Shown here: one piece after another, positions 1 through 64,000 of the stretch
How positions within the stretch are numbered: position 1 is the first letter of the stretch
Layout: every line of letters starts with the position of its first letter
DNA from: Amycolatopsis tolypomycina
GTDB taxonomy: Bacteria > Actinomycetota > Actinomycetes > Mycobacteriales > Pseudonocardiaceae
DNA length: 64,000 nt
Assembly (NCBI RefSeq): GCF_900105945.1
Contig: NZ_FNSO01000004.1
Location: 7,010,001 to 7,074,000, forward strand
Reading direction: 5' to 3'
Notes under the pieces: generated by a model
Databases searched by the model: none
What the model saw: the letters and a program-made list of their open reading frames with translations, nothing else
Told to the model about the DNA's origin: nothing
Position numbers and translations under genes: made by a program

Positions 1-541
1 AGCCCGCGCTGGGCACGGCGAGCACCTCGACCGGGTCGTCGCCGGTCGTGGCGACCTGCTGGCGGTGGCCGGAGGCGTCGGTGGAGAGGCCGGCTTCGAC
101 GATCAGCCGCGGATCGGTCCAGTCGAGGCCGAGCGCACCGAGCACGGTGGCCGACGGTTCCTTCGTGGCGGTCTGGAGCAGCTGCTCGAGGCAGTCGGGT
201 TCGGGCGCGCAGTCGTCGTGCAGCAGCCACAGCCAGGAACCCGGGTCGCCCCAGCGTTCGGTGGCGTGCGCGACGGCTTCGGCGACCGCCGCCGCGAAGC
301 CGGTTTCACTCGACAGTGTGATGACCCCGGAGAGCACGGGAGAAGAATCCGGCCCGGGGTCTTCGGCGGCTTCGGCGAGCAGCCGCGGGGTCGCGTCGGT
401 GGACCCGGTGTCGACGGCGAGCACGTGCCGGGGCCGGACGGTGCTGCGGCGCAAGGCGGAAAGCGCCAGCGGCAGCCAGTTTTCGCCGTCGTGACAGACC
501 ACAATGGCCAGAACGGGCGCGGTGCGCGAGACGGGGGGCAA
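1..541 (-). CDS. glycosyltransferase family 2, 3' part missing
   Basis: The reading frame runs from a TTG at 541 off the left edge, so the C-terminal part is missing. The visible 180 residues show a GT-A fold start: a hydrophobic first strand (VLAIVVCHDG), a DTGSTD turn and a LLHDDC metal/nucleotide-sugar loop near residue 105. This is typical of family-2 glycosyltransferases that build cell-wall glycans. The in-frame stop upstream (TAG near 579) limits the start to TTG 541 or the CTG/GTG codons close to it; I chose TTG because it leaves a normal short N-terminus. It lies downstream of whiB2 on the same strand, as in other actinomycetes where a similar gene sits beside whiB2. The acceptor is unknown. 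Confidence 0.75.
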   Translation of the reverse strand, partial: MPPVSRTAPVLAIVVCHDGENWLPLALSALRRSTVRPRHVLAVDTGSTDATPRLLAEAAEDPGPDSSPVLSGVITLSSETGFAAAVAEAVAHATERWGDPGSWLWLLHDDCAPEPDCLEQLLQTATKEPSATVLGALGLDWTDPRLIVEAGLSTDASGHRQQVATTGDDPVEVLAVPSAG

Positions 542-631
542 CGAACGCTCCAGATCAGGCGGGGAGTCGGTGCGGCCACCCTACGGCCCCGGCCCAGCAC
601 CCGATGGTGAACCCACGCGAGTTCACGACGT

Positions 632-668
632 GGAATCACCGGTGACGCAAGGCATCACCGGTGATTCC
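632..668 (-). terminator. hairpin terminator after whiB2
   Basis: A perfect 14-bp inverted repeat (632-645 with 655-668, loop 646-654) begins only three bases past the whiB2 stop codon. There is no T-tract, as is common in high-GC actinomycetes. It separates whiB2 from the glycosyltransferase gene. Confidence 0.7.
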
Positions 669-671
669 CGC

Positions 672-998
672 TCAGACAGCTCGTTTCTTCAGCTTCCGGC
701 GCTCCCGCTCGGACAGACCGCCCCAGATGCCGAAGCGCTCGTCGTGGGCCAGTGCGTACTCAAGGCACTCGTCCTTGACCTCGCAGCCCAGGCAGATGCG
801 CTTGGCTTCGCGGGTGGAACCGCCCTTCTCGGGGAAGAACGCCTCCGGGTCCGTCTGCGCGCACAGGGCGCGTTCCTGCCAATCCTGCTCTTCTTCGGTG
901 GCATCGATGAGCTCGGTGAGATCTCCCAGAGCCTGCTCCGGGATCTCGCCCCAACCCATGACGTGCCCCCATTCCTTCCCATCGGCTTCCAACCGCAC
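672..998 (-). CDS. whiB2: WhiB2/WhmD-type iron-sulfur transcription factor
   Basis: This is a WhiB-family regulator, a 4Fe-4S protein that works with the principal sigma factor; the WhiB2/WhmD/WhiB class controls septation and differentiation. All hallmarks are visible: four cysteines in the order C...CxxC...C (RALCAQTD; ICLGCEVKDEC), the FFPEKGG block, the G-I-W-G-G turn and a basic tail (ERRKLKKRAV). The core is nearly identical to mycobacterial WhiB2. I chose GTG 998 (108 aa) because AGGAGG lies five bases upstream; ATG 959 is an alternative giving a protein closer to the usual 85-95 residues. It is transcribed from the promoter at 1089-1117 and followed by a strong hairpin. Confidence 0.93.
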   Translation of the reverse strand: MRLEADGKEWGHVMGWGEIPEQALGDLTELIDATEEEQDWQERALCAQTDPEAFFPEKGGSTREAKRICLGCEVKDECLEYALAHDERFGIWGGLSERERRKLKKRAV

Positions 999-1088
999 GT
1001 CCGCCTCCTCGCTCCCTAGCACTCCCCAGGCTGGCGGTGGTGAAACGACACTCGCCGTCCCCTCTCGGCGGCGAATGACATCACTGTG

Positions 1089-1117
1089 ATTACACCCGTG
1101 TAGTGCGGTCAGGTCAA
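1089..1117 (-). promoter_or_regulatory. sigma-70-type promoter of whiB2
   Basis: On the minus strand a TTGACC -35 box (1117-1112) is followed after exactly 17 bases by a TGTAAT -10 box (1094-1089). This is very close to the vegetative consensus. Transcription would start near 1082, giving a leader of about 84 nt. A 9-bp palindrome, TCACTGTGA (1081-1089), overlaps the -10 box and predicted start and could be a regulator site. Confidence 0.7.
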
Positions 1118-1208
1118 GCGGAGTAGCGAGTTCGGGGGACGTTCCGGCCCGATCGCGCAAGGGGACACGCCGGTAACTTCACACCGGGCATACGGAAGAC
1201 TGGAGCAC

Positions 1209-1985
1209 GTGCAGAAGTCAGCAGTGCGCCCCAGCCCGGTCTTCCTCGGCATCCTCGCGCTCACCGTCGCCGGTGGCGCCATGGCCGCGTTCGGTGACAT
1301 CACCACGATTCTCGATCGCGACCGCGATCCCCTGCTCATCGCCGGCGTGGTGATCTTCGTCGCCGCCGGCTGGGTGGCGTCGCTGTCGCTGCACGAGTTC
1401 GGGCACGCGATGGTCGCCTACCGCGGCGGTGACTACAGCGTCGCCCACAAGGGTTACCTGACGCTGGACGTCCGGAAGTACACCGACCCCGTCCTGTCGA
1501 TCATCCTGCCGCTGATTTTCCTCATCATCGGCGGCATCCCGCTGCCGGGCGGCGCGGTCTGGATCAACCGCGGCGCGCTGCGGTCTCGCGGGACGTCGTC
1601 GTGGGTTTCGCTGGCCGGGCCGCTGAGCAACCTCGCGGTCGGGGCGGCGCTGGCACTGGTGGTCGCGCTGGTCCCGATGGCGGGCGGGCTCGTGATCGCG
1701 ATGTCCTACCTGGCGCTGCTGCAGGTCGTGACGTTCTTGCTCAACATCCTCCCGATCCCGGGCCTCGACGGCTGGGGCGCGATCGAGCCGTACCTGCCGC
1801 CGCGGGCGCGGGAGATCGGCGCGCAGGTCCGCCCGTGGGCGCCGATCGTGCTGTTCGCCCTCCTCTTCTTCTTCCGGCCGGCGAACACCGCGCTGTGGCA
1901 AGGCTCCTACGCCATCTTCAACGCGTTCGGCGGCTACGTGGACGGCGCGCAGATCGGCTTCAGCGTCTTCCAGTTCTGGAACTGA
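1209..1985 (+). CDS. site-2 protease family (M50) membrane metallopeptidase
   Basis: This is a membrane-embedded zinc protease of the M50/site-2 family. HEFGH at residues 62-66 gives the HExxH zinc site, and LNILPIPGLDGWG (about 178-190) supplies the third ligand in the usual NxxPxxxLDG motif. The protein is 258 aa with about six hydrophobic segments and no PDZ domain, so it resembles the short, rhomboid-like-sized M50 group rather than RseP. It starts at GTG 1209. It is divergent from whiB2 with about 210 bp between them. The natural substrate cannot be read from the sequence; a membrane-bound regulator is the usual type. Confidence 0.85.
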   Translation: MQKSAVRPSPVFLGILALTVAGGAMAAFGDITTILDRDRDPLLIAGVVIFVAAGWVASLSLHEFGHAMVAYRGGDYSVAHKGYLTLDVRKYTDPVLSIILPLIFLIIGGIPLPGGAVWINRGALRSRGTSSWVSLAGPLSNLAVGAALALVVALVPMAGGLVIAMSYLALLQVVTFLLNILPIPGLDGWGAIEPYLPPRAREIGAQVRPWAPIVLFALLFFFRPANTALWQGSYAIFNAFGGYVDGAQIGFSVFQFWN

Positions 1986-2013
1986 GGTTTACCGCGCCGG
2001 CCGCGCGGGAAAA

Positions 2014-2802
2014 TCACCGCGAGGCCGGCGCGTGCTCGGTCAGCCAGACGTGCGCGCGCTTCCACACCACGCGCAGGCCCGACCGCTCCCCGAAGTAGTC
2101 CCCGGCCGCACCGACGACCGGCAACATCCCCAGTGCACGATGCAGGATGTTGCCCCGCGGCCGCTTCTCCAGCTCCTCGGTGATCCCCAGCAGGCCGCGG
2201 CCCAGCCGCCACAGGGTGCGGCCCGCCGCCTTGACGGTGGCCTTGCCGTGTTTCTTCTCCGACGCCCTCAGGTCCTCGGTCAGCTTCGCCGCTTCGTCCG
2301 CCTCCGCGGCTTCGTCGTGCTCCGCGTGCCTGCCCGCGGCCAGGTCCGCGTCGATGTCGCGCTCGAACAGCACCCACGCGATCAGCCGTACCCGGGTGCC
2401 GACGTCCGTCACGCCGTACTCGCCCGCGATCGCGCACAACAGCAGGCCCTGTGACGCCGCGCCGAGGGCGTCCTGCACCGGCAGGCGGTCCGCCAGCGCG
2501 CCGCCCAGGCCGGGGATCGACGTCAGCAGCGCCGTGAAGCGGCCCACGCGGTTCATCCACCAGCTCGACCGGTCGTAGCCCGTCATCCGGGCCCACGCCG
2601 CCGTACCGGGCACCTTCACCGACGTGACGCCGTGGATCAGCTTCGCCTTCAGGCCGGACTCGACCTCGGCCAGGTCGTCCGCCGCCCGCGCCTGCAGGCC
2701 GAACGGGTCGGACTCGCGCAGCGCGTCGAGCATCGGCCCGCACGCCCGCACGAACGGCCGCAGCACCGCCACGACCTGCCGGTCGGAGATCGCCTCACCC
2801 AT
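2014..2802 (-). CDS. conserved hypothetical protein
   Basis: This is a 262-residue protein that I cannot assign to a named family. It is mostly alpha-helical, with a GLGGALADRLPVQDALG stretch and a conserved-looking segment ending in RALGMLPVVGAAGDYFGERSG that could be a membrane-associated helix. Around residues 165-195 there is a charged Glu/Ala/Lys-rich region. It is the last gene of the mshB transcription unit; its ATG (2802) overlaps the end of the preceding membrane-protein gene by eight bases, so the two are probably translationally coupled. Confidence 0.65.
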   Translation of the reverse strand: MGEAISDRQVVAVLRPFVRACGPMLDALRESDPFGLQARAADDLAEVESGLKAKLIHGVTSVKVPGTAAWARMTGYDRSSWWMNRVGRFTALLTSIPGLGGALADRLPVQDALGAASQGLLLCAIAGEYGVTDVGTRVRLIAWVLFERDIDADLAAGRHAEHDEAAEADEAAKLTEDLRASEKKHGKATVKAAGRTLWRLGRGLLGITEELEKRPRGNILHRALGMLPVVGAAGDYFGERSGLRVVWKRAHVWLTEHAPASR

Positions 2803-3187
2803 GTCCCGGTCTCCTTCCCACCGTCCGGCGCGGCCCGCCGCCGAGCACCATCGCGGCCGGCAGCGCGCTCGCGCCCAGCAACAGCAACGCCCGCCAGTCC
2901 TGGATCAGCACCAGGTCACCGCCCGGGCCCAGCATGCCGACGCCGAACACGACGAGCACCCACACCGCCAGGGGTACCCAGGAAAGCCCGGGCCGCACCA
3001 GCTTCGCCGTGGTCCACACCAGCCAGGGCGTGGTGACGGCGCCGGCGAGGACCGTCACCGGCACCGGGACGACCCCGATCCGCAGCGGCAGGAAGAACAG
3101 CTCGAGCAGCGCGAACAGCACCGTGTCGACGACGAGCAGCGCGAGCAGCAGCCCCTGTTCGAGCGTCAGCCGCTCCGCCACCGTCAC
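2795..3187 (-). CDS. small membrane protein next to mshB (Rv1171-like)
   Basis: This is a 130-residue protein with about four hydrophobic helices (LLLALLVVDTVLFALLELFF; a Val/Ala-rich segment; WVPLAVWVLVVFGVGML; LLLLGASALPAAMVL). The GTG at 3187 overlaps the mshB stop codon (GTGA), and the 3' end overlaps the next gene. Mycobacteria carry a comparable membrane protein gene (Rv1171) directly after mshB. No catalytic motif is visible; its function is unknown. Confidence 0.7.
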   Translation of the reverse strand: MTVAERLTLEQGLLLALLVVDTVLFALLELFFLPLRIGVVPVPVTVLAGAVTTPWLVWTTAKLVRPGLSWVPLAVWVLVVFGVGMLGPGGDLVLIQDWRALLLLGASALPAAMVLGGGPRRTVGRRPGHG

Positions 3188-4026
3188 AGCCCGCCGAACA
3201 GGTCGTGCCCGGCGCCGCCTGCCGGGCCGTGGGCGAGCACGTAGCAGTCCTGCGCCAGGATCGGCTGGGCGATCTCGTTCGTCAGCGCGAAGTACGGGAC
3301 CTCGCCGTCGACCACGGTGAGCTGCGTCGCGTGCGCGCGCAGTGCCGCCAGCTTCGCGGGCAGGTACGTGGCGACGTCGAGCACCGTCGTGATCTCTTCG
3401 TCCGGCGTCGTGGGCAATTCGTCGTCCGCCGGTACCCGGAACACGGGGTCGCCTGCCCGCAGCGCGGCCAGCCCGGCGCGCACCGCGGCGCGCGGGGCGA
3501 CCGTGTGGAAGACCCGCTGCACCGAGGCCGCCCGTGGCGCCGCCGCCATCGTGATGTCGTGGGCCCGGATGTGGTCGGGGTGGCCGTAGCCGCCGAAGGC
3601 GTCGTAGGTGACGACGACCTGGGGCTCGACCTCCTCGATGATCTCCGCCAGCTGCGCGGCCTGCTCGTCGGTGCTGCCACCGGTGAAGGCCCGCGGGTGT
3701 GCCGCCGACGGCGTGCCCGCCATGCCTGAATCGCGCCACCGGCCGAGCCCGCCCAGGTAACGGTGCCGGGACACGCCCAGCGCGGCGCACGCGGCCGCCA
3801 GCTCGGTGACGCGGTAGCCGCCCAGCTGGTCGGCGCGGTGCGCGCGCAGCCCCTCCAGCTCGCCCAGGCCGGCCATCACCTCGCCCTCCTCACCCAGCGT
3901 GCAGGTCACCACGGTCACCTCGGCGCCTTCGGCGGCGTATCGTGCGATCGAGGCGCCGGTGGTGATGCTTTCGTCGTCGGGATGAGCGTGGACGAACAGC
4001 AGCCGTCGGGATACCGGGGAGATCAC
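3184..4026 (-). CDS. mshB: mycothiol biosynthesis deacetylase MshB
   Basis: This is N-acetyl-glucosaminyl-inositol deacetylase, the zinc enzyme that removes the acetyl group from GlcNAc-inositol in mycothiol synthesis, in the cytoplasm. The AHPDDE motif (His15 and Asp18 as zinc ligands, counting from GTG 4026) and the GHPDH motif carrying the third histidine are present. The length, 280 aa, is normal for MshB. An in-frame frame extension upstream to 4443 overlaps the divergent ABC transporter gene and is not a real start. It heads an operon of three genes and is divergent from the peptide-transporter ATPase with 112 bp between them. Mycothiol confirms an actinobacterial host. Confidence 0.95.
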   Translation of the reverse strand: MISPVSRRLLFVHAHPDDESITTGASIARYAAEGAEVTVVTCTLGEEGEVMAGLGELEGLRAHRADQLGGYRVTELAAACAALGVSRHRYLGGLGRWRDSGMAGTPSAAHPRAFTGGSTDEQAAQLAEIIEEVEPQVVVTYDAFGGYGHPDHIRAHDITMAAAPRAASVQRVFHTVAPRAAVRAGLAALRAGDPVFRVPADDELPTTPDEEITTVLDVATYLPAKLAALRAHATQLTVVDGEVPYFALTNEIAQPILAQDCYVLAHGPAGGAGHDLFGGL

Positions 4027-4138
4027 GGGTTGAGCGTAATTCCCGTGCTCCGACCTTCGTCGGGGACACCCTCGGTTATCCTCGCGCGAGTCGCGACCGC
4101 CGCGTCGTGACGGTCTGTACCCCCACGAAGGGCATCTG

Positions 4139-5920
<1,782 letters not shown>

Positions 5921-5929
5921 CGCACTGAA

Positions 5930-5972
5930 CGCCGAAGGGCCCGCACCTCACCCGGGTGCGGGCCCTTCGGCG
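5930..5972 (+). terminator. hairpin terminator after the peptide ATPase gene
   Basis: A perfect 18-bp inverted repeat (5930-5947 with 5955-5972, 7-nt loop) starts ten bases after the stop codon. It is a strong GC-rich terminator without a T-tract. Confidence 0.85.
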
Positions 5973-5986
5973 TGGCTGGCCCCATG

Positions 5987-6099
5987 CGCCCCAATGTGGC
6001 GTTCGGTGCGTTGAGCGCACCCAATGTGGCGTTCGGTGCGTTGAGCGCACCCAATGTGGCGTTCGGTGCGTTGGACGCAACCAACGCCACATTGGGGCG
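5987..6099. repeat. 30-bp palindromic intergenic repeat, locus 1 (three units plus inverted end)
   Basis: Three head-to-tail 30-bp units (5991-6020, 6021-6050, 6051-6080) are capped by an inverted half unit. The outer arms CGCCCCAATGTGGCGTT (5987-6003) and its exact reverse complement (6083-6099) match over 17 of 17 bases. Unit 3 and the inverted end can also form a near-perfect long hairpin around 6074. The array lies between the convergent ATPase gene and the dppB-like gene and ends 14 bases past the stop of the latter. A sister array lies at 17700-17782. The 30-bp period leaves open frames (a decapeptide repeat), but I do not regard these as genes. Confidence 0.9.
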
Positions 6100-6113
6100 T
6101 TTGAGAGCCGGCG

Positions 6114-7130
6114 TCAGCCGACGCGGATGCGGGGGTCCAGGATGCCGTACATCAGGTCCGCGATCAGGTTCGCGAGCACCACGCTCGCCGCGATCACCAC
6201 CAGCCAGCCCATCAGCACCTGGGGGTCGTTCTTGTTGACCGCCTCCACCAGCAGCGTGCCCATGCCGTGCCAGTTGAACACCGTTTCGGTGATGATCGCG
6301 CCCGTCACCGTGGCGCCGAAGTTGACCGAAAACAGCGTCATCACCGGGATCAGCGCGTTGCGGAACGCGTGGCGCCAGATCACGCGGCTGTTCGACACGC
6401 CCTTGGCGCGCGCGGTGCGCACGTAGTCGGCGCCCAAGACCTCCAGCATCGACGCCCGCTGGAAACGGCTGTACGCGGCGAACGTGATCGCCATGATGGA
6501 CAGCGTCGGCAGCAGGAACGCGCCGACGTACTTCGCGAGCGCGTCGCCGACTCCCGTCGCCGAGAGGCTCTCCGGGCTCGTCGTCCGCAGCCACGGGTCG
6601 CCGAGGACGTCGGACAGGCCCAGCTCGCGGACCCAGATGTTGGCGCGGATCGCGTAGCCCTTGAGGACGATCGCCACGCAGAAGATGGGCATCGAGAACA
6701 TCAGGAACGCCAGCGTCGTCGCGAGGTAGTCCCAGATCGAGTACTGCTTGACGGCCGCGAGCACCCCGACGAGCACGCCGAAGAACAGGGCCAGTACCGA
6801 GGCCGCGAGCACCAGCTCGAGCGTGACCCAGAAGGCCGCCATCACCTTCGGCGCCACCGGCTGCAGGGCGTTGCCCTGGGCGACGGAGATGCCCCAGTCA
6901 CCGGTCAGGAAGTGGCCGAGCCAGGTGAAGTACCGCGCGACGACGCCCTGGTCGAGGCCCAGCTTGTGCTCGGTGTTCGCGATGGCCTGGGGGTCGATCC
7001 CCGGCTTGCTGCGCAGCTCCCCGAGCGGGTCGCCGGTGTTGGCCACCATGACGAAGCAGAGGAAGGTGCCGACCAGCAGGACCGGGATCGAGATGGCCAG
7101 CCGGCGCAGCACGTAGAGCACGAGACTCAT
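6114..7130 (-). CDS. peptide ABC transporter permease, DppB type (second copy)
   Basis: This is a 338-residue inner-membrane permease with the N-terminal RRLAISIPVLLVGTF helix typical of DppB/OppB and an EAA-loop region (DYVRTARAKGVSNSRVIWRHAFRNALIP). It is clearly a paralogue of the gene at 8135-9151: long stretches such as FRNALIPV-TLFSVNFG and TETVFNWHGMGTLLVEAVNKND are identical or nearly so. It differs from the usual arrangement because it is an extra B subunit after the C subunit and stands behind a strong hairpin (7173-7203). It may pair with the same DppC or form a homodimer; this cannot be decided from the sequence. Confidence 0.9.
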   Translation of the reverse strand: MSLVLYVLRRLAISIPVLLVGTFLCFVMVANTGDPLGELRSKPGIDPQAIANTEHKLGLDQGVVARYFTWLGHFLTGDWGISVAQGNALQPVAPKVMAAFWVTLELVLAASVLALFFGVLVGVLAAVKQYSIWDYLATTLAFLMFSMPIFCVAIVLKGYAIRANIWVRELGLSDVLGDPWLRTTSPESLSATGVGDALAKYVGAFLLPTLSIMAITFAAYSRFQRASMLEVLGADYVRTARAKGVSNSRVIWRHAFRNALIPVMTLFSVNFGATVTGAIITETVFNWHGMGTLLVEAVNKNDPQVLMGWLVVIAASVVLANLIADLMYGILDPRIRVG

Positions 7131-7172
7131 CCGAAACCCCCAGGTCCGGCGGTCGCCGCTGCGAAGACGGAC

Positions 7173-7203
7173 GCGGGGGTGACCGGATCCCGGTCACCCC
7201 CGC
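7173..7203 (-). terminator. hairpin between dppC and the second dppB
   Basis: A perfect 14-bp inverted repeat (7173-7186 with 7190-7203, 3-nt loop) lies ten bases past the dppC stop and 43 bases before the second dppB start. It would end or attenuate transcription entering the duplicated permease gene. Confidence 0.75.
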
Positions 7204-7212
7204 GCCGCGCGT

Positions 7213-8142
7213 TCAGGCCTTCATTCTCCGCTGGCGCGGGTCGAAGGCGTCGCGAAGACCGTCACCGATGAAGTTGATCGTCAGTGAAATCAGCACGAGC
7301 ACGATGAACGGCCCGAAGAACAGCGCCGGCCGCGTCTGCAGCTGGGCGTAGTTCTCCAGGATGACGCGGCCCAATGAGGTGTCGGGCAGCTGGACACCGA
7401 GGCCGATGAACGACAGCGCGGCTTCCGCCAGCACGGCCTGGGCGACCGCGAGGGTCGCGTTGACCGTGATGCTGCCGACCATGTTCGGCACCAGGTGCTT
7501 GAAGATGATCCGGAACGTTCCGGCGCCGGACGCGCGAGCCGCGTCGACGAACTCGCGCTGGGACAGCGACATCGCCTCGGCGCGGGTGATCCGGGCGATC
7601 TGCATCCAGCCGAACGCCGCCAGCACCAGCGCGACGATGTACCAGGAGCCGCTGCCGAACACCTTCGCCAGGATGGCCGCCGCGGCGATCTGCGGGATGA
7701 TCAGGAACAGGTCCGTCACCCGCGAGACCGCCGAGTCGGTGAACCGGCGCAGGTAGCCGGCCAGCGCGCCGAGGACCACGCCGATCACGGTCGACAGGAT
7801 CGACACCGTGAGCGCGATGAGCAGCGAGAACTGGGTGCCGCGCAGGATCTGCGACACCATGTCCTTGCCGACCTGCGTGGTGCCCAGCGGGAACTCGCCG
7901 CTCGGCTTGGCGAACGACGGGAACGAGCTGTCCTCGTAGCTGTGCTTCCAGAAGATCGGCAGGATGATGCTGAGCAGGATGATCAGCACCAGCACCGCGG
8001 TCGACGCCATGGCCAGCTTGTGGTGCAGGAACTTCCGGAGCACCAGCTTGCCCTGGCTCCGTGGCTCCGGCAGCGCTTCCGGGGGAAGCGTTCCGTCCAG
8101 GCTCGCGGTCTCGCTCGCGAGAAGGGAGTTCAAGTCAGCCAA
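7213..8142 (-). CDS. peptide ABC transporter permease, DppC type
   Basis: This is a 309-residue C-type permease: an N-terminal cytoplasmic tail, a first helix (STAVLVLIILLSIILPIFW), a periplasmic loop containing FPLGTTQVGKDM, and the EAA loop (EFVDAARASGAGTFRIIFKHLVPN) that docks on the ATPase. The start is the TTG at 8142, which overlaps the end of the upstream dppB by eight bases, so translation is probably coupled. With the B subunit it forms the membrane channel of the peptide importer. Confidence 0.92.
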   Translation of the reverse strand: MADLNSLLASETASLDGTLPPEALPEPRSQGKLVLRKFLHHKLAMASTAVLVLIILLSIILPIFWKHSYEDSSFPSFAKPSGEFPLGTTQVGKDMVSQILRGTQFSLLIALTVSILSTVIGVVLGALAGYLRRFTDSAVSRVTDLFLIIPQIAAAAILAKVFGSGSWYIVALVLAAFGWMQIARITRAEAMSLSQREFVDAARASGAGTFRIIFKHLVPNMVGSITVNATLAVAQAVLAEAALSFIGLGVQLPDTSLGRVILENYAQLQTRPALFFGPFIVLVLISLTINFIGDGLRDAFDPRQRRMKA

Positions 8143-9151
8143 CGCGAATCCTCGGGTCCAGGATGCCGTACACCAGGTCGGCGATCAGGTTGGCGACGAT
8201 CACGCTGGTGGCGATGACCACGAGCCAGCCCATCATCACCTGAGTGTCGTTCTTGTTGACGGCTTCCACCAGCAATGTGCCCATACCGTGCCAGTTGAAC
8301 ACCGTTTCGGTGATGATGGCACCGGCGAGCACCGAGCCGAAGTTCACCGAGAACAGGGTCGTCACGGGGATCAGGGCGTTGCGGAACGCGTGCCGGAAGA
8401 TGACCCGGCCGTTGCCGAGCCCCTTGGCGCGCGCGGTGCGCACGTAGTCCGAGTTCATCACCTCGAGCATCGAGGCGCGCTGGAACCGGCTGTACGCGGC
8501 GAAGCTGATCGCCATGATCGAAAGCGTCGGGAGCAGGTAGGCACCGATCGTGCTGGCGATGAAGTCGCCGACACCGTCGGTTTTCAGCTGCTCGGGGCTC
8601 GTCGTGCGCAACCATGGATTGCCGAGGATGTCCGTGAGACCGAGGTCCCGGACCCACCCGTTGATCTCGATCGCGTAGCTCTTCAGGACGATCGCGACGC
8701 AGAAGATCGGCATCGAGAACAGCAGGAAGGCCAGCGTGGTGGCGAGGTAGTCGACGATCGAGTACTGCTTCACCGCGGCGAGCACGCCGACGATGATCCC
8801 GATGACCAGCGCGAGGATCTCGGCTCCGACGACCAGCTTGAAGGTGACGCCGAACGCGGCCATCACCTTCGGCGCGACCGGCTGGAGCGCGTTGCCCTGC
8901 GCGATGGACGTGCCCCAGTCACCCGACAGGAAGTCCCCGAGCCACGTGAAGTAACGCGGCACGATGCCCTGGTCCAGGCCCAGCTTGTGGGCGAGGGAGT
9001 CCAGGGCTTCCTTGCTGATGTTCGGGTTGTGCCGCAGCTCGCCCAGCGGGTCGCCGGTGGCGGCGACCATCACGAACGACAAAAAGGTCCCGACCAGCAG
9101 GACGGGGATCGATATCGCCAGACGGCGAAGGATGTAGATCACCAGGTTCAA
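8135..9151 (-). CDS. peptide ABC transporter permease, DppB type (first copy)
   Basis: This is a 338-residue DppB/OppB permease, paralogous to the gene at 6114-7130. I chose the TTG at 9151 because AGGAG lies seven bases upstream and the resulting N-terminus (NLVIYILRRLAIS) aligns exactly with that of the paralogue; an ATG 15 bases further up overlaps the ribosome binding site. It is downstream of the binding-protein gene and separated from it by a strong hairpin, and it overlaps dppC. It carries the GDPLGELR loop and the EAA motif (DYVRTARAKGLGNGRVIFRH). Confidence 0.92.
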   Translation of the reverse strand: MNLVIYILRRLAISIPVLLVGTFLSFVMVAATGDPLGELRHNPNISKEALDSLAHKLGLDQGIVPRYFTWLGDFLSGDWGTSIAQGNALQPVAPKVMAAFGVTFKLVVGAEILALVIGIIVGVLAAVKQYSIVDYLATTLAFLLFSMPIFCVAIVLKSYAIEINGWVRDLGLTDILGNPWLRTTSPEQLKTDGVGDFIASTIGAYLLPTLSIMAISFAAYSRFQRASMLEVMNSDYVRTARAKGLGNGRVIFRHAFRNALIPVTTLFSVNFGSVLAGAIITETVFNWHGMGTLLVEAVNKNDTQVMMGWLVVIATSVIVANLIADLVYGILDPRIRVG

Positions 9152-9255
9152 CGAACTGCTCCTCATCCGGGCCTGGTCGTCAGAAGTGCGCTGGACCGCT
9201 ACCCGGTTGTCTACCGTAGTGGGGGTAACCCTACGGTCAACAGCTACTTCCGGTG

Positions 9256-9292
9256 GGTACGGGGGCCCGGCTCGTGGCCGGGCCCCCGTACC
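9256..9292 (-). terminator. strong hairpin between binding-protein and permease genes
   Basis: A perfect 16-bp GC-rich inverted repeat (9256-9271 with 9277-9292, loop TCGTG) lies 43 bases after the binding-protein stop and before dppB. Such hairpins usually let only part of the transcripts continue, so that the binding protein is made in excess over the channel. Confidence 0.85.
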
Positions 9293-9335
9293 CCCAGGTC
9301 ATCTGGAGCGAGGGGAAAGAAGAGCGGGGCGAGCC

Positions 9336-11147
9336 CTACTTCTTCTGCTCCCACTCGCCGGCGTTCCACAGGACACCGTTGTAGGACTGCATGTACACGC
9401 GGTCGATGCCCTTGAACGCCCACATGCTCGGCGTCTGGAACAGCGGGATCGTCGCGTACTTGTCCGCGATGGCCTTGTCGGCCGCCTGGTAGGCCTGCAG
9501 CTTCACCTGCTCGTCCGTGGCACCGACGGCGGTCTTGAACGCGTCGTCGATCTTCGGGTCGCACAGGTTCTGGTAGTTCTGGTCACCGCCGGCGTTCGGG
9601 CAGACGTAGATCGAGCGCGACTGCGACTTGAACGGCGGGGAGGACCAGCCGAACAGGGCGACGTCGTAGTCACCGGTCGAAACGCGGCCACCCTTGAGGA
9701 AGTTGGCGTCGGTCTCGTCCTTGACCTCGATGCCGGCCGCCTTGGCCTGCGAGATGATGATCTCGACGGTCTGGCTGCGGCGCGCGTTCTGGTTGTGCGT
9801 GATCTTGAACGAAGCGCGCTGGCCGCCCTTGGCGAAGATGCCGTCGGCACCCTTCGTCCAGCCCGCGTCGGTCAGGGTCTTCGCCGCCGCCTCGGCGCCG
9901 AGGCCCGCCTTGCTGCTGTACAGGTCGGTGTAGCCCTCTTCACCCTGGAAGAACACGATCGAGTTCAGCGGGGCCGCGTCGGCCTGGACTTCCTTGAGCA
10001 GCTTGTCGGTGATCGCCTTGCGGTCGACGACCTCGAAGAACGCCTTGCGGAGCGCGTCGTCCTTGAACATGCGGTTGAACTGCAGGTCAAGGTGCTCGTA
10101 GGTCAGCTGCGAGGCCGAACCGTAGGTGACGCCCTGGGCCGCGAGACCCTTCATCGTGTTGGCCGCGGTGGCGTCCGGCTGGGTCGACGCCGCGACGTCG
10201 ATCTCACCGTTCTGCAGCGCGGTCGCCATGGCCTTGGTGTCTTCCATGGCGCGGACGACGATCTTCGCCGGACCGCCCTTGCCGCCACCCCACTGCGGGT
10301 TCTTGACGAGCGTGACGGCCTTCTGGTTGGCGTCGAACGAGTCGATCATGTACGGCCCGGAAGCCGGCATGATGGACTTGTCGAAGCCCTTCCACTTGTT
10401 CGTCCAGAAGTCGCCGGCCTTGGCGAGCTGGGCCGGGTCACCGGTCGGCGCGAGCTTGGTGATGTCGGCGATGCCGGTCTTCTGCTCGAGGATGTGCGCC
10501 GGCAGGATCTGCACGCCGCTGAACAGGCCCTTGTAGTCCAGGTACGGCTCGCTGAAGTCCGTCTGGAGGGTCAGGTTGTCCTTGCAGGTGGCGGTCTTGA
10601 TCTTGTCGTAACCGGTGGTCGAGGCCGCGTCGAACGGGTTCTTGCCGTCCGGGCCCTTGGCCATGCCGCTCTGCGAGAGCCAGCTGAGGTAGAAGTCCTT
10701 GCAGTCGAAGGGCGCGCCGTCCGACCACTTCACGTTCGGCTTGATCTTGTACGTGATGACCTGCGGGTCCTTGGACGTCACGTCGACCGAGTCGAGGATG
10801 TCCTTGTTGAGCAGGATCTTGTTGTTGCCGTCGAGGACGAACGCGTCTTCGAGGACGGCGGTCAAGATGTACGTGTTGTACGAGCTGTTGGTGTCCGGGG
10901 TGATGTTGTTGTACCCGGAGTACCCGTCGTCGATCCCGACCGTGACCGTGCCGTCCCAGCCCTTGACGTCCGCGAGCTTGAACGTGTCACCGGTCTCGGC
11001 CTTGCCGACCGCCATCGCCTTGACGTCGACGGACGAGCCGTTCTGGTCGGTGCTGCCCGAGCCCGAGTCACTCCCGCTGCAGGCGCTCAGCAGCAGCGAG
11101 GCGCCTGCGACGAGCGACAAGGCGGAGACTGCTTTGGTTCTCCTCAT
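9336..11147 (-). CDS. peptide ABC transporter substrate-binding lipoprotein
   Basis: This is a family-5 solute-binding protein (DppA/OppA type) of 603 aa. A signal peptide starts MRRTKAVSALSLVAG and ends in the lipobox LLLSACSG, so the mature protein is lipid-anchored outside the membrane. The middle carries the family signature region (VKWSDGAPFDCKDF). ATG 11147 is preceded by AGGAGG. Together with the permeases downstream and the fused ATPase at 4139 it forms a complete peptide importer. The ligand is not readable; family members bind short peptides, but also opines or nickel. Confidence 0.93.
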   Translation of the reverse strand: MRRTKAVSALSLVAGASLLLSACSGSDSGSGSTDQNGSSVDVKAMAVGKAETGDTFKLADVKGWDGTVTVGIDDGYSGYNNITPDTNSSYNTYILTAVLEDAFVLDGNNKILLNKDILDSVDVTSKDPQVITYKIKPNVKWSDGAPFDCKDFYLSWLSQSGMAKGPDGKNPFDAASTTGYDKIKTATCKDNLTLQTDFSEPYLDYKGLFSGVQILPAHILEQKTGIADITKLAPTGDPAQLAKAGDFWTNKWKGFDKSIMPASGPYMIDSFDANQKAVTLVKNPQWGGGKGGPAKIVVRAMEDTKAMATALQNGEIDVAASTQPDATAANTMKGLAAQGVTYGSASQLTYEHLDLQFNRMFKDDALRKAFFEVVDRKAITDKLLKEVQADAAPLNSIVFFQGEEGYTDLYSSKAGLGAEAAAKTLTDAGWTKGADGIFAKGGQRASFKITHNQNARRSQTVEIIISQAKAAGIEVKDETDANFLKGGRVSTGDYDVALFGWSSPPFKSQSRSIYVCPNAGGDQNYQNLCDPKIDDAFKTAVGATDEQVKLQAYQAADKAIADKYATIPLFQTPSMWAFKGIDRVYMQSYNGVLWNAGEWEQKK

Positions 11148-11199
11148 GAAGTGTGCCCTCCTAGCACTGAGCCCTTGAATTGTGACAAGGACCCACACC

Positions 11200-11244
11200 G
11201 CTCCGGTTTGGGCCGGAGCCTACGACACGCCAAGCGACACTCAA
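11200..11244 (-). promoter_or_regulatory. candidate promoter and 5' hairpin of the binding-protein gene
   Basis: On the minus strand TTGAGT (11244-11239) and TAGGCT (11222-11217) are separated by 16 bases, an acceptable vegetative promoter. A 7-bp hairpin (11200-11206 with 11213-11219) follows the -10 box and would sit at the 5' end of the transcript, where it could stabilise the mRNA. Confidence 0.45.
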
Positions 11245-11431
11245 CTGGCGCACTGCGGGTGCACGCTAGAAAGGAAAAGCACCGACAGTCACCAGTTCCG
11301 GGTCGATCGTGACCAAAGGGTGACTTCCAGTCGACATCCAGAAATACGACGGTTACCTCATGGATTCACAACGTCCCACTCGAAGGCGTTGGTAAAGATC
11401 ACCCGGTAGTACTGAATGCGTAGCCAACCGA

Positions 11432-13168
11432 TTACTTCGGGCCGCGAGTCCAGTTCACCGCGGACCCGAACGGGCCCACCATGGGGGGACCCGGTGTGAC
11501 GCCCGAGATGCCCGATCCGATCGCCAGGGTGTCAGCCAATTGGAACAGCGGAATCACCACGTTCTGGCGCCAAAGTTCAGGCTCCAGGGTGGTGAGCGCC
11601 TCGGTGATCTGCGTCGATCCGGACAGCGCCGCGTCGATCGACGGCTGCAGCGCCGGGTCGCAGAAGCCGGCCGCGTTGCCCGGCACGACGGGCTTGGTCT
11701 TGTCCACACCGGCGGCCGTCTGCTCCGGGCGGCAGCCGAAGGTCGACGCGAGCACCGAGGCGGTGTCGCCGCCGACCGCCTGCGGCACGACGGCGATGTC
11801 GACCCCGACGTTGCCCGCCGAGTCGCCGGTCGGCTGCTGGACCCCGCTGACGACCGGCATCGCGAGCAGGCCGCTGAACAGGTCGCGCGGCGGCGGCGTG
11901 ATCGCGTTGACCTCGATGCCCTGCGCGGCCAGCTCGCCGGTGAGCTCCTTGGCGATCGTCGCGTACGGCTCCTGGGCCATCGGCGAGGCGATGACCAGGG
12001 AGAGCGCCTTGCCGTTCTTGCGCCAGGTGCCCGCGGTCTTGGTGTAGCCGGCCGCCTTCAGCGACTCCTCGCCCTTGGCGACGTCGGGCGCCGTGGGCGG
12101 GCCGGGCGGGATGGTCGCCGCGTAGCCCTTCACCGACGGCGCGGTCACCTGGGCGTCGGCGTGCAGGGCCGACGACGGGCCGCCGTTGACGCCTTCGGTG
12201 ATCAGCTTGGCGCGGTCGAGGAAGGCGGCGATGCCGGCCCGGACCCGGGCGTCCTGCAGCGTCGCGCTGACCGGGCGCAGCAGCACGCCTGCCACCAGCG
12301 GGCGGGCCACCGTGTGCAGCTTGACGGCGGACCCGAGCTCGCCGAGCAGCTTCAGCTCGTCGCCGGTCGTCCGCGCCAGCGCGAACTGGTCGTTGCCGCT
12401 GCGCAGCGCGGCCAGCAGCGTGTTCTGGTCCGACCGGCGGAGCACGATCCGGTCGATCGCGGCGGGTTTCTCCCAGTAGCGCTCGTTGCGCTCGAGGATG
12501 ACCTCGCCGCGGGCGGTGTCCAGGCTCTTGATCGAGAACGGGCCGGCGACGGCCGGGAAGTTCGACGCCAGCGCGCCGCGCCAGCCGTCGGGCGCGTCCT
12601 TGAGCAGGTGGGCGGGCAGCAGGTCGGAGAACAGCGTCTGCCAGCCCGGGTACGGCTTGGCGAAGGTGACCTCGACGCGCTTGCCGCCTTCGCGCGACTG
12701 CAGGTCGGTGATCTGCCGGTAGCCGGCGGGCTCGATCACGCCGGGCTGGTCGCGCATCTGGGTGCGCAGGTAGTCGAAGTCCTCGGCGGCGATGGGCGCG
12801 CCGTCGGACCAGGACGCGTCGGCCCGGATGTCGTAGGCCACCACGAACGGCTGCTGCGAGATCACCTCGGCGGACTTCATCAGGTTCTTGTCGAGCTGGG
12901 TGGTGCCGTCGTCCTTCTGGCGGAACACCGAGGGCAGCAGCAGCTGCGAGAGCGCGGAGGTCACCTGGGACGAGTCCGCGAGGTTGTGCGGGTTGTACCC
13001 GCCGAGCACGTCGTCGACGCCGACGACGATCTGCGACGGCGTCTTGCCGGTGCTGGACACCGGCGCGACCGACGACGACACGACCGGCGGTGGCGGGGTG
13101 TTGGAGCAGGCGGTGAGCAGCACGGCCGCGAGTGCCAGCACCGGCACCGCCTTGCGATTCACCCGCAC
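11432..13168 (-). CDS. lpqW: LpqW-like lipoprotein of the family-5 binding-protein fold
   Basis: This is a 578-residue protein with a signal peptide and lipobox (AVLLTACSN), a Pro/Ser/Val-rich linker and a family-5 substrate-binding fold (ASWSDGAPIAAEDFDYL). Its position directly downstream of typA matches mycobacterial lpqW, whose product has lost transport function and instead controls the balance of phosphatidylinositol mannosides and lipoarabinomannan. The same role here is inferred from synteny. I chose GTG 13168 because GGAGGAA lies about eight bases upstream; GTG 13162 is possible. The frame stays open upstream to 13363 but has no ribosome binding site there. No permease gene is attached, which supports a non-transport role. 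Confidence 0.8.
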   Translation of the reverse strand: MRVNRKAVPVLALAAVLLTACSNTPPPPVVSSSVAPVSSTGKTPSQIVVGVDDVLGGYNPHNLADSSQVTSALSQLLLPSVFRQKDDGTTQLDKNLMKSAEVISQQPFVVAYDIRADASWSDGAPIAAEDFDYLRTQMRDQPGVIEPAGYRQITDLQSREGGKRVEVTFAKPYPGWQTLFSDLLPAHLLKDAPDGWRGALASNFPAVAGPFSIKSLDTARGEVILERNERYWEKPAAIDRIVLRRSDQNTLLAALRSGNDQFALARTTGDELKLLGELGSAVKLHTVARPLVAGVLLRPVSATLQDARVRAGIAAFLDRAKLITEGVNGGPSSALHADAQVTAPSVKGYAATIPPGPPTAPDVAKGEESLKAAGYTKTAGTWRKNGKALSLVIASPMAQEPYATIAKELTGELAAQGIEVNAITPPPRDLFSGLLAMPVVSGVQQPTGDSAGNVGVDIAVVPQAVGGDTASVLASTFGCRPEQTAAGVDKTKPVVPGNAAGFCDPALQPSIDAALSGSTQITEALTTLEPELWRQNVVIPLFQLADTLAIGSGISGVTPGPPMVGPFGSAVNWTRGPK

Positions 13169-13498
13169 GCCCTGTTCCTCCCCGTTGTCCCCGATCGGGT
13201 CAGCCATGCTCCCACGACCGTCTTCGCCATCGGAACCGAGATTCCCACACCCGGATCGGGCGGCGTCGCCGCCCCAAGGTGGGCCCTCGGGGGAAGGACG
13301 CACGGAACACCGTCCGGGTTCCCGGACCGTTCCGGAACGGCGGAACGAACACGGGCCGGACACGAAAAAGGTTCACACCGGTGGTCGGCGCCAGGCGATG
13401 AAGCCGTCGCGGCCCCTATAAAGATATAAGGAGAAGAACGGCGGAATTGCTGACGCTGGGTCCGCCACCGACCGACTCAGCGTAAGGGATCGGGCACG
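13169..13498. other. intergenic region between lpqW-like gene and typA
   Basis: These 330 bases hold no convincing gene. The notable point is an unusually AT-rich patch (13417-13431, TATAAAGATATAAGG) in an otherwise GC-rich region; on the minus strand it offers TATATC/TTATAG -10-like hexamers and probably marks the promoter of the lpqW-like gene. No clear -35 box at the right distance was found. Confidence 0.4.
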
Positions 13499-13534
13499 AA
13501 AAAACCTCCCGGCGACACGCACCGGGAGGTTTTT
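13499..13534 (-). terminator. intrinsic terminator of typA
   Basis: A 12-bp inverted repeat (13501-13512 with 13522-13533) is flanked by A6/T5 runs. Read on the minus strand, 14 bases past the typA stop, it gives a GC stem followed by a run of six U, a textbook Rho-independent terminator and one of the few with a T-tract in this window. Confidence 0.9.
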
Positions 13535-13547
13535 GCGAAGCGGCGGA

Positions 13548-15473
<1,926 letters not shown>

Positions 15474-15603
15474 GCGAGAACTCCTGAACTTCAAGGGGTG
15501 GGTGGCCGCGCAAGCCGTTCGGCATCCCGTGACCGGCTCTGGTCACACGCGGACCTCACCCAGGATACCTGCCACCCCTCTGTGAGCGGCCCCACGCCCC
15601 CTC

Positions 15604-15622
15604 CTCGGTTAGGCTGACCTAA
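15604..15622. promoter_or_regulatory. putative DtxR/IdeR-type iron box
   Basis: CTCGGTTAGGCTGACCTAA contains the palindromic core TTAGG-N4-CCTAA and matches the streptomycete DmdR iron box (TTAGGTTAGGCTCACCTAA) in 15 of 19 positions by hand comparison. It lies 45 bases before the start of the Cys-rich gene and 130 bases before typA on the other strand. Metal-dependent repression of one or both is an inference. Confidence 0.55.
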
Positions 15623-15666
15623 CGTGGAAACCCGGTGAAGGTCGCCGATCCGGAAGGTGCGTGCGC

Positions 15667-15816
15667 GTGGGCAAGAAGCCGAAGGACCCGCGGAAAGTCG
15701 TGCGCAAGCTGATGAAGGCCGGCAAGGTCAAGAAGAAGTGCTGCCGGTCGAAGCCGCGCTGCAAGAAGTGCCCGGTATTGGCTCTGAAGAAGGCGAAAGA
15801 GGACCTGGCTGTCTAG
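15667..15816 (+). CDS. small basic Cys-rich protein, 49 aa
   Basis: The frame starts at GTG 15667 behind GGAAGG and encodes 49 residues: MGKKPKDPRK, then a Lys-rich helix, then CCRSKPRCKKCP and an Ala/Lys tail. About one third of residues are Lys or Arg, and four cysteines in a CC-x5-C-x2-C pattern suggest metal or Fe-S binding, possibly with nucleic acid. Codon use is normal for the genome (G/C third positions), which supports a real gene. GTG 15661 is an alternative start. It sits behind an iron-box-like palindrome and overlaps the convergent YciI-like gene by four bases. I recognise no named family. Confidence 0.75.
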   Translation: MGKKPKDPRKVVRKLMKAGKVKKKCCRSKPRCKKCPVLALKKAKEDLAV

Positions 15817-16112
15817 TGCGGTACCGCTTCGTTGAGCAAGCGCAGCTCAGGAGCGGTCTTGGTCGGCGAGAACTCGATGACCTCGTACTGCGCGAGGTGC
15901 TGCACGCAGAAGGGATCGGACGCCAGGATGGCGTCGAGCTTCCCGCGGTTCAGCGGACGCGTGATGATGACACCGCCGACGCGGGGGTTCCGCCGCCCGG
16001 ACGCGAGGAAGTGGCCGTGTTCGTACTGCTTGTTCAGCCATTCCTGGTGGTCCGGGAGCGCGAGGTCGATCTGCTCGATCGGGGCCGTGTAGTTCAGCAG
16101 GACGACATACAT
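15813..16112 (-). CDS. YciI-like protein
   Basis: This is a 99-residue alpha/beta protein of the YciI/muconolactone-isomerase-like fold: MYVVLLNYTAPIEQID at the start, then PDHQEWLNKQYEHGHFLASG with the family's histidine, and DPFCVQHLAQYEVIEF near the end. The function of this family is generally unknown; members are small dimeric enzymes or binding proteins. ATG 16112 was chosen because the seven codons upstream lack the family pattern. It is divergent from the trpS leader, whose promoter begins 11 bases away. Confidence 0.85.
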   Translation of the reverse strand: MYVVLLNYTAPIEQIDLALPDHQEWLNKQYEHGHFLASGRRNPRVGGVIITRPLNRGKLDAILASDPFCVQHLAQYEVIEFSPTKTAPELRLLNEAVPH

Positions 16113-16122
16113 GGTTAGACGG

Positions 16123-16152
16123 TAGACCCGCAAGCCCGTTCGCGCCTATGCT
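16123..16152 (+). promoter_or_regulatory. candidate promoter of trpS with leaderless leader-peptide start
   Basis: TAGACC (16123-16128) and TATGCT (16147-16152) are separated by 18 bases. The predicted start site, seven bases on, coincides with the ATG of the leader peptide (16159). The leader peptide would thus be translated from a leaderless mRNA, which fits the lack of any ribosome binding site before it. Confidence 0.5.
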
Positions 16153-16158
16153 CGCTGT

Positions 16159-16206
16159 ATGCACGCGCAGACGTCCAGCTGGTGGCCGCCCTCGGCGGCC
16201 GTCTAG
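16159..16206 (+). CDS. trpS leader peptide with tandem Trp codons
   Basis: A 15-codon frame reads MHAQTSSWWPPSAAV and ends with TAG. The two adjacent TGG codons (16180-16185) are the sensors of a ribosome-mediated attenuator; Trp is otherwise rare, so the pair is significant. The peptide itself is not expected to have a function. The frame lies 88 bases before trpS and overlaps the first attenuator element. Confidence 0.85.
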   Translation: MHAQTSSWWPPSAAV

Positions 16207-16252
16207 ACCTGCGCTGATCACCAGCGGCCGCCCCGGACGGGCGGCCTTTTTT
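16184..16252 (+). promoter_or_regulatory. ribosome-mediated transcription attenuator of trpS
   Basis: Four 7-bp elements alternate: 1, GGCCGCC (16184-16190); 2, GGCGGCC (16194-16200); 3, GGCCGCC (16226-16232); 4, GGCGGCC (16240-16246), the last followed by T6. Pairing 3:4, extended to 8 bp (16226-16233 with 16239-16246), makes a Rho-independent terminator; pairing 2:3 makes an antiterminator; pairing 1:2 protects the terminator. A ribosome stalled on the Trp codons at 16180-16185 covers element 1 and frees 2 to pair with 3. Low charged tRNA-Trp would therefore switch on the synthetase gene. Confidence 0.9.
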
Positions 16253-16293
16253 CGTGCCTTCTCCGGGGTGGTCCCACCTCGAAGGGAAGCACC

Positions 16294-17259
16294 ATGAGCA
16301 AGCTGTCCGGCATCACGCCCTCCGGTCACGTCCACCTCGGCAACCACCTCGGCGCGGTCCGCCGCTGGGCCCTCGAGGGCGGCGCGGACGACCTGTACTT
16401 CGTCGCCGACCTGCACGGCATGACGACGCCGCACAACCCGGCGAAACTCCGATCCTTGGCGCGCGAGCAGCTCGCCGTGCTGATCGCCGCCGGCATCGAT
16501 CCCGAGCGAGTATTCGTCCAGTCCGACCTGGCCCGCGAGCTGGGCGCGCTGACCTGGGTCCTGGAGTGCACCTGCAACTACGGCGAGGCGGCGCGGATGA
16601 TCCAGTTCAAGGAGAAGTCCAAAGGCCAGGCCGGGGTCCGGCTGTCGCTGCTGACGTACCCGGCGCTGATGGCCGCGGACATCCTGCTCCAGGGCGCGGA
16701 CGAGGTCCCGGTCGGCGAGGACCAGCGCCAGCACGTGGAGCTGACGCGGACGCTGGCGAAGCGGTTCAACGGCACGTACGGCGAGGTGTTCACCGTCCCG
16801 CGCGCGGTGCTGCCACCGGCGGGCGCGCGGGTGAAGGACCTGACCGACCCGACGCGCAAGATGTCGAAGTCGACGCGGGACGAGGCGGGCGTGGTGTTCG
16901 TGCTCGACGAGCCGGACCAGATCCGCCGCAAGATCCGCCGCGCGGTCACCGACGGCGGTTCGGTGCCGGTCCACGCCCCGGAGACCCGGCCCGGGATGGC
17001 GAACCTGCTGGAGATCCTGGCCGCCTGCCGGGGCGGGTCGCCGGCGGACCTGGCGTCGGAGTTCGCCTCGTACGGAGCGGTGAAGGACGCCGTCGCCGAC
17101 GCGGTGATCGAGGAGCTGCGGCCGGTGCGCACGCGCGCGTCGGCGCTGCTCGAGGACGTCGCCGAGCTGGACCGGGTGCGGAAGGCGGGTGCCGAGCGGG
17201 CCCGCGAGCGCGGCTCGCACCGGCTCGACGCGGCCCTGCGGATGATCGGCGCTAGTTGA
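16294..17259 (+). CDS. trpS: tryptophanyl-tRNA synthetase, auxiliary (TrpRS1-like)
   Basis: This class I aminoacyl-tRNA synthetase charges tRNA-Trp with tryptophan. The HIGH-type motif is PSGHVHLGN (residues 9-17), the KMSKS motif lies at 189-193, and the length, 321 aa, is normal. The attenuator in front of it matches the arrangement described for Streptomyces trpRS1, an inducible, indolmycin-resistant second synthetase. By this analogy the gene is probably an auxiliary enzyme and another trpS should exist elsewhere in the genome; resistance is an inference. The 3' end overlaps the convergent NUDIX gene by eight bases. Confidence 0.92.
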   Translation: MSKLSGITPSGHVHLGNHLGAVRRWALEGGADDLYFVADLHGMTTPHNPAKLRSLAREQLAVLIAAGIDPERVFVQSDLARELGALTWVLECTCNYGEAARMIQFKEKSKGQAGVRLSLLTYPALMAADILLQGADEVPVGEDQRQHVELTRTLAKRFNGTYGEVFTVPRAVLPPAGARVKDLTDPTRKMSKSTRDEAGVVFVLDEPDQIRRKIRRAVTDGGSVPVHAPETRPGMANLLEILAACRGGSPADLASEFASYGAVKDAVADAVIEELRPVRTRASALLEDVAELDRVRKAGAERARERGSHRLDAALRMIGAS

Positions 17260-17641
17260 GCAGTGCGCGGAAGGCAGGCAGCAGGATCCGGTCGGCCGGC
17301 AGCCAGTCGACGTCGTCGAGGTCGTCGGGCCCGAGCCACTGAACGGCCCGGTGCTCGACGGCCCGCGGCTCTTCCCCCGGCGAGACGAGCGTGGCGGCGT
17401 AGATCCGCAGCACCCGGCCACCGGGCAGGGCGACGTCCTCCCCGACGCGCGCCCCGACCTCGATGACGACGTCGAGTTCCTCGCTGCACTCGCGGGCCAG
17501 CGCGAAGGCCTCGGACTCCCCGGCTTCGACCCGGCCGCCGGGCAGTTCCCACTGCCCGGCGTGCTTCGGCGGCCAGGCCCGCTGCTGGGCGAGCAGCTTG
17601 CCGTCCCGCACCAGGGCGGCTCCCACGATCACAGCGTTCAC
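17252..17641 (-). CDS. NUDIX hydrolase, MutT-like
   Basis: This is a 129-residue NUDIX protein. The NUDIX box is visible as GGRVEAGESEAFALAREC followed by SEEL (Gx5Ex7REx2EE), and KHAGQWELPGG precedes it as in MutT-type 8-oxo-dGTP diphosphatases that clean the nucleotide pool. I chose GTG 17641; the open frame upstream to 17785 runs through the palindromic repeat and is an artefact. The exact substrate is uncertain. Confidence 0.88.
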   Translation of the reverse strand: MNAVIVGAALVRDGKLLAQQRAWPPKHAGQWELPGGRVEAGESEAFALARECSEELDVVIEVGARVGEDVALPGGRVLRIYAATLVSPGEEPRAVEHRAVQWLGPDDLDDVDWLPADRILLPAFRALLN

Positions 17642-17699
17642 AGTCCCGGAACTTACCCGGAAGCCCCGCCCCCGGCCGCGCACACGGCACCCGACCAAA

Positions 17700-17782
17700 C
17701 GCCCCAATGTGGCGTTGGTTGCGTCCAACGCACCCAATGTGGCGTTCGGTGCGCCAGACGCACCGAACGCCACATTGGGGCG
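17700..17782. repeat. 30-bp palindromic intergenic repeat, locus 2 (two units plus inverted end)
   Basis: Two 30-bp units (17704-17733 and 17734-17763) and an inverted end carry the same sequence as the array at 5987-6099. The outer arms 17700-17716 and 17766-17782 are exact reverse complements. Unit 2 with the inverted end makes a perfect 21-bp stem (17733-17753 with 17759-17779, 5-nt loop). The array ends 16 bases past the histidine kinase stop codon, so it may serve as its terminator. Confidence 0.9.
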
Positions 17783-17798
17783 CATGTGTCCGGGCTCG

Positions 17799-19112
17799 TC
17801 AGCCGGCCGGGACTGCGCGCCAGACGACCACGAACCGCGCGCCGCCGTCCGGGGACTCGCTCACCTGCACCCGGCCGCCCCGGCGCCGGACCGTCTCCGC
17901 CACCATCGCCAGCCCCAGGCCCGTCCCGCCCGAGGACCGGGCCCGGTCGTCGGCGATCCGGTAGAACCGGTCGAACACCTTCTCGCGGTGCTCCGGCGCG
18001 ATCCCCGGGCCGTCGTCGTCGACCACCACCCGCACCGACGACCGCGACGCCAGCACCGACACCACGATCTGCCCGCGCGCGTAGCGGCACGCGTTGCGCA
18101 GCAGGTTGTCCAGCACCAGCTCCACCTCCGCGTGCGCCGACGACGCCCACGCCTGCGCGACCGCCGTGCTCACCCGCGTCTCCGGCGCGCCCGCCGGCAG
18201 CCGGGCCACCGCCGAACGCACTTCGCTCACCAGCTCCACCGGTGACGCCGGCGGCACCTCCCCCGCGTCCGAGCGGGCCAGCGACAGCAGCCCGTCGAGC
18301 AGCGACGAGAGCCGCTCGGCCTCGGTCAGGATGTCCGACAACGTCTCCTGGGCCAGCTCGGGATCCGGGTTCGTCACGGCCACCTCGGCCTGCACCCGGA
18401 TCGACGCGACCGGCGACCGCAGCTCGTGCGCCGCGTCGCCGGTGAACCGCCGCAGCCGCTCGCTGGCCTGCTCCTGGCGCTCCAGCAGCGCGTTGAACTC
18501 CTCCGCCAGCGCGCGCAGCTCGTCGTGGGAGTCCGGCAGCGCCAGCCGCGCCCCCGGCGGCAGCGACCGCACCGAACCCCGCATGCGCGCGACCGGCCGC
18601 AGCGACAGGCGCACCACCAGCCACGTCGCGAAGCCCGCCACCAGCGCGCCGATCGTCGCGACGACCACCAGCCACACCCCGCCGTAGTGCACCGCGGCCG
18701 CGAAGCCGACCAGGCCCGCGCCCGCGACGACCAGCCGCTGCGATCCGTCCGGGGCGCTGACGACCGTGCCGAGGTAGCGCGCGCCGTCACGTTGCACCGG
18801 CTGGCCCGCCTTGAGGGCCGACACGTCCGAAGGAGCCAGCCCGGCCGGGGTGCCGCCGTCCACCGGCGTGCCCGCGATGTCCAGCACCCGCAGCGTCACC
18901 GGGGCCGAGCCGGACAGCGGGCGGCCCGCGCTCACCTCGGCGCCCGCCGGGCCCAGCGCCGAGGAGAGCTCGCGGTCGACCGAGCCGATGAGCAGCGGTG
19001 AGAGGTTCGACGCCGCCAGCGCCGCCAGCCCGAGCAGGCAGCACAGGGTGATCGTCGCGGCCAGCACGGTGATCCGGGCCTGCAGGGACCGGCCCCGCCA
19101 CCACGAGATCAC
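17799..19112 (-). CDS. sensor histidine kinase
   Basis: This is a membrane-bound two-component sensor of 437 aa. A first helix (about 13-35), an extracellular sensor of about 100 residues and a second helix (about 145-168) are followed by a HAMP-like linker. The dimerisation box is DAAHELRSPVASI with phospho-acceptor His229; the ATP-binding domain has DNLLRNACRYA, DDDGPGI and GGTGLGLAM. GTG 19112 overlaps the end of the response-regulator gene (GTGA), so the two are coupled. The signal is unknown. Confidence 0.93.
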   Translation of the reverse strand: MISWWRGRSLQARITVLAATITLCCLLGLAALAASNLSPLLIGSVDRELSSALGPAGAEVSAGRPLSGSAPVTLRVLDIAGTPVDGGTPAGLAPSDVSALKAGQPVQRDGARYLGTVVSAPDGSQRLVVAGAGLVGFAAAVHYGGVWLVVVATIGALVAGFATWLVVRLSLRPVARMRGSVRSLPPGARLALPDSHDELRALAEEFNALLERQEQASERLRRFTGDAAHELRSPVASIRVQAEVAVTNPDPELAQETLSDILTEAERLSSLLDGLLSLARSDAGEVPPASPVELVSEVRSAVARLPAGAPETRVSTAVAQAWASSAHAEVELVLDNLLRNACRYARGQIVVSVLASRSSVRVVVDDDGPGIAPEHREKVFDRFYRIADDRARSSGGTGLGLAMVAETVRRRGGRVQVSESPDGGARFVVVWRAVPAG

Positions 19113-19825
19113 GGGGTGATGACCTCGTCGAGCTGCGCGTCGGAGGCGAGGTAGCCGTGCCCGCGCACGGTCCGCAGCAACGCGCCCGCCCCGACCGCGT
19201 CGAGCTTGCGGCGGACGTACCCGACGTAGACCTCGACGAGGTTGCGGGTCACCGCCTGCTCCTCGCCCCAGACCGCGCGCAGCAGCTCGTCCTTCGTCAC
19301 GACCGTGCCCGCCCGGCCGACGAGCACCTCCAGCAGCGCGAACTCCCGCGGGCTCAGCGGCACTTCCTCGTCGTGCCAGTGCACCTGCCGCAGCCCGCGG
19401 TCGACGGCCAGCGCGCCGAGCCGCAGCGTGCCGCGGCCGGCCTCCGGACCGGCCCGGCGCAGCACCGCGCGGACCTGCGCGACCAGCACGACGAACGAGA
19501 ACGGCTTGACGAGGTAGCCGTCGGCGCCGAGGTCGAGGCCGTCGGCCTGGTCGATCTCGCCGTCCTTGGCCGAGACGAGCAGCACCGGCGTGGTGACGCC
19601 GTCCTTGCGCAGCCGCTCCAGCACGCGGTAGCCGGACAGGCCCGGCAGCATGATGTCGAGCAGGACGACGTCGAACGTGCCCGTGCCCGCCAGCTGCAGG
19701 CCGGTGGGCCCGTCGGCGGCGGTGACCACGTCCATGCCCTCCGCGCGCAGCCCGCGCTGCAGGGCCTTCCGCACGCCCGGTTCGTCGTCGACCACCAGTA
19801 CCCGAGGTTTCACGAGACTCATCAT
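19109..19825 (-). CDS. OmpR-family response regulator
   Basis: This is a 238-residue regulator with a receiver domain (acidic pair DDE at 13-15, phospho-acceptor Asp57, Lys107) and a C-terminal winged helix (VPLSPREFALLEVL ... VYVGYVRRKLDA ... RTVRGHGY). It is the partner of the kinase encoded directly downstream and is divergent from the LolA-like/ABC operon. Three TCTCAG repeats in the divergent region are candidate binding sites. ATG 19825 or the adjacent ATG 19822 may be used. Confidence 0.93.
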   Translation of the reverse strand: MMSLVKPRVLVVDDEPGVRKALQRGLRAEGMDVVTAADGPTGLQLAGTGTFDVVLLDIMLPGLSGYRVLERLRKDGVTTPVLLVSAKDGEIDQADGLDLGADGYLVKPFSFVVLVAQVRAVLRRAGPEAGRGTLRLGALAVDRGLRQVHWHDEEVPLSPREFALLEVLVGRAGTVVTKDELLRAVWGEEQAVTRNLVEVYVGYVRRKLDAVGAGALLRTVRGHGYLASDAQLDEVITP

Positions 19826-19853
19826 GGCCGGTTTGCGCAGGTCGTGCGTCGGT

Positions 19854-19902
19854 TCTCAGCGCGATCTCAGGCTGGGAGGGAGAACCTTCAGGGGTATCTC
19901 AG
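19854..19902. promoter_or_regulatory. phased TCTCAG direct repeats, putative response-regulator site
   Basis: TCTCAG occurs at 19854-19859, 19865-19870 and 19897-19902. The first two are 11 bases apart, one helical turn, as for OmpR-family dimers; the third is three turns further on. They lie between the response-regulator gene and the LolA-like gene. Confidence 0.5.
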
Positions 19903-19973
19903 CCTCGAGAGGGAAGCGTCGTGGCCAGGGAGCCGGGCACACTCGAGCCCGGGAACACCACAGGGAGAGACGC

Positions 19974-21071
19974 ATGAAACCGAAGACGAAGGGCATCACC
20001 GCCGCGGTCCTCGGCACCGCGCTCGGTGCCGGCGGGCTCGCGTTCGTCGCGATGCCGGCCAGCGCCGACGACAAGCCCGCGCTGCCGCAGGTGAGCGCCG
20101 AGGACCTGGTGCAGTCGGTGCTCAAGGCGAAGCCGGGCGCGTTCGACGGCACGCTGAAGGTGAGCAACGACCTGGGCCTGCCCGCGGTGGGGAACGCGGT
20201 GCCGGGCGCGTCGGCGCTGAACATGGACTCGGCGCACATCTTCACCGACGGCGCCGGCAAGAGCAGGCTGGCCGTCACGCAGGGCGCGAGCCAGGAGACC
20301 GTGGTCCACGACGGCACCACCGTCTGGGACTACAGCTCCAAGACGAACACCGCGACCAAGGTGACGATCCCGGCCGACGTGGCCCAGCAGAAGGGCGCGG
20401 GCAGCGACCGGACCGCCGACCCGCTGGCGGCGTCGACGGAACTGCTCGCGAAGGTCCGCGAGAGCAGCACGGTCTCGGTCGACGGCACCGCGACCGTCGC
20501 CGGCCGCCCGGCCTACGAGCTGGTCCTGACGCCGAAGCCGACCGAGCGGACGCTGCTGCGCGAGATCCGCGTCGCCGTCGACTCGCAGACGCGGATGCCG
20601 CTGCGGGTGTCGGTGCTGAGCAACGGCACGGCGACCCCGGCGCTCGAGGTCGCGTTCACCGAGATCGAGTTCACCCAGCAGCCGGCCGACCTGTTCACCT
20701 TCACCCCGCCGAAGGGCGCCAAGGTGCAGGAGAAGACCGCGAAGGTCGACCAGCAGCACAAGGACCTGGCCGAGCAGGCCAAGCAGGACGTCAAGGTCGT
20801 CGGCGACGGCTGGGACACCGTCGTCACCGGCAAGGTGCCGGCGGACGCGCTGAACGCGGCGCCGAAGCAGCAGTCCGGCCGCGAGGGCCGGGGCGCCAAC
20901 GCCGACCCGAAGGCGCTGCTCGAGCGGTTCGCCAAGAAGGTCAGCGGCCCGTGGGGCAGCGGCTACCTCGTCACCACGAAGGTCGGCAGCGCGGTGCTGA
21001 CCGACGACGGCCGCTTCGCCGCCGGCGCGGTGCCGGAGCAGGTCCTGTACGAAGCGCTGGGTCAGAAGTGA
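19974..21071 (+). CDS. secreted LolA/RseB-fold protein
   Basis: This is a 365-residue exported protein with a signal peptide (MKPKTKGITAAVLGTALGAGG ending near PASADD). The body has the pattern of the LolA/LppX/RseB-like fold (LAVTQGASQETVVHDGTTVWDYSS; DSQTRMPLRVSVLS; FTEIEFTQQPADLFTFTPP), which binds lipid or senses envelope stress. ATG 19974 follows AGGGAGA. Its stop overlaps the start of the ABC ATPase gene, so it belongs to one operon with an exporter and is probably controlled by the divergent two-component system. Confidence 0.82.
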   Translation: MKPKTKGITAAVLGTALGAGGLAFVAMPASADDKPALPQVSAEDLVQSVLKAKPGAFDGTLKVSNDLGLPAVGNAVPGASALNMDSAHIFTDGAGKSRLAVTQGASQETVVHDGTTVWDYSSKTNTATKVTIPADVAQQKGAGSDRTADPLAASTELLAKVRESSTVSVDGTATVAGRPAYELVLTPKPTERTLLREIRVAVDSQTRMPLRVSVLSNGTATPALEVAFTEIEFTQQPADLFTFTPPKGAKVQEKTAKVDQQHKDLAEQAKQDVKVVGDGWDTVVTGKVPADALNAAPKQQSGREGRGANADPKALLERFAKKVSGPWGSGYLVTTKVGSAVLTDDGRFAAGAVPEQVLYEALGQK

Positions 21072-22042
21072 CCAGCACGGCTGTCGAGTCCGGGGCGGAG
21101 GTCTCTTCGGAGGCCTCCGCCCCGGCGGTCCCGCTCGCCGCGCGGACCCGGGGACTGCGCAAGGTCTACGGCAGCACCGTCGCCGTGGACCACGTCGACC
21201 TCGACATCCCGCAGGGCGCGGTGGTCGGGATGCTCGGGCCGAACGGCTCGGGCAAGACGACCACGATCCGGATGCTGCTCGGCCTGGTCCGGCCGACCGA
21301 GGGCGAGGTCGAGCTGCTGGGCCGTCCGATGCCGGACGCCGCCGCGCACGCGCTGCCGGACGTCGGCGCGCTGGTCGAAGGGCCGGGCTTCCACCCGTTC
21401 CTGTCCGGGCGCGACAACCTGCTGCGCTTCGCCGCGGCGGAACCGCGGCTGTCGTCGGCCGGGATCCCGGCCGCGGTGGATTCGGCACTGGAGCGCGTCG
21501 GGCTGACCGGCGCAGCCCGGCGGCGGTACAAGGGGTATTCGCTCGGCATGAAGCAGCGGCTCGGGCTCGCCTCGGCGTTGCTGGTGCCGCGGAAGATGGT
21601 CGTGCTCGACGAGCCGACCAACGGCCTCGATCCTGCTGGTACCAGGGAGATCCGCAGGATCATCGCCGAGCTGCACGCCGAGGGTGTCACCGTGCTGGTG
21701 TCGTCGCACCTGCTGGCCGAGGTCGAGGCGACCTGCACGCACGTGGCCGTGCTGCAGAGCGGCAACGTCGTCGCCCAGGGGGAGCTGGCGGAGCTGCTGG
21801 AGTCCGGCAACGCGGCCCTGCTGGTCCGCACGCCGGACGCGGAGAAGGCCGTGGAAGTGCTGCGGGAGAACCGGATCGGGGCGCGGCTCACGCCGGACGG
21901 CGTCCGGGCCGACCTCACCGCGGCCGAGGCGCCGCGGGTGCTGCAGGTCCTGGTGGGCGCGGGGGTCGCGGTCCACGAGGCGACGCGGGCCCGGACCGGC
22001 CTGGAAGACCTGTTCGCGCGGTTGACGGAGGGGGCGGAATGA
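21068..22042 (+). CDS. ABC exporter ATPase (DrrA/CcmA type)
   Basis: This is a 324-residue ATPase with Walker A GPNGSGKT, signature YSLGMKQR and Walker B MVVLDEPTNGLD, followed by SSHLLAEVE and a C-terminal accessory domain, the pattern of drug- or lipid-type exporters (family ABC-2). GTG 21068 overlaps the preceding stop (GTGA). The open frame upstream of it belongs to the wrong strand and frame of earlier genes. It pairs with the permease encoded four bases into its end. Confidence 0.92.
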   Translation: MTSTAVESGAEVSSEASAPAVPLAARTRGLRKVYGSTVAVDHVDLDIPQGAVVGMLGPNGSGKTTTIRMLLGLVRPTEGEVELLGRPMPDAAAHALPDVGALVEGPGFHPFLSGRDNLLRFAAAEPRLSSAGIPAAVDSALERVGLTGAARRRYKGYSLGMKQRLGLASALLVPRKMVVLDEPTNGLDPAGTREIRRIIAELHAEGVTVLVSSHLLAEVEATCTHVAVLQSGNVVAQGELAELLESGNAALLVRTPDAEKAVEVLRENRIGARLTPDGVRADLTAAEAPRVLQVLVGAGVAVHEATRARTGLEDLFARLTEGAE

Positions 22043-22917
22043 CGGCCGTCTTGGAGGCACCGGCGGCCCGCACGGGCCACGACACGGTGCCGTTGCCGCG
22101 GCTGCTGGCCGCGGAGCTGCGCTGGATCTTCCGGCGGCCGCGCACGCTGGCCGTGCTCGGGCTGCTGGCCCTGATCCCGGTGGTGATCGGCATCGGCCTG
22201 ACGCTGGTCGACGAGCAGCCGGGCAGCGGCGGCGGCCCGGACGACGGCGGCGGTGCGCTGCTGGCGTCCGCGGTCAACAACGCGTTCGTGCTGCCGATCG
22301 CGGCGATCGTGATGTCACTGGCGCTGCTGCTGCCGCTGGCGTCGGCGATGGCGGGCGCGGACGCGATCGCGGGCGAAACGTCCCACGGCACGCTGCGCGG
22401 CTGGCTGATCGCGCCGGTCGGGCGGGGCCGGCTGCTGGCCGTCAAGGCGTTCGGCGTCGCGACGGTGTCGGTGGTTTCGGTGCTGGCGATGTGCGTGACG
22501 GGCGTGGTGACGGGCCTGATCATCAACGGCACGGACTCGCTGTTCACGCTGTCGGGCACGACGTTGTCCCTGGGCGGCGCCCTGGTGCGCATCCTGCTGG
22601 TGGCGGGCTGGGTGGTGCTGCAGCTGTGGGCGGTCGGCGCGGTGGCGCTGGCGATCTCCAGCTGGACCGAGCACCCGATGCTGGTGGTGGCTTCGGTACT
22701 GGCGGGCGACATCGTGTTCACGATCCTCGGGTTCCTGACGTCGCTGGACTGGCTGCACCCGTTCCTGCTGACGCAGAACTGGTCGATGGCGCCGGCGGAG
22801 GTGCTGCAGGACCCGATGGGCACGCAGATGCTGGGCGAAGGCGCGTTGCGCGCGGCCTGCTACATCGTGATCGGCCTGTCGTTGGCGTACGCGAGGTTGT
22901 CCACCCGCGACGGCTGA
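22039..22917 (+). CDS. ABC-2 type exporter permease
   Basis: This is a 292-residue membrane protein with about six helices. It shows the ABC-2 layout: a cytoplasmic N-terminus, a first helix with a long extracellular loop (LVDEQPGSGGG...), and the AGETSHGTLRGWLIAPVGRGRLLAVK segment that marks this family. It overlaps the ATPase gene by four bases. Substrate unknown; the LolA-like partner hints at a lipid or envelope molecule. Confidence 0.88.
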   Translation: MTAVLEAPAARTGHDTVPLPRLLAAELRWIFRRPRTLAVLGLLALIPVVIGIGLTLVDEQPGSGGGPDDGGGALLASAVNNAFVLPIAAIVMSLALLLPLASAMAGADAIAGETSHGTLRGWLIAPVGRGRLLAVKAFGVATVSVVSVLAMCVTGVVTGLIINGTDSLFTLSGTTLSLGGALVRILLVAGWVVLQLWAVGAVALAISSWTEHPMLVVASVLAGDIVFTILGFLTSLDWLHPFLLTQNWSMAPAEVLQDPMGTQMLGEGALRAACYIVIGLSLAYARLSTRDG

Positions 22918-22933
22918 GGTTCTCCCCGGACGG

Positions 22934-23941
22934 CTAGCCGACCAGCGCGATGCCGTCCGGGTCGAGCTCCAGCTTCACCGCGTCCCCGGCCCGCAGGTCC
23001 GAGGCCGCCGGCGCGACCGCGTCCACAGTGGACTCCTCGAGCCGCACCACCAGCCGCACGTGTTCGCGCCGGTGCACCGCCGCCACGACCTCGCCCGGCA
23101 CGCCTTCCGCGGCCACCCGCAGCGCGTGCGGCCGCAATCCCAGCCGCACCGGGCCGTCGCCGACGTCCGGCAGGGCCACCTCCCCGAGGGGCGTGCGCAC
23201 CACGCCGCTCGCCGCGGTGCCGTCCACGAACGTCGTCACGCCGAGAAACCGGGCCACGGTGTCGTCCGCCGGGTTCCGCCACACCCGGCGGACCGCGCCC
23301 TCCTGCCGGACCTCCCCCGCGTCCAGCACCGCGACCCGGTCGGCCAGCGTGAACGCCTCTTCCTGGTCGTGCGTCACCAGCAACGCGGTGATCTTGCTGC
23401 GCCGCAACAGGTCCGCCAGGTCGATGGCCAGCTGCTCACGCAGGCCGGCGTCCAACCCGGACAACGGCTCGTCGAGCAGCAGCAGCCGCGGTTCCGGCGC
23501 CAGCGCCCGAGCCAGCGCCACCCGCTGCGCCTGCCCGCCGGACAGCTCCGTCACCCGCCGCTTCTCGAAGCCGGACAGGCCCACCAGCTCCAGCAGCTCG
23601 GCCACCCGCGGCGCCCACTGCGCGCGGGGCACCCCGTGCATCCGCAGGCCGAACGCGATGTTCGCGGCGACGTCGCGGTGGGTGAAGAGCTGGCCGTCCT
23701 GGAACACCAGGCCGAAGCCGCGCCGGTGCACCGGGACCGCGCCGAGGTCCTCGCCGTCCCAGCTCACCGAGCCGCGGGCCGACGGCTCGAGCCCGGTGAT
23801 CGCGCGCAACAGCGTCGACTTGCCCGAGCCCGACGGCCCGAGCAGGGCCAGCACCTCGCCGTCGGCGATGTCCAGCCGGGCGTCGCGGACCGCCGCGAAC
23901 GTTCCGTAGTGGACGGTCAGGTCCCGTACCGACAGCGCCAT
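22934..23941 (-). CDS. thiQ: thiamine ABC transporter ATPase, ThiQ-like
   Basis: This is a 335-residue importer ATPase with Walker A GPSGSGKST, signature LSGGQAQR and Walker B LLLLDEPLSGLD, plus a C-terminal TOBE-like regulatory domain (about 240-335). It is the last gene of an operon whose 5' leader is a TPP riboswitch, which makes thiamine or a precursor the likely substrate. Its ATG overlaps the thiP stop (TGATG). It is convergent with the ABC-2 exporter genes. Confidence 0.85.
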   Translation of the reverse strand: MALSVRDLTVHYGTFAAVRDARLDIADGEVLALLGPSGSGKSTLLRAITGLEPSARGSVSWDGEDLGAVPVHRRGFGLVFQDGQLFTHRDVAANIAFGLRMHGVPRAQWAPRVAELLELVGLSGFEKRRVTELSGGQAQRVALARALAPEPRLLLLDEPLSGLDAGLREQLAIDLADLLRRSKITALLVTHDQEEAFTLADRVAVLDAGEVRQEGAVRRVWRNPADDTVARFLGVTTFVDGTAASGVVRTPLGEVALPDVGDGPVRLGLRPHALRVAAEGVPGEVVAAVHRREHVRLVVRLEESTVDAVAPAASDLRAGDAVKLELDPDGIALVG

Positions 23942-25566
23942 CAGAACTCTCCCACCCGGCCGCGCCCGAGCCGGTCGATCAGGGCGACCGCCAGCACCGT
24001 CACGAGCATCAGCAACGCGCACGCGGCGTACGCCATCTGGTTGTTCAGCTCGCCCGGCCGCGCCATCAGGGTCGCCACCGCGACCGGCAGCGTCGGCGCC
24101 GTCGGCCGGGCGAGGAAGCTGGTCGCGCCGAACTCGCCGAGGGCCACGACGAAGCCGAACCCGGCCGCCGCGACCAGCGGCCGCAGCGTCAGCGGCAGGT
24201 CGATCTCCCGCCACACCCGCAGCGGGCTCGCCCCGAGCGTCGACGCGGCCTGCCGCAGCCGGACGTCGACCGAGCGCAGCACCGGCAGCACCATCCGCAC
24301 GACCAGCGGGATGATCACCAGCGCCTGGGCCAGCGGCACCAGGTAGGGCGACGTCCGCAGGTCACCCGGCAGCGCGTCGAGCGTCACCAGGTAGCCGAAG
24401 CCGACGGTCACCGCGGACACCCCGAGCGGCAGCATCAGCACGGCGTCCATCGTCTCGCCCAGCCCGCGCGCGGCTCTGGCCGGCGAGCGCCGCAGCGCCA
24501 CGAGCACGACGGACGCGAGCACGCCGACGACCATCGCGAGCAGCGTCGCGTCGATGGCCACCTTCAGCGAGTTCACCGCGGCGTCCCAACCGGACACCTG
24601 CAGCGCGCCCTTCTCGCCGGTGCTTGTCAGTGCCCGGTACCCGGCGAGGCTCCAGCCGTCCTCAGTGGACACCGATTCGGCGAGGAGCGCGACGATCGGC
24701 GTCACCAGCAGCGCGAGCACGACGCCCGCGGCGCCGACGACCCACCATTCGCCGCCTTCCGGCCGCCGCGCCCGGACCGCACCGATCCGGGCGCCCTCCG
24801 TGCGCCGCCGCGCCAGCCCGCCGGCGACCAGCGCGGCGACCACGGCCGTGACCTGGATCAGCGAGAGCGCCGCGGCCCCCGAGAGGTCCAGGAGGTCGAC
24901 GGTCCGCAGGTAGATCTCGGTTTCCAGGGTCCGGTAGCGGGCGCCGCCGAGGATGAGGACGACCCCGAAGCTGGTGGCGCAGAACAGGAACACCACGGCC
25001 GCGGCGGACGCGATCGCGGGGGCGAGCGCGGGCAGCGTCACCGACCGGAACGCCCGCCACGGCGACGCGCCGAGCGCCCGGGCGGCGTCGGTCGTCCGCG
25101 GATCCAGCCGCGCCCACAGCCCGGCGACGGTCCGCGCGACGACGGCGACGTTGAAGAAGGCGTTGGCCAGCACGATCGGCAGCACGCCGCCGTCCGGCCA
25201 CAGCGCCCGGAACGCCAGCCCGACGACGACGGTCGGCAGCACGAACGGCACGAGCACCAGCGTCCGCGCGAGGCCGACGCCGGGCAGCTTTGCGCGGGCC
25301 AGCAGGAAGGCGACCGGCAGCCCGGCAACCACCGCGACCAGCGTCGACGCGGCCGCGCTCGCGACGGTGAACCCGGCGAGCTGCCAGGTCCGCGCGTCGG
25401 TCAGGACCACGTCGAGCCCGCCCGCGGCGAACCCGCGGCCGATGATCGCGACGACCGGCCAGGCGAAGAAGACCACCAGGAAGCCGATCGGGGCCAGGCC
25501 CAGGAGGGCCAGGCCCAGGCCGCGGGCGGTTCGAGGTGGCGTTACTGCTGCACCAGCGTGCGCCAT
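23941..25566 (-). CDS. thiP: thiamine ABC transporter permease, ThiP-like
   Basis: This is a long permease of 541 aa containing two fused binding-protein-dependent transport domains with about twelve helices and two EAA loops (DAARALGASPWRAFRSVTLP and QAASTLGASPLRVWREIDLP). Such internally duplicated permeases are typical for thiamine and iron importers. I chose ATG 25566; GTG 25578, four codons earlier, is also possible. Either start overlaps the end of thiB, so translation is coupled. Confidence 0.88.
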   Translation of the reverse strand: MAHAGAAVTPPRTARGLGLALLGLAPIGFLVVFFAWPVVAIIGRGFAAGGLDVVLTDARTWQLAGFTVASAAASTLVAVVAGLPVAFLLARAKLPGVGLARTLVLVPFVLPTVVVGLAFRALWPDGGVLPIVLANAFFNVAVVARTVAGLWARLDPRTTDAARALGASPWRAFRSVTLPALAPAIASAAAVVFLFCATSFGVVLILGGARYRTLETEIYLRTVDLLDLSGAAALSLIQVTAVVAALVAGGLARRRTEGARIGAVRARRPEGGEWWVVGAAGVVLALLVTPIVALLAESVSTEDGWSLAGYRALTSTGEKGALQVSGWDAAVNSLKVAIDATLLAMVVGVLASVVLVALRRSPARAARGLGETMDAVLMLPLGVSAVTVGFGYLVTLDALPGDLRTSPYLVPLAQALVIIPLVVRMVLPVLRSVDVRLRQAASTLGASPLRVWREIDLPLTLRPLVAAAGFGFVVALGEFGATSFLARPTAPTLPVAVATLMARPGELNNQMAYAACALLMLVTVLAVALIDRLGRGRVGEF

Positions 25567-26585
25567 TCGCCGATCCACTTCTCGCGTCCGGCCTGCACCT
25601 GGTCCGCGGGCAGCGTCTGCGGCTTCTGCGGCAGCGGCGCGACCTGCGCCCAGCCCTGGGGCAGGTCGACGCCCTGGCGGGCCGGGTAGACGTACATGTT
25701 GGCCGCGACCGTCGCCTGGAACTGCTGGGAGAGCAGGAAGTCGACGACCTTGCGCGCGTTCTCGACCTGCTTGCCGCCGGCCAGCACGCCGGCGTACTCG
25801 ACCTGCCGGTAGCAGGTGTCGAGCAGCGCCTTGGTGCGCGGCTTCCCGTCGTCGCCGACCTCGGCGGCGGGCGACGACGCGTACGAGACGACGATCGGCC
25901 GCGGGCCCTTGCCGGACGAACCGGAGAACTCCTTGGTGTAGGCCTCTTCCCAGCCGCTGACCACCTTGACGCCGTTGGCCTTCAGCTTGGTCCAGTAGTC
26001 CTTCCAGCCGGCGTCGCCGTACTTGGCGATGGTGCCGAGGAGGAACGCCAGGCCGGGTGACGCCGTCGCCGGGTCCTCGGCGACCAGCAGGTCCTTGTAC
26101 TTCGGGTCGGCCAGGTCGTCGTAGGTCTCCGGCGCGGGGATGCCCTTGGTGGTGAAGTAGTTGGTGTCGACGTTGACGCAGACGTCACCGACGTCGACCG
26201 CGGACAGCCGGTGCTCGGGGTCGACGGCGTAGCGCTGCGGCCCGCGGTCGGCTTCGGGGCTGGTGTAGGGCTCGAAGACGCCCTCGGCCAGCGCCCGGGA
26301 GGCGAAGGTGGAGTCGACGCCGAAGGCGACGTCGCCGATCGGGTTCGCCTTCGTGAGCACGAGCTTGTTGGTCAGCGAACCGGCGTCGCCCTGCTTGAGC
26401 ACGGAGACCTTGATGCCCGACTGCTTCTGGAAGGCGTCGAGCACCTCCTGCGGCGCGAGGAAGGAGTCGTGCGTCACGAGGGTGACGGTGGGCGTCTGCT
26501 GCGTGCCACCGTCACCGTCCGACAGCGAGCACCCCGCGGCGACCACGCCGACGACGGCGATGGCCGTCGCAGCCCTGCGTTTCAT
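25542..26585 (-). CDS. thiB: thiamine-binding lipoprotein, ThiB-like
   Basis: This is a 347-residue binding protein with a lipoprotein signal (MKRRAATAIAVVGVVAAGCS) and a periplasmic-type fold starting VTLVTHDSFLAPQEVLDAFQ, the pattern of ThiB. It is preceded by AGGAGGG and a TPP riboswitch, so the substrate is probably thiamine, its phosphates or a precursor. It is the first gene of the thiB-thiP-thiQ operon. Confidence 0.9.
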   Translation of the reverse strand: MKRRAATAIAVVGVVAAGCSLSDGDGGTQQTPTVTLVTHDSFLAPQEVLDAFQKQSGIKVSVLKQGDAGSLTNKLVLTKANPIGDVAFGVDSTFASRALAEGVFEPYTSPEADRGPQRYAVDPEHRLSAVDVGDVCVNVDTNYFTTKGIPAPETYDDLADPKYKDLLVAEDPATASPGLAFLLGTIAKYGDAGWKDYWTKLKANGVKVVSGWEEAYTKEFSGSSGKGPRPIVVSYASSPAAEVGDDGKPRTKALLDTCYRQVEYAGVLAGGKQVENARKVVDFLLSQQFQATVAANMYVYPARQGVDLPQGWAQVAPLPQKPQTLPADQVQAGREKWIGEWRTLVQQ

Positions 26586-26611
26586 CTACCCTCCTGCACT
26601 TCGCCGGACGC

Positions 26612-26707
26612 GGAGGGAAGCCCTCCCGTCGCCGGCATGATCCGGTCAGGTGCGAACGGTCGCGGGTGACCCGCCTCTCAGCCCGGCTGACCGGACTCCC
26701 GTGGCAA
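26612..26707 (-). promoter_or_regulatory. TPP riboswitch (THI box) controlling thiB
   Basis: On the minus strand the THI-box consensus is clear: ACGGGAG at the 5' end, CTGAGA (26681-26676), ACCTGA (26651-26646) and ATGCCGGCGACGGGA at the 3' end. The expression platform is also legible: CCCTCC (26617-26612) can pair with GGAGGG of the aptamer tail (26626-26621) or with GGAGGG of the thiB ribosome binding site (26594-26589). Ligand binding would release it to block translation. Confidence 0.93.
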
Positions 26708-26744
26708 GCGTGCAGCGTAGTCCAGGACGCAGGACGATGGAGAC

Positions 26745-27023
26745 ATGACGGAAATCTTGAGCGACTCCGAAGCTGATCTTCGCCTGGCCGCCGGCTGGAC
26801 ACGGTCCGGTGCGGTGATCTCCCGCGAGGTGGAACTGGCGAGCTTCCCCCAGGCGATCGAGGTGGTGAACCGGGTGGCGGAGCTGGCCGAGGCCGCCGAC
26901 CACCACCCGGACATCGACATCCGCTGGCGCACCCTGACATTCCGGCTGACAACGCACTCGGCGGGCGGCCTGACGGCGAAGGACTTCGACCTCGCCGAGC
27001 AGATCGACGCCGTCCTCGTGTGA
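26745..27023 (+). CDS. 4a-hydroxytetrahydrobiopterin dehydratase (PCD)
   Basis: This is a 92-residue protein of the pterin-4a-carbinolamine dehydratase family, which recycles the oxidised pterin cofactor. The diagnostic motif is EAADHHPDIDIRW (residues about 49-61), with the paired histidines of the active site, and the family's usual length of about 95 aa is kept. It is divergent from the thiamine operon. No aromatic hydroxylase gene is nearby, so its partner, or another role such as molybdopterin metabolism, remains open. Confidence 0.92.
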   Translation: MTEILSDSEADLRLAAGWTRSGAVISREVELASFPQAIEVVNRVAELAEAADHHPDIDIRWRTLTFRLTTHSAGGLTAKDFDLAEQIDAVLV

Positions 27024-27100
27024 CCCTGGTTACTCTCAGTGCACTTTCCGCTGGTCCGGACGTCTCTCAGTCACCGGAACCTCCAGGAGGGAGCACTCGC

Positions 27101-27208
27101 ATGACGCAGGCAATCGTGGTCGGCACGGCAGCATTCGCAACAATGGTGGCGGCGGCCGGCGGGGTGCTCTGGTTCACCGCCCGCAACCGCCGCCACCTGG
27201 ACAGCTGA
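27101..27208 (+). CDS. small single-pass membrane protein, 35 aa
   Basis: ATG 27101 is preceded by an excellent ribosome binding site (AGGAGGG) at a good distance. The 35 residues form one hydrophobic helix (AIVVGTAAFATMVAAAGGVLWF) followed by a basic tail TARNRRHLDS, so the C-terminus should stay inside. A longer in-frame start at 27020 overlaps the dehydratase gene and lacks this signal. Function unknown. Confidence 0.6.
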   Translation: MTQAIVVGTAAFATMVAAAGGVLWFTARNRRHLDS

Positions 27209-27292
27209 GAGTTCGATCACAGCTGTTAACACGGTCCATGATCGGCGCGCTGTTCGGAGCGGAAGCATCGGTATCGACCCCTCGGGAACGCC

Positions 27293-27394
27293 ATGAACAG
27301 CACCGCCCTCACCGCCGCCCAGCGCGCCTGGATCAACGCCCTCGCTCCCGCGGTGGTGCTGATCGCGATCGCGCTGCTGGGCCTGCTCGGCTGA
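27293..27394 (+). CDS. small single-pass membrane protein, 33 aa
   Basis: A 34-codon frame starts at ATG 27293 behind a weak GGGAACG. It encodes MNSTALTAAQRAWINALAP and a C-terminal hydrophobic helix (AVVLIAIALLGLLG). It lies 84 bases after another tiny membrane protein gene. The helix and G/C-rich third positions suggest a real gene, but it is short and I know no family. Confidence 0.45.
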   Translation: MNSTALTAAQRAWINALAPAVVLIAIALLGLLG

Positions 27395-27871
27395 TCGACC
27401 CGGTCCACTGCGAGTAGCCGTCGCTCGGGCGCCGTCGTCCTGAACCTCGGAGCGATGGTGTCCGGCGCGCCGTCGCCACCAGGGACCGGACAGGTCCGCC
27501 TCGGCGCGCGAGGCTGACAACTGACCTCGTCATCGGCCGCGATGGCGTCGGATCAAGCCGGCAGTGGCCGGCTCAGCGACGTAGCGACACCGGGTCAGGC
27601 GACATCAGGCGCTATCAACAGCGCGGTCCACGAACGCGGCGACCTCCTTGGTTCGGAGCTCCGTTGTCCCGTTGGTCGCCGAAAGTCGGCGAACCCTCGT
27701 GGAGGCGCGAACGAACCCGGCAACCGCCTGGTCAGGGCCGCGGGAAACCCGCTCAAGGGACACCACCGGGCTGGCCACCGATCGGCCGCCAGCATAGGCT
27801 TCGGGTGCGGATCGTCCGCAGAGGTTCGGATATGCGACGGGGCCGCCTCCCCGTCTCACAGGAGGTCGAGA
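27395..27871. other. gene-poor left edge of the accessory island
   Basis: These 477 bases contain no gene that I can support. Base composition drops from here on, and the first island gene starts at 27872. On the minus strand a stretch around 27605-27740 reads as a plausible protein tail (ELRTKEVAAFVDRAVD) and may be the remnant of a gene broken by the island. No tRNA, integrase or direct repeat shared with the right edge was found by eye. Confidence 0.35.
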
Positions 27872-29185
27872 GTGCTCCTCCGCTTTCGGGTGGCCAATCA
27901 CCGCTCGATTCGTGATGAGTGCGAGCTGTCGTTCGTCAGTGCGTCAGCGGGCGACAGCGTGGCACGCGCGACGGCGCTGCGCGACCACGGCCAGGAGATA
28001 TCAGTCCTTCCCATCATCGGGATCTTCGGCGCGAACGCGTCCGGCAAGACGAACCTGTTGAGGGCTCTGTTCGACATGCGAGATGCCGTGCGAACGTCTT
28101 TCGCCGAGTGGGCAACTCAGCCCCGCATCCCACGTCAGCCGTTCAAGCTGGCCCCGGCCTCCACGGACGAGACGACGCTCTACGAAGTTGACTTGATGCT
28201 GGGTGCGAACCCAGTCCGCTACACCTACGGATTCGAACTCTCGGACGAACGGGTGGAGGCGGAATGGCTGCATGCCTATCCCGAGGGTCGACGTGTCGTC
28301 TGGTTCGACCGCGAAGCCGACCGCCCCGACGCCGAGGGTGGTGAGTTCCTCTTCCCCCGCTCCGGCCACGACTCCAGTCACGGTTTCCTGGGGAAGCGGG
28401 ACGTACTCGTGTCCGTCACTCGCCCCAACGCCCTCTTCTTGTCCACCGGCGCCACCCTGAACGACCCTCAGCTCGCCGCTCTGCACAGGTGGTTCGTCGA
28501 CAACCTGTGGATGGTAACCCCCGGGCAGGATGTCAAAGCCAGAAGTGAGTGGACTCAGCGCATGCTGTCCGACCCGAAACGCGGGAAGGACTACCGGAAG
28601 TGGCTCATCGAACTGCTCTCCATCGCTGACCTGGGCATCACCGGAATCGACGTCGACCGTGAAACAGGCGAGGTCGCCCTGCGCCACCGCAGCTCGGACA
28701 ACAGCGATCTCGCACTAGACTTCGTCGGTGAAGAGTCGCTCGGCACCCACTCGTGGTTCGCTTTTCTGGGCCCGATGCTCGCTGTCCTCGACGCCGGCAC
28801 GGTGCTATTGGTGGATGAGCTCGACTCCAGCCTCCACCCCACACTGGCCGCCGAGGTCGTTCGCCTCTTCCAGAACCCGAAGTCCAATCCGCGGGGAGCG
28901 CAACTGCTTTTCACCACCCACGACGCGACGCTGCTCGGCAGCGCGGTCTTGGACCGCCCACTCGCCCGCGAACAGATATGGATCACCTCGAAGAAGACGT
29001 CAGGCGAGACCGAGCTGTATCCACTTGTGGCGGTCGGACCTGGAGACGACGAGGACTTGGAACGTGGATACCTGCGCGGTCGATACGGCGGTTCGCCGCG
29101 GGTCAGTGTGGGCGAGATCGCTCGCGCGCTCATCTGGATCGAGACGGAACGGGATCGCGAGCGGGAGGCGAAGGCGCCGGCGTGA
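27872..29185 (+). CDS. RloA-like AAA ATPase (AbiL-type defence)
   Basis: This is a 437-residue SMC/ABC-like ATPase of the AAA_15/AAA_21 type. The N-terminus (RFRVANHRSIRDECELSF) and Walker A GANASGKT (53-60) are typical, and Walker B is VLLVDELDSSLHP (about 311-323), followed by an H-loop (TTHDATLL). Paired with the RloB-like gene it forms an RloAB/AbiL unit, first named in restriction loci of Campylobacter and resembling the lactococcal abortive-infection system AbiL. GTG 27872 follows GGAGG by six bases; the longer frame from 27542 has no such site. Confidence 0.88.
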   Translation: MLLRFRVANHRSIRDECELSFVSASAGDSVARATALRDHGQEISVLPIIGIFGANASGKTNLLRALFDMRDAVRTSFAEWATQPRIPRQPFKLAPASTDETTLYEVDLMLGANPVRYTYGFELSDERVEAEWLHAYPEGRRVVWFDREADRPDAEGGEFLFPRSGHDSSHGFLGKRDVLVSVTRPNALFLSTGATLNDPQLAALHRWFVDNLWMVTPGQDVKARSEWTQRMLSDPKRGKDYRKWLIELLSIADLGITGIDVDRETGEVALRHRSSDNSDLALDFVGEESLGTHSWFAFLGPMLAVLDAGTVLLVDELDSSLHPTLAAEVVRLFQNPKSNPRGAQLLFTTHDATLLGSAVLDRPLAREQIWITSKKTSGETELYPLVAVGPGDDEDLERGYLRGRYGGSPRVSVGEIARALIWIETERDREREAKAPA

Positions 29186-30021
29186 GTGAGTGGGGCGGGC
29201 AGCAGCGGGCCATGGGCGACCACCAGCCCGAGGCGATGTTGAAGAAACAGAAGAGGCGCAGAGGAAGCAGGGACGACGAGCGGTCACTGATGCCTGCCCG
29301 TCCGGCGGAACACAAGCGGGAGCGGGTTCTTTACATCGCCTGCGAGGGTGAGTCAACCGAGCCCGACTACCTGGACTACCTGGTCAAAAGGTTCGGATCG
29401 GGTGAGCGCACGGGACAGCCGTTTCGGATCGTGCCAGTCTGCAAAGCGAACGGATTTCTACCCCAGCAGGTGGTGGAAGCCGTGCGCCAGTACGCCGCGA
29501 AAGACGAGACCTGGGCCTTGTTTGACCGCGACGACCACAAGCGGATCCCAGAGGCCGTGGAGGATGCAGCGGCCGACGGTACCGAGGTCTGCTTCTCCCA
29601 TCCGTCCTTCGACCTGTGGCTACTACTGCACTTCCAGGCGTTCGGCGGGCGGCAGAGCGGCAACAGCACCAACGTGGTGCACAAACTCCGCCACGCCGAT
29701 CCAGCCTTCAAGCGCTTCGACAAGAAGAACGACAAGAGTGTCCAGGGCCCTCGCCGCCAAGCACTCGAGGGCAGGGCCAAAGCCGCCATCGCGCACGCCA
29801 AGAGTCTCGTCTCACAGTGCGAGCACGGTGCGTGCAAAGCCGGCTACCACAAGGCCACGCCTGTCGACCGCGTCAGCCCTGAGAACCCCGACAACCTACC
29901 GCAGTCACCGCGCAAGTGGGCCGCCCGTTCCGGTCACGCCCTGGACTGCAAGGTCCTGGACAGGGATCCGTCCACCGATGTGTGGCGCCTCCTAGCCAGC
30001 CTGGGCATCGAGGACGACTGA
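29182..30021 (+). CDS. RloB-like protein with Toprim-type fold
   Basis: This is a 279-residue RloB-family protein, the likely effector of the RloA/RloB pair. After a very basic N-terminus ([11 protein letters not shown]) come [19 protein letters not shown] and [14 protein letters not shown]: a conserved glutamate and a D-x-D pair as in Toprim nucleases. [13 protein letters not shown] and the C-terminal positively charged helices are also characteristic. GTG 29182 overlaps the rloA stop (GTGA), so the two genes are translationally coupled. Nuclease activity is an inference from the fold. Confidence 0.85.
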
Positions 30022-30124
30022 CAAGGTGGTCCGAAACCAAGGGCTTCGGCCTTTCGACTCGAAGCCCGCCGGGCGTCTACGCTGCCCTGGCACTTCCCCA
30101 CTCATTCCGACGAAGGACCGGCGC

Positions 30125-32737
30125 GTGGCCCGAATCACCCTGCCCCAGCTGGAGCGGCACCTCTTCGCCGCCGCAGACATCCTGCGCGGACGCATGGAGC
30201 CTTCCGATTACCGGGACTACATCTTCGGGATGCTGTTCCTCAAGCGGGCATCCGACGAGTTCCAGCCTGAATGGGAACGCGTCTACCAGGAGCGCTTGAA
30301 GGCAACGGGCAGCAAGACAAAGGCTTTGCAGCGGGCCGACAACCCGGATCACTACCCGCACGTCTTCTACGTCCCGCCACGCGCACGCTGGTGGACGGGT
30401 CCGCACGTGCTCGACCCCGCGGATCCGGAGATGACCGTCCCAGGCATCGAGGGGCTCACCGCGGAAACCAGGGGTCCCGACGGCAAACCCATGGGGGTCG
30501 GAGAGTACCTGGACATTGCGCTCGTTGCCCTGCAGGAAGTCAACTCACGCTTGTCCGGCGTCGCCTCGCACATCCAGTTCAACGCGGTCGCCGGCAACAA
30601 GTCCCGCTTCACCTCGAGCGAGCTGCTCGCGCTGATCAGGCATTTCAGTCTCTATCGGCTCCGCAACGACGACTTCGAGTTTCCGGACATGCTGGGTGCG
30701 GCGTACGAATATCTTCTCGGCCGGTTCGCGGACTCCGCCGGCCAGAGCGGCGGGGAGTTCTACACGCCACGCTCGGTGGTGCGGATGCTGGTACGCCTGG
30801 TTGACCCGCGCCCCATGGACAGAGTCTACGACCCCTGCATGGGCTCCGGCGGAATGCTCATCGCTGCTCGCGAGTACGTCGAGGAGCATGGCGGCAACCC
30901 CGACGAATTGGGCATCTACGGCCAGGACCGCAACCCTGCTTCCTGGTCGATGGCCAGCATGAACATGGTGTTGCACGGCATCCGCAGATTCGACCTCCAG
31001 CACGGCGACACCCTCACCGAGCCGCTTCACCTCGACGAGAACAAACGACTGTCGACCTTCACCAAGGTTCTCTCGAATCCACCGTTCTCCCAGCCGTACG
31101 ACAGGGTGCAAGTGGCGGCGGCCGACGACTTGCACGGAACGCGGATGCGGTGGGGTTGGGCACCCGACAAAGGCAAGAAGGCCGACCTGATGTTCGTCCA
31201 ACACATGGTGTCGGTACTGGAGGAACGGGGTGTGGCTGCAGTCGTCATGCCGCACGGGGTGCTCTTCCGTGGCAGCAAAGAGAAGGATATCCGGGAGAGA
31301 CTCCTTCTCGACGACTGTTTGGAGGCGGTGATCGGACTCGGCCCGAATCTCTTCTACGGTGTCGGTATTCCGGCATGCGTCCTCATCTTGCGGCGTCCGC
31401 ACCGGAAACAACCCGACCGCAGGAAGAAAGTCCTCTTCATCAACGCCGACCGCGAGTTCACGGTGGGTCGCAACCAGAACGAACTGGGCCCCGAACATGT
31501 CGAGAAGATCGTTACGGTGTTCCAGAAAGGAACACCGATTCCGGGCTACTCCCGGTGGGTCGCGAGGGACGATCTGCTCGCCGAGGGCGCCAACCTCAAC
31601 ATCCGTCGCTGGGTGGACAACTCGCCGCCCCCGGAGCCCCAGGACGTGAGGGCGCATCTGTACGGCGGTGTACCGGTCGAAGAGGTGGCGGCGCAAGCCG
31701 AGCTGTTCGGGGCATACGGGGTGGACGCGTCGATGCTGTTCGCTTCGCGGGCCGACGACCCGGACTACTACGACTTCCTCCCCGAAGGGCCGGCGGCCAC
31801 AGTCGATCGCATCGTTGAACAGGCCGCCGCGAAGGAAGCCTCCCTGCGGATCGCGTACGCCAAGTGGTGGAGCAAGGGCTCAGCCCTCTTCGGCAAGCTG
31901 GCAGAGGACGGAGAGCTGATGAACCTGCGGGCAGGAATGCTCGCAAGCTTCACCGAGTCGATCGGCGGCTTGGGTGTCCTCGACGAATATCGCACGGCAG
32001 GCATCATCGCCGACTGGTGGACGCACGCGCGCTACGATATGAGAGCTCTGGCGGCAGGCGGCTTCGGACGCGTCCTCGAAGGTTGGGTCGACTCGACAGA
32101 GGCGATCGTGAAGCCCGCAGAGGGCTCGGTAAGCAGCTCTGGCTCCGCACAGAAGGCGAAGGTGACCGTCTCGGGCGCCGATCGCCGGCGTGCAATGGAC
32201 CAGCCAATCGTCCGTCACCTCATCCCGTACTTCCTCAAGCAGTACGCGGTCGTGGAGGCAGAGGTCGCGGCGGCCGAGGCGATGTACAAAGAGGCGGCGG
32301 ACGCAGTGGCAGCGGCGAAATCGTCACCAGGGGACGGCGAGGACGACGGCTCTGCCACGGAGGAGATCGTCGAGCCGGTCTCGCCCGAAGAGCTGGCTCG
32401 CCTGGAGCTCGAGTTGACATCCTGCAGAAAGACCCGGGCCGCCGCCACGAAGAAGCGCAAGGCGCTGGACGACCACTTCTTGCCTGAGCTGATGGCGGCG
32501 ATGCAGCAGGTCATCTCGGACGAGCAGAAGACCCGGGACGTCGTCCTGGCCGTGGTGGACGAGGACTTGACCGGGCGACTTGACGCAGCGGTCGCTGTGG
32601 GACGACGCGAGCTGACAGCGGTGTTCCAGCGCTGGGAGGAGAAGTACGCAGTGTCGTTGAGCCAACTGGAGGAAGCCAGCGGGACAGCCCAAGGGGAACT
32701 GGAAGATTGGCTCGAGGAGCTGGGCTATGGTCGGTGA
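30125..32737 (+). CDS. hsdM: type I restriction-modification system, DNA methyltransferase HsdM
   Basis: This is the modification subunit (870 aa), which makes N6-methyladenine. An HsdM N-terminal helical domain ([18 protein letters not shown]) is followed by the N6-adenine methyltransferase core with motif [10 protein letters not shown] (about 236-244) and motif IV NPPF (318-321). Unusually long is the C-terminal part, about residues 560-870, with a Lys/Glu/Ala-rich coiled-coil (around 705-800). GTG 30125 follows GAAGGA. The 3' end overlaps hsdS. Confidence 0.93.
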
Positions 32738-33953
32738 GCCTGCAGTTGGCAAGGCCGCTCCCGAGGCAGCCCACTGGAAGTCAATTCCATTGAGGGAGGC
32801 CGGCACATGGCTGTCCGGAGGAACTCCCAGCACAGCAAACCCCGCCTACTGGGGCGGCGAAATTCCGTGGATCAGCGGAGCAAGCCTGAAGAGTTTTCGC
32901 ATCACCGATTCGGAACGTCGACTGACACCGCTCGGCGCAAGGTCCGGTTCACGACTCGTCAGCAAGGGAACAACCTTGTTCGTCGTCCGCGGCATGAGCC
33001 TCAAATCTGAGTTCCGCATCGGTGTCGCGGCGAGGGAAATGGCTTTCGGTCAGGACGTCAAAGCACTGGTCCCCGCCGATGGAATCGATCCGCACTTCCT
33101 CGCCTACACCGTACGTGCGCACACAGATCAAATCTTGCGCATGGTTGAAGATACGAGCCACGGCACGGGGCGCTTGGACACCGACCGCCTCCAAGAACTG
33201 GAGATCAGGATCCCGCCACTGGCCGAACAGCGCCGGATCGTCGCCGCGCACACCGCCGTCGAGCGACGGATCGCAGCGCTCGAGAAGGTGGCGAGCAAGC
33301 GGGCCCAGGTACTCGACGCCCTGGTTGAACAGCTCTTGCGAGCAGGCGGCGGGTTGATTTTTCCGCTCAAGGAAGCAGGCGTATCCATCGACGCGGGCAT
33401 CACCCTCGGATCCCACCGCGCACCGAGTCTTCGACCAGCGGGGTATTTGCGCGTTGCCAACGTTCGCAAAGGCTGGATCGAAGGGGACATCGCCCTACTG
33501 GAGGCGATGGAACGCGACCACCACCGCTACTCGTTGAAATCCGGCGACCTCCTCGTAGTGGAAGGACACGCAGACCCCGAGCAGATCGGGCGTTGCGCAG
33601 TCGCCGGAGCCGACCAAGTCGGCCTCCTCTACCAGAACCACCTTTTCCGGCTTCGTTTCGAAGATGTCCTACCAGAGTTCGCGATGCTGTGGCTCAACTC
33701 GCGCGCCGTACGCAGCTACTGGAAATCCCAGTGCGCCACCAGTTCCGGATTGTACACAATCAACTCGAGATTACTGGAAAACGTTCCATTTCCCCGCGTC
33801 GGACGCAAGGAACAGGAGCGCGTTGTCGGCGTGTGGAAGGCAGAAAGTTACGCTGCGAGCTTGCTGAACCAGCACATCGACAAGCTACGCAAGGTGCAAC
33901 GAGGCGTTGTCGAAGACCTGCTCACCGGAGTCTCGAAAGCGCACGTCGCCTGA
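32727..33953 (+). CDS. hsdS: type I restriction-modification system, specificity subunit HsdS
   Basis: This 408-residue subunit reads the two halves of the DNA recognition site. Two target-recognition domains are visible: TRD1 (about 16-150; [17 protein letters not shown]...IPWISG) and TRD2 (about 215-360; [10 protein letters not shown]...[12 protein letters not shown]). Each is followed by a conserved helix ([21 protein letters not shown] and the C-terminal [19 protein letters not shown]). The ATG lies inside the end of hsdM (11-bp overlap). TRDs are the most variable part of such systems, so the target site cannot be predicted here. Confidence 0.93.
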
Positions 33954-34071
33954 ACGGGGCCGGACTTCACACCTCGCGCAGACCTACATATCCGGCCAAC
34001 CTAGCACCTGAATGGAGAGTTTGCCCGTACGCTGCAGGACGACACCCGGGCGGGCAAACGAGGGCGGGAAT

Positions 34072-37000
34072 TTGGCATTGAGCGGACAACAGCAACCGAA
34101 GCGAACTGCGTCGGAGTACGCGGGGCCGGAGTACGTCAACACCGAGAAGCCCCTGATCGAGCAGCTGATCAGGCTGGGGTGGGAGCACCTGGAAGGAGGC
34201 CCACCCGGACAGCCTGTCGGCAGTCCGGCGCCGTCCCAGCGGCCGACCTTCGAACAGGTCGTGTACGAGGACCGCTTCCGGGTCGCCGTGGCGCGGATCA
34301 ACCCGGCTCCCCAAGGTGGCGGCACTTGGTTGACCTCCGCCCAGCTCGATCGTCTCCTCTCCCTCGTGCTCGGCACGGCCCCGGGTCAAGGCCCCGCCGA
34401 GCGTGGCGTTGCAGCCAACCTCGCCGTGACCAAACTGCTGCGCGAGGGCGTCAACGCCCGCACCTTGCCGGGGTGGCAGAAGGGCGACCCCGAGCATGTC
34501 CAGCTCGTCGACTGGGAAGGGGAGAACGGCGGACGTAACGACCTGTTGGCGGTCAGCCAGTTTCGCGTGGACCGGAAGGACAAGTCCCACCTCACCCCGG
34601 ATCTGGTGCTTTTCGTCAACGGCCTGCCCTGGGTCGTCATCGAGTGCAAGGCACCGCTCACGTCGGGATCGGACAGCAGGGCTTCCCTGGATGACGCGGT
34701 AGGTCAAGTCTGTCGCTACGCAAGCCTGGAATCGCCGGCACCAGTCGCCGAATTCACCCGTTATGCGCAGATTCTCATCGGTACCGACCGCACCTACGCC
34801 GAACTCGGCACCGTTACCTCGACTCCCGAGTACTTCACCCCATGGCGTACGACCGAGCCCGCACCCGCCGACGGCTGCGATACGGACATGGCGATCATGG
34901 CCGTCGGCGTACTTACCCCGGCGCATCTGCTCACTTTGGTGCGGGATTTCACCACCGAGCGCGGCCTGGGCGGCCGCACGCTCAAGGTCGTCGGCCGCTA
35001 CCAGCAGTTCCGGGCGGTGCTGAAGCTCGCCCGTGCGCTGCGCGAACGTACGGCGTCGATCGCGGCGGGGCATGACGCCGGCCAGCGGGGCGGAGTCGTC
35101 TGGCACACCCAGGGCTCCGGCAAGAGCCTCACCATGGCCTTCCTCGTGCGCCACCTCAGAAGCAGCCATGAACTGAAGAAGCACAAGGTCGTCGTCGTCA
35201 CCGACCGGATCGACCTTGAGAAGCAGATCCTGGGCTCCATGGCCGCAGCCGAGGAGACTGTCTATCGCGCCGAGGGAGTCGCGGACGCTCGCGCAAACCT
35301 CGCCGTGCCGGTGCCGGACGTCGTCATGGTGATGCTCCAGAAGGCGCAGCGTGATGACACTGCCTACGACGGAAGCGACGAGAGGCTGGGGACCGAGGAC
35401 GGCGGAGAGGACACCCACGTCCAAATCCAGGCGGTGAACTCCAGTCCCTACGTCGTGGTCCTGGTCGACGAGGCGCACCGAGGCCAGGACAAGTGGTTGC
35501 ACGCCCGGCTCCGCGCCCTGCTGCCCAACGCCGTCCTCGTAGGTTTCACGGGCACTCCCATCATCAGAGGTGCGCGCAAGAAGACCGAGGACATCTTTGG
35601 GGCACTCGTCGATACATACACGCTTCGCGATGCGGAACAGGACCGATCCGTCGTTCCAGTGCGCTACGAAGCATACGAAGTACCGCTGGAAGTCGTCGAA
35701 AAGGCCGCTCTGGACGCCAAGTTCGACGAACAGGTTCCCGCCGACCCTCAGCAGCGCACACGCGTACTGCGGAAGTTTGCGCGCCAGCGAGAGATTCTGG
35801 AAGCGCCCTCCGTGATCGCGGACAAGGCCGACTACATGCTGCGACACTGGGCGATCAACGCACTGCCTGACCGGTTCGGCGCCCAGCTTGTGGCAGTTTC
35901 CCGCCGTGCCGCTGTCCGTTACCGGGCTGCCCTGCTCTCCGCCCGCGACCGATTGGTCGACCAGCTCGACGCGCTCGACCCCGTCCTGCGCCACGACCCG
36001 GCAGCGGTGCTCGGCACCGACGAGGAGACACGAAACCTCCTCACGATACTGCCGCACCGTGACGTCCTCGCCTCGATCGATGCCGCCGTGGTGATCCACG
36101 GCGACAACCGGAAAGACCCCCGGGAATGGCGGGACTGGACTTTGAAGACCCGGCAAGACGCGTACATCAAGCGTTTCAAGGAAGGCCTCGGCAACCCGCT
36201 TGACGCCGCGCTCGACCCCTCGTGGGACGTGGACCCACGTGGCATGCTCGGCCAGGGGCTTCCCTTGTCCGGCGTACCCATGACTGACGTGTGGCTGGCA
36301 GACAACGTGGTCGGCTCGGAGGAGCGCGACAGCCGTGGGGGCGCTGACGGCGACGATCGGCAATCCTCTGAGCCGCTGGCTTTCCTCGTCGTTCAGTCGA
36401 TGCTGCTCACCGGCTTCGACGCACCCGTCGAACAGGTGCTCTACCTGGACTGCGCCCTCTCTGGAGTGGGACTCCTGCAAGCGGTGGCCCGTACCAACCG
36501 GCCCTATCCCCGTAAGAGGTGGGGGCTGGTGGTCGACTTCATCGGCATCGGCCCCGACCTAGCGAGTTCCCTGCGTGCCTACGAGCAGCACCACCTACGT
36601 GAGGTCTACGGCTACCAGAACGTCACCGCCGATCACCTCAGCCGGGACTTCGAGGGAAGTCAGCCCACCGGCGACGGCTTTCTCCTCCAGGCGGATGCCT
36701 CTGCCGATCGGCTCCTCAAAGATCTGCACGACTCCGTCGCTCGCTTCCTCGAAGGGCGAAAGCTCGCGTCGTACGATGCACACGGCACCGTCACCCTCGC
36801 CGACGATCAGCGCCGCGAGGACCTTCTCGACCTGCTGGCCGATCCGCTGAAGCGGGGCGAGTTCGACGAACTGGCGCGAGACTTCCTGGAAGCACTCGGA
36901 GCTGTTCTGCCCCGGCCGTACGCACTCGTCTACGAGCGGCTCGCAGGCCACGTCGGAGAGGTTCAGTACCTCGCACGGCAGAGGTACATGGACGGGCGCG

Positions 37001-37662
37001 ACGAGTTCAGTCCGCGCCGATACGCGGCGAAGGTGCGCAGGCTCATCGCCGACCACCTCCGGGTCACCGGTGTCGAGCTGCGGATTCCTCCCGTGGAGCT
37101 GACCGCGCCCAACTTCTTCGAACGCGTCGACGCCAACCCTGACGCACGCGCAAGGACCCACTACATGGTGAGCCGGCTGCGAACGCACATCACTGCCAAC
37201 CTCGGCGCCGATCGGGCTCGCTACGAACTGTTCAGCCGCCGGCTGGAAGAGATCGTGCAACGGATGCACCAGGACTTCGAGCAGGCCGCAACCGAGCTCG
37301 CACGACTCGTGGGTGACGTCACCGAGGGCGTCAAGGAGTCGGGCCCAAGCCTCAACCCGCGGACCGAGGGACCGGTGTACCGCTCACTGGTGAGCGGGTT
37401 GGAGCAACTTGGTGCGATCCCCGTGCCCGCGGAGGATGATCTGACCTGGGTGGCACGTGAACTCTCCGCAGACATAGCCAGGCTCGTGAGAGACCCCCTC
37501 TTTCCCGCTCAGGCCGATTCCCGCAACGACTTGCGCAAAGAACTCCGCCAGAAGGTTGCCAAACACCTCCGCGTGGAATGGGAGGAAACCGCGGACATGG
37601 CAGCGGGACTTCTGGAGCTCGCCGTGCAGCGATATGACGACTTTCGCCGTTATGGGGGGTGA
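34072..37662 (+). CDS. hsdR: type I restriction-modification system, endonuclease/translocase HsdR
   Basis: This is the restriction subunit of about 1,196 residues. An N-terminal PD-(D/E)xK nuclease domain ends in LPWVVIECKAP (about 184-194), followed by the SF2 translocase with Walker A TQGSGKS (about 346), the DEAH box VLVDEAHRG (about 464) and GFTGTPI (motif III). LAFLVVQSMLLTGFDAP and QAVARTNRPYP (motifs V and VI) follow. The start is uncertain: TTG 34072 or 34078, behind AGGGCGGGA, are favoured over ATG 34012, which has no ribosome binding site. 118 bases separate it from hsdS. Confidence 0.92.
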   Translation: MALSGQQQPKRTASEYAGPEYVNTEKPLIEQLIRLGWEHLEGGPPGQPVGSPAPSQRPTFEQVVYEDRFRVAVARINPAPQGGGTWLTSAQLDRLLSLVLGTAPGQGPAERGVAANLAVTKLLREGVNARTLPGWQKGDPEHVQLVDWEGENGGRNDLLAVSQFRVDRKDKSHLTPDLVLFVNGLPWVVIECKAPLTSGSDSRASLDDAVGQVCRYASLESPAPVAEFTRYAQILIGTDRTYAELGTVTSTPEYFTPWRTTEPAPADGCDTDMAIMAVGVLTPAHLLTLVRDFTTERGLGGRTLKVVGRYQQFRAVLKLARALRERTASIAAGHDAGQRGGVVWHTQGSGKSLTMAFLVRHLRSSHELKKHKVVVVTDRIDLEKQILGSMAAAEETVYRAEGVADARANLAVPVPDVVMVMLQKAQRDDTAYDGSDERLGTEDGGEDTHVQIQAVNSSPYVVVLVDEAHRGQDKWLHARLRALLPNAVLVGFTGTPIIRGARKKTEDIFGALVDTYTLRDAEQDRSVVPVRYEAYEVPLEVVEKAALDAKFDEQVPADPQQRTRVLRKFARQREILEAPSVIADKADYMLRHWAINALPDRFGAQLVAVSRRAAVRYRAALLSARDRLVDQLDALDPVLRHDPAAVLGTDEETRNLLTILPHRDVLASIDAAVVIHGDNRKDPREWRDWTLKTRQDAYIKRFKEGLGNPLDAALDPSWDVDPRGMLGQGLPLSGVPMTDVWLADNVVGSEERDSRGGADGDDRQSSEPLAFLVVQSMLLTGFDAPVEQVLYLDCALSGVGLLQAVARTNRPYPRKRWGLVVDFIGIGPDLASSLRAYEQHHLREVYGYQNVTADHLSRDFEGSQPTGDGFLLQADASADRLLKDLHDSVARFLEGRKLASYDAHGTVTLADDQRREDLLDLLADPLKRGEFDELARDFLEALGAVLPRPYALVYERLAGHVGEVQYLARQRYMDGRDEFSPRRYAAKVRRLIADHLRVTGVELRIPPVELTAPNFFERVDANPDARARTHYMVSRLRTHITANLGADRARYELFSRRLEEIVQRMHQDFEQAATELARLVGDVTEGVKESGPSLNPRTEGPVYRSLVSGLEQLGAIPVPAEDDLTWVARELSADIARLVRDPLFPAQADSRNDLRKELRQKVAKHLRVEWEETADMAAGLLELAVQRYDDFRRYGG

Positions 37663-38453
37663 TCACGCCAGCCGGAGTGGCGTGGAGAGCTTCTGTCAGT
37701 GCCGGATGGTACGAATGCCGGGTGAGCTTGACCGTCCAGTCCGCCCTTGCGTCACTTCCCATGCCCAGGGAGTGGACGTGGCGCGTCGTCGTCCGACCGC
37801 GGCGCCGGACGCTGGGGATCGAGGTTCAGGAGGATGGTGGTCTGCTCTTCGCTGTGCCGCCGGACGCCGATCCGCAGGCGGTCGCCGACGCTGTACTTGC
37901 TCGGCTGTCGCGCCTCGCCGATGAGGTCAGCTCGCGCAAACGCAGAGGAGGACAGCCGATCAAAGCACTGGTGGGCGGCGCCGGCTTTGCGTACCTCGGG
38001 CGCCACCACCGGTTGAAGGTCATAACCGCCGAGCCCGGTCGGCGGGTGCGACTGCACCAAGGCTGGCTGGAACTTCCAGACACAGGATCTCCGCACCAGG
38101 GCGCTCGCTTGATAGCCGAGTGGTACGCCGCGCGGGGCAGCCGTTGGGTGACTGCCCGCGTGGCGCCCTTGGCCGAACGCACTGGCGTCACCCCGAGAGA
38201 AGTGGTCGTCCGGGAACTCGGTGAGCGCTGGGGGGCTTGCGCGCCCGACGGCTCCATCGCTCTGCATTGGGCACTGATGCAGCTGCCGACGAGTTTGGTG
38301 GACCTGGTCCTCGTCCACGAACTGACACACCTGAAGGTCCCTGCTCACGGCGCCGCGTTCCGGCACAGGATGCGCATGGTGCTCGGGGACCTGGAGTCGC
38401 TGGAGCGCCGCTTCGCACTGGCTGAACCAGACCTTTGGCGAGGAGCCGTCTGA
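37659..38453 (+). CDS. YgjP-like (M48-type) metallopeptidase
   Basis: This is a 264-residue protein with the DUF45/YgjP fold. The zinc site is HELTH (220-224) with a third histidine in PAHGAAFRHRM; the segment ELGERWGACAPDGSIALHWALMQLP just before it is diagnostic. Such genes often follow hsdR, and here GTG 37659 overlaps the hsdR stop (GTGA). Whether it helps assemble, process or regulate the restriction complex is unknown. An internal start (GTG near 37720) would drop a non-conserved N-terminus. Confidence 0.85.
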   Translation: MITPAGVAWRASVSAGWYECRVSLTVQSALASLPMPREWTWRVVVRPRRRTLGIEVQEDGGLLFAVPPDADPQAVADAVLARLSRLADEVSSRKRRGGQPIKALVGGAGFAYLGRHHRLKVITAEPGRRVRLHQGWLELPDTGSPHQGARLIAEWYAARGSRWVTARVAPLAERTGVTPREVVVRELGERWGACAPDGSIALHWALMQLPTSLVDLVLVHELTHLKVPAHGAAFRHRMRMVLGDLESLERRFALAEPDLWRGAV

Positions 38454-38512
38454 GTTGTCAGACGTGGCAACCTGGGCAGGGCGGAGCTGCGACCAAACGG
38501 AACGGCCGCGGA

Positions 38513-38638
38513 TCAGTACTCGAGCCCCGGCACCAGTGCTGTGGCGGCTGTGCCCCGCGATTCCGCGGCACCGGGGAAGTCCGCCGCGAGCAGGGTGTCC
38601 AGTGCGGTGCGCTCGTTCGGCGTGAGCGGGCGGGCCAT
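38513..38638 (-). CDS. short, probably truncated gene at the island edge
   Basis: The ATG at 38638 overlaps the stop of the HEPN gene (TGATG), and the frame ends after 41 residues ([21 protein letters not shown]...). The N-terminus resembles a family of longer actinobacterial proteins that continue with a Cys-rich CGCGCP-like motif; that part is missing here, and the following DNA does not encode it in any frame. The break lies at the junction with the restriction island, so the island or a rearrangement may have cut the gene. The homology is from memory and unverified. Confidence 0.4.
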
Positions 38639-39105
38639 CAGTACCGGGGCATGTTCGGGATCGCCTTCTCGGCGACCCCGATGAGGTCCTCGACCTTCGC
38701 CACGTCGGCCGTCACGTCTTCGGGCGTCACCGGGGGTGCCTCGGATGAGCGGTAGGCGACTTCGTTGCGCCGGGCCCGCATCCGGTTGAAGGGACGCAGC
38801 AGCGGCCCCAGCGGCGGGTCGAGCTGGGCGAGCACCGCTTCGTAGATGGCGATGTGGCCGCCGCGGCTCGTTGCGCGCAGGCCCTGGTTCTGCAGGACCG
38901 CGGCCAACGCCCGGCGCGCGCCGTCGTACGCCAGGGTGTAGGCGCCCTCCGGGTCCGACTCCAGCAGCTGGCGCGCCGAAGCCACGTGCGTGCGGGCCCT
39001 GGCGAGCTCGGCCTCGGCAGCCTCCCGCGAAGCCGGGACCTGCTCGAGGGAGCCGCGTGCGAGGAGTGCGTCGATCGTGGCGCGGCCCTGGTTCCACCGG
39101 GTCAT
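38638..39105 (-). CDS. HEPN-domain protein
   Basis: This is a 155-residue, almost fully helical protein of the SAV_6107/HEPN type. The helices ([49 protein letters not shown]) and the conserved [14 protein letters not shown] segment, which matches the Rx4-6H-like HEPN region but with N-E-V in place of a histidine, are visible. Next to a nucleotidyltransferase this suggests an MNT-HEPN toxin-antitoxin pair. ATG 39105 is preceded by AGGAGG and overlaps the upstream gene by four bases. Confidence 0.75.
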
Positions 39106-39692
39106 CGGGCCTCCTGGTCGAGCGGCAGCGGGGTCAGCGGACGCGCGCGCACGCTGGTGAGGAACGGATCCGTGGTGTCCGCCGCCCACGCCGCCGGCGG
39201 GATCCGGTGGACGTTGACTTCGCGCTCCAGCCGCCGCGACACGCGCTCGGCCAGGTCGAAGAGCTCGTCCGCGTCGGGCGAGCCGACGACGAGGACATCG
39301 ACGTCACCCGGCGGCGGCCCCGGTTCCCCGCTGTAGCGCGCGGCCCAGGACCCGTAGATGTAGGCCTCCTGCACACCCGCCAGCCCGGACAGCGCCTCGG
39401 CGAGCAGGGGCAGCGGCCCGAAGGTGACGGAGATGAGCTCGGTCAGGGGCCGGTAGAGCGGGGTGTCGGTGCGGGCCTTGACGAGCCGGCTGCGGCCGAC
39501 CCGCCGGTCTTCGAGGATGCCGCCCGCGACGAGCCGTTCGACCTCGCGCAGCACGGTCGTCGCCGAGACGCCGAACGCCTCGCCGAGCTCGGTGATGCTG
39601 TACTCGCGCTCGGGGTGCAGCAGGACCAGCGCGAGCAGCTCGCCCTGCATGCGTGACCGCAGGAGGGGCAGCAGGCTCGGCGAAGCTTTCAT
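39102..39692 (-). CDS. winged-helix plus nucleotidyltransferase (MNT) protein
   Basis: This 196-residue protein joins an N-terminal winged helix ([33 protein letters not shown]) to a minimal nucleotidyltransferase domain with GSWAARYSG and a DVDVLV catalytic pair. The transferase would AMPylate or otherwise neutralise the neighbouring HEPN protein, while the wHTH should bind DNA, most likely the palindrome over its own start. ATG 39692 fits a leaderless transcript from the TATGCT -10 box inside that palindrome; ATG 39704 is the alternative. Confidence 0.8.
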
Positions 39693-39719
39693 TGGACGCA
39701 GCATATCCTGCGTCCAATG
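39690..39719. promoter_or_regulatory. perfect operator palindrome over the MNT gene start
   Basis: The arms CATTGGACGCA (39690-39700) and TGCGTCCAATG (39709-39719) are exact reverse complements, 11 of 11, with an 8-bp spacer. The site contains the start codon and a TATGCT -10 box read on the minus strand. A protein bound here would block transcription; the gene's own winged helix is the obvious candidate. Confidence 0.7.
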
Positions 39720-39743
39720 AAAACAACAGTCAGTAGTTGACGC

Positions 39744-40826
<1,083 letters not shown>

Positions 40827-40928
40827 GACCCCGCAGTCTACGTGCCCGCCCCGGCCCGGCCCCACGCACCCAACGCCGTGGCGGATTTCCGCCAGCGATG
40901 CCGCTGACCTGCTGGCATGCTCGGATCC

Positions 40929-42302
40929 ATGGTCACCGAAACGCTCGCGCTGTGGCGCGACGCCGAACGCTGCTACCGCGTGGTCACCGCCCGCGACTCG
41001 CGCTTCGACGGCCAGTTCATCATGGCGGTCCGCACCACCGGCATCTACTGCCGCCCGTCCTGCCCGGCGTCGACGCCGAAGGTGCAGAACGTCCGCTTCT
41101 TCCCGACGTCGGCGGCCGCGCAGGCCAACGGCTTCCGCGCCTGCCGCCGCTGCCTGCCCGACGCCGTGCCCGGCTCGCCGGACTGGAACGTGCGCGCCGA
41201 CCTCGCCGCGCGGGCGATGCGCCTGATCTCCGACGGCACCGTCGAACGCGAAGGCGTCCCTGGCCTCGCCCGGCGGCTCGGCTACTCGGAACGCCAGCTC
41301 GGCCGGGTGCTCACCGCCGAACTGGGCGCCGGCCCGCTGGCGCTGGCCCGCGCCCACCGCGCACACTCGGCGCGGCTGCTCATCGAGCTGTCCGAGCTGC
41401 CGCTGACGGACGTCGCCTTCGCGGCGGGCTTCTCCAGCGTGCGGCAGTTCAACGAGACGATCCGCGAAGTGTTCGCGACGACGCCTTCGCAGCTTCGCGT
41501 CTCCGCGGCTTCCCGACGCGGACGGCTGAGCGACGTGACCGGGACCCGGCTCAGCCTGCGACTGCCGTTCCGGCCGCCGTTCGACGCTTCGGGGTTGCTT
41601 CGCTTCTTCGCGGACCACGCCGTGCCGGGCGTCGAGGAAGTCACATCGGAGACCTACGCACGCACCCTGCGGCTCGCGCACGGCACCGGCGTCGTCCGGC
41701 TGACGCCCGCGCCCGACCACGTGCGCTGTGAGTTGGCGCTCACCGACCTGCGCGACCTCGGCAGCGCGGTCAGCCGGGTGCGCCGGCTGCTCGACCTCGA
41801 CGCCGATCCCGCGGCGGTCACCCGCGTGCTGGGCGCGGACCCGGCGCTGGCCCCGCTGGTCGCGGCCGTGCCCGGACTCCGGGTGCCGGGCGCCGTCGAC
41901 GGCGAGGAACTGCTGCTCCGCGCCCTCCTGAGCGAGGTGCCGCCCGGCGAGGAGGTGCCGGGCGAGTGGGGCGTGACGCGGCTCTTCCCGACGGCGGCCC
42001 AGGTCGCGGCCACCGGCCACCCCGTCGCCGCCGCGCTGGCCGAAGGACGGCTGGACGTGCACGTCGGCCGCGACGCAGCGGACCTTCGGGCGGAGCTGCT
42101 GGCGTACGTCGACCCGTCGACGGCGGACTACGTCGTGATGCGGGTGCTCGGCGCCCCGGACGTCCTGCTCGCCGACGACCCCGCGGTTCGCCGCGGCGCC
42201 GCGGACCTGGGCATCGCGCCGGACTCGCTCGGCGAGCGGGCCCGCGCCTGGACGCCGTGGTGCTCCTACGCCGGGATGTACCTCCGGCGCGCAGCCGGCT
42301 AG
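40929..42302 (+). CDS. Ada-AlkA fusion (methyl-sensing regulator / glycosylase-like)
   Basis: This 457-residue protein has the layout of mycobacterial AlkA: an Ada zinc domain with Cys41, 45, 72 and 75 in the E. coli Ada spacing (GIYCRPSC, ACRRC), an AraC-type DNA-binding domain (about 85-190) and an AlkA-like C-terminal half. Cys41 would accept methyl groups from DNA phosphotriesters. Odd: the AlkA part is shortened, and its helix-hairpin-helix, normally an LPGIGPWTA-type turn, reads YVDPSTADYV, without the glycines; the HhH-preceding segment after AVDGEELLLRALL is also missing. The Asp pair (LLADDP) remains. Sensor function is likely, glycosylase function doubtful. ATG 40917 is an alternative start. 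Confidence 0.88.
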   Translation: MVTETLALWRDAERCYRVVTARDSRFDGQFIMAVRTTGIYCRPSCPASTPKVQNVRFFPTSAAAQANGFRACRRCLPDAVPGSPDWNVRADLAARAMRLISDGTVEREGVPGLARRLGYSERQLGRVLTAELGAGPLALARAHRAHSARLLIELSELPLTDVAFAAGFSSVRQFNETIREVFATTPSQLRVSAASRRGRLSDVTGTRLSLRLPFRPPFDASGLLRFFADHAVPGVEEVTSETYARTLRLAHGTGVVRLTPAPDHVRCELALTDLRDLGSAVSRVRRLLDLDADPAAVTRVLGADPALAPLVAAVPGLRVPGAVDGEELLLRALLSEVPPGEEVPGEWGVTRLFPTAAQVAATGHPVAAALAEGRLDVHVGRDAADLRAELLAYVDPSTADYVVMRVLGAPDVLLADDPAVRRGAADLGIAPDSLGERARAWTPWCSYAGMYLRRAAG

Positions 42303-42490
42303 CCCTGTTCGCCCTGCCACAGCACGGCTTGCGCAACGATGACCTGCTCACCGTCGTAGGTCGCGGCCGGCGAGCCGTACAGGCGGTAGCCCTGCTCCAG
42401 CGCCTCGCTGACCCGGTGGCAGAACTTGGCGTCGTCCGGGCCGGTGAGCATGCGGTAGCGGGGCAGGCCGTTCGGCGGCTGGTCGGTCAT
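42299..42490 (-). CDS. DUF1737-domain protein
   Basis: This is a 63-residue protein of a short conserved family: LPRYRMLTGPDDAKFCHRVSEALEQGYRLYGSPA and a final strand QVIVAQAVLW. The function is unknown. It overlaps the convergent Ada-AlkA gene by four bases and follows sbcC on the same strand. Confidence 0.82.
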   Translation of the reverse strand: MTDQPPNGLPRYRMLTGPDDAKFCHRVSEALEQGYRLYGSPAATYDGEQVIVAQAVLWQGEQG

Positions 42491-42511
42491 GGCTTCATCT
42501 TGGCGGAGTGA

Positions 42512-45463
42512 TCAACCGGCGCGCACCTCCAATGTCGAGCCCGTGCGCGACTTGCGGACCCGCAGCCGGGTCGGGATCCGCTGCCGCAGCTCTTCGACGT
42601 GGGACACGAGCCCGACCACCCGCCCGCCGGCGCGCAGTTCGTCGAGGATGTTCATCACGACGTCGAGGGTTTCGGCGTCCAGGGTGCCGAAACCCTCGTC
42701 GACGAACAGCGTGTCCAGCAGCGCGCCGCCGGTCTCCCCCGCGACGACGTCTGCCAGCCCCAGCGCGAGGGCCAGCGACGCGAGGAACGACTCGCCGCCG
42801 GACAGGGTCTTCGCCGGGCGGATGGTGCCCGAGTAGTCGTCGAGCACGTCGATGCCGAGCCCACCGCGGGTGCCGCGCGCGCCCGCCGCGTCCGAGTGCA
42901 CGAACGCGTACCGGCCCTGGCTCATCGTGCGCAGCCGGTGCGTGGCGGCGACGGCGACTTCTTCGAGCCGCGCGGCCAGCACGTACGACCGCAGCGACAT
43001 CTTCCGGCTGTTCTGCCCGCGTCCGTTGACGACGTCCGCGAGCGCGCGCAGCTCGGCGTACTCCGCTTCGGCCGGCGCGAGCCCGGCCAGCGCTTCGCGC
43101 AGCAGGCTCGCGAGCCGGGTCAGCTCCTCGTGCTGCGCGGTGGCCACCCGAAGCGCCGCGTACGCCGAGTCGGCCCGTGCCCGGGCCAGCTGGGCCGCGT
43201 CGGCCGCGCGGCCGACGTCCGCGACGTCGTCCGGCGAGATCCCGAACAGGTCCGGCTCGGCCAGCAGCGCCCGTGCGCCCGCCGCGGCCGCCTCCGCCTC
43301 GGCGATGCCCTGCTCCAGCTTCTCGATCTGCTCGTCCGGCAGCATCGCGGCCCGCGCCTTCTTCAGCGACGGGAACCCCTTCGCGATGACCGCCGCCTCG
43401 ACCAGCGCCTTCTGTTCGGCGACCCGCTCACGGGCACCCGCGACCGCCGTGCGGGCGTCCGCGACCGCTTCCAGCGCCTCCGCCAGGCCGAGGAGGTGCT
43501 GCCGCCGCGCGCCGACGTCCGCGAACTCGCCGCGCCCGGCCACCAGCCGGCGTTCGCGCTCGGCCAGCCGTTCTTCGAGGGCACGGACGTCGGTCGTGGC
43601 TTCGGTCGCCGCCTGTTCGGCCCGGCGAAGGCGTTCGGCCCGCTGCTCGGCGTCGCGCTCCAGGAGGACGACCTGCCGGCTCAGCTTCGCCTTCCCGGCG
43701 GCCTGCTCGGTCAGCGCCGCGACCGTGGCGCGGGCTTCGGCCAGCTCGGCGGTGATCGACTCGGCCGTGCGCCCGGCCAGCCGCTCGACCAGCCCGGCCA
43801 GCCGCGCCTTCGCCTCTTCCAGCGCGACGACGACCCGCTGCCGCATCGCGTCCGCCGCCTGCTCGGCTTCTTCGGCCTGACGCTCTTCGGCCGGGTCGAC
43901 CAGCTCGACGTCCCGGCTCGCCTTCGCCGGATGCTCGGCCGACCCGCACACCGGGCACGGGGCGCCGTCGGCCAGCGCGGCGGCCAGCTCGGCCGCCATC
44001 CCGTCGAGCCGCCGCTCGCGCAGGTCGAGCCGGCGTTGCCGGGCCGCCTGGTGCGCGTCGACGACTTCGCGCAGCTTCGCCTCGCCGCGCTGGACTTTCG
44101 CCTGGGCCTCGGGCAGCTCGGCCGCGTCGCGGGCGAACGCACGCAGCTCCTCCACCTTCGCCTTGGCGCCGTCGAGCTTCGCCTCGGCTTCCGCCGCTTC
44201 CAGGGCGTCCGCCCGCAGTTTGGCCAGCTGGCCGGGGATCGCGGCCAGCTCGCCGGTGAGGGCCTCGACCTGTTGCCGGGCCGTGACCGCGGCCAGCTTC
44301 CGGTCGTCGCGCCGCATGACGTCGAGCTCTTGCTGCTCGGCCTCGGCGAGCAGCTCCGCGACGGCGCCCGCCTCTTCGCGCGCGGTGGCCGCCCGCGCCT
44401 TCAGGTCGCCTGTCGCCCGGGTGCCGAGCTCTCGCAGGCGAGCGCCGCGGGCCTTCTCCGCCTGCTCGGCTTCGGCGAGCTCGGCGGCTCGCCTGTCCAG
44501 CAGCTCGGCCTCCACGGCGACACCGGCCGCCCGCCGCGCGGCCGCGACCTCCTGCGCCCACTCCGCGCGCTGCGGGGCCTGCTCGGTGATTTCCAGCAGC
44601 CGCAGGTGCGCGGTGCGGACACGGCGGATCTTTTCCGCGCCCGCGCGTTCTTCCTGCAGGTAGGCGTCCGCGCGCCCGGCGGCCGACCGGGCCCGCTCCT
44701 CCTCCGCCGTCACCTGCCGGACGCGCTCGTCCGAGGCCGCGAGCACGGCGTCGACCCACTCGGCCACGTCCGCTTCGGGTGGCTCCTGGTGCGCCTCCTG
44801 CGCGTAGCGGGCCAGCAGCTCCCGCACGTCCCGCTGCCGCGTTTCGAGCTCGCGGCCGCGCTCGGCTCGTAAGTCGGCGAACCAGCGTTCGACGTCGGCG
44901 AAGCGCTCGGTGCCGAACAGCCGCTCCAGGAGCTTCTCGCGCTCGGAGGTGTCCGAACGCAGGAAGCGGGCGAACTCGCCCTGTGGCAGCAGCACCACCT
45001 GGAAGAACTGGGCCGCCGTCATCCCGAGCAGCCGCTCGACGGTGCGCGCGACCTCTTCGATCCGGATCAGGCCTTCCGGTGGCAGCCCGGCCGGCGCGGT
45101 GCCGATCCAGCTCAGCGACACCCTGGCCTGCTGGGTCGTCGTGCCTTCGCCGCGCCGCTTCGGCCGCTGGTACTCCGGGTTGCGCACGATCTTCAGCCGG
45201 TGCCCCTGGACGGTGAGCTCCAGCGCGACTTCGGTGACCTGGTCGGGCTCGGCGAGGTCGCAGCGCAGCCGCTTGGCCTCGTTGCGGGCACCGGGGACCA
45301 CCCCGAACAACGCGAACGCGATCGCGTCGAGCAGCGTCGTCTTGCCGGCGCCGGTTTCGCCGTGCAGGAGGAAGAGACCGTCGGCGCCGAGCACGTCGAA
45401 GTCGACCACTTCGCGTGCGCAGTACGGCCCGAAGGCTTCGACCTCCAGCCTGTGCAGCCTCAT
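42512..45463 (-). CDS. sbcC: DNA repair exonuclease, SMC-like subunit SbcC
   Basis: This is the ATPase subunit (983 aa) of the SbcCD nuclease, which opens hairpins and removes blocked DNA ends. The N-terminal P-loop is GETGAGKTT, followed by two long coiled coils around a zinc hook (APCPVCGSAEH, about residues 510-520). The C-terminus holds LSGGESFLASLALALGLA (signature) and DTLFVDEGFGTLD (Walker B). ATG 45463 overlaps the sbcD end by four bases. Confidence 0.95.
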   Translation of the reverse strand: MRLHRLEVEAFGPYCAREVVDFDVLGADGLFLLHGETGAGKTTLLDAIAFALFGVVPGARNEAKRLRCDLAEPDQVTEVALELTVQGHRLKIVRNPEYQRPKRRGEGTTTQQARVSLSWIGTAPAGLPPEGLIRIEEVARTVERLLGMTAAQFFQVVLLPQGEFARFLRSDTSEREKLLERLFGTERFADVERWFADLRAERGRELETRQRDVRELLARYAQEAHQEPPEADVAEWVDAVLAASDERVRQVTAEEERARSAAGRADAYLQEERAGAEKIRRVRTAHLRLLEITEQAPQRAEWAQEVAAARRAAGVAVEAELLDRRAAELAEAEQAEKARGARLRELGTRATGDLKARAATAREEAGAVAELLAEAEQQELDVMRRDDRKLAAVTARQQVEALTGELAAIPGQLAKLRADALEAAEAEAKLDGAKAKVEELRAFARDAAELPEAQAKVQRGEAKLREVVDAHQAARQRRLDLRERRLDGMAAELAAALADGAPCPVCGSAEHPAKASRDVELVDPAEERQAEEAEQAADAMRQRVVVALEEAKARLAGLVERLAGRTAESITAELAEARATVAALTEQAAGKAKLSRQVVLLERDAEQRAERLRRAEQAATEATTDVRALEERLAERERRLVAGRGEFADVGARRQHLLGLAEALEAVADARTAVAGARERVAEQKALVEAAVIAKGFPSLKKARAAMLPDEQIEKLEQGIAEAEAAAAGARALLAEPDLFGISPDDVADVGRAADAAQLARARADSAYAALRVATAQHEELTRLASLLREALAGLAPAEAEYAELRALADVVNGRGQNSRKMSLRSYVLAARLEEVAVAATHRLRTMSQGRYAFVHSDAAGARGTRGGLGIDVLDDYSGTIRPAKTLSGGESFLASLALALGLADVVAGETGGALLDTLFVDEGFGTLDAETLDVVMNILDELRAGGRVVGLVSHVEELRQRIPTRLRVRKSRTGSTLEVRAG

Positions 45464-46611
45464 TTCGCGAGGGCCCCCCGGTCGGCCGCTTCCAGCGCGT
45501 GGAACAGGAGCCGCTCTTCGCGCTCGGTCGGCGGGGCACCGCGGCAGTCGTCGAGGAAGCTGCGCGAGACCTCGATGTCGGACCGGCCGCGGACGGCCTC
45601 GGAGTAGCGCAGCGGGGCGCCGGCGTGGCCGCCCGCCGGCTCCCACTCCAGGTGCACGGCGTACGGGAACCGCTCGCGCAGCCGCCGCATCGCGTCGACC
45701 GGGCGCACGCGGTCGGTGACCGTGACCGACAGGAAGTGGTCGCGGTAGGCGTCGTGCTCCGGGGCTGTCATGAGGTCCTCGATTTCGCCGGTGAGCGTGG
45801 CGAGCTTGCGCGGGACCGGCAGTTCGTGCCGCCGGACCTCGTGCAGGCCGGCTTCGTCGAGTTCGACCAGCCAGACCGACTTGCGTTGGCGCGCTTCGGA
45901 AAACGAGTACGCCAGCGGGCTGCCGGAGTAGCGCAGGTGCTCGGCGAGCGTCTGCGGGCCGTGGAGGTGGCCCAGTGCCACGTAGTCGACGCCGTCGAAG
46001 ACCGAGCCGGGTACCTGCTCCACTCCGCCGACCGCGATCGTGCGCTCGGAGTCGGTGGGTTCGCCGCCGGTGACGAACGCGTGCGCGAGCACGACCGACC
46101 GGACGCCGGGCCGGGTTCCGAGGTCCGCGCGGATCCGGCGCATGGCCTCGGTGAGCACGCCGGTGTGGCCGCGGGCTTCGGGCACGCCCAGCGCGTGGCG
46201 CGCCGGCTCCGGTTCCAGGTAAGGGATGCCGTAGACGGCGACCGGTCCGTTGGCGTCTTCGAGCAGCACCGGTTCGGCCAGCCCGCCGACGGTGGTGCGC
46301 AGGTGGAGTCCGCCGGCCGCGGCGAACTCCGCGAAGGCGCCGAGCCGGGGCGCGGAGTCGTGGTTTCCGGGCGTGACAACGAGTTGCGCGCCGGCCGCCC
46401 GGATCCGGGCGACGGCTTTCGTGGCGACCCGCACGGCTTCCGCCGAGGGGACCGCGCGGTCGTAGATGTCGCCTGCCACCAGGACAGCGTCGATCGCCTC
46501 GCCGGCCACGAGGTCGGCGAGGTGCCCGAGCACCGCTTCCTGTTCCGCGAGCAGGTCGGCGCCGTGGAACGTGCGGCCGACGTGCCAGTCGGAGGTGTGC
46601 AGGATTCTCAC
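45460..46611 (-). CDS. sbcD: DNA repair exonuclease, nuclease subunit SbcD
   Basis: This is the Mre11-like metallophosphoesterase (383 aa). All five phosphoesterase motifs are present: ILHTSDWHVGR, AGDIYDRA, TPGNHDSA, VLAHAF and GHLHGPQ. GTG 46611 is the start; upstream frames run into unrelated sequence. It forms the upstream half of the coupled sbcD-sbcC operon. Confidence 0.95.
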   Translation of the reverse strand: MRILHTSDWHVGRTFHGADLLAEQEAVLGHLADLVAGEAIDAVLVAGDIYDRAVPSAEAVRVATKAVARIRAAGAQLVVTPGNHDSAPRLGAFAEFAAAGGLHLRTTVGGLAEPVLLEDANGPVAVYGIPYLEPEPARHALGVPEARGHTGVLTEAMRRIRADLGTRPGVRSVVLAHAFVTGGEPTDSERTIAVGGVEQVPGSVFDGVDYVALGHLHGPQTLAEHLRYSGSPLAYSFSEARQRKSVWLVELDEAGLHEVRRHELPVPRKLATLTGEIEDLMTAPEHDAYRDHFLSVTVTDRVRPVDAMRRLRERFPYAVHLEWEPAGGHAGAPLRYSEAVRGRSDIEVSRSFLDDCRGAPPTEREERLLFHALEAADRGALAK

Positions 46612-46829
46612 GGGGAGCAACGGTACGACCCGCCTCCGACGAAATCGCGCAGGCACGCCGCCTTCTCACTCGAACGTGTGTACTAACACGAGCGTGCAAG
46701 ATCGGACACGCCCTGCGTGGAATCGATGTGTTCGCAGGTCAGCTACCCAGAGCGACGGTTCGGCTGCGTTTTTTGTCGGTGCTGTCCGCCATGATGGTCC
46801 GCGAGCCGGGTTGGGTTGGAGGAGGCGAA

Positions 46830-47744
46830 GTGGCGACAGTACTGACGACGGCAGCGATCGTGCTGGCGGTCCTGCTGCTGTTCGCCGTCGCGCTGTTGTG
46901 GCGGCTGTACCAGGACGGGATGCGCCGGGCGGACGCGGCGGCCCGGCTGGTGGCGGCCGAGCGCGCCAAGGCGGATCAGCAGCAGCTGGCGCTGCGGCGG
47001 TACGAGGTGGCGTTCGCCTCGATCAGCGGCCGGGGTGAGCTGGGCGAGCAGGTGCTGGTCGAGACGGCGCGGGCGCTGGGGCTGCGTGAAGACCTGCATT
47101 TCACCCTGCAGACGGATCTCGGTGGTGGCGGCTCGGCGAAGCCGGACATGGTGCTGCGCGTGGGCGGCGACCGCACGGTGCCGGTGGACGCGAAGGCGAG
47201 CATGGCGACGTGGTCCGAGGCGGTGGAGACGGACGACCCGGACGAGCGCCTGGACGCGTTGCGCGCGCACGTGCGCCAGATCCGGTCCCGGGCGGCGGAG
47301 CTGGCTGGCAAGGGCTACCAGCGCTGGGCGGACGCGATCTACGGAACGATCATGTTCGTCCCCTCGGACGCGGCGGTGGTGGCGGCACTGGACACCGACC
47401 CGGAGCTGCTGCGCTGGCTGATCGACCGCCGGGTGTTCCTGTGCGGCCCGACGGGCTTCGGCGTACTGGCCTCGGCGGCCCTGTTCGCGGCGAGCGACCG
47501 CACACTGGAGGCGGACGTGGAGCAGGTCCGAGCAGGAGCGGCGGCCGCCCATCGGGCAGCGGGCGGGGCGGTGGAGGCGTTGAACCTGTCGAGCACGCAC
47601 TTGCAGCGGTTCCTGTCGGCGCGACGGCGGGAGCTGGAGGCGTTGGAGACGTTCCGGTCGACGGTGGCCCCGCTGACAGAGGCCTCGGGCAGCCCGGCGG
47701 CCGTGCCGACGGTGCGGAAGGGAGACGAGCTGGCAGCCAGCTGA
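46830..47744 (+). CDS. RmuC-family protein
   Basis: This is a 304-residue protein with one N-terminal membrane helix (AAIVLAVLLLFAVALLW), a short coiled coil and the RmuC nuclease-like core: GELGEQVLVETARALGL, KPDMVLRVGG, VPVDAKASMATW, GPTGFGVLASA. RmuC limits inversions at short inverted repeats. It is shorter than E. coli RmuC (about 475 aa) and lacks most of its coiled coil. GTG 46830 follows GGAGGAGG. Confidence 0.88.
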   Translation: MATVLTTAAIVLAVLLLFAVALLWRLYQDGMRRADAAARLVAAERAKADQQQLALRRYEVAFASISGRGELGEQVLVETARALGLREDLHFTLQTDLGGGGSAKPDMVLRVGGDRTVPVDAKASMATWSEAVETDDPDERLDALRAHVRQIRSRAAELAGKGYQRWADAIYGTIMFVPSDAAVVAALDTDPELLRWLIDRRVFLCGPTGFGVLASAALFAASDRTLEADVEQVRAGAAAAHRAAGGAVEALNLSSTHLQRFLSARRRELEALETFRSTVAPLTEASGSPAAVPTVRKGDELAAS

Positions 47745-48196
47745 CGTGGCAGGTTCACGGAGGTCCGGCGCTGGTCCCGCCGGTGGGTGGAGGGTTCGGC
47801 CGCGCCCGGGCGGGTCGGATCGCGCACCCAGGCGGCCGGATGGCGTGCCGGGAGGGTCGGCTTGCGTATCCAGACGGCCGGGTCGCGTATCCGGTAAGAG
47901 AGCGGCGCGAGCAGCCGGGCGGCGAGCCGCGCGGAGCCGTTCTGACCAGCGGTGATACCTACCCAGGCCGCACACCCGCCCGGCCGCCGAGACCCCGCAG
48001 GGTGCGTCTCCCCGGCCGCCCGTCCGGGTAGATATCCGGGCGCCGGTTGTCTCGGCCACCCGGGCGCGGGACCCTGGGCAGAACCAGCCGCCGGGTGCTA
48101 CCCGGTGCCACCGGTTCGTTTCCGCGGGTGGCTGTCGGCCCATGTCGGCGGCGGTGCTGGCAAGATCTTCACAACCACGAGATACGGTGTTGCCCT
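47745..48196. other. intergenic region after rmuC
   Basis: These 452 bases contain no supported gene. Their main feature is a degenerate 21-bp tandem repeat at 47813-47896. The start of the following gene has no ribosome binding site, so its promoter may lie at the right edge (around 48160-48190), but no good -35/-10 pair was found. Confidence 0.4.
47813..47896. repeat. 21-bp degenerate tandem repeat, four units
   Basis: Four units (47813-47833, 47834-47854, 47855-47875, 47876-47896) share GGYCGG, then T.GCG and CC at fixed places. The period is a multiple of three and leaves an open frame (GRxAxPx-like heptads), but no start or coding context supports a gene. Confidence 0.55.
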
Positions 48197-49057
48197 GTGA
48201 CCGCGATTCGCGATCGCCAGAGCGATCCAGATGCCGACGACGTCCCCGTTGCGTGGGATGAGCGTCCTGTCGTCGGTTCGAGGCGGGGACTGCCCTGGTG
48301 GGCGGCGGTCCTGGTCGGCCTCGGCCTGGCGATCGTTGGTGCCCTCCTGGGCAAGCCCAGCCAGGCCGACATCCCGTTGGTCTTCACCGTCTGCTACATC
48401 GCCGGGGCCGTGATCGCGGTCTGCGCGGTGAAGCGCCGGGGCCTGTTCGGGCCCATGGTGATGCCGCCGCTGGTGCTGGCCGTGACCGTGCCCGGCGTGA
48501 TCCTGCTGACCTCCGGGTCCCAGGGCGACGACATGCTGTCGAAGGCGCTGAACATCGGCACCCCGCTGATCAACGGCTTCCCCACCATGGCGATCACCAC
48601 CGGCATCACGCTGCTGATCGGCTTTGTCCGGATCTTCCGCGAGCGCGACCCCGACGCCCCGAAGAAGGGCAAAAAGGAAGACGCGCGGCCGCGGCCGGCC
48701 GGCTCGAACCGCACCGGGCAGACGCCGCTCCCCTCCGGCGCCAACCGCGGCCGAGACGGCGACGCGCCGCGACGCCCGCGTCCGCCCGCCGACGGCGAAC
48801 GCCGTGCGCCCCGGGCCGCCGCCCCCGCCGAACGCGACCCCGGCACCCGCGGCACGCGCAAGCCTCCGCCGCCGGCCGCGCGGCGCACCCCTCGCCCGGA
48901 AACCGGCGACCCGCGCCCACCGCGTGGTGACGCTGCTCCGCGGCGGCGGCCGCGGCCGCCCGAGGACGGCCGGGACAACCCGCCTCCTCGCCGCCCGTCC
49001 GGGGGCCGCGGTGCCCCGCCGCGGCGGAACCGGCCCTGGGACGAAGAAGAACGCTGA
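48197..49057 (+). CDS. DUF6542-type membrane protein with long disordered tail
   Basis: This 286-residue protein has three or four membrane helices (about 33-160; WWAAVLVGLGLAIVGALLG, LVFTVCYIAGAVIAVCAV, LVLAVTVPGVILL, MAITTGITLLIGF). A cytoplasmic tail of about 125 residues follows, very rich in Arg, Pro and Ala (RPRPPEDG, RRPSGGRGAPPRR). The first half matches the DUF6542 pattern of actinobacteria. GTG 48197 has no Shine-Dalgarno sequence, so it may be leaderless. It sits before the convergent ispH. Confidence 0.78.
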   Translation: MTAIRDRQSDPDADDVPVAWDERPVVGSRRGLPWWAAVLVGLGLAIVGALLGKPSQADIPLVFTVCYIAGAVIAVCAVKRRGLFGPMVMPPLVLAVTVPGVILLTSGSQGDDMLSKALNIGTPLINGFPTMAITTGITLLIGFVRIFRERDPDAPKKGKKEDARPRPAGSNRTGQTPLPSGANRGRDGDAPRRPRPPADGERRAPRAAAPAERDPGTRGTRKPPPPAARRTPRPETGDPRPPRGDAAPRRRPRPPEDGRDNPPPRRPSGGRGAPPRRNRPWDEEER

Positions 49058-49163
49058 CCGGCCCGTGCGCCGAGGGGCAGCACGCGTGATCAGAGAGGCA
49101 TCACGCGTGATTGAAGGGACGACACGGCGGCGAGCCGCGTGAAGCGACCCGCCGCCGGCGTGC

Positions 49164-50159
49164 TCAGACCTTCCGCAGTTCCTTCGGCGGCGCGAACGTG
49201 ATCTTCTCGTTGGCCGTCGTGACCTCGTTGACGTCGCCATAACCACGCTCGGCGAGCCAGGCCAGGAGGTCCATCACCAGCTCGTCCGGCACCGACGCGC
49301 CCGACGTCACACCAACCGTCGTCACGCCGGACAGCCACGCTTCGTCGACCTCGTGCGCGAAGTCGACCAGATACGACGCCCTCGCGCCCGCCTTCAGGGC
49401 CACCTCGACCAGGCGCTTCGAGTTGGACGAGTTCGTCGACCCGACCACCAGCACCAGGTCGCACTCCGCGGCCATCGCCTTGACCGCGACCTGGCGGTTC
49501 GTCGTCGCGTAGCAGATGTCGTCGCTCGGCGGGTCCAGCAGGTTCGGGAAGCGCTCGCGGAGCTGGTCGACGCGCTCCATCGTCTCGTCGACCGACAGCG
49601 TCGTCTGGGACAGCCAGATCACCTTCGACGGGTCGCGCACCTCGACCTTGTCGACGTCCTCGGCCGTGTCGACCAGCTGCACCTTGTCCGGCGCCTCGCC
49701 CGCTGTGCCCTCGACCTCTTCGTGGCCCTCGTGGCCGATCAGCAGGATGTCGTAGTCGTCCTTCGCGAACCGGTTGACCTCCTTGTGCACCTTCGTCACC
49801 AGGGGGCAGGTCGCGTCGATCGTGCGCAGGTTCCGCTCGGCCGCCTCCGCGTGCACCATCGGCGAGACGCCGTGGGCGGAAAACACCACCAGCGCACCCT
49901 CGGGCACCTCGGACGTCTCGTCGACGAAGATCGCGCCGCGCTCGCGCAGCGTCTCCACCACGTGCTTGTTGTGCACGATCTCCTTGCGGACGTACACCGG
50001 CGCGCCGTAGACCTCGAGGGCCTTCTCGACGGCGATCACCGCGCGGTCCACGCCGGCGCAGTAACCACGGGGTTTGGCGAGCAGCACCCGCTTGCCGGAA
50101 GCGGTTCCGGTGATCGTCGGGGTACCCGCGGGCTCGATTCCGGGACTCGCTGAACTCAT
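49164..50159 (-). CDS. ispH: 4-hydroxy-3-methylbut-2-enyl diphosphate reductase IspH
   Basis: This is the last enzyme of the MEP isoprenoid pathway (331 aa), a 4Fe-4S reductase producing IPP and DMAPP. The three cluster cysteines are visible in [18 protein letters not shown] and [11 protein letters not shown]; the substrate-binding HGV (FSAHGVSP) and the SSNSKRLVE loop are also present. It is divergent from the xseA operon, as in mycobacteria. Confidence 0.96.
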
Positions 50160-50289
50160 GCCCCCAGGGTACGGGCAGCCCCGAGACGGTCTCGAAGTCC
50201 CTTTCGGGTGACCTCCATCCTGTGCTCGCCGTCACGCAACGCAGCGTTTCGGTTGGGCAGGAGGGCCGGTCATGCGGCAGGCTGGACCC

Positions 50290-51021
50290 ATGAAGCCATT
50301 CCCGCTCCCCCTCCGGGTCGCCGCGGGCCTCGCCGTCTCCACCGCCGAGCGGGTTCGCGAACTTCCCCGGCAGCTGGCCGGGCTCCCGGTGACCGTGGTC
50401 AGCCAGGTGCTGCAGGCCTCCATGCGGGTCCAGCAGCACGTCACCGAGCTGGCGATCAAGGGCGACAACGCCCTCTCGAGCCTGCGCCCGGTCGAAGACA
50501 CGCCGAGCTGGGCGACCTTCGACGAGGACGCCGAGCTGGGCGACGTCCCGCCCGCGCGGCCGAAGTTCGCCGACGTGCCCGAGCCGCGCTCCGAAATCAA
50601 CGGGCACGTCCCGTCGGCGGCCGAGCTCGAAGCGGAGCTCGGCGATCCGTGGGCGGCCGAAGAACGCGCGCTCGCCGAAGAGCACGCCGACGGCGAGAAC
50701 GACAGCGAGGACCAAGCTCCGCGCGCGCCCAAGCCCGGCACGCCCGCGATCGACAAGAAGACCAAGAGCGAGACGCCCCGGACCAGCGCCGCGGGCTACG
50801 AAGGGCCCGCCGGGCTGACCGGCTACGACCAGCTCACCCTGCCGCAGCTGCGGGCCCGGCTGCGGCAGCTCTCGATCGAGCAGCTCGAGACCATCCTGGA
50901 GTACGAGCGCGCCCACGCCGACCGCTCGTCCTTCACCGGCATGCTGTCCCGCCGGATCGCCAACGCCCGCAAGGCGGAACGGGCCGGAGAAGAGAACGGC
51001 GACGGCGCGGAAGGCCAGTGA
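50290..51021 (+). CDS. lipid-droplet-associated-type protein (Rv1109c-like)
   Basis: This is a 243-residue protein. An amphipathic N-terminus (KPFPLPLRVAAGLAVSTAERVRELPRQL) is followed by a long acidic, disordered middle (about 75-170) and a C-terminal SAP-like helix pair (LTLPQLRARLRQLSIEQLETILEYERAHADR). Its place between ispH and xseA matches Rv1109c, whose relatives are annotated as lipid-droplet associated. ATG 50290 is the start. It overlaps xseA (GTGA). Confidence 0.78.
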   Translation: MKPFPLPLRVAAGLAVSTAERVRELPRQLAGLPVTVVSQVLQASMRVQQHVTELAIKGDNALSSLRPVEDTPSWATFDEDAELGDVPPARPKFADVPEPRSEINGHVPSAAELEAELGDPWAAEERALAEEHADGENDSEDQAPRAPKPGTPAIDKKTKSETPRTSAAGYEGPAGLTGYDQLTLPQLRARLRQLSIEQLETILEYERAHADRSSFTGMLSRRIANARKAERAGEENGDGAEGQ

Positions 51022-52256
51022 CCACCGACACCGAAGCGAGCACCGCCGAAAAGCCGTGGCCGGTCCGGACCGTCGCGCGCAAGATCGGCGACTGGATCCA
51101 CCGGCTCGGCGCCGTCTGGGTCGAGGGCCAGGTCACCCAGGTCAGTTCCCGGCCCAACACGCAGACCGCGTTCCTGACCCTGCGTGACCCCTCGGCGGAC
51201 GTCTCGATGTCCGTCACCTGCCCGAACTGGCTGATCCGCGAGATGGAGCCGCCGCTGCGGGAGGGCGCGAGCGTCGTCGTGCACGCGAAGCCGTCGTACT
51301 TCTTCGGCCGCGGCACGATCAGCCTGCGTGCCGACCAGATCCGCGCCGTCGGCATCGGTGAGCTGCTGGCCCGGATCGAGCGCCTCAAGAAGCTGCTGGC
51401 CGCCGAAGGCCTGTTCTCGGCGCAGCGCAAGCGGCCGGTCCCGTTCCTGCCGAAGGGCGTCGGGCTGATCACCGGCCGCGCGTCGGCGGCGGAGCGGGAC
51501 GTCCTGGCCAACGCCCAGCGCCGGTGGCCGCACGTGCGGATCAAGGTGCTCAACTCGGCCGTCCAGGGCTCGCAGGCCGTCCCGCAGGTCATGCGCGCGC
51601 TGCGGATCTTCGACGCCGACCCCGAGATCGACGTGATCGTCATCGCCCGCGGCGGCGGCAGCGTCGAGGACCTGCTGCCGTTCTCCGACGAAGCGCTCTG
51701 CCGCGCGGTTTCGGCCGCCGGCACGCCGGTCGTCAGCGCGATCGGGCACGAACCGGACACCCCGCTCCTCGACTACGTCGCGGACCTGCGCTGCTCGACG
51801 CCGACCGACGCCGGCAAGCGGATCGTCCCGGACGTCCGCGAAGAGACCGAGCGCGTCCGGCAGATGCGCGACCGCGGGCGCCGGGCCCTGCACGGCTGGG
51901 TCGACACGCAGACGCGGCTGCTCACCCAGATCCGCAGCCGCCCCGCGCTGGCCGACCCGCTGGGCCCGGTGCAGCGGCGGCAGGACGACGTCGACGTCCA
52001 CCGTGAACGCGCCCGCCGCGCCATGCTCAGCCTGCTCGCCAAGGACCAGGCCGAGATCGCGAACTCCCGGGCCCGGCTCACCGCGCTCGGCCCGGCGGCG
52101 ACGCTGGCCCGCGGGTACGCGGTCGTGCAGTTCGTCGATTCCGCAGGCAACCTCCAGGTACTCCGCTCCGTCTCCGAAGTCGAGGCCGGTGCCCAGCTGC
52201 GCGTGCGCGTGGGTGACGGTGCGATCGGCGCGGTGGCGGAAGGGGAACAGGGGTGA
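51018..52256 (+). CDS. xseA: exodeoxyribonuclease VII large subunit
   Basis: This is the catalytic subunit (412 aa) of ExoVII, a single-strand exonuclease in mismatch repair and damage tolerance. An N-terminal OB fold (VWVEGQVTQVSS...TAFLTLRDP) precedes the nuclease core (VGLITGRASAAERDVL; DVIVIARGGGSVEDLLPF; VVSAIGHEPDTPLLDYVADLRCSTPTDA) and a C-terminal coiled coil. GTG 51018 overlaps the upstream stop. Confidence 0.95.
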   Translation: MTTDTEASTAEKPWPVRTVARKIGDWIHRLGAVWVEGQVTQVSSRPNTQTAFLTLRDPSADVSMSVTCPNWLIREMEPPLREGASVVVHAKPSYFFGRGTISLRADQIRAVGIGELLARIERLKKLLAAEGLFSAQRKRPVPFLPKGVGLITGRASAAERDVLANAQRRWPHVRIKVLNSAVQGSQAVPQVMRALRIFDADPEIDVIVIARGGGSVEDLLPFSDEALCRAVSAAGTPVVSAIGHEPDTPLLDYVADLRCSTPTDAGKRIVPDVREETERVRQMRDRGRRALHGWVDTQTRLLTQIRSRPALADPLGPVQRRQDDVDVHRERARRAMLSLLAKDQAEIANSRARLTALGPAATLARGYAVVQFVDSAGNLQVLRSVSEVEAGAQLRVRVGDGAIGAVAEGEQG

Positions 52257-52657
52257 CGGCGACGTTCCTCCCGCTCACCGTGGACGCGGCCCGGCGGCTC
52301 GGTGCGCATCCACTGCTCGACCAGGCAGTGCGCACCGACCGGGCCGCCGCGGAGTGCTGGACGGCCCTGCTCGCCGGCTGCGGCACCGCCGCCCGCCGCG
52401 AGCTGGCGCCGCAGCTGCGGCGGCTGTCCGAGGCGACGTCGATGCAGGTCGGCGCGCGCTGGTGGTTCGCCGAGGGTGCCGGGCACCGGCGGCGGGTGGC
52501 CGGCGCGCAGGAGAACCTCGAAGAGGCGATCGCGGACGGTGACGGGCAGGAGTTCGCGCTCGCCTTTGTGGGTTACGACCACGCGATGGCCAGCGCGGTA
52601 GTGTGCGCGAACAGCGCCAACCCGTCAGCCCGGAAGGTCGGAGAACACCGAGCGTGA
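52253..52657 (+). CDS. hypothetical protein inserted between xseA and xseB
   Basis: This is a 134-residue protein without recognised family. It is Ala/Arg-rich and probably all-helical ([66 protein letters not shown]). Both ends overlap the flanking genes by four bases (GTGA), so it is translationally coupled to xseA and xseB. That position suggests a link to ExoVII or simply co-expression. Confidence 0.65.
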
Positions 52658-52875
52658 GTGAAACAACCGGCGAGGAACTCGGCTACGAGCAGGCTCGCGA
52701 CCGCCTCGTCGAGGTCGTCCGGGAACTCGAGGCCGGCGGGCTCTCCCTCGAGCAGTCGCTCGCGTTGTGGGAGAAGGGCGAGAAGCTCGCGAAGGTGTGT
52801 GAGCGCCATCTCGAAGGCGCCCGCGAGCGGATCGAAGCCGCGCTGGCCTCGGTGGAGGACGACTCCGAGCAGTGA
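52654..52875 (+). CDS. xseB: exodeoxyribonuclease VII small subunit
   Basis: This is a 73-residue helical subunit of ExoVII. The family pattern is clear: [50 protein letters not shown] 52654 overlaps the upstream gene. Several small subunits coat the XseA coiled coil. Confidence 0.95.
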
Positions 52876-52924
52876 GGTAGGCCATGCCGACGGTATCTGG
52901 AAACACGGCGGGTATCTGACAGAC

Positions 52925-53014
52925 TGAACCTTATTCGGGCCAGGCTGGCGCTACGGAACGCAACCGATCCGCCTGCGGTGACTCTTGCGCCGGCCGACGG
53001 CTGAATAAGGTTCA
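52925..53014. other. branched inverted-repeat element before glpX
   Basis: A perfect 12-bp inverted repeat (TGAACCTTATTC, 52925-52936; its complement, 53003-53014) encloses 66 bases that can fold further: GGCC 52938-52941 with 52992-52995, GGCGC 52947-52951 with 52987-52991, then two small hairpins (52954-52966 and 52969-52978). AT-rich arms with a GC-rich interior are unusual here. It could be a structured 5' leader of glpX, a small RNA or a bidirectional terminator. Two GGTATCTG copies (52892, 52911) lie just upstream. Confidence 0.6.
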
Positions 53015-53048
53015 CCGTTGACCCGCCAGTTCCACGATCCGGGAGGCA

Positions 53049-54101
53049 ATGATGTCCGCCGCAGAGAGTCGTCGTGAAGCGCCCGACCGCAACCTCGCGA
53101 TGGAGCTGGTCCGGGTCACCGAAGCCGCGGCGATGGCGGCGGGCCGCTGGGTCGGCCGCGGCGACAAGATCGGCGGGGACGGCGCGGCCGTCGACGCGAT
53201 GCGCCAGCTCGTCTCGACGGTGTCGATGCGCGGGGTCGTGGTGATCGGCGAGGGCGAGAAGGACGAAGCCCCGATGCTGTTCAACGGCGAAGAGGTCGGC
53301 AACGGCGACGGGCCGGACTGCGACGTCGCGGTCGACCCGGTCGACGGCACCACGCTGATGGCCAAGGGCATGCCGAACGCGCTCGCGGTGCTGGCGGTCG
53401 CCGAGCGCGGCGCGATGTTCGACCCGTCAGCGGTGTTCTACATGGAAAAGCTGGCCGTCGGGCCCGAAGCGGCGGGCAAGGTCGAGCTCGGCGCGCCGAT
53501 CGCGGAGAACATCCGCCGGGTCGCCAAGGCGAAGAACAGCAGCGTCGGCGACGTCACCGTGTGCATCCTCGACCGCCCGCGCCACGAGCAGCTCATCAAG
53601 GAGGTCCGCGAGGCAGGCGCGCGGATCCGGTTCATCTCCGACGGCGACGTCGCGGGCGCGATCGCCGCGGCCCGCCCGACCACCGGCGTCGACATGCTGA
53701 TCGGCATCGGCGGCACCCCCGAGGGCATCATCGCCGCCTGCGCGATGAAGTGCCTCGGCGGCGAGCTGCAGGGCCGGCTGTGGCCGAAGGACGACGCCGA
53801 GCGCGAGAAGGCCCTCGCCGCCGGGCACGACCTCGACCGGATCCTGCTGAACGACGACCTCGTGCGCGGCGACAACGTCTTCTTCTGCGCCACCGGCGTC
53901 ACCGACGGCGACCTGCTGCGCGGCGTCCACTACCGCGAGGGCGGGGCGACGACGCAGTCCATCGTGATGCGGTCCAAGTCCGGGACCGTCAGAATGATCG
54001 ACGGCTACCACCGGCTGAACAAGCTGCGGGCGTACTCCTCGGTCAACTTCGACGGCCACCTGGACGCGCCCGCCGACGACGTGGTGCCCCCGCTGCCGTA
54101 A
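53049..54101 (+). CDS. glpX: class II fructose-1,6-bisphosphatase GlpX
   Basis: This is the gluconeogenic phosphatase (350 aa) of the GlpX type, the main form in actinobacteria. The metal site [16 protein letters not shown], the [10 protein letters not shown] segment and [21 protein letters not shown] are diagnostic. ATG 53049 (or 53052) follows GGGAGGCA. It lies 34 bases after a branched hairpin element. Confidence 0.95.
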
Positions 54102-54110
54102 AGGAGATCC

Positions 54111-54860
54111 GTGACCAGGCGACTGCTGGTTCTGCTGGCCCTGCTGTCTCTCCTGGTCCCGGGCACCGCCGCGGCCGCCCCCGCCATCGTCGGGGGTACG
54201 AACGCGGACCAGCCGTACCCGTTCGCGGTGTCGTTGCATTCGGCGTCCGGCAAGCTGTTCTGCGCCGGCGCGCTGATCGCGCCCACCTGGGTGGTCACGG
54301 CCGCGCACTGCGCGTTCGACAAGACCCCGCCGACGATCTCGGTGCGGGCGGGCACCAACGAATCAGGGCAGGGCGGCGAGGTCGGCCAGGTCGCCGGGAT
54401 CGTCGTGAACCCGGCGTTCAACACCCAGAGCCCGGCGGGCGACATCGCGCTGCTGCGGCTGACGGCGCCGGTCGCGGCCGCGCCGATCGGGCTCGCGACG
54501 GCCGCGGCGCCGGGCACCGCGACCCGGATACTCGGCTGGGGCCAGACGTGCCCGAAGCTGAACTGCGGCGACATCCCCACGACGCTGCAGCAGCTCGACA
54601 CGCAGATCGTCGAAGGGTCGAAGTGCACGTCGGTGTTCGACGGCACGGCCGAGCTGTGCACCGACAACCCCGGCGGCAGGTCCGGGGCATGCTTCGGCGA
54701 CTCCGGCGGCCCGGAGATCGTGCGCGAAGGCGACCACTGGCTGCTCGTCGGCGTCACCAGCCGCCCGGGCAACAACGACCCGGAATGCGCGACGGCGCCG
54801 TCGATCTACACCTCCGTGGTCGCCTACGCGCCGTGGATCGCGGAGAAGACGAAGGCCTGA
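54111..54860 (+). CDS. secreted trypsin-like serine protease
   Basis: This is a 249-residue S1 protease with a signal peptide (RRLLVLLALLSLLVPGTAAAA). The mature enzyme begins almost directly with IVGG, so the propeptide is extremely short. The triad is visible: His in TAAHC, Asp in GDIALLRL, Ser in GDSGGP. The segment ELCTDNPGGRSGACFGDSGGP gives the position of the S1-pocket residue. It starts at GTG nine bases after glpX. Confidence 0.92.
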   Translation: MTRRLLVLLALLSLLVPGTAAAAPAIVGGTNADQPYPFAVSLHSASGKLFCAGALIAPTWVVTAAHCAFDKTPPTISVRAGTNESGQGGEVGQVAGIVVNPAFNTQSPAGDIALLRLTAPVAAAPIGLATAAAPGTATRILGWGQTCPKLNCGDIPTTLQQLDTQIVEGSKCTSVFDGTAELCTDNPGGRSGACFGDSGGPEIVREGDHWLLVGVTSRPGNNDPECATAPSIYTSVVAYAPWIAEKTKA

Positions 54861-54861
54861 C

Positions 54862-55851
54862 CTACTCCGCGTTGCTCGAGTGGCCCGGGAACAGGTGGGC
54901 CTCCGGGTCGAGCGCGACGGCGATGTTGTTGACGGCCGTCGCGGCCTCGCCGAAGCCGGTCGCGATCAGCTTCACCTTCCCCGGGTACGCGGCGACGTCG
55001 CCCGCCGCGTAGACGCGCGGCCGCGCTGTCGCCATCGTCGAGTCGACGGCGATCGCGCGGTGGTCGATCTCCAGGCCCCAGCTCTCGATCGGGCCCAGGT
55101 CCGCGGTGAACCCGAGCGCCGCGACGACGGCGTTGGCCGGGAGCCGCTCTTCGCCGCCGCCCTTGATCGAGACGTCGACGGCTTCGAGGGAGCCGTCCGG
55201 TGCTTCGACGAACCGCGTGACTTCGGCGTCGGTGATGATCCGGGTGCCGAGCTCGCGCGCCTGCCGGACGATCGACTCGGCGGCGCGGAACTTCGCGCGC
55301 CGGTGCACCAGCGTGACGCTCGCCGCCACCGGGTGCAGCGCGAGGATCCAGTCGAACGCCGAGTCGCCGCCGCCGACGACCACGACGTGCTGGCCCGCGT
55401 GCGCCTGCAGTGAGGGGACGAAGTGGACCATGCCGCGGCCGAGCCAGCCGTCGCCGGCCGGCAGCGGGCGCGGGGTGAACTCGCCGATGCCCGCGGTGAT
55501 CAGCACCGCGCGGGCGCGCAGCGGCTCGCCGCCGTCGAGGGTCAGTTCGAGGTCTTCGCCTGCCGGCGCCAGCTTCTCGGCCTTGCGCCCCAGCAGGTAC
55601 CTCGGTTTGAACGGCGCGGCCTGCTGCACCAGGCCGTCGACGAGGTCGCGGCCGCGGACCTCGGCGAACCCGCCGACGTCGTAGATCATCTTCTCGGGGT
55701 ACATCGCGGTGACCTGGCCGCCGGGCTCGGGCAGCGAATCGACCACCGCCGTCGAGAGGCCGCGGAACCCGGCGTAGTAGGCGGCGAACAGGCCCGTCGG
55801 GCCCGCGCCGATGATCACGAGGTCGTACGTGTCGCCGGCAACATCAGTCAT
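54862..55851 (-). CDS. ferredoxin-NADP reductase, thioredoxin-reductase-like (type 2)
   Basis: This is a 329-residue FAD protein. The FAD motif is IIGAGPTGLFAAYYAGF, the NADPH motif VVVGGGDSAFDWIL, and the second FAD segment is VYAAGDVAAYPGKVKLIATGFGEAATAVNNI. The CxxC pair of thioredoxin reductases is missing; at its place is WILALHP. This is the pattern of YumC-type ferredoxin (flavodoxin) NADP reductases, which pass electrons from NADPH to ferredoxin. Confidence 0.88.
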   Translation of the reverse strand: MTDVAGDTYDLVIIGAGPTGLFAAYYAGFRGLSTAVVDSLPEPGGQVTAMYPEKMIYDVGGFAEVRGRDLVDGLVQQAAPFKPRYLLGRKAEKLAPAGEDLELTLDGGEPLRARAVLITAGIGEFTPRPLPAGDGWLGRGMVHFVPSLQAHAGQHVVVVGGGDSAFDWILALHPVAASVTLVHRRAKFRAAESIVRQARELGTRIITDAEVTRFVEAPDGSLEAVDVSIKGGGEERLPANAVVAALGFTADLGPIESWGLEIDHRAIAVDSTMATARPRVYAAGDVAAYPGKVKLIATGFGEAATAVNNIAVALDPEAHLFPGHSSNAE

Positions 55852-55973
55852 GCTCGCTCCAGCCAGTGGTGGATGGCGGTGATCGAGAACACATCCGATC
55901 CTAGCGTCGCGCGGGGCCGAGGGTGGGCGACGCCACCACGCGGCGCGGCCCGAACAGGGCCAGAATCGGTGTC

Positions 55974-57371
55974 ATGGCTGACCAGGAATACCGGATCGAA
56001 CACGACACCATGGGCGAGGTCCGCGTGCCTGCCGACGCGCTCTACCGCGCGCAGACCCAGCGGGCCGTGGAGAACTTCCCCATCTCCGGCCGGGGCCTGG
56101 AGCGCGCCCAGATCCGCGCGCTCGGCCTGCTCAAGGCCGCCGCCGCGCGGGTGAACCTCAAGCTGGGCGTGCTCGACGCCGAGGTCGCCGACGCCATCGC
56201 GGCCGCCGCCGACGAGGTCGCCGCCGGGGCCCATGACGCGCACTTCCCCATCGACGTCTTCCAGACCGGGTCCGGGACGTCGTCGAACATGAACGCCAAC
56301 GAGGTCATCGCGACGCTGGCTTCGCGCGCCCTCGGCCGTGACGTGCACCCGAACGACCACGTCAACGCGTCGCAGTCGTCGAACGACACCTTCCCGACGA
56401 CCATCCACGTCGCCGCGACCGAGGCCGTCACCAAGGACGTCATCCCGGCGCTGGAGTACCTGGCCGGCGCGATCGAGGTCCGCGCCGCGGAGTGGGCGGA
56501 CGTCGTGAAGTCCGGCCGCACGCACCTGATGGACGCGGTGCCGATCACGCTCGGCCAGGAGGCGGGCGCGTGGGCGTCCCAGATCCGCTTCGGCGTCGAG
56601 CGCCTGAAGTCGGGCCTGCCGCGGCTGGGCGAGCTGCCGATCGGCGGCACCGCCGTGGGCTCGGGCCTGAACGCGCCGGAGGGCTTCGGCGCCTCGGTCG
56701 CCGCGGAGCTCGCGACGGTCACCGGGCTGCCGCTCACCGAGGCCCGCGACCACTTCGAGGCGCAGGCGACGCAGGACAGCGTCGTCGAGACGTCCGGGCA
56801 CCTGCGCACGGTCGCCGTGTCGCTCAACAAGATCGCCAACGACCTGCGCTGGCTGGGGTCCGGTCCGCGCACCGGGCTGGCCGAGCTGGCGCTGCCGGAC
56901 CTGCAGCCGGGCTCGTCGATCATGCCGGGCAAGGTGAACCCGGTGATCCCGGAGGCGACGCTGCAGGTGGTGGCCCAGGTGATCGGCAACGACGCGGCGG
57001 TCGCCTTCGCCGGCGCGGCGGGCAATTTCCAGCTGAACGTCAACCTGCCGGTGATCGCCCGGAACGTCCTCGAATCGGCGCGGCTGATCGCGGCGGTTTC
57101 CCGGTTGCTGGCGGACAAGGTGTTCGCGGGCATCACGGTGAACACCGACCGCGCGCGGACCTACGCCGAGGGCTCGCCGTCGATCGTGACGCCGTTGAAC
57201 TCCTACATCGGCTACGAAGCGGCGGCCGCGGTGGCGAAGCAGGCGTTGAAGGAGCTCAAGACGATTCGCGAGGTCGTCATCGAGCGCGGGTACGTCCGCG
57301 ACGGGAAGCTCACGGAGGAGCAGCTCGACGAGGCGCTCGACGTGCTGCGCATGGCCCGCGGCGGCAAGTGA
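55974..57371 (+). CDS. fumC: class II fumarate hydratase
   Basis: This is the TCA-cycle enzyme that interconverts fumarate and malate (465 aa). The superfamily signature [11 protein letters not shown] and the FumC blocks [32 protein letters not shown] and [16 protein letters not shown] are all present. ATG 55974 was chosen; an upstream in-frame ATG at 55923 lacks homology. It overlaps the following regulator gene by one base (TGATG). Confidence 0.95.
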
Positions 57372-58222
57372 TGGGTGACGCCGCCGAGCTGGGCGCCTTC
57401 CTGAAGGCACGCCGCGCCGCCCTCGACCCGGCCGACCTCGGCCTGCCGGCCGGGGTCACCCACCGGCGGGTCAAGGGCCTGCGCCGCGAGGAACTCGCCC
57501 AGCTCGCCGGTATCAGCGTCGACTACTACACGCGGCTGGAGCAGGGCCGCGCGAAGAACGTCTCGGACGCGATCCTCGACGCGCTCGCTCGCGCACTGCG
57601 CCTCGACGCCGGCGAGGAGGCCTACCTGCACAACCTCGCCGCGCCGAAGCGCCGTGAGCAGCCCGCGCCGCAACGGATCCGGCCCGAGCTACAGCAGCTG
57701 CTGGATGCCGTCCAGGCGCCCGCGTTCATCTTCGGGCGCTACCTGGACGTGCTGGCCTGGAACGCGCTCGGCGGCGCGGTCGCCTTCGACTTCGCCCGGC
57801 TCGAAGAGCGCAACATCGCCAGGCTGTCCTTCCTCGGCGACCGCGGGAAAGCGCTGTACCCGGAGTGGGACACGGTGTCCCGCGAGGTCGTCGCCAACCT
57901 GCGCGCGGAAAGCGGCAGGCACCCGGGCGACCCGGAGCTCGCCCGGCTCGTCGACGAGCTTTCGCGGGCCAGCGCCGAGTTCCGCGAGCTGTGGGCCGAG
58001 CACGCGGTGCGGGAGAAGGCGCAGGGGTGGAAGGTGCTGGCGAACCCCGTCGTCGGCGAGCTGCGGCTGCGGTACGAGACGCTGCGGCTGCCCGACGACC
58101 CGGACCAGGGCCTTGTCATCTACCACGCCGAGCCGGGATCGGAGAGCGAGCGCGCGCTCGGCCTGCTGGCCAGCTGGGTCGCCGAGGCGCCGCTGACCAG
58201 GGCAAACGTCAAGCCGTCCTGA
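57371..58222 (+). CDS. helix-turn-helix regulator, MmyB type
   Basis: This is a 283-residue regulator with an N-terminal XRE-type helix-turn-helix (GLRREELAQLAGISVDYYTRLEQGRAKNVSD, about residues 34-64). It is followed by an MmyB-like PAS-type ligand domain (AFIFGRYLDVLAWNALGGAVAFDF ... YPEWDTVSREVVANLRAESGRHPGDPELARLV). MmyB-type proteins regulate antibiotic or metabolic genes in actinomycetes. Its ATG overlaps the fumC stop, an odd partnership; the target is unknown. Confidence 0.88.
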   Translation: MGDAAELGAFLKARRAALDPADLGLPAGVTHRRVKGLRREELAQLAGISVDYYTRLEQGRAKNVSDAILDALARALRLDAGEEAYLHNLAAPKRREQPAPQRIRPELQQLLDAVQAPAFIFGRYLDVLAWNALGGAVAFDFARLEERNIARLSFLGDRGKALYPEWDTVSREVVANLRAESGRHPGDPELARLVDELSRASAEFRELWAEHAVREKAQGWKVLANPVVGELRLRYETLRLPDDPDQGLVIYHAEPGSESERALGLLASWVAEAPLTRANVKPS

Positions 58223-58253
58223 AATTGTCGGTGGTCCGGGTCATGATGTCCGG

Positions 58254-59786
58254 GTGTTGCTGAGCGAGTTGGTCCGCGCGTCCGCCGAGCTGGCGGCGAC
58301 CAGGTCCAGGAAGGCGAAGATCGCCGTCCTGGCCGCCGTGCTGCGCGCGGCGGAGGTCGCCGAGCTGCCCGCGGTGGTCGCGTACCTCACCGGGCAGACG
58401 GCGCAGGACAGGCTGGGTGCGGGCTGGCGCACCCTGGCCGCACTGGGCGCCGACCCCGCGCCCGAACCGGTGGTCTCGGTGCTCGAGGTGGACGCGGCAC
58501 TGACGGCGGCCGCGGGCGTGGCGGCGGGCACCGGGTCGAACACGCGGCGGCAGGAGGTGCTGCGCGCGTTGTTCACCCGGCTGACGAACGACGAGCAGCA
58601 GTTCCTGTTCCGGCTGGTCACCGGGGAGCTGCGGCAGGGCGCGCTGGAGGGCGTGATGGTCGACGCCATCGCGGCCGCGGCCGAGGTGGCGGGCGAGGAC
58701 GTGCGGCGGGCCTTCATGCTGTCCGGGAAGCTCGGCGTCACCGCCGTCGCGGCGCTGACGGGTGGGCAGGCGGCGCTGGCGGAGTTCCGGCTCACCCTGG
58801 GCACGCCGGTCAAGCCGATGCTGGCGTCACCGGCGGAGTCGCTGGACGAAGCCGTCGCCGAGCACGCCGAGGCGATCGTCGAGTACAAGATGGACGGTGC
58901 GCGGATCCAGGTGCACCGGCAGGGCGACGAGGTGCACGTGTGGACGCGGACGCTGCGCGAGATCACCGGCAGCGTCCAGGAACTGGTCGAACTCGTGCGG
59001 GCGCTGCCGTGCGAGTCGGTGGTGCTCGACGGCGAGACGCTGGCCCTGACCGACGCCGGGCGGCCGCGGCCGTTCCAGGACACCATGAGCCGGTTCGGCA
59101 GCACCCGCGAAGAACAGGTCAAGGCGCTGCTGCTGCGGCCGTACTTCTTCGACTGCCTGCACCTCGACGGCGTCGACCTGCTCGACGCGCCGCTTTCGGA
59201 GCGCAACGCGGCGCTGCGCAAGGTCGCCGGGGCGCACGTCATCCCCGGCGAGGTGGGCACGGCGCGCGCGGCCGAGGTGCTGGAGGCGGCGATGGAGGCG
59301 GGCCACGAAGGTGTCATGGTCAAGGACCTGGCGTCGCCGTACGCGGCCGGGCGGCGCGGGCGGGCGTGGCTGAAGGTCAAGCCGGTGCACACGATCGACC
59401 TGGTGGTGCTCGCGGCGGAGTGGGGGCACGGGCGGCGCACCGGCACGCTGTCGAACCTGCACCTGGGCGCCCGCGACCCCGACGGCGGCCCGCCGATCAT
59501 GGTGGGCAAGACGTTCAAGGGCATGACCGACGAGCTGCTGGCGTGGCAGACGAGGACGTTCCAGGAGATCGAGACCCACCGCGACGACTGGACGGTGTAC
59601 GTCCGGCCGGAGATCGTGGTGGAGATCGAGCTGGACAGCGCCCAGGTTTCGACGCGCTATCCCGGTGGGCTGGCCCTGCGGTTCGCCCGGGTGGTCCGCT
59701 ACCGGCCGGACAAGGACCCGGCCGAAGCGGACACGATCGACACGGTCCGCGGCCTGCTCCACGGCGACCGGTCGGAAGGGAGCTGA
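58254..59786 (+). CDS. ATP-dependent DNA ligase (LigB type)
   Basis: This is a 510-residue ATP-dependent DNA ligase of the archaeal/LigB type. A helical DNA-binding domain (about 1-190) precedes the nucleotidyltransferase domain with the catalytic lysine in VEYKMDGARIQVH (near residue 211), motif III (LRPYFFDCLHLDG), motif IV (EGVMVKDL) and motif V (WLKVKP), and the OB domain. It is an accessory ligase, probably in repair; bacteria use the NAD-dependent LigA for replication. GTG 58254 may be a leaderless start behind CATGAT. Confidence 0.93.
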   Translation: MLLSELVRASAELAATRSRKAKIAVLAAVLRAAEVAELPAVVAYLTGQTAQDRLGAGWRTLAALGADPAPEPVVSVLEVDAALTAAAGVAAGTGSNTRRQEVLRALFTRLTNDEQQFLFRLVTGELRQGALEGVMVDAIAAAAEVAGEDVRRAFMLSGKLGVTAVAALTGGQAALAEFRLTLGTPVKPMLASPAESLDEAVAEHAEAIVEYKMDGARIQVHRQGDEVHVWTRTLREITGSVQELVELVRALPCESVVLDGETLALTDAGRPRPFQDTMSRFGSTREEQVKALLLRPYFFDCLHLDGVDLLDAPLSERNAALRKVAGAHVIPGEVGTARAAEVLEAAMEAGHEGVMVKDLASPYAAGRRGRAWLKVKPVHTIDLVVLAAEWGHGRRTGTLSNLHLGARDPDGGPPIMVGKTFKGMTDELLAWQTRTFQEIETHRDDWTVYVRPEIVVEIELDSAQVSTRYPGGLALRFARVVRYRPDKDPAEADTIDTVRGLLHGDRSEGS

Positions 59787-59977
59787 CACAAGGACAGACG
59801 AAAGTCGCTGTTGCCCGCGGGCGGTAGCGGCCAAAGTGGACGAATCCGGTGCCGGGCGGCGTCTCGCCGGGAAGTTGGCGAGAATTTTCCCGCCACGGCC
59901 GGCGGCGAAGCTCCCTAAAGTGCGCTCCTTCACGGAGATCCCCGCTCAGTTCCCGAGCGGTCATGGAGGAGCAAGCA

Positions 59978-60418
59978 GTGGTCAGCAAGGAACAGATGAA
60001 GGCGGCCATCCACGCCGCTTTCGACGGAGCCGTCGAAGACGGGGCGAGCTACACCAAGGTGTACGCCGCGGAGATCAGGCAGAAGAACTACCTGGTCTTC
60101 CGGACCACCTCGGTGGCCAACTTCGCCCTGGGCTTCAAGCCGGGGCAGACGGAGTTCGTCCTCGTCCCGCTCGAGGAGAAGAACGGCACCGTCACGGCGG
60201 GCACCCCGCTGACGATCAACGACGCGAACCGGGCGTCGGTGAAGAAGCGTGACCTGCAGGGCCGCTTCGTCGTCAAGACGACCGACGGCCGGACCTTCCG
60301 GCTGAGCATCATCCCGTCGGTGGCGAAGATCCTGGCCGTCGCCTACCAGCTGCCGATCGAGCAGAAGGCGGAGTACGAGGCGTTCGTCGCGCTGCGGGAT
60401 TCGCTGCTCGCGGCGTAG
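59978..60418 (+). CDS. conserved hypothetical protein
   Basis: This is a 146-residue cytoplasmic protein that I do not recognise. It has a helical N-terminus (SKEQMKAAIHAAFDGAV), beta strands in the centre (KNYLVFRTTSVANFALGF; FVLVPLEEKNGTV) and a helical C-terminus (YQLPIEQKAEYEAFVALRDSL). GTG 59978 follows GGAGGAGC at a good distance. It has its own terminator and appears monocistronic. Confidence 0.72.
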   Translation: MVSKEQMKAAIHAAFDGAVEDGASYTKVYAAEIRQKNYLVFRTTSVANFALGFKPGQTEFVLVPLEEKNGTVTAGTPLTINDANRASVKKRDLQGRFVVKTTDGRTFRLSIIPSVAKILAVAYQLPIEQKAEYEAFVALRDSLLAA

Positions 60419-60426
60419 CCGCACGC

Positions 60427-60458
60427 CCGGGGCTGTCCACGCACCGGGCAGCCCCCGG
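60427..60458 (+). terminator. hairpin terminator
   Basis: An inverted repeat GGGGCTG/CAGCCCC (60429-60435 with 60449-60455, 13-nt loop), extendable by CC/GG with one bulge, starts ten bases after the stop of the preceding gene. Confidence 0.6.
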
Positions 60459-60511
60459 CTCGACACCTTCGAGGGGTCCACTGTGGAGTTACCGGCGGGT
60501 ACGCTCCGGCG

Positions 60512-61117
60512 ATGCGCAGCGAGAAGCTCACCCGTGCCTGGTTCGCGGTCACCGCGGTGGTCGCCCTGACCGGCCTCGTCACCCAGGTCGTCGTCACCGC
60601 GAGCGCCCCGGACGGGCGAGTCGCCAACCTGCTCTGCTACTTCACGATCGACTCGAACTTGCTGGTCATCGCCACCTCGGCGCTCGTGGCCGTGGGTGCG
60701 GCGCGGGGCACGGTGTTCACCGTGCTCTGGCTCGACGCGCTGGCCGGCATCATCGTGACGGGCATCGTCTACCAGGTCGCCCTCGCCGGCCTGCACGACC
60801 TGCACGGGCTCGCCTTCTTCGCGGACACCCTGCTGCACAAGGCAACGCCGATCCTGTTCGTGCTCGGCTGGCTCCTGGTCGGCCCGCGCGGCGCGCTCAC
60901 CTGGCGCACGGTCTGGTGGTCGCTGGCCTACCCGCTGACGTGGCTCGCGTTCACGCTCCCGCGCGGCGCGCTCACCGGCTTCTACCCGTACCCGTTCGTC
61001 GACGCGGATGCCCTCGGCTATGGCCCGGTCGCGCTCAACTGCGTGTTCATCGGGCTCTTCTTCACCGCGCTCACCACCGGCGCGTTCCTGTACGACCGCC
61101 GGCTCGCGCCCGCCTAG
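60512..61117 (+). CDS. Pr6Pr-type membrane protein
   Basis: This is a 201-residue protein with six membrane helices, of the FAR-17a/AIG1-like group known in bacteria as Pr6Pr. LLCYFTIDSNLLVIATS and the HKATPILFVLGWLL and YPYPFVD segments are diagnostic; the conserved Asn and His correspond to the catalytic Thr/His of related androgen-induced hydrolases, but activity in bacteria is unproven. It overlaps the convergent oxidoreductase gene by four bases. Confidence 0.85.
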   Translation: MRSEKLTRAWFAVTAVVALTGLVTQVVVTASAPDGRVANLLCYFTIDSNLLVIATSALVAVGAARGTVFTVLWLDALAGIIVTGIVYQVALAGLHDLHGLAFFADTLLHKATPILFVLGWLLVGPRGALTWRTVWWSLAYPLTWLAFTLPRGALTGFYPYPFVDADALGYGPVALNCVFIGLFFTALTTGAFLYDRRLAPA

Positions 61118-62322
61118 CCCCGGACGCGGCGGAACGCGTTGAGCCCGTCGGTCAGCGCGGCCTGCACCAGCGTCGGGAGCGCGCCGCGCCGGTCGGCCGG
61201 TTTGCCGGCGGCGATCCGGTGCATCTGCCGGGTGTGCCACTGGATCTCGAGGAGGCTGTCGGCCAGGCGGATGCCGGTCTTGGGGCACAGCCGTTCCGCG
61301 CGGACGTCGTCGCCGGCGAGCAGCCGGGCGGGCAGGCCGGGGTCGGCGATCAGCGGCCGGCCGAGGCCGATCGCGTCGACTTCGCCCGAGCGCAGCGCTT
61401 CGGTCATCCCGGCCGGCGTCGCGAACCCGCCGGTGACCATCAGGGCGATGTCGGAGATTTCCCGGGCCTTCGCCGCGTAGTCCAGGAAGTAGGCCTCCCG
61501 CGCCCGGGTGCTCGCGCGGCCGGCGCCCATCATCGCGGCCTTCTCGTACGTGCCCCCCGAGACCTCCAGCAGGTCGACCCCGGCTTCGCCGAGTTCCCGC
61601 ACGACCTCCAGGGACTCGTCCTCGGTGAAGCCGCCGCGCTGGAAGTCGGCGCTGTTGAGCTTGACCGACACCGGCACGCCGTCGCCGACCGCCGCGCGCA
61701 CCCGCCGGACCACCTCGAGCAGGAACCGGCGGCGGCGGACGGCGTCGCCGCCCCAGGCGTCGGTCCGCAGGTTCGTCAGCGGGGACAGGAACTGCGAGAC
61801 CAGGTAGCCGTGGGCGCCGTGGATCTGCACGCCCGCGAAGCCCGCTTCGGTGAAAGTCTCCGCCGCGACACCGAAGCGCTCGATGATCGCTTCGATCTCT
61901 TCGCCGGTCAGGGCCCGCGGGACGGCGAAGGCCGTGCGGACGCCTCGATCGCCGAAGGGCACTGCGGACGGTGCGACCGGCCGGCGCGACAGGTACCGCG
62001 GGCTCTGCCGGCCGGGGTGGTTCAGCTGCACCCACAGCTGCGCGTCCGTGCCCTCGACCGCGCCGGCCCAGGGCCGGTAGAGCGCCGGATCCGGCGTCGC
62101 GGCCACGTTGCGCGGCTCGCCGAGCGCGGCCGGGTCGACCATGACGTTCCCGGTGATCAGCGTGCCCGCGCCGCCGCGCGCCCAGGTCCGGTACAGCTCG
62201 GCGAGCTCGCGGGTGGGCGCGTTGCGGCGGTCGCCGAGCTGCTCGCTCAGCGCCGGCTTCACCAGGCGGTTCGGCAGCACGGCGCCGCACCGCAGCTTCA
62301 ACGGCTCGGCCAGGAGGGTCAT
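61114..62322 (-). CDS. NADH:flavin oxidoreductase, old yellow enzyme family
   Basis: This is a 402-residue FMN enzyme with a TIM-barrel. FMN- and substrate-binding regions are visible: NRLVKPALSEQLGD at the N-terminus, WVQLNHPGRQSPRYL, FAGVQIHGAHGYLVSQFLSPLTNLRTDAWGG (the family's active-site block) and VTGGFATPAGM near the phosphate site. It reduces activated alkenes; the natural substrate is unknown. ATG 62322 was chosen, as the open frame upstream crosses the operator region. Confidence 0.92.
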   Translation of the reverse strand: MTLLAEPLKLRCGAVLPNRLVKPALSEQLGDRRNAPTRELAELYRTWARGGAGTLITGNVMVDPAALGEPRNVAATPDPALYRPWAGAVEGTDAQLWVQLNHPGRQSPRYLSRRPVAPSAVPFGDRGVRTAFAVPRALTGEEIEAIIERFGVAAETFTEAGFAGVQIHGAHGYLVSQFLSPLTNLRTDAWGGDAVRRRRFLLEVVRRVRAAVGDGVPVSVKLNSADFQRGGFTEDESLEVVRELGEAGVDLLEVSGGTYEKAAMMGAGRASTRAREAYFLDYAAKAREISDIALMVTGGFATPAGMTEALRSGEVDAIGLGRPLIADPGLPARLLAGDDVRAERLCPKTGIRLADSLLEIQWHTRQMHRIAAGKPADRRGALPTLVQAALTDGLNAFRRVRG

Positions 62323-62338
62323 CGCGCCACCTCTCGAA

Positions 62339-62383
62339 CTTACTCGCGGTAAGGTGACTTGACGGTAGCATACCGCCGGTATG
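62339..62383. promoter_or_regulatory. two palindromes between oxidoreductase and MBL genes
   Basis: CTTAC-TCGCG-GTAAG (62339-62353) and CATACC-GCC-GGTATG (62369-62383) have perfect arms. They lie in the 97-bp divergent region, 16 and 46 bases upstream of the oxidoreductase start. The first resembles TetR-family operators of the TTAC...GTAA kind. No regulator gene is next to them. Confidence 0.5.
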
Positions 62384-62419
62384 TCATCTACCCGTCGAAT
62401 GACCACTAGGGTCGGGCGC

Positions 62420-63043
62420 ATGACGGCGATCGTGCAGAACCTGGTGACCTCCGGCGTCTTCGAGCTCGACGGCGGCAGCTGGGACGTCGACAACAACGTG
62501 TGGCTCGTGGGCGACGACGCGGAAGTGATCGTGATCGACGCGGCGCACGACGCGAAGGCGATCGAAAACGTCGTGGGCGAGCGGAAGCTGGCCGCGATCG
62601 TCTGCACCCACGCGCACAACGACCACGTCAACGCCGCCCCGGAACTCGCCGCCGCGACCGGCGCGCCGATCCTGCTGCACCCGGACGACCGGGTCGTCTG
62701 GGACCTCACCCACCCGGACCGCGCCCCGGACGGCGAGCTGGCCGACGGCCAGGTGATCACCATCGCGGGCACCGAGCTCCGGGTGCTCCACACACCCGGC
62801 CACGCCCCGGGCGCGGTGTGCCTGTACGCGGCGGAACTGGGCGTCCTGTTCACCGGCGACACCCTGTTCCACGGCGGCCCCGGCGCCACCGGCCGGTCCT
62901 ATTCGGACTACCCGACGATCGTGCAGTCCATCCGCGAGAAGCTGTTCACCCTCCCGGAGTCGACCAAGGTCCACACCGGACACGGCGAAGGCACGACGAT
63001 CGGCGCCGAGAAATCGGCATCGGATGGCTGGGAACAGCCTTAG
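62420..63043 (+). CDS. metallo-beta-lactamase-fold hydrolase
   Basis: This is a 207-residue protein of the MBL superfamily, glyoxalase-II-like. The metal site is THAHNDH, with further ligands in TPGHAPGAV and FTGDTLFHGG and HTGHGEGT. Size and motifs match the small bacterial hydroxyacylglutathione-hydrolase-like group; in a mycothiol-using organism a thioester of mycothiol is a possible substrate (inference). ATG 62420 lacks a ribosome binding site and may be leaderless behind TAGGGT. Confidence 0.87.
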   Translation: MTAIVQNLVTSGVFELDGGSWDVDNNVWLVGDDAEVIVIDAAHDAKAIENVVGERKLAAIVCTHAHNDHVNAAPELAAATGAPILLHPDDRVVWDLTHPDRAPDGELADGQVITIAGTELRVLHTPGHAPGAVCLYAAELGVLFTGDTLFHGGPGATGRSYSDYPTIVQSIREKLFTLPESTKVHTGHGEGTTIGAEKSASDGWEQP

Positions 63044-63558
63044 GACGTGTGCTTCCGGGCGACGAGGGCGAACTCCTCGATCGCCCGGTCGAAGTCCCCG
63101 GTGGCCCTGATGACCGCGGCGGGCAGGTAGCGCTGGTCGAACTTGCGGTCCGCGTCCAGCTCGCGCCGCATCTCGTGGAGCTCCATCTCCTTCCTGCGGA
63201 GCACCTTGGCCTGCTCGACGAGTTCGTCGGGGCCGCTCATCACGAGCAGCCCGTAGAACGAGCGCATCTGCGCGCGGGCCGTGTAATACGCCTCCTCGTA
63301 GGCGACTTCGCGTTCGGCGTCGCCTTCGATGGCGTCTTCGGCGAGTTCCCGCCGCCGGTGTGTCACGTTCAGGTCGACGATGTGCTGCCGGGCCCGAACG
63401 GCCGCCTCGATGAACCCGGCGCAGCGGTCGGCGCGTTCCTGACGCAGCTTCGCGCGCCGAGCCGCATTCAGCTTCAGCGGCTCGACCAGCGCGCCCAGCG
63501 TCACCCCGGCCAGCGACGCGACCGCCGCGATGACCGCGGCACTGATCGCCGTCAGCAC
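63040..63558 (-). CDS. hypothetical protein with N-terminal membrane helix and coiled coil
   Basis: This is a 172-residue protein. One N-terminal hydrophobic helix (LTAISAAVIAAVASLAGVTLGAL) is followed by a long charged helical region (LNAARRAKLRQERADRCAGFIEAAVRARQHIVDL...). I recognise no family; similar proteins are common in actinomycetes. GTG 63558 overlaps the end of the upstream DUF309 gene by seven bases. Confidence 0.65.
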   Translation of the reverse strand: MLTAISAAVIAAVASLAGVTLGALVEPLKLNAARRAKLRQERADRCAGFIEAAVRARQHIVDLNVTHRRRELAEDAIEGDAEREVAYEEAYYTARAQMRSFYGLLVMSGPDELVEQAKVLRRKEMELHEMRRELDADRKFDQRYLPAAVIRATGDFDRAIEEFALVARKHTS

Positions 63559-64000
63559 GTCAGGCGCGGCACGCTCGGCGACACCCGGACCCGCTCCTTC
63601 GCCTCTTCCGCCAGCGCCAACGCCCACTGCTGCAGGCCGGCGACGTCGATCCCGTGCGGCGGCTCGCCGCGGAACGGCTCGATGTTCGCCGCGCCGCGCT
63701 CCAGCAGCGAGACCGCTCCCACGTTGTTGCCGCGGGCCGCGTGCGTCAGGCCGACCGCCAGCTGGGCCAGGCCGCGCCACAGCTCGCGGTCCGGGGTGCC
63801 GGTCGTCTTCCACGCGTCCTCGAACACCTCGTGCGCGTGGAACGGCTTGCCCTCGTCGAGCAGCTGCTGGGCCTCCGCAAGCGTTTGCGCCGGGGTGCGC
63901 TCGATGCCCTCCGGCTGGCGCTCGACGCCGTCCGCGCCGTACGGCAGCGGGCGGCCGAGGCCGTCGCGCGGTCGTGCGTTGCGTGCCCGTCCCTCGGCGT
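63552..64000 (-). CDS. DUF309-domain protein, 5' part missing
   Basis: The reading frame enters from the right edge, so the N-terminus is outside the window. The visible 148 residues show the DUF309 pattern: LLDEGKPFHAHEVFEDAW (the HAHE-type motif), RELWRGLAQLAVGLTHAARGN and GAVSLLERGAANIEPF. The function of this helical family is unknown. It is coupled to the membrane-helix gene downstream. Confidence 0.88.
   Translation of the reverse strand, partial: AEGRARNARPRDGLGRPLPYGADGVERQPEGIERTPAQTLAEAQQLLDEGKPFHAHEVFEDAWKTTGTPDRELWRGLAQLAVGLTHAARGNNVGAVSLLERGAANIEPFRGEPPHGIDVAGLQQWALALAEEAKERVRVSPSVPRLTC

Follow-up and report, generated by a model that had tools for sequence, protein, structure and literature searches.

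The window, i.e., the whole stretch of 64,000 nucleotides of Amycolatopsis tolypomycina DNA that was analysed, contains a gene for a full-length tryptophanyl-tRNA synthetase (TrpRS) of 321 aa (TIGR00233, 262.5 bits; PF00579). It starts 41 bp behind the end of a T6 tract, and its best named matches are found in A. vancoresmycina, A. pretoriensis and A. iheyensis (95%, 93% and 92% identity, respectively). The genome comprises 10.36 Mb in four contigs, and the second trpS that had been suspected from the sequence of the window is indeed present (C2:622364-623347). With 348.5 bits it outscored the trpS of the window, and the 450 nt scanned upstream of it contained no leader with two adjacent Trp codons (WW leader). 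A gene for a protein with a YCII domain (PF03795; 15813-16112, minus strand) is oriented divergently from the leader described below. Its likely ATG is only 46 bp away from the leader ATG, and therefore the two promoters must overlap. A Lys/Cys-rich protein of 49 aa, CCRSKPRCKKCPVLALKK, is encoded at 15667-15816 on the plus strand, and a Pfam search with it gave no match. By eye, YCII-like sequence as well as coding sequence resembling that of the 49-aa protein was seen upstream of several relatives' leaders.

The features between the YCII gene and trpS are compiled in Table 1. The leader, the Trp codons, elements 1 to 4 and the T6 tract were all found where the original prediction had placed them, and element 1 indeed begins inside the second Trp codon (16184 within TGG 16183-16185). 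The proposal of four 7-bp elements was correct with respect to the pairings 1:2, 2:3 and 3:4, but not with respect to size, as the folds have a terminator stem of 8 bp and an antiterminator of 9 bp. The region had been called a complete four-element attenuator. The parts are present, but a fifth element had been overlooked, i.e., a helix between the 5' part of the leader RNA and a strand just beyond element 2, which was named P0.

Table 1. Features of the trpS leader region (positions in the window).
Feature	Position	Strand	Basis and remarks
-35-like hexamer TAGACC (weak)	16123..16128	+	by sequence, putative; 18 nt before the -10 element
-10 element TATGCT	16147..16152	+	6 nt before the leader ATG; comparison with relatives
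Predicted transcription start	16159	+	by comparison; coincides with the leader ATG
Leaderless leader peptide ORF MHAQTSSWWPPSAAV	16159..16206	+	15 codons, stop TAG 16204-16206; sequence, relatives
P0, 5' strand GCGCAG	16165..16170	+	early leader codons; fold and covariation
Control codons TGG TGG	16180..16185	+	sequence, relatives
Element 1 GGCCGCC	16184..16190	+	starts within second Trp codon; sequence and fold
Element 2 GGCGGCC	16194..16200	+	partner of 1 or 3; fold
P0, 3' strand CTGCGC	16209..16214	+	right behind the leader stop; fold and covariation
Element 3 GGCCGCCC	16226..16233	+	partner of 2 or 4; terminator scan and fold
Element 4 GGGCGGCC	16239-16246	+	intrinsic terminator with element 3; terminator scan and fold
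T6 tract	16247-16252	+	completes the intrinsic terminator 16239..16252
Auxiliary trpS	16294..17259	+	TIGR00233, PF00579, tree; Thr8 where housekeeping enzymes have Gln

The evidence from the single sequence was only moderate. A terminator and promoter scan of 901 bp revealed one terminator-like site, compared with a mean of 0.5 in shuffled sequences, and the strict sigma-70 scan of the same region returned no promoter. The z-score of the fold was -2.79, and 2 of 200 shuffled sequences folded equally well. It is the comparison across relatives that settles that the attenuator is real. A further helix (GCTGGT 16178-16183 / ACCAGC 16220-16225), which would mask the Trp codons, was dropped, having been seen by eye only in the window and in the nearest relative.

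Conservation and start of the leader

The protein encoded by trpS of the window served as query against 150 family genomes, including its own. The best match in a genome was accepted as the orthologue if its E value was 1.3e-94 or lower (51-100% identity). On this basis, 81 of the 150 genomes have an orthologue, and the upstream regions of all 81 were read. At least one further trpS match was present in 80 of these 81 genomes. The sequence TGGTGG was found in 72 of the 81 leaders, and TGGCGG or TGGCAG at the same place in the other nine (L019, L063, L065, L066, L069, L071, L072, L075, L076). In these nine the second Trp codon has become CGG or CAG, and its last G, which is part of element 1, is retained. 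None of nine housekeeping trpS upstream regions examined had a WW leader. As in the trpRS1 kind of auxiliary trpS, a second trpS is thus present alongside a housekeeping copy that has no leader.

A covariance model, R1, was built from 47 family leaders (alignment A1). It matched the upstream regions of all 81 auxiliary genes, including 34 outside the training set, and of 0 of the 9 housekeeping copies. In this locus search E values up to 0.01 for 218 kb were accepted, the weakest match had 32.5 bits, and weak second matches on the opposite strand or elsewhere (10 of 91 rows, 28-35 bits) were left uncounted. When whole genomes of the family were searched, R1 was found in 90 of 150, i.e., in 79 of the 81 and in 11 of the other 69. 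With stricter filters, at least 89 of 345 genomes of the class sample, the own genome included, were positive. Of 80 named loci holding a trpS relative, 61 matched, all of them actinobacterial by title; the 19 negative loci comprised 8 from other phyla and 11 from other Actinomycetota at 49-51% identity.

These results bear on two alternatives. The first is a plain intergenic terminator combined with a chance ORF, with trpS being transcribed from its own downstream promoter. The mean of 0.5 terminator-like sites in shuffled sequences would be in line with it, but the Trp codons, the spacing of the -10 element and the helices recur in the 81 orthologues of the family as well as in other families, which makes it highly improbable. 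The second is a T-box or a metabolite riboswitch upstream of trpS. T-boxes control synthetase genes, some in Actinobacteria too, but the conserved region here is a leader ORF with regulatory codons, and an Rfam scan of the window revealed no family at the gathering score, the T-box included, so that this alternative is barely conceivable. A lax Rfam scan gave three sub-threshold matches, the best of which was isrD on the terminator (27.6 bits versus 37 needed). The Trp_leader model of Rfam (which we take to be RF00513) had no match in the window at either gathering or lax thresholds.

The start of the leader was analysed with 205 leader rows, 81 from the family, 68 from the class sample and 56 from named loci, some of which are from the same species; six rows of the class and named sets that lack TGGTGG had been dropped. 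The test asked for an in-frame ATG, GTG, TTG or CTG with TAnnnT 5-9 nt upstream. It was passed by 198 of the 205 rows, with a spacing of 6-7 nt in 190 of the 198. The controls were much lower, i.e., 2 of 167 at 120 nt upstream and 0 of 205 and 4 of 205 in the two other frames. A motif resembling a Shine-Dalgarno sequence was seen upstream of only 11 of the 198 starts. Two to three of the 81 family leaders had no start supported by a -10 element. The comparison therefore bears out the leaderless leader peptide that had been proposed, and a leaderless start is strongly supported at the level of sequence. Codon 8 is the commonest position of the first Trp (90 of 198 leaders have it 21 nt behind the start). 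A ribosome that stalls at this codon would thus be expected to reach back nearly to the very 5' end. In Streptomyces lividans, trpL2 (trpS) and trpL1 (trpE) are transcribed leaderless according to the RNA-seq passages of PMC8079986.

Folding of the leader and the fifth element P0

In the absence of a ribosome, 16159-16252 folded with -48.9 kcal/mol into a structure in which P0, helix 1:2 and the terminator were all present. Inclusion of P0 stabilized the off state by about 7 kcal/mol, from -34.4 to -41.4 kcal/mol. With a ribosome footprint on 16165-16190, as suggested in the original prediction, the antiterminator became the minimum-energy structure of transcripts ending at 16232-16244. A slightly larger footprint, 16162-16192, led to the same antiterminator for the same transcript ends, the energies with these footprints being -18.8 to -22.4 kcal/mol. 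Once element 4 was complete, the terminator won over helix 2:3 in the fold even with the footprint in place. The choice would therefore be kinetic, as in classical attenuators, and in this model antitermination would rest on kinetics.

The same folds were calculated for 113 non-redundant leaders (less than 80% identity), drawn from 197 with readable anatomy. Of the 113 minimum-energy folds without a ribosome, 99 contained helix 1:2, 96 contained P0 and 112 the terminator. For the stalled state, the bases up to and under the ribosome were masked and element 4 was absent. Helix 2:3 then formed in 105 of 113 leaders, compared with 19 of 113 when the spacer was shuffled. The predicted leader ORF is short and has the adjacent regulatory codons that characterize Trp-leader attenuators. 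Folding adds that antiterminator and terminator are mutually exclusive and that the codons are placed such that a stall would free element 2.

The 3' strand of P0 begins 3-11 nt past element 2 in 98 of the 113 leaders. The score of the best contiguous stem was 18.46 with the own partner and 14.2 with permuted partners (sd 0.24, maximum of 200 permutations 14.88), a difference of about 18 sd, in which the permutations leave some shared ancestry. Stems of at least 7 pairs were found in 67 of the 113 leaders, the permuted mean being 28.6 and the maximum 38. In 81 leaders the 3' strand is found behind the leader stop, 26 have it within the ORF, and in 6 it spans the stop codon. When only bases behind the stop were used (n = 107), the score was still 16.88, compared with 13.2 for permuted partners (sd 0.26, maximum of 100 permutations 14.19), so the signal is not a by-product of coding. 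Divergent pairings are kept in relatives, e.g., ATGCGAACC/GGTTCGCAT, ATGTACGTGC/GCGCGTACAT, ATGCAGCGAGCG/TGCTCGCTGCGT and ATGCGGATGA/TCATCCGCGT. Shuffle tests with single sequences were weak (p<=0.05 in 21 of 76, versus 2 of 76 for a control segment). On a MAFFT alignment the helix was present in 75.9% of the cells, and two of six pairs had two-sided changes; this count is less telling, because the register varies between clades and slides by two bases. The best stem of the window and of its closest relatives in Amycolatopsis occupies nt 7-12, i.e., past the start codon. Taken together, P0 covaries widely across families.

P0 is short (6 bp in the window) and GC-rich, and the region might be a classical four-element attenuator only, in which P0 has no role and reflects chance complementarity of GC-rich codons close to the start. 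The sliding register and the weak single-sequence shuffles would fit such an explanation, as would leaderless leuS leaders, which by eye have no obvious P0, so that a leaderless attenuator perhaps manages without it. However, the excess of the own partners over permuted ones, even with its residue of shared ancestry, its persistence outside the ORF and the many unlike pairings speak against incidental complementarity, which is regarded as unlikely.

The preferred reading is that the region is a ribosome-mediated transcription attenuator of an auxiliary trpS with a leaderless leader peptide, and this is very probably correct. From the parts, their conservation and covariation and the computed folds of the stalled and the ribosome-free states, we infer the start site, the stalls, the step with the ribosome at the stop codon and the effect on trpS as follows. 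Transcription would begin at the leader ATG or within a base or two of it, as judged by comparison, so a 70S ribosome would have to load on the bare 5' end emerging from the polymerase. When charged tRNA-Trp is scarce, e.g., upon inhibition of the housekeeping TrpRS, the ribosome would stall once Trp codon 8 or 9 has entered the A site, and would thereby occupy the 5' strand of P0 and element 1. Helix 2:3 would then pair, and the polymerase would proceed into trpS. When tRNA-Trp is charged, the ribosome would reach the stop codon and cover element 2 and the 3' strand of P0, and helix 3:4 would terminate transcription. If no ribosome loads, P0 would close around helix 1:2, mask the start region of the leader and leave element 3 for the terminator. 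P0 and helix 1:2 would thus jointly act as an anti-antiterminator, and the default without translation would be off.

Synthetase lineages and further genes behind the leader

A tree of 64 TrpRS sequences placed the TrpRS of the window in a clade of 32 auxiliary sequences of the family (100/100). Eight housekeeping sequences (100/99) and eight attenuated sequences of the Streptomyces type (100/98) formed separate clades, and four other auxiliary sequences of the family clustered with an attenuated TrpRS of another family (100/100). The TrpRS of the window thus lies outside the attenuated clade of the Streptomyces type, and the branching order among the clades is weakly resolved. Therefore, the claim is that the window gene works like Streptomyces trpRS1, not that it is orthologous to it.

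Thr8 of the window TrpRS aligns with Gln9 of the Geobacillus TrpRS, which presumably contacts indolmycin. At this position, Gln is retained in 7 of the 80 readable auxiliary copies of the family, and thus not all of them have the substitution; the others carry Thr (70), Arg (2) or Lys (1). Outside the family, Lys prevails in the readable attenuated copies (19 of 26), followed by Thr and Gln (3 each) and Ala (1), and the housekeeping copies have Gln in 9 of 9 cases. One sequence of each of the first two sets was unreadable at this position (L074 within and L161 outside the family). In the E. coli TrpRS, Gln11 and His45 line the cleft that binds niraparib, as stated in a passage of PMC10201369, and they are taken here as the equivalents of Gln9 and His43. 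TrpRS1 is given as indolmycin-resistant in the relevant section of a review (PMC9437257), which cites Kitabatake 2002 and Vecchione and Sello 2009. Because of the substitution at the Gln9 position, the cleft residues and the precedent of TrpRS1, the window trpS likely serves as an inducible, inhibitor-tolerant spare synthetase. Resistance to indolmycin via the exchange of Gln for Thr is plausible from the protein sequence. Chuangxinmycin, described in part of PMC12087186 as a TrpRS inhibitor from an actinomycete, is equally possible as the trigger.

Six additional R1 places were read, which stem from 4 of the 11 other genomes of the family and from second matches in two genomes with the auxiliary gene. 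Three of them precede genes that by eye resemble anthranilate synthase genes. The other three precede a TrpRS with only 33-35% identity to that of the window; these loci (L277, L278 and L282 from the family genera g33 and g44) have a WW leader with P0. L277 is a TrpRS by TIGR00233, and its closest PDB entries are 6ncr, 1yi8 and 2a4m, the last of which is entitled tryptophanyl-tRNA synthetase II and is presumably from Deinococcus. The same leader is found in front of unlike TrpRS, and thus leader and synthetase have been combined more than once. In the class sample, 69 R1 loci besides that of the window were examined, and 27 of them lie upstream of a TrpRS gene (blastp). Five of the remaining 42 were scanned, and in all five the best match was anthranilate synthase component I, one of them above the cut-off. 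As judged from these sequences, the attenuator architecture is common to trpS genes of the Streptomyces type, anthranilate synthase genes and the unlike second TrpRS.

Short, leaderless-looking leaders with adjacent Leu codons were seen upstream of leuS in 8 of 14 genomes examined. These include the own genome (MNTARLLLSLPR; L289, C3:312000-312850) as well as L283-L285 and L290-L293. By eye, no obvious P0 was seen in the leuS leaders of this 14-genome set, and therefore no general occurrence of P0 in leaderless attenuators is claimed. In many draft assemblies of the Streptomyces type (L093, L096, L099, L100, L189-L192 and others) a contig ends within a few hundred bases of the trpS leader, as would be expected if a repeat, possibly an rRNA operon, were located upstream.

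Relation to known attenuators and meaning

An attenuator of the auxiliary antibiotic-resistant trpRS1 of Streptomyces coelicolor was reportedly described by Vecchione and Sello in 2010 (J Bacteriol 192:3565), and the window locus is similar in being an auxiliary trpS with ribosome-mediated attenuation. Loci of the Streptomyces type (genus g69) have leaders such as MTTRTCTQLWWAA with the same helices and a P0, and several named Streptomyces loci match R1. The kinship in design with the auxiliary trpS of Streptomyces that had been suspected is thereby supported. In contrast to the Streptomyces type, the window TrpRS belongs to a separate clade, has a different leader peptide and carries Thr at the Gln9 position, where the former mostly have Lys. 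The overall interpretation, i.e., attenuator, leaderless leader, second trpS and Streptomyces-like design, was upheld in these components and is partly supported as a whole. The attenuator of the window is real, the main points of the earlier reading are correct, and the locus is a new member of this kind in a separate synthetase lineage.

As far as PMC8079986 could be considered, trpL1 and trpL2 of S. lividans TK24 likewise have a leaderless Trp leader followed by hairpins. Unlike the window leader, trpL2 contains a single Trp (MMTRTCTQLWRAA), and a U-rich sequence was not found; pairing of the 5' end is not mentioned in the same portion of that paper. The attenuators that Seliverstov et al. 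2005 (PMC1262725, in part) predicted upstream of trp operons and of trpS2 of S. avermitilis also have a terminator, an antiterminator and a Trp leader. According to the legend of Figure 1 of that study, its attenuator alignment extends from the Trp codons to the terminator, and so the 5' end fell outside.

The nearest precedent for P0 is H1 of the ilvBNC attenuator of Corynebacterium glutamicum (Ryabchenko et al. 2025), and the following refers to the relevant parts of that article (PMC11857589). Transcription of ilvBNC starts one nucleotide from the leader start, and H1 is proposed to shield the leader start, to block initiation and to act as an antiantiterminator. The ilvBNC leader has codons for branched-chain amino acids, whereas that of the window has Trp codons. 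Conservation of ilvBNC was viewed within Corynebacterium, and H1 was not confidently separable from H2; in contrast, P0 is a separable helix that covaries across families. In the open literature considered, a set that contains few subscription papers, a P0-like helix of Trp attenuators is not described (parts of PMC1262725, PMC8079986, PMC11857589 and PMC10272879). P0 is thus the new part, while an attenuated auxiliary trpS as a kind is already known from Streptomyces.

We lean slightly towards the view that the actinomycete Trp attenuators of trpS and anthranilate synthase genes share a latch at the 5' end. Such attenuators would be gated by initiation and would stay shut unless a ribosome loads before the 3' strand of P0 is made, about 50 nt into the transcript, and leaderlessness would be a working part of the sensor. 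If this is true, one ribosome would perform one reading per transcript, and leaderlessness would be no mere by-product of actinomycete promoters. What merits further work is the conserved helix at the 5' end of leaderless Trp leaders, and P0 is a concrete, mutable element for asking why many actinomycete leader peptides are leaderless. The results suggest that the attenuated spare synthetase of Streptomyces belongs to a wider actinomycete arrangement, and that a single leader design is used by TrpRS genes of at least three separate lineages as well as by anthranilate synthase genes.
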